Assembly (NCBI GenBank): GCA_023250585.1
Contig: JAHFAK010000110.1
Coordinates: 1 to 7,685, forward strand
Length of the DNA: 7,685 bases
Direction: 5' to 3'
Origin: Deltaproteobacteria bacterium
GTDB lineage: Bacteria; Bdellovibrionota_F; JAHFAK01
Shown here piece after piece: positions 1 to 7,685 of this stretch. The notes under the pieces were generated by a model. It saw nothing but the letters and a program-made list of their open reading frames with translations, searched no databases and had not been told where the DNA came from. The translations under genes were made by a program, and so were the position numbers. Numbering within the stretch: the stretch's first letter is position 1; each line of letters starts with the position of its first letter.

Positions 1-79
1 TTTCCATTTATTCCTTTCTTCTCTCCTATACTCCCTATAATATATCAGTGAATTTTTAACATGGATTCAAGAGAATACA
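1..79 (+). promoter_or_regulatory. Leader and probable promoter of the DUF1499 gene
   Basis: A perfect -10 hexamer TATAAT lies at 36-41, about 39 bases before the ATG at 80. No good -35 is visible; the region upstream (1-35) is almost pure pyrimidine on this strand, with only weak TTCCAT/TTCCTT-like matches. A modest purine stretch (AAGAGA, about 69-74) can serve as ribosome binding site. Read on the minus strand, the same pyrimidine tract gives AAAGGA (13-18) followed by ATG at 7-5, so a divergent gene may begin at the window edge. Only two codons of it would be visible, so it is not called. Confidence 0.45.
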
Positions 80-553
80 ATGAAACCGCTTATTAACGAT
101 ATCACAACTTCATTCGATAATCCGCCGCAATTCAAGGAACTCGCAAAGAAATATCCTAATCGAGATTATATGTACCACCAAGAATTTAAGCAAAAACAAG
201 AGAGTTACTATTCAATCTTTCCATTAAGAATTAAAAACACACAAGATACTGTTTTTACTCTTGCTCATGAGATTACTCAAGAACAAGGCTGGAAAATCGT
301 GAGTGTTGATAAAAGTCAATCGCGCATTGAAGCTGTAGCTACAACATCATTTTTTAGATTCAAAGATGATATTGTTATTGAGATTCGTGTTAGTAAAGAC
401 GGATTAATAGAAGTTCATATGCGATCAAAATCTCGTTTAGGCAAAGGAGATTTCGGTGCCAATGCTCGAAGAATTTCTCTTTATTTAAAATGCCTTGAAG
501 AAAAACTTACAGGTACTCTCCATAATGCCTATACCCCATCTGCCCGGAAGTAG
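80..553 (+). CDS. DUF1499 family protein
   Basis: This 157-residue protein carries the marks of the DUF1499 family: an N-terminal segment of the TTSFDNPPQF type (about 9-18), a central W71 followed by a strand-rich stretch (72-104), and the hallmark RSKSRLGKGDFGANARRI at 115-132. The family is widespread in bacteria and plastid-bearing eukaryotes, and its biochemical role is not settled. There is no signal peptide or membrane segment, so it is probably cytoplasmic. The ATG at 80 is preceded by a weak AAGAGA. An upstream ATG at 61 is out of frame and soon stopped. Oddly, the last three codons (A-R-K) and the TAG stop lie within the first copy of a 30-bp tandem repeat at 542-601. The C-terminal tail was therefore probably supplied or replaced by the repeat, but the conserved domain ends well before it (about residue 145). 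Family assignment is firm, function unknown. Confidence 0.88.
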   Translation: MKPLINDITTSFDNPPQFKELAKKYPNRDYMYHQEFKQKQESYYSIFPLRIKNTQDTVFTLAHEITQEQGWKIVSVDKSQSRIEAVATTSFFRFKDDIVIEIRVSKDGLIEVHMRSKSRLGKGDFGANARRISLYLKCLEEKLTGTLHNAYTPSARK

Positions 554-601
554 TGTCACACCTTTTTCTTAGCCCGGAAGTAGTGTCACACCTTTTTCTT
601 A
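542..601. repeat. Perfect 30-bp direct tandem repeat, two copies
   Basis: Two identical 30-bp units occupy 542-571 and 572-601. Each contains the core GGAAGTAGTGTCACACCT (546-563 and 576-593). The core includes the small dyad GTGT-C-ACAC (554-562 in copy 1). The first unit overlaps the end of the DUF1499 gene and provides its TAG stop (551-553). The same 18-nt core recurs as both arms of the long inverted repeat at 7451-7555, so this is a dispersed repeat family. Perfect identity between copies suggests recent duplication or active maintenance. Confidence 0.95.
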
Positions 602-609
602 ATAAAATC

Positions 610-637
610 TTGACATATGTCATCATTTATATAGAAT
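610..637 (+). promoter_or_regulatory. Sigma70-type promoter of the carbamoyltransferase-methyltransferase gene
   Basis: A perfect -35 TTGACA (610-615) and a near-perfect -10 TAGAAT (632-637) are separated by 16 bases. The predicted start is near 644, giving a leader of about 39 bases before the ATG at 683. It is the best promoter match in the window. It begins eight bases after the tandem repeat and is overlapped by TGACAT half-sites. Confidence 0.75.
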
Positions 638-642
638 GACAT
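611..642. promoter_or_regulatory. Candidate operator: three TGACAT half-sites over the promoter
   Basis: TGACATATGTCA at 611-622 is a perfect 12-bp palindrome covering most of the -35 box. A third half-site, TGACAT, occurs at 637-642 at the end of the -10 box. This also creates a 7-bp inverted repeat ATGTCAT (617-623) / ATGACAT (636-642). The two direct-orientation half-sites start 26 bases apart. The arrangement is what a dimeric regulator blocking polymerase would use. The regulator is not identified. Confidence 0.5.
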
Positions 643-682
643 TTTAAATAAATACCTGCCGGGGTTATTATAGAGAGGAAGT

Positions 683-3600
683 ATGTATCACATAGGGATT
701 AATCTTGGACATGATCGATCTGCCGCTATTGTTCGCGATGGCAAAATACTTTCAGCAATTCACCAAGAACGATTAGATAGATGTAAACACAGTATTGGAT
801 ATCTCTATCAAAATGTAGGTGATGATGGACAGATCCAATTACCTCATGAAGCAATCCAGTATTGCATGCAGAGCCTTGGCATTAGTTTTAATGACATTGA
901 AACAATTACAGCAAATATGCCGGGCATTGATAAATCATATGATATTTTATTACGGCAACTTCCTGCAGAGTTAAAAGAAAAAATACGAAAAGCTCCAAGT
1001 CATCATCTTCTTCATGCCTACACTGCATTTTGGCCATCGGGATTTTCAGAATCACCCATTCTTGTTGTCGATGCTTCGGGATCAACATATCCTGATGGAA
1101 CCTGTGAGTCGTATTCACTCTTTAAAGGTGAAGGCACGCGGATTGCTCCTATTCATAGCGAACGAGTTCCCACGCATCTTGCCGGACTTTCAACACTTGG
1201 ATTTGTGTATGAGTATATTACGCGTAAAGCAGGATTCATAACTCGCGTTGGAGAATCGGTATCAATTCCTGAAGCTGGAAAGCTCATGGGCCTTGCGCCA
1301 TATGGAACTGATCAAAAGAATTGGCGAGAATGGTTTCATATTAATCCAAAGAGTTATCACATTGAAATCAATGCCTATGACATTTTTTTAGAAATAGCTG
1401 CTATTGAAAAAAAATATGATGATCACAACGGCAAACCGTATTTGCGAGCTTTCATGGCTGACTTAGCCTATAAGGTCCAAAAGGAACTTGAAAAAGCGCT
1501 CCTTCATCTTGCACGGTTAGTTACCGAAGAAACAAAAAGTAAGCAACTCTCTATTGCTGGCGGTGTAGGATTGAATTCAGTTGCAAATTACAAAATATTA
1601 CGCAAATTGCAGCTCGATGATATATTTATTTTTCCCGCAGCAGGTGATGCTGGAATTGCAGCAGGCGCTGCTCTCTGGGCATATGCAACGAGCACCAAAA
1701 AGCCAAAACGCGAAAAACTCTCGAATGCCTTCCTCGGTAAAACGTACAGTAAAGAAACAATTGAAAGTACACTGAAGAAATTTGATAAACAAATTACCGT
1801 TGGTGAGTTATCGTATAATGAGATTATCGCAACGACAGCGAAGATGCTCTCGAAAGGCCATATCATTGCTCGCTTTGAAAAGGGTTCTGAATTTGGACCA
1901 CGCGCACTGGGCAATCGCTCAATTATTGTTGACCCTTCATTTCCCCAAATGCGTGATGTCCTTAATGCTCGTGTGAAATTCCGTGAAGCGTTCCGACCAT
2001 TTGCTCCGGTTATTCCCGAGTCAAAAATTGACGAAGTATTTGAACAAAAAATTCCATCTCCGTTTATGCTTGTTGTATCGAATATCAGAAAAAAATATCA
2101 TTCACTTATTCCGTCAGTTACTCATGTCGATGGAACGGGCCGTGTGCAGTCGGTTACCAAAAAAGATAATCCCTTTTTCCATGATCTTTGTTTTCAGATT
2201 AAGAAAGAACGAAAAGGACCACCGGTTTTACTCAATACGAGTTTTAATATTGCTGGCCAACCTATTGTAGAAACTCCAGAAGATGCACTCGAAACATTTC
2301 TTGCAACGGATATTGATTATTTGGTTTTAGAAAATTTTTGGATTTCAAAAAAACATGCAAGCGTTAAAGAATATGATGAACATATATCACTCGTGAAACC
2401 AACATTCTTACCCAAAGGTCTTCTCCCCGATCAAAGTGATCTTACCGATATGATGACCGAACTCGATAAAGCGTTTTTTTATAAGAAAAACGATGATTGT
2501 CCATGGACGCATGATGAGCTTTTACGGTTATCTTCCGAAGGAGCACGTTTCCGTGAAAAAAGTAAACTTTTCCAAAATAACCCCTATCGCGTACCATTTA
2601 AGTCCGAGCTTTCTCCTGCGATTGGTATCATCTTTGATCCCCTTGGTAGATCTCAATTAGCTAATAGAGAAGAAAAGAAGATTTCTCATTTTCTTACCTG
2701 GGAAGAAACAAACATTATACTTGCGCTCGTCCATGGTTCATCTCTCAATCTTTCTCGTCTTCGTTTAGACCTCCAATATTCAACGGAGGAATGGGAATCG
2801 CTTCTTACCCATTGGCAAACTATATTACATGAACTTGGTGTGAAAACCAGAGGATGGAAACAAGCGATAACGAGCACCAAAAAAGTAATTAAACGAGATT
2901 CAAAAACTTTTAGTATTTTTGAAAATGAAAACGTTAATGACGAAGGATATTTGAGAAAATTTCGAAATATATTACACGAAGTAGGATACCGAGAAGCAAC
3001 CGTATGTAAAATTCTTAAAGTAGAAACCCTACAAGATATTAATCCGACACATTATTATTACTATGATAAATATGTGTTAGATGAAACACCCGTTTCTGAC
3101 TGTATTCGATTATTTCTCATACGAGCTGCAATTCCTCTAAAACGGCTCGAAAAACTCATTACAGACAAACGTACACTCGATTTTCTGAAAGATATTGGAT
3201 TATTTATACAAAGAGGGTTACATACTTTTGTTTCTCGTGTGGATATTTATCATGTTGATGATCTCTACATCGTGACTGATCATCGCTACCTACTCTTTGA
3301 AGAAGATAAACTCTCTGAAAATGCTGTGATGTATATTGGAGCTGATAGTCTTGGTCTTGTTCATACAGCGCCACGGTATCCGGTCGGAAATATACTCGAT
3401 CTCTGCACGGGTTCAGGTATTCAGGCTCTCGTTGCAAGTCGCTATGGAGCCACAGTTATTGGTGTTGATATCAACCCCCGAGCGATTAGGTTCGCTCGCT
3501 TTAATGCAGTCTTAAATGGAATTCACAATGTACAATTTATACAATCAAACCTTTTTGAAAAATTAAAAGGTAAACATTTTGATACCATACTTGCAAATCC

Positions 3601-4531
3601 ACCATTTGTTCCAAGCCCACGATCTAATGTAACGTTTCGTGATGGAGGAAAAAATGGAGAGGAAATTTTAGTAAACATTATTAAACAATCGAAAGACTAT
3701 CTTACTGATCGGGGAAAACTTCATATTGTAACCGATTTAGTTGAGACGAAGAGCTACGAGAAGAAGCTTAAGTCATGGTGGTCGGGAGGCCGGGCTCATA
3801 GAATACTTCTTCAAACCGCTGATCGTGATGAAATTCTTTTTTCAGTGCCACACAGCCATTTACCTTTTGGACAGAGTTATGAAAGCTACACAAAAGAGCT
3901 CGGACAATGGATTGAGAATTTTCGTAAAAAGGGTTTAAAGAAAGTTAACTTTGGGTATATTTTGATTCATAAAACAAAGGTTTCGAATGAACACTATTTA
4001 GTGCGAACAATTAATAATCCCCATAAACCAATCCATCATGAAGTAAAAAATTACTGTGATGATTTAGATTTCATAAGTACGCTTTCTCATAAAGACTCAC
4101 GTGATTGTTCTCTTAAAATACATGAATCGATCCGATTACGGCAAGAAACAGGATCCAACGAGGACCAATCGGTGTATGAAATTGTTGCTCACAATAATCC
4201 TTTTTTTACAACCTATAAAACTACCGAAGAAGTGTTTCATATAGTTACCAATATTATTGAAAGAAAAACAACGTTACACGATTTCATGGGTAATGAAACA
4301 TACGACATCGTTATTGAATTACTCAATAAGGGCATTTTAAAAATTGTAAAAAATAGTAAAATGTCTCAGGATAGAGCTCATACACCATTACCTCTAATTT
4401 CATCTCCAAAAAATAACCTCGTCACACCGTTACCATTATTGTCACCCAAGAAGATTGGAGAACCGCTTATTAGAGAAATGGAGACAAAAACAACTCCAAC
4501 CTGCCTTTCTTCCTATATAACAACTTCATAA
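683..4531 (+). CDS. O-carbamoyltransferase (NodU/CmcH type) fused to a SAM-dependent methyltransferase
   Basis: Residues 1-555 form a full carbamoyltransferase of the NodU/CmcH/TobZ family, which makes carbamoyl-adenylate from carbamoyl phosphate and ATP and transfers the carbamoyl group to a hydroxyl. The Kae1-like part has the metal-binding H107xxxH111, D130 (VVDASGS) and D322 (AAGDAGIAAG). The C-terminal part has SEFGPRALGNRS (402-413), HVDGTGRVQSV (481-491) and LNTSFNIAGQPIVETPEDAL (517-536). Residues 560-745 are a linker of unknown fold with a possible small helix-turn-helix-like unit (670-720). Residues about 750-1100 resemble class I methyltransferases of the N5-glutamine/small-domain type with a helical N-terminal region: motif I LDLCTGSGIQAL (905-916), acidic D929 (GVDINP), NPPFVPSP (972-979) and FRDGG (985-989). 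Residues 1165-1222 look like a winged-helix C-terminal domain. The tail repeats TPLPLxSPK. Start: ATG at 683 after GAGAGG (673-678). Stand-alone carbamoyltransferases are usually near 550-600 residues, so this is about twice normal length. Substrate unknown. Confidence 0.9.
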   Translation: MYHIGINLGHDRSAAIVRDGKILSAIHQERLDRCKHSIGYLYQNVGDDGQIQLPHEAIQYCMQSLGISFNDIETITANMPGIDKSYDILLRQLPAELKEKIRKAPSHHLLHAYTAFWPSGFSESPILVVDASGSTYPDGTCESYSLFKGEGTRIAPIHSERVPTHLAGLSTLGFVYEYITRKAGFITRVGESVSIPEAGKLMGLAPYGTDQKNWREWFHINPKSYHIEINAYDIFLEIAAIEKKYDDHNGKPYLRAFMADLAYKVQKELEKALLHLARLVTEETKSKQLSIAGGVGLNSVANYKILRKLQLDDIFIFPAAGDAGIAAGAALWAYATSTKKPKREKLSNAFLGKTYSKETIESTLKKFDKQITVGELSYNEIIATTAKMLSKGHIIARFEKGSEFGPRALGNRSIIVDPSFPQMRDVLNARVKFREAFRPFAPVIPESKIDEVFEQKIPSPFMLVVSNIRKKYHSLIPSVTHVDGTGRVQSVTKKDNPFFHDLCFQIKKERKGPPVLLNTSFNIAGQPIVETPEDALETFLATDIDYLVLENFWISKKHASVKEYDEHISLVKPTFLPKGLLPDQSDLTDMMTELDKAFFYKKNDDCPWTHDELLRLSSEGARFREKSKLFQNNPYRVPFKSELSPAIGIIFDPLGRSQLANREEKKISHFLTWEETNIILALVHGSSLNLSRLRLDLQYSTEEWESLLTHWQTILHELGVKTRGWKQAITSTKKVIKRDSKTFSIFENENVNDEGYLRKFRNILHEVGYREATVCKILKVETLQDINPTHYYYYDKYVLDETPVSDCIRLFLIRAAIPLKRLEKLITDKRTLDFLKDIGLFIQRGLHTFVSRVDIYHVDDLYIVTDHRYLLFEEDKLSENAVMYIGADSLGLVHTAPRYPVGNILDLCTGSGIQALVASRYGATVIGVDINPRAIRFARFNAVLNGIHNVQFIQSNLFEKLKGKHFDTILANPPFVPSPRSNVTFRDGGKNGEEILVNIIKQSKDYLTDRGKLHIVTDLVETKSYEKKLKSWWSGGRAHRILLQTADRDEILFSVPHSHLPFGQSYESYTKELGQWIENFRKKGLKKVNFGYILIHKTKVSNEHYLVRTINNPHKPIHHEVKNYCDDLDFISTLSHKDSRDCSLKIHESIRLRQETGSNEDQSVYEIVAHNNPFFTTYKTTEEVFHIVTNIIERKTTLHDFMGNETYDIVIELLNKGILKIVKNSKMSQDRAHTPLPLISSPKNNLVTPLPLLSPKKIGEPLIREMETKTTPTCLSSYITTS

Positions 4532-4567
4532 ATAGATAATAAAAGCTTTTTAAAATCAGCTTGTTAC

Positions 4568-4594
4568 ATTTATTTACTCAATAAGTTAATAAAT
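4568..4594. repeat. AT-rich imperfect hairpin between the fusion gene and the hydrolase gene
   Basis: Arms ATTTATTTACT (4568-4578) and AGTTAATAAAT (4584-4594) pair at 10 of 11 positions around a 5-base loop. The hairpin lies 36 bases after the fusion gene's stop and just before the -35 box of the next gene. It has no GC-rich stem and no T-run, so it is a poor intrinsic terminator. An operator or a simple AT-rich coincidence are alternatives. A 10-bp palindrome AAAAGCTTTT (4541-4550) lies closer to the stop. Confidence 0.35.
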
Positions 4595-4598
4595 AGTA

Positions 4599-4627
4599 TT
4601 GTAAAAAACATGAAAATAGAGTATACT
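4599..4627 (+). promoter_or_regulatory. Promoter of the isochorismatase-fold hydrolase gene
   Basis: The -35-like TTGTAA (4599-4604, four of six matches) and -10-like TATACT (4622-4627, five of six) are 17 bases apart. The predicted start is near 4634, giving a leader of about 30 bases. This suggests the hydrolase, and probably the kinase after it, is transcribed independently of the fusion gene. Confidence 0.55.
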
Positions 4628-4654
4628 ACAAATTAGGAGAAGTTTAATCAAAAA

Positions 4655-4660
4655 AGGAGG
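4655..4660 (+). promoter_or_regulatory. Strong Shine-Dalgarno site AGGAGG
   Basis: A consensus AGGAGG preceded by an A-run sits four bases before the ATG at 4665. It fixes that start and predicts efficient translation, in contrast with the weaker sites before the genes at 80 and 5320. Confidence 0.8.
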
Positions 4661-4664
4661 ATCT

Positions 4665-5264
4665 ATGAAAAAAAATAAAGTAGCAGTAGTACTTATAGGC
4701 TACCAAAATGATTACTTCGCCAAAGATGGAATTTTACATAGTGTCATTGAACTCAATGCTCAGTCAGTACTGAATAATACCATGCATTTGGTGAAGTCAT
4801 TAAGTCCCACAAAAGTCCCGATGATTTCAACGCCCATTACTTTTACTCCAAATTATTCGGAGTTAGTTGAACCGGTGGGAATTTTGAAAACAATTAAAGA
4901 TGTGGGTGCTTTTAAAGAAGGAGCTAAGGGAGCTGAAACTATCCCCGAAATCAAGAAATTCGAACCACGCATTCAATCGATTCCGGGAAAGAGGGGATTA
5001 AACGCATTTAGTAATACAGATCTTGATAAGATTCTGAAGGAAAACAACGTTAATTCACTTGTAATAGCCGGCGTGGTTACGTCGCTCTGTATTGATTCAA
5101 CAGCAAGGTCAGCACATGAACGAGGATATAAGGTTTTAATTGTCTCTGATTGTATATGCGGGCGAACTCAAACAGAACAAAATTTCTATTTGGAAAATGT
5201 TTTTCCTCTGTATGCAGAGGTAATAGAGTACAAGACTCTTCTCAAGAAACTTGAAATAATGTAA
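4665..5264 (+). CDS. Isochorismatase-fold cysteine hydrolase with altered catalytic triad
   Basis: The 199-residue length and motif order fit the isochorismatase/nicotinamidase-like cysteine hydrolases, which hydrolyse amides or vinyl ethers with an Asp-Lys-Cys triad. The likely catalytic Cys is C142 in GVVTSLCID (136-144), with the family's usual cis-peptide region just before it. The likely Lys is K109 in GKRGLNAFSNTDL (108-120). The first strand reads VVLIGYQNDYF (8-18), where family members normally have a D-x-Q-x-D-F pattern, so the expected catalytic Asp is G12. D16 corresponds to the second, non-catalytic Asp of that motif. The protein may use another acid, do different chemistry, or be inactive. 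No signal peptide or membrane segment is seen, so it is cytoplasmic. It has its own promoter and a strong AGGAGG, and is followed after 55 bases by the hybrid kinase, probably as one transcript. Family call is firm; substrate (amide, carbamoyl compound or other) is unknown. Confidence 0.87.
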   Translation: MKKNKVAVVLIGYQNDYFAKDGILHSVIELNAQSVLNNTMHLVKSLSPTKVPMISTPITFTPNYSELVEPVGILKTIKDVGAFKEGAKGAETIPEIKKFEPRIQSIPGKRGLNAFSNTDLDKILKENNVNSLVIAGVVTSLCIDSTARSAHERGYKVLIVSDCICGRTQTEQNFYLENVFPLYAEVIEYKTLLKKLEIM

Positions 5265-5283
5265 TTGATGTATCATTGTTAAA

Positions 5284-5312
5284 GTCCTCGTAAAAAGGGA
5301 AGAGTCGAGGAC
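5284..5312 (+). promoter_or_regulatory. Hairpin that can mask the kinase ribosome binding site
   Basis: GTCCTCG (5284-5290) and CGAGGAC (5306-5312) are perfect 7-base inverted arms around a 15-base loop. The right arm contains GAGG (5307-5310), the best SD candidate for the ATG at 5320, nine bases downstream. If the hairpin forms in the mRNA it would cover the SD. A competing purine run, AAAAAGGGAAGAG (5292-5304), lies in the loop but is far from the start. No T-run follows, so it is not an intrinsic terminator. Confidence 0.5.
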
Positions 5313-5319
5313 AGATAGT

Positions 5320-6900
5320 ATGAATTCAAAAAAAGACGAATTACAAGCCCAAATTCATTATCGACTTATCGAAAGTCTTTCTTCATCTGAAAAGCGATTT
5401 GAAACACTCGTTGAACATCTCCAAGAAGCTGTTTTTGAGGTTAATGCCGATCGGGTTTTTACTTTTCTCAATCCTATGTGGGAAACATTGACAGGATATA
5501 AATTAGGGGAAAGTTTAGGGGCGCGGATTTGCCATTATGTATATGCAAAAGATAGGAAACGCTGTAGAGCTCTTTTTACCTTTGATGGAAATTTACTCAA
5601 TCCCAACAAACAGGATAAGATTCGTTTCAAAGATAAAACGGGAGAGATTAAATGGTTTGTTGTTTCTATAAATTTTGATGAGAGTAATACGATCAGTGGA
5701 TCACTCCATGATATCACTCATTTACAGAAAACTCGTGAAGATCTTGAAGCATCAATGCTCGAATTAAAAAGTGCTCAAGCGCAGTTAATACAGAGTGAAA
5801 AAATTGCTGGCATTGGACAACTAGCCGCCGGCGTATCACATGAATTTGGTAATCTACTTACTATTATGGATGGATATGCTCAGCACGCACAAAGAAATCC
5901 TGCAAAAGAAAATTATGAAAAACTTGTTGAAATTGTGCTGTCTACCTCAGAACGCGCAAAAAATATTATTAAAGGCATGCTCAGTTTTTCTCGTAAGACT
6001 GAATTAAAGAAGGTCGTTACCGATGTTAAAAATCTCGTAGAGAATGTACTGGTTATTATCGAAAACAGTCTTAAAAAAGAAGGTATGGAGATTGAGAGAG
6101 ATTATAACAAGAGTGCGGAAGTTTTTGCTGATCCCGGGCAGATTCAACAAGTACTCTTAAATATGATACTCAATGCTCGTGATGCTATGGCAGGTACAGG
6201 CGGAAGAATTACGATTACAACTGATGTTATTCTCGACAAACTGCTTATTCAAATAAAAGATACCGGATGTGGAATTCCTGCAAAAAATCTGTCGCATATC
6301 TTTAATCCATTTTTTACGACTAAGCATGAAGTAACAAGCTCAGGCCGGCCAGGGACTGGGCTTGGACTTTCGGTATCATACGGTATTATTAAAGATCACT
6401 GCGGCGAAATCACCTGTACGAGTAAAGTAGGTGAGGGAACTACCTTCAATATTTATCTCCCTTTATTACAAAATGATAGCAAAGCTTTACCTCAAACGGA
6501 TACTAAGAAAGCTCTTCTTAATCAATTTAATCGGGTTAAGTCTCTTAAAATTTTAGTTGTTGATGATGAAGTGAATATAGCATCTCTCTTAAAAGATGTA
6601 TTAACTAATGAGGGCTACCAGGTTGAAACATCGCATAATGGTGATGATGGTATTCGCGTTTTTAAAGAGAAAATTTTTGATATTATCATCATGGATATTC
6701 TCATGCCCGGAGGAATCAATGGAATAGAAGCAACAAAAGAAATAAAGAAGGTAAATAAAAACTCAAAAATTATTTTTTTATCGGGCAAAAAGCTATCGAA
6801 AGAAAACGAAGACGAATTGAAAAAAATTGGAGATGATTATCTTGCTAAGCCTTTTCAAATAACTGAATTACTGAATGCAGTCACACGACTCGCTCATTAA
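5320..6900 (+). CDS. Cytoplasmic hybrid sensor histidine kinase (PAS-HisKA-HATPase-REC)
   Basis: This 526-residue protein has no membrane segment. A PAS sensor domain spans about 27-135, with a PAC-like end (RFKDKTGEIKWF, then SGSLHDITHLQKTRE). A coiled segment leads to the dimerisation/phosphoacceptor domain with H174 in AAGVSHEFGN (169-178). The ATPase domain has the N-box NMILNARDAM (281-290), G1 DTGCGIP (314-320), F-box IFNPFFTTK (327-335) and G2 GTGLGL (345-350). A C-terminal receiver domain (409-526) has the acidic pair D415/D416, phosphoacceptor D459, S488 and K510, so all key residues are present. It should autophosphorylate H174 and pass phosphate to D459 and possibly to another receiver; no Hpt domain is seen. 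The ATG at 5320 is supported by GAGG at 5307-5310, inside a hairpin. It lies 55 bases after the hydrolase gene with no clear promoter between, so cotranscription is likely. Its stop overlaps the stop of the convergent response regulator by four bases. The signal sensed is unknown. Confidence 0.95.
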   Translation: MNSKKDELQAQIHYRLIESLSSSEKRFETLVEHLQEAVFEVNADRVFTFLNPMWETLTGYKLGESLGARICHYVYAKDRKRCRALFTFDGNLLNPNKQDKIRFKDKTGEIKWFVVSINFDESNTISGSLHDITHLQKTREDLEASMLELKSAQAQLIQSEKIAGIGQLAAGVSHEFGNLLTIMDGYAQHAQRNPAKENYEKLVEIVLSTSERAKNIIKGMLSFSRKTELKKVVTDVKNLVENVLVIIENSLKKEGMEIERDYNKSAEVFADPGQIQQVLLNMILNARDAMAGTGGRITITTDVILDKLLIQIKDTGCGIPAKNLSHIFNPFFTTKHEVTSSGRPGTGLGLSVSYGIIKDHCGEITCTSKVGEGTTFNIYLPLLQNDSKALPQTDTKKALLNQFNRVKSLKILVVDDEVNIASLLKDVLTNEGYQVETSHNGDDGIRVFKEKIFDIIIMDILMPGGINGIEATKEIKKVNKNSKIIFLSGKKLSKENEDELKKIGDDYLAKPFQITELLNAVTRLAH

Positions 6901-7262
6901 TGAAGAAACTCATCAATTTTTTGTAATAACTCATTAGAATTAAAAGGTTTTGTGATGTAGGCATCCGCGCCCAACTGAAATCCTAAGAACTTATCCTCAT
7001 CAGTAGATTGAGCAGTGAGCATAATAATAGGAATTTTATTGTATTCCACTGAGGCCTTTAGTTTCTTGCATACGGTAAATCCGCTGTATTTTGGAAGAGC
7101 TACATCGAGAAGAATAAGATCCGGAAACTCGCTTTGTGCTTTGGATATACCTTCTTCTCCATCATATGCGGCTATAATCTTATAGCTTTTTACCGAAAGA
7201 AGCGTCTTTAACATTTCAACAAGTTCTTTTGTATCGTCAATGACCAATATTGTTTTTGCCAT
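6897..7262 (-). CDS. Single-domain response regulator (CheY/Spo0F-like receiver)
   Basis: This 121-residue protein is only a receiver domain: acidic pair D9/D10 (ILVIDD), phosphoacceptor D53 (LILLDVALPKYSG), T83 (IIMLTAQ) and K105 (DAYITKPF), then the last helix and the end. With no DNA-binding or enzymatic output domain it must act by binding a partner or by relaying phosphate. The neighbouring hybrid kinase is a natural partner, by proximity only. The ATG at 7262 follows a strong SD, GGGGAGGG on the minus strand (7274-7267), four bases away. The gene is convergent with the kinase, the two stop codons sharing 6897-6900, so neither has room for a separate terminator between them. Its promoter is overlapped by a perfect inverted repeat. 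No truncation is evident, since 115-130 residues is normal for this class. Confidence 0.95.
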   Translation of the reverse strand: MAKTILVIDDTKELVEMLKTLLSVKSYKIIAAYDGEEGISKAQSEFPDLILLDVALPKYSGFTVCKKLKASVEYNKIPIIMLTAQSTDEDKFLGFQLGADAYITKPFNSNELLQKIDEFLH

Positions 7263-7281
7263 AGATCCCTCCCCTTATCTA

Positions 7282-7310
7282 ATATTACCGTATTTTGATG
7301 TGATTGTAAA
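7282..7310 (-). promoter_or_regulatory. Promoter of the single-domain response regulator
   Basis: On the minus strand, TTTACA (7310-7305, five of six matches to the -35) is separated by 17 bases from TAATAT (7287-7282, four of six matches to the -10). The predicted start near 7275 would leave a very short leader beginning about at the SD (7274-7267). The -35 lies inside the inverted repeat at 7303-7325. Confidence 0.5.
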
Positions 7311-7325
7311 TAGGGTATTTACAAT
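7303..7325. promoter_or_regulatory. Candidate operator: perfect 10-bp inverted repeat over the -35
   Basis: ATTGTAAATA (7303-7312) and its exact reverse complement (7316-7325) flank a GGG centre. The left arm contains the -35 box of the response regulator promoter, the expected place for a repressor site. The TGTAAA/TTTACA half-site is used by several unrelated regulator families, so no regulator is named. The AT-rich stem with no following T-run argues against a terminator. Confidence 0.6.
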
Positions 7326-7431
7326 AGTTACATATCCTTTTACCTCGTAGAGTGCATTTTATAAAGCAAAACCAATCGATATTAAAGAAAAAAATGACGT
7401 TATCGCCAAGGGTCTTTAGAATGGCTTGATT

Positions 7432-7455
7432 GGCTGAAAGGTGGGCTGAAAGGTG
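7432..7455. repeat. 12-bp tandem duplication GGCTGAAAGGTG x2
   Basis: GGCTGAAAGGTG occurs at 7432-7443 and again at 7444-7455, exact and adjacent. The second copy runs into the left arm of the long inverted repeat (starting 7451), so the junction sequence AAAGGTG has been duplicated. This may be a slippage product or a trace of element insertion. Confidence 0.85.
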
Positions 7456-7555
7456 TGACACTACTTCCCGTCCGTTCAGGTATATGCACTTACCTCTCAA
7501 GTATTTCGGTCGTTTGGTGTATACACCCCAACGGACGGGAAGTAGCGTCACACCT
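7451..7555. repeat. 105-bp long-inverted-repeat element (REP/MITE-like)
   Basis: Two 26-base arms at 7451-7476 and 7530-7555 are reverse complements with one mismatch (7460 A opposite 7546 C). In RNA made from the minus strand that position becomes a U-G wobble. The 53-base centre contains a perfect 12-bp palindrome GGTGTATACACC (7516-7527) and a small hairpin AGGTA/TACCT (7478-7482 / 7491-7495). The outer 18 bases of each arm match the core of the tandem repeat at 542-601, exactly on the left and with one change on the right. There is no coding capacity, so any movement would need a transposase acting from elsewhere. The class (REP-like palindrome, MITE or structured RNA) is not decided. Confidence 0.85.
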
Positions 7556-7685
7556 ATTTCCACCTATAGATCAAATAACCGTAAAGAACAATTCCAGAAA
7601 TTCCAAAGAATGTACCCAATGTAATCTGCATAAAAAAAGTCCAGGGATTAAAAAAAATCATACTCAAGAGTGCTAAACTTAAAGA
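7554..7685 (-). CDS. C-terminal end of a membrane protein, cut by the window edge
   Basis: Read leftward from 7685, 43 codons stay open in AT-rich DNA and encode a strongly hydrophobic sequence. It begins SLSLALLSMIFFNPWTFFMQ and continues through a second hydrophobic stretch (ITLGTFFGISGIVLYGYLIY), then the basic end RWK and a TAG stop (7556-7554). Two transmembrane helices with a short NPW turn and a cytoplasmic basic tail fit an integral membrane protein. The start is beyond the window and I do not recognise the family. Two of the three stop-codon bases (7554-7555) belong to the outer end of the 105-bp element, so the element sits exactly at this gene's 3' end. The call rests on composition and frame only. 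The overlapping plus-strand frame through the repeat (7455-7676) is less protein-like. Confidence 0.6.
   Translation of the reverse strand, partial: SLSLALLSMIFFNPWTFFMQITLGTFFGISGIVLYGYLIYRWK

Follow-up and report, generated by a model that had tools for sequence, protein, structure and literature searches.

The open reading frame and its surroundings

The window analyzed here, that is, the whole stretch of 7.7 kb, makes up all of contig C33 in a draft genome (2.24 Mb; 164 contigs; completeness 97%). It encodes a protein in which a carbamoyltransferase, a linker and a methyltransferase follow one another in a single forward frame (Table 1). As the initial annotation had it, this frame of 1282 codons is uninterrupted, with zero internal stops and no ambiguous base; across the same interval, the two other forward frames contain 49 and 140 stops. 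The flanking genes include no obvious tailoring partner, nor does the 7.7-kb contig show a biosynthetic cluster, and the promoter match upstream of the gene is weak because matches in this region are no commoner than in shuffled sequences.

Table 1. Features of the window and of the protein encoded by the fused gene
Feature	Position	Strand	Remarks
DUF1499 protein	80-553	+	Upstream neighbor of the fusion ORF
Sigma-70-like promoter match	610..637	+	TTGACA-16-TAGAAT, 11/12; upstream of the fusion ORF; weak
Fusion ORF (carbamoyltransferase, linker, methyltransferase)	683..4531	+	1282 aa
Kae1-like (Carbam_trans_N) domain	683..1714	+	Residues 1-344; H10, H107, H111, D130, D322
YrdC-like (Carbam_trans_C) domain	1838..2350	+	Residues 386-556; EFGPRALGNR 403-412, K432, S520
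Linker	2351..2911	+	Residues 557-743; helices predicted, in part at low confidence
Unit resembling the N-methyltransferases AerE and GenN	2912..4060	+	Residues ~744-1126; N-terminal domain and class I SAM core
YIGADS	3332..3349	+	Residues 884-889; Y884 and D888 correspond to AerE Y137 and D141
SAM-binding motif I, LDLCTGSG	3395..3418	+	Residues 905-912
NPPF	3596..3607	+	Residues 972-975; N972 corresponds to AerE N231
FRDGG	3635..3649	+	Residues 985-989; common to the DUF7059-type family
C-terminal part	4061..4402	+	Residues 1127-1240; alignable to the C-terminal DUF7782-type region of relatives; modeled with low confidence
Tail, predicted disordered	4403..4528	+	Residues 1241-1282; pLDDT ~31-36
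Isochorismatase-family hydrolase	4665-5264	+	Downstream neighbor of the fusion ORF
Hybrid histidine kinase	5320-6900	+	Further downstream
Response-regulator-like ORF	7262-6897	opposite	Faces the genes on the fusion side

Could such a frame result from an assembly or sequencing error that joined two separate genes? This appears highly improbable. The fusion is known from a single contig of one draft genome assembled into 164 contigs, and codon usage is least typical in the linker of ~190 amino acids (r ~0.44-0.55 against the other parts of the ORF, with the caveat that this is a short stretch), both of which would be compatible with an artificial junction. Against it stand the absence of any stop or ambiguous base, the ~190 codons of the linker, which is partly folded in the model, and the paucity of start codons within the linker, none of which is preceded by a clear ribosome-binding site. 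GC content shows no sharp break between the two halves. A chance in-frame join is unlikely as well, because ~190 stop-free linker codons would then have to arise without function. The ORF is a real joining of two known kinds of enzymes.

The carbamoyltransferase and methyltransferase halves

Residues 1-556 make up a complete class III O-carbamoyltransferase, both domains of which are recognized by Pfam (E 3e-63 and 3e-35; 212.8 bits for Carbam_trans_C against a curated cut-off of 27, and 122.6 bits for Carbam_trans_N against 24). In sequence comparison with the PDB, this half matches NovN, VtdB, GdmN and TobZ, and a structure model of residues 1-757 superimposes on the same four proteins with Z scores of 35-38 over ~510 residues; beyond the class III structures, Z falls to ~21 for TsaD/Kae1. 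The signature residues that the initial annotation listed, including the EFGPRALGNR stretch, lie where it placed them: H107, H111, D130 and D322, which constitute the metal site (HxxxH, D, D), are invariant in the carbamoyltransferase alignments A4 and A5, and H10, which is near-invariant in A5, aligns in sequence with H27 of GdmN, the general base of that enzyme (PMC9633730). In the YrdC site, TobZ K443 and S530, both positions of deposited variants, correspond to K432 and S520. This half shows no sign of decay. It shares both domains together with the metal, general-base and YrdC-site residues with TobZ, NovN, GdmN, VtdB and NodU, but does not reach the level of NodU proper (model NF041651, 124 bits against a curated cut-off of 1000). 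Unlike the protein described here, the solved class III O-carbamoyltransferases carry no methyltransferase; GdmN bears a C-terminal dimerization domain (PMC9633730).

The other end of the chain is equally complete in its motifs. LDLCTGSG, GVDINP (from residue 927), NPPFVP (from residue 972) and FRDGG are all present as had been noted, and residues 893-1030 match the Pfam MTS model with 65.8 bits against a curated cut-off of 23, such that a genuine fusion of the two enzymes, both with intact catalytic sets and with all three Pfam models above their cut-offs, is borne out. To which methyltransferases does this half belong? A profile built from five rows (A2), namely, the methyltransferase half and its distant relatives, detects GenN (E 1.6e-28) and AerE (E 1e-22), with both matches running through N-terminal domain and core. 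The modeled structure of residues 561-1282 leads to the same two proteins, with Z scores of ~30-32 over ~300-348 residues at an rmsd of 2.6-3.4 (Z of 31.8-31.9 with 342-348 aligned residues for AerE, and up to 32.0 for GenN), the next structure among those compared scoring 16.7 and PrmC 16.4. Given this difference between ~30-32 and 16-17, the N-terminal domain is part of the methyltransferase unit: as modeled, the domain that precedes the core belongs to an AerE/GenN/DUF7059-type unit, not to PrmC, contrary to the earlier reading of this helical domain. The structure prediction and active-site inspection that the initial annotation had proposed thus yield TobZ/NovN/GdmN-like and AerE/GenN-like folds in which the site residues are kept.

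The likeness to PrmC had also been read as a hint that the target is a protein. Under such a scenario, the enzyme would methylate a glutamine of a protein, for instance, in a release factor, and the carbamoyltransferase would simply be carried along. The NPPF sequence does conform to the NPP(Y/F) motif, and no gene elsewhere in the genome scores above the PrmC cut-off; however, prfA (C119:9-1064, minus strand) lies where a contig ends, and a prmC gene next to it may simply be absent from the assembly. The methyltransferase half itself scores 75.2 bits with TIGR03534 against a curated cut-off of 199.1, and its fold Z of 16.4 compares with ~32 for AerE and GenN. We consider this scenario most improbable.

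The resemblance to AerE extends to individual residues. Y884, D888 and N972 occupy the places of AerE Y137, D141 and N231, all three of which are altered in deposited variants, whereas most of the uncharacterized relatives lack the full Y/D/N set. AerE, a RiPP maturase, methylates asparagine side-chain amides (PMC11285071), and GenN methylates an aminosugar nitrogen, N-3'', of gentamicin (PMC12689558). Together with the predicted fold, the AerE-like Y-D-N set suggests that the C-terminal half is most likely an N-methyltransferase. AerE and PoyE have in common with it the N-terminal domain, the SAM core, YIGxDS, NPPF and the Y/D/N residues, but they are stand-alone proteins that act on peptides, are only 17-18% identical to it, and lack its additional C-terminal region and FRDGG. 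GenN, the best match of both profile and fold, shares the N-terminal domain and core but has NSPT in place of NPPF, stands alone and uses an amine acceptor.

The regions around the methyltransferase unit are less distinct. The linker has no match in Pfam or among PDB sequences, and its confidence is low in both structure models (residues 1-757 and 561-1282). A PqqD/RRE-like winged helix, which the sequence had suggested, found no match in Pfam.

Distribution of the fusion and of its relatives

Carbamoyltransferases occur in many genomes (143 of the 386 surveyed, at E 1e-30); the fusion does not. No whole-length relative was found in genome_contigs, viral_contigs or the phage collections, the full-length protein used as a query yielding only half-length matches in 59 genomes and in the phage collection. 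The plasmid collection, queried with the part behind the carbamoyltransferase, contains no place that covers 80% of the query, and the methyltransferase profile retrieved from the 386 genomes no other frame longer than 653 aa among the matches listed. A methyltransferase search of the phylum of the Riflebacteria-type genome G119 returned two stand-alone genes. Among the 386 genomes and the collections searched, the fusion with an AerE/GenN-like methyltransferase is so far unique to one genome, with no second copy.

Fusions of carbamoyltransferases with methyltransferases are not unique in general. Among the best matches listed in the survey of the 386 genomes, below which further, rarer fusions may lie, long carbamoyltransferase frames were inspected, and one of them, in G066 (L228:3284-6133), combines a carbamoyltransferase, a cysteine-rich zinc-ribbon-like stretch and a Methyltransf_11-type domain. 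As in our protein, the carbamoyltransferase comes first and the methyltransferase second in a single frame; the methyltransferase, however, belongs to the Methyltransf_11 family, and the cysteine-rich stretch lies before it. The statement that no characterized enzyme has this domain order holds for the literature searched, in which we found none, but the fusion in G066, although with a different methyltransferase family, shows that the arrangement as such is not confined to this locus. In G036, a radical SAM/SPASM protein is joined to a carbamoyltransferase N-domain, and another long carbamoyltransferase frame (L230) continues at its C-terminus into a stretch that no Pfam model matches. In four further candidates (L224, L225, L226 and L229), the additional length lies only upstream and looks non-coding, and in a fifth (L227, B12/radical SAM) the join looks like the result of an indel.

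In G118, the same two functions are encoded by adjacent genes, a carbamoyltransferase and an AerE-like methyltransferase, which overlap by four bases and follow each other in the order seen in the fusion. Their neighbors read as glycosyltransferases, flippase-like and asparagine-synthase-like proteins, that is, a polysaccharide-type cluster. The methyltransferase of this pair retains Y, D and N, but the carbamoyltransferase has Asn at the position of the general-base His, so the pair may not be functional and is the weaker witness for it.

Relatives of the DUF7059 type align along the methyltransferase half, although the Pfam models for DUF7059 and DUF7782 do not match our protein at E 5. DUF7059 is recognized in two stand-alone relatives, L026 and L032, and DUF7782 in L026 as well, with these regions flanking the core. 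The DUF7059-MTS-DUF7782 methyltransferases resemble our protein in the order of regions and in NPPFV and (Y/F)RDGG but mostly lack the AerE-type Y and D, and none was seen fused. The 80 relative loci from named genomes come mainly from Actinomycetota, the remainder from Riflebacteria, Planctomycetota and a Desulfococcus, and no carbamoyltransferase gene lies within their flanks. For DUF7059, the literature search found no described function or substrate. Identity between the methyltransferase half and its relatives is only ~20-25%.

These relatives bring up the possibility of neutral joining, whereby a carbamoyltransferase would have been united with a house-keeping DUF7059-type methyltransferase that acts, for example, on RNA or protein, with different substrates for the two halves and no coupling between them. 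That most relatives stand alone with no carbamoyltransferase nearby, as in G245, where the gene is flanked by what the ORFs read as proton-pyrophosphatase and topoisomerase I genes, is compatible with this view. The specific features of the fused methyltransferase are less so. Of the 97 aligned sequences, 75 have G and A at the positions of Y and D, and Y and D occur together in only four, namely, the fusion, G118, G209 and a planctomycete; in the tree, the fusion is placed outside a 34-row clade (support 98/96) that holds the actinobacterial rows, even if its exact position is unsure due to long branches. All in all, neutral joining seems rather unlikely to us.

A possible coupled modification

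What, then, might the two halves do together? In our view, the protein is probably a bifunctional tailoring enzyme, with one half carbamoylating a hydroxyl and the other methylating a nitrogen, both on a single molecule. Judging by the family and the conserved sites, the Kae1-like and YrdC-like half would convert carbamoyl phosphate and ATP to carbamoyl-AMP and would then pass the carbamoyl group to a hydroxyl on a small molecule or glycan; the C-terminal half, by its fold and Y-D-N set, would bind SAM and methylate a nitrogen on that molecule, and the fusion would hold the two steps together. That both halves act on one molecule is suggested by the fusion itself, the fusion in G066, the gene pair in G118 and the partnership of NodS and NodU. 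The latter N-methylate and carbamoylate, respectively, the same sugar residue of Nod factors, and carbamoylation is favored after methylation (PMC5080398); unlike in our case, they are separate proteins, and NodS comes from another methyltransferase family. The coupled modification of one substrate, which had been proposed from the sequence, has therefore gained support from three sides.

With regard to the acceptor, we favor the NH2 of the freshly installed carbamoyl group, given its chemical similarity to the primary amides on which AerE acts; the product would then be an N-methylcarbamate. An amine at another position of the scaffold, as for GenN and NodS, would be about as likely. A carbamoyl N-methyltransferase, by the title of its PDB entry (9l4q), is Asc-Orf2, a separate protein of 214 residues that has been crystallized, and this title names the very reaction suggested here. 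Asc-Orf2 shares the class I core with our protein (Z 14.9, profile E 1.4e-6) but is no closer to it than many other methyltransferases, and the match covers model residues 291-539, from the core onward, without most of the N-terminal domain. Because Asc-Orf2 matches the common core only, the idea of carbamoyl N-methylation rests on chemistry and the likeness to AerE. The protein might be a single-chain N-methylcarbamate synthase performing what is otherwise a two-enzyme modification, a possibility that we put forward tentatively. N-methylcarbamate groups are used in drugs and pesticides. If the methyl group goes onto the carbamoyl nitrogen, the protein would be a compact biocatalyst for such compounds. 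More generally, a chain that unites the two enzymes suggests a product bearing both carbamoyl and methyl groups, and the fusion provides a direct handle on the DUF7059-type methyltransferase family.

A variation on this theme is a peptide or protein substrate that would be held by the linker and C-terminal domains and would have its side chains carbamoylated and methylated in the manner of RiPP maturases. This we deem improbable, even though AerE is itself such a maturase (PMC11285071) and the linker is predicted to be helical: no RiPP gene is apparent among the ORFs of the contig, and the structurally solved class III carbamoyltransferases use small molecules.

Gene downstream of the fusion frame

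The isochorismatase-family hydrolase gene that follows the fusion frame could be co-transcribed with it; its product shows a weak likeness to biuret amidohydrolase (64 bits vs a cut-off of 370).

Coordinates of genes in the window and in its draft genome (G000)
Feature	Location	Remark
Isochorismatase-family hydrolase	window 4665-5264	starts 133 bases downstream of the fusion ORF
prfA	G000:C119:9-1064	terminates at contig edge

PrmC in the draft genome

A search of the window's own genome, in which prfA was located, found no gene that reaches the PrmC cut-off.

Carbamoyltransferases and AerE-like methyltransferases elsewhere

Besides that of the window, another single frame, L228:3284-6133 (G066:C21), joins a carbamoyltransferase, via a cysteine-rich linker, to a methyltransferase domain of the Methyltransf_11 type. 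Two further frames involve radical SAM proteins. In L231:4574-7423 (G036:C110), a radical SAM/SPASM domain is fused to a carbamoyltransferase N-domain without the Carbam_trans_C domain, and the preceding gene is the C-terminus of another carbamoyltransferase; in L227:2898-6077 (G393:C157), a B12-binding radical SAM protein is continuous with a carbamoyltransferase, the joint probably being an indel close to the carbamoyltransferase end.

The carbamoyltransferase L039:7896-9596 (G118:C260), in which Asn replaces the general base His, is encoded by a gene overlapping that of an AerE-like methyltransferase. Another AerE-like methyltransferase, L046:125-1135 (G209:C181), contains YIGRDS and is adjoined by a ketosynthase-like (FabF-like) gene. 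A tandem arrangement of two carbamoyltransferase genes is present on viral contigs (L138:4001-7260 and L147:5685-7274).
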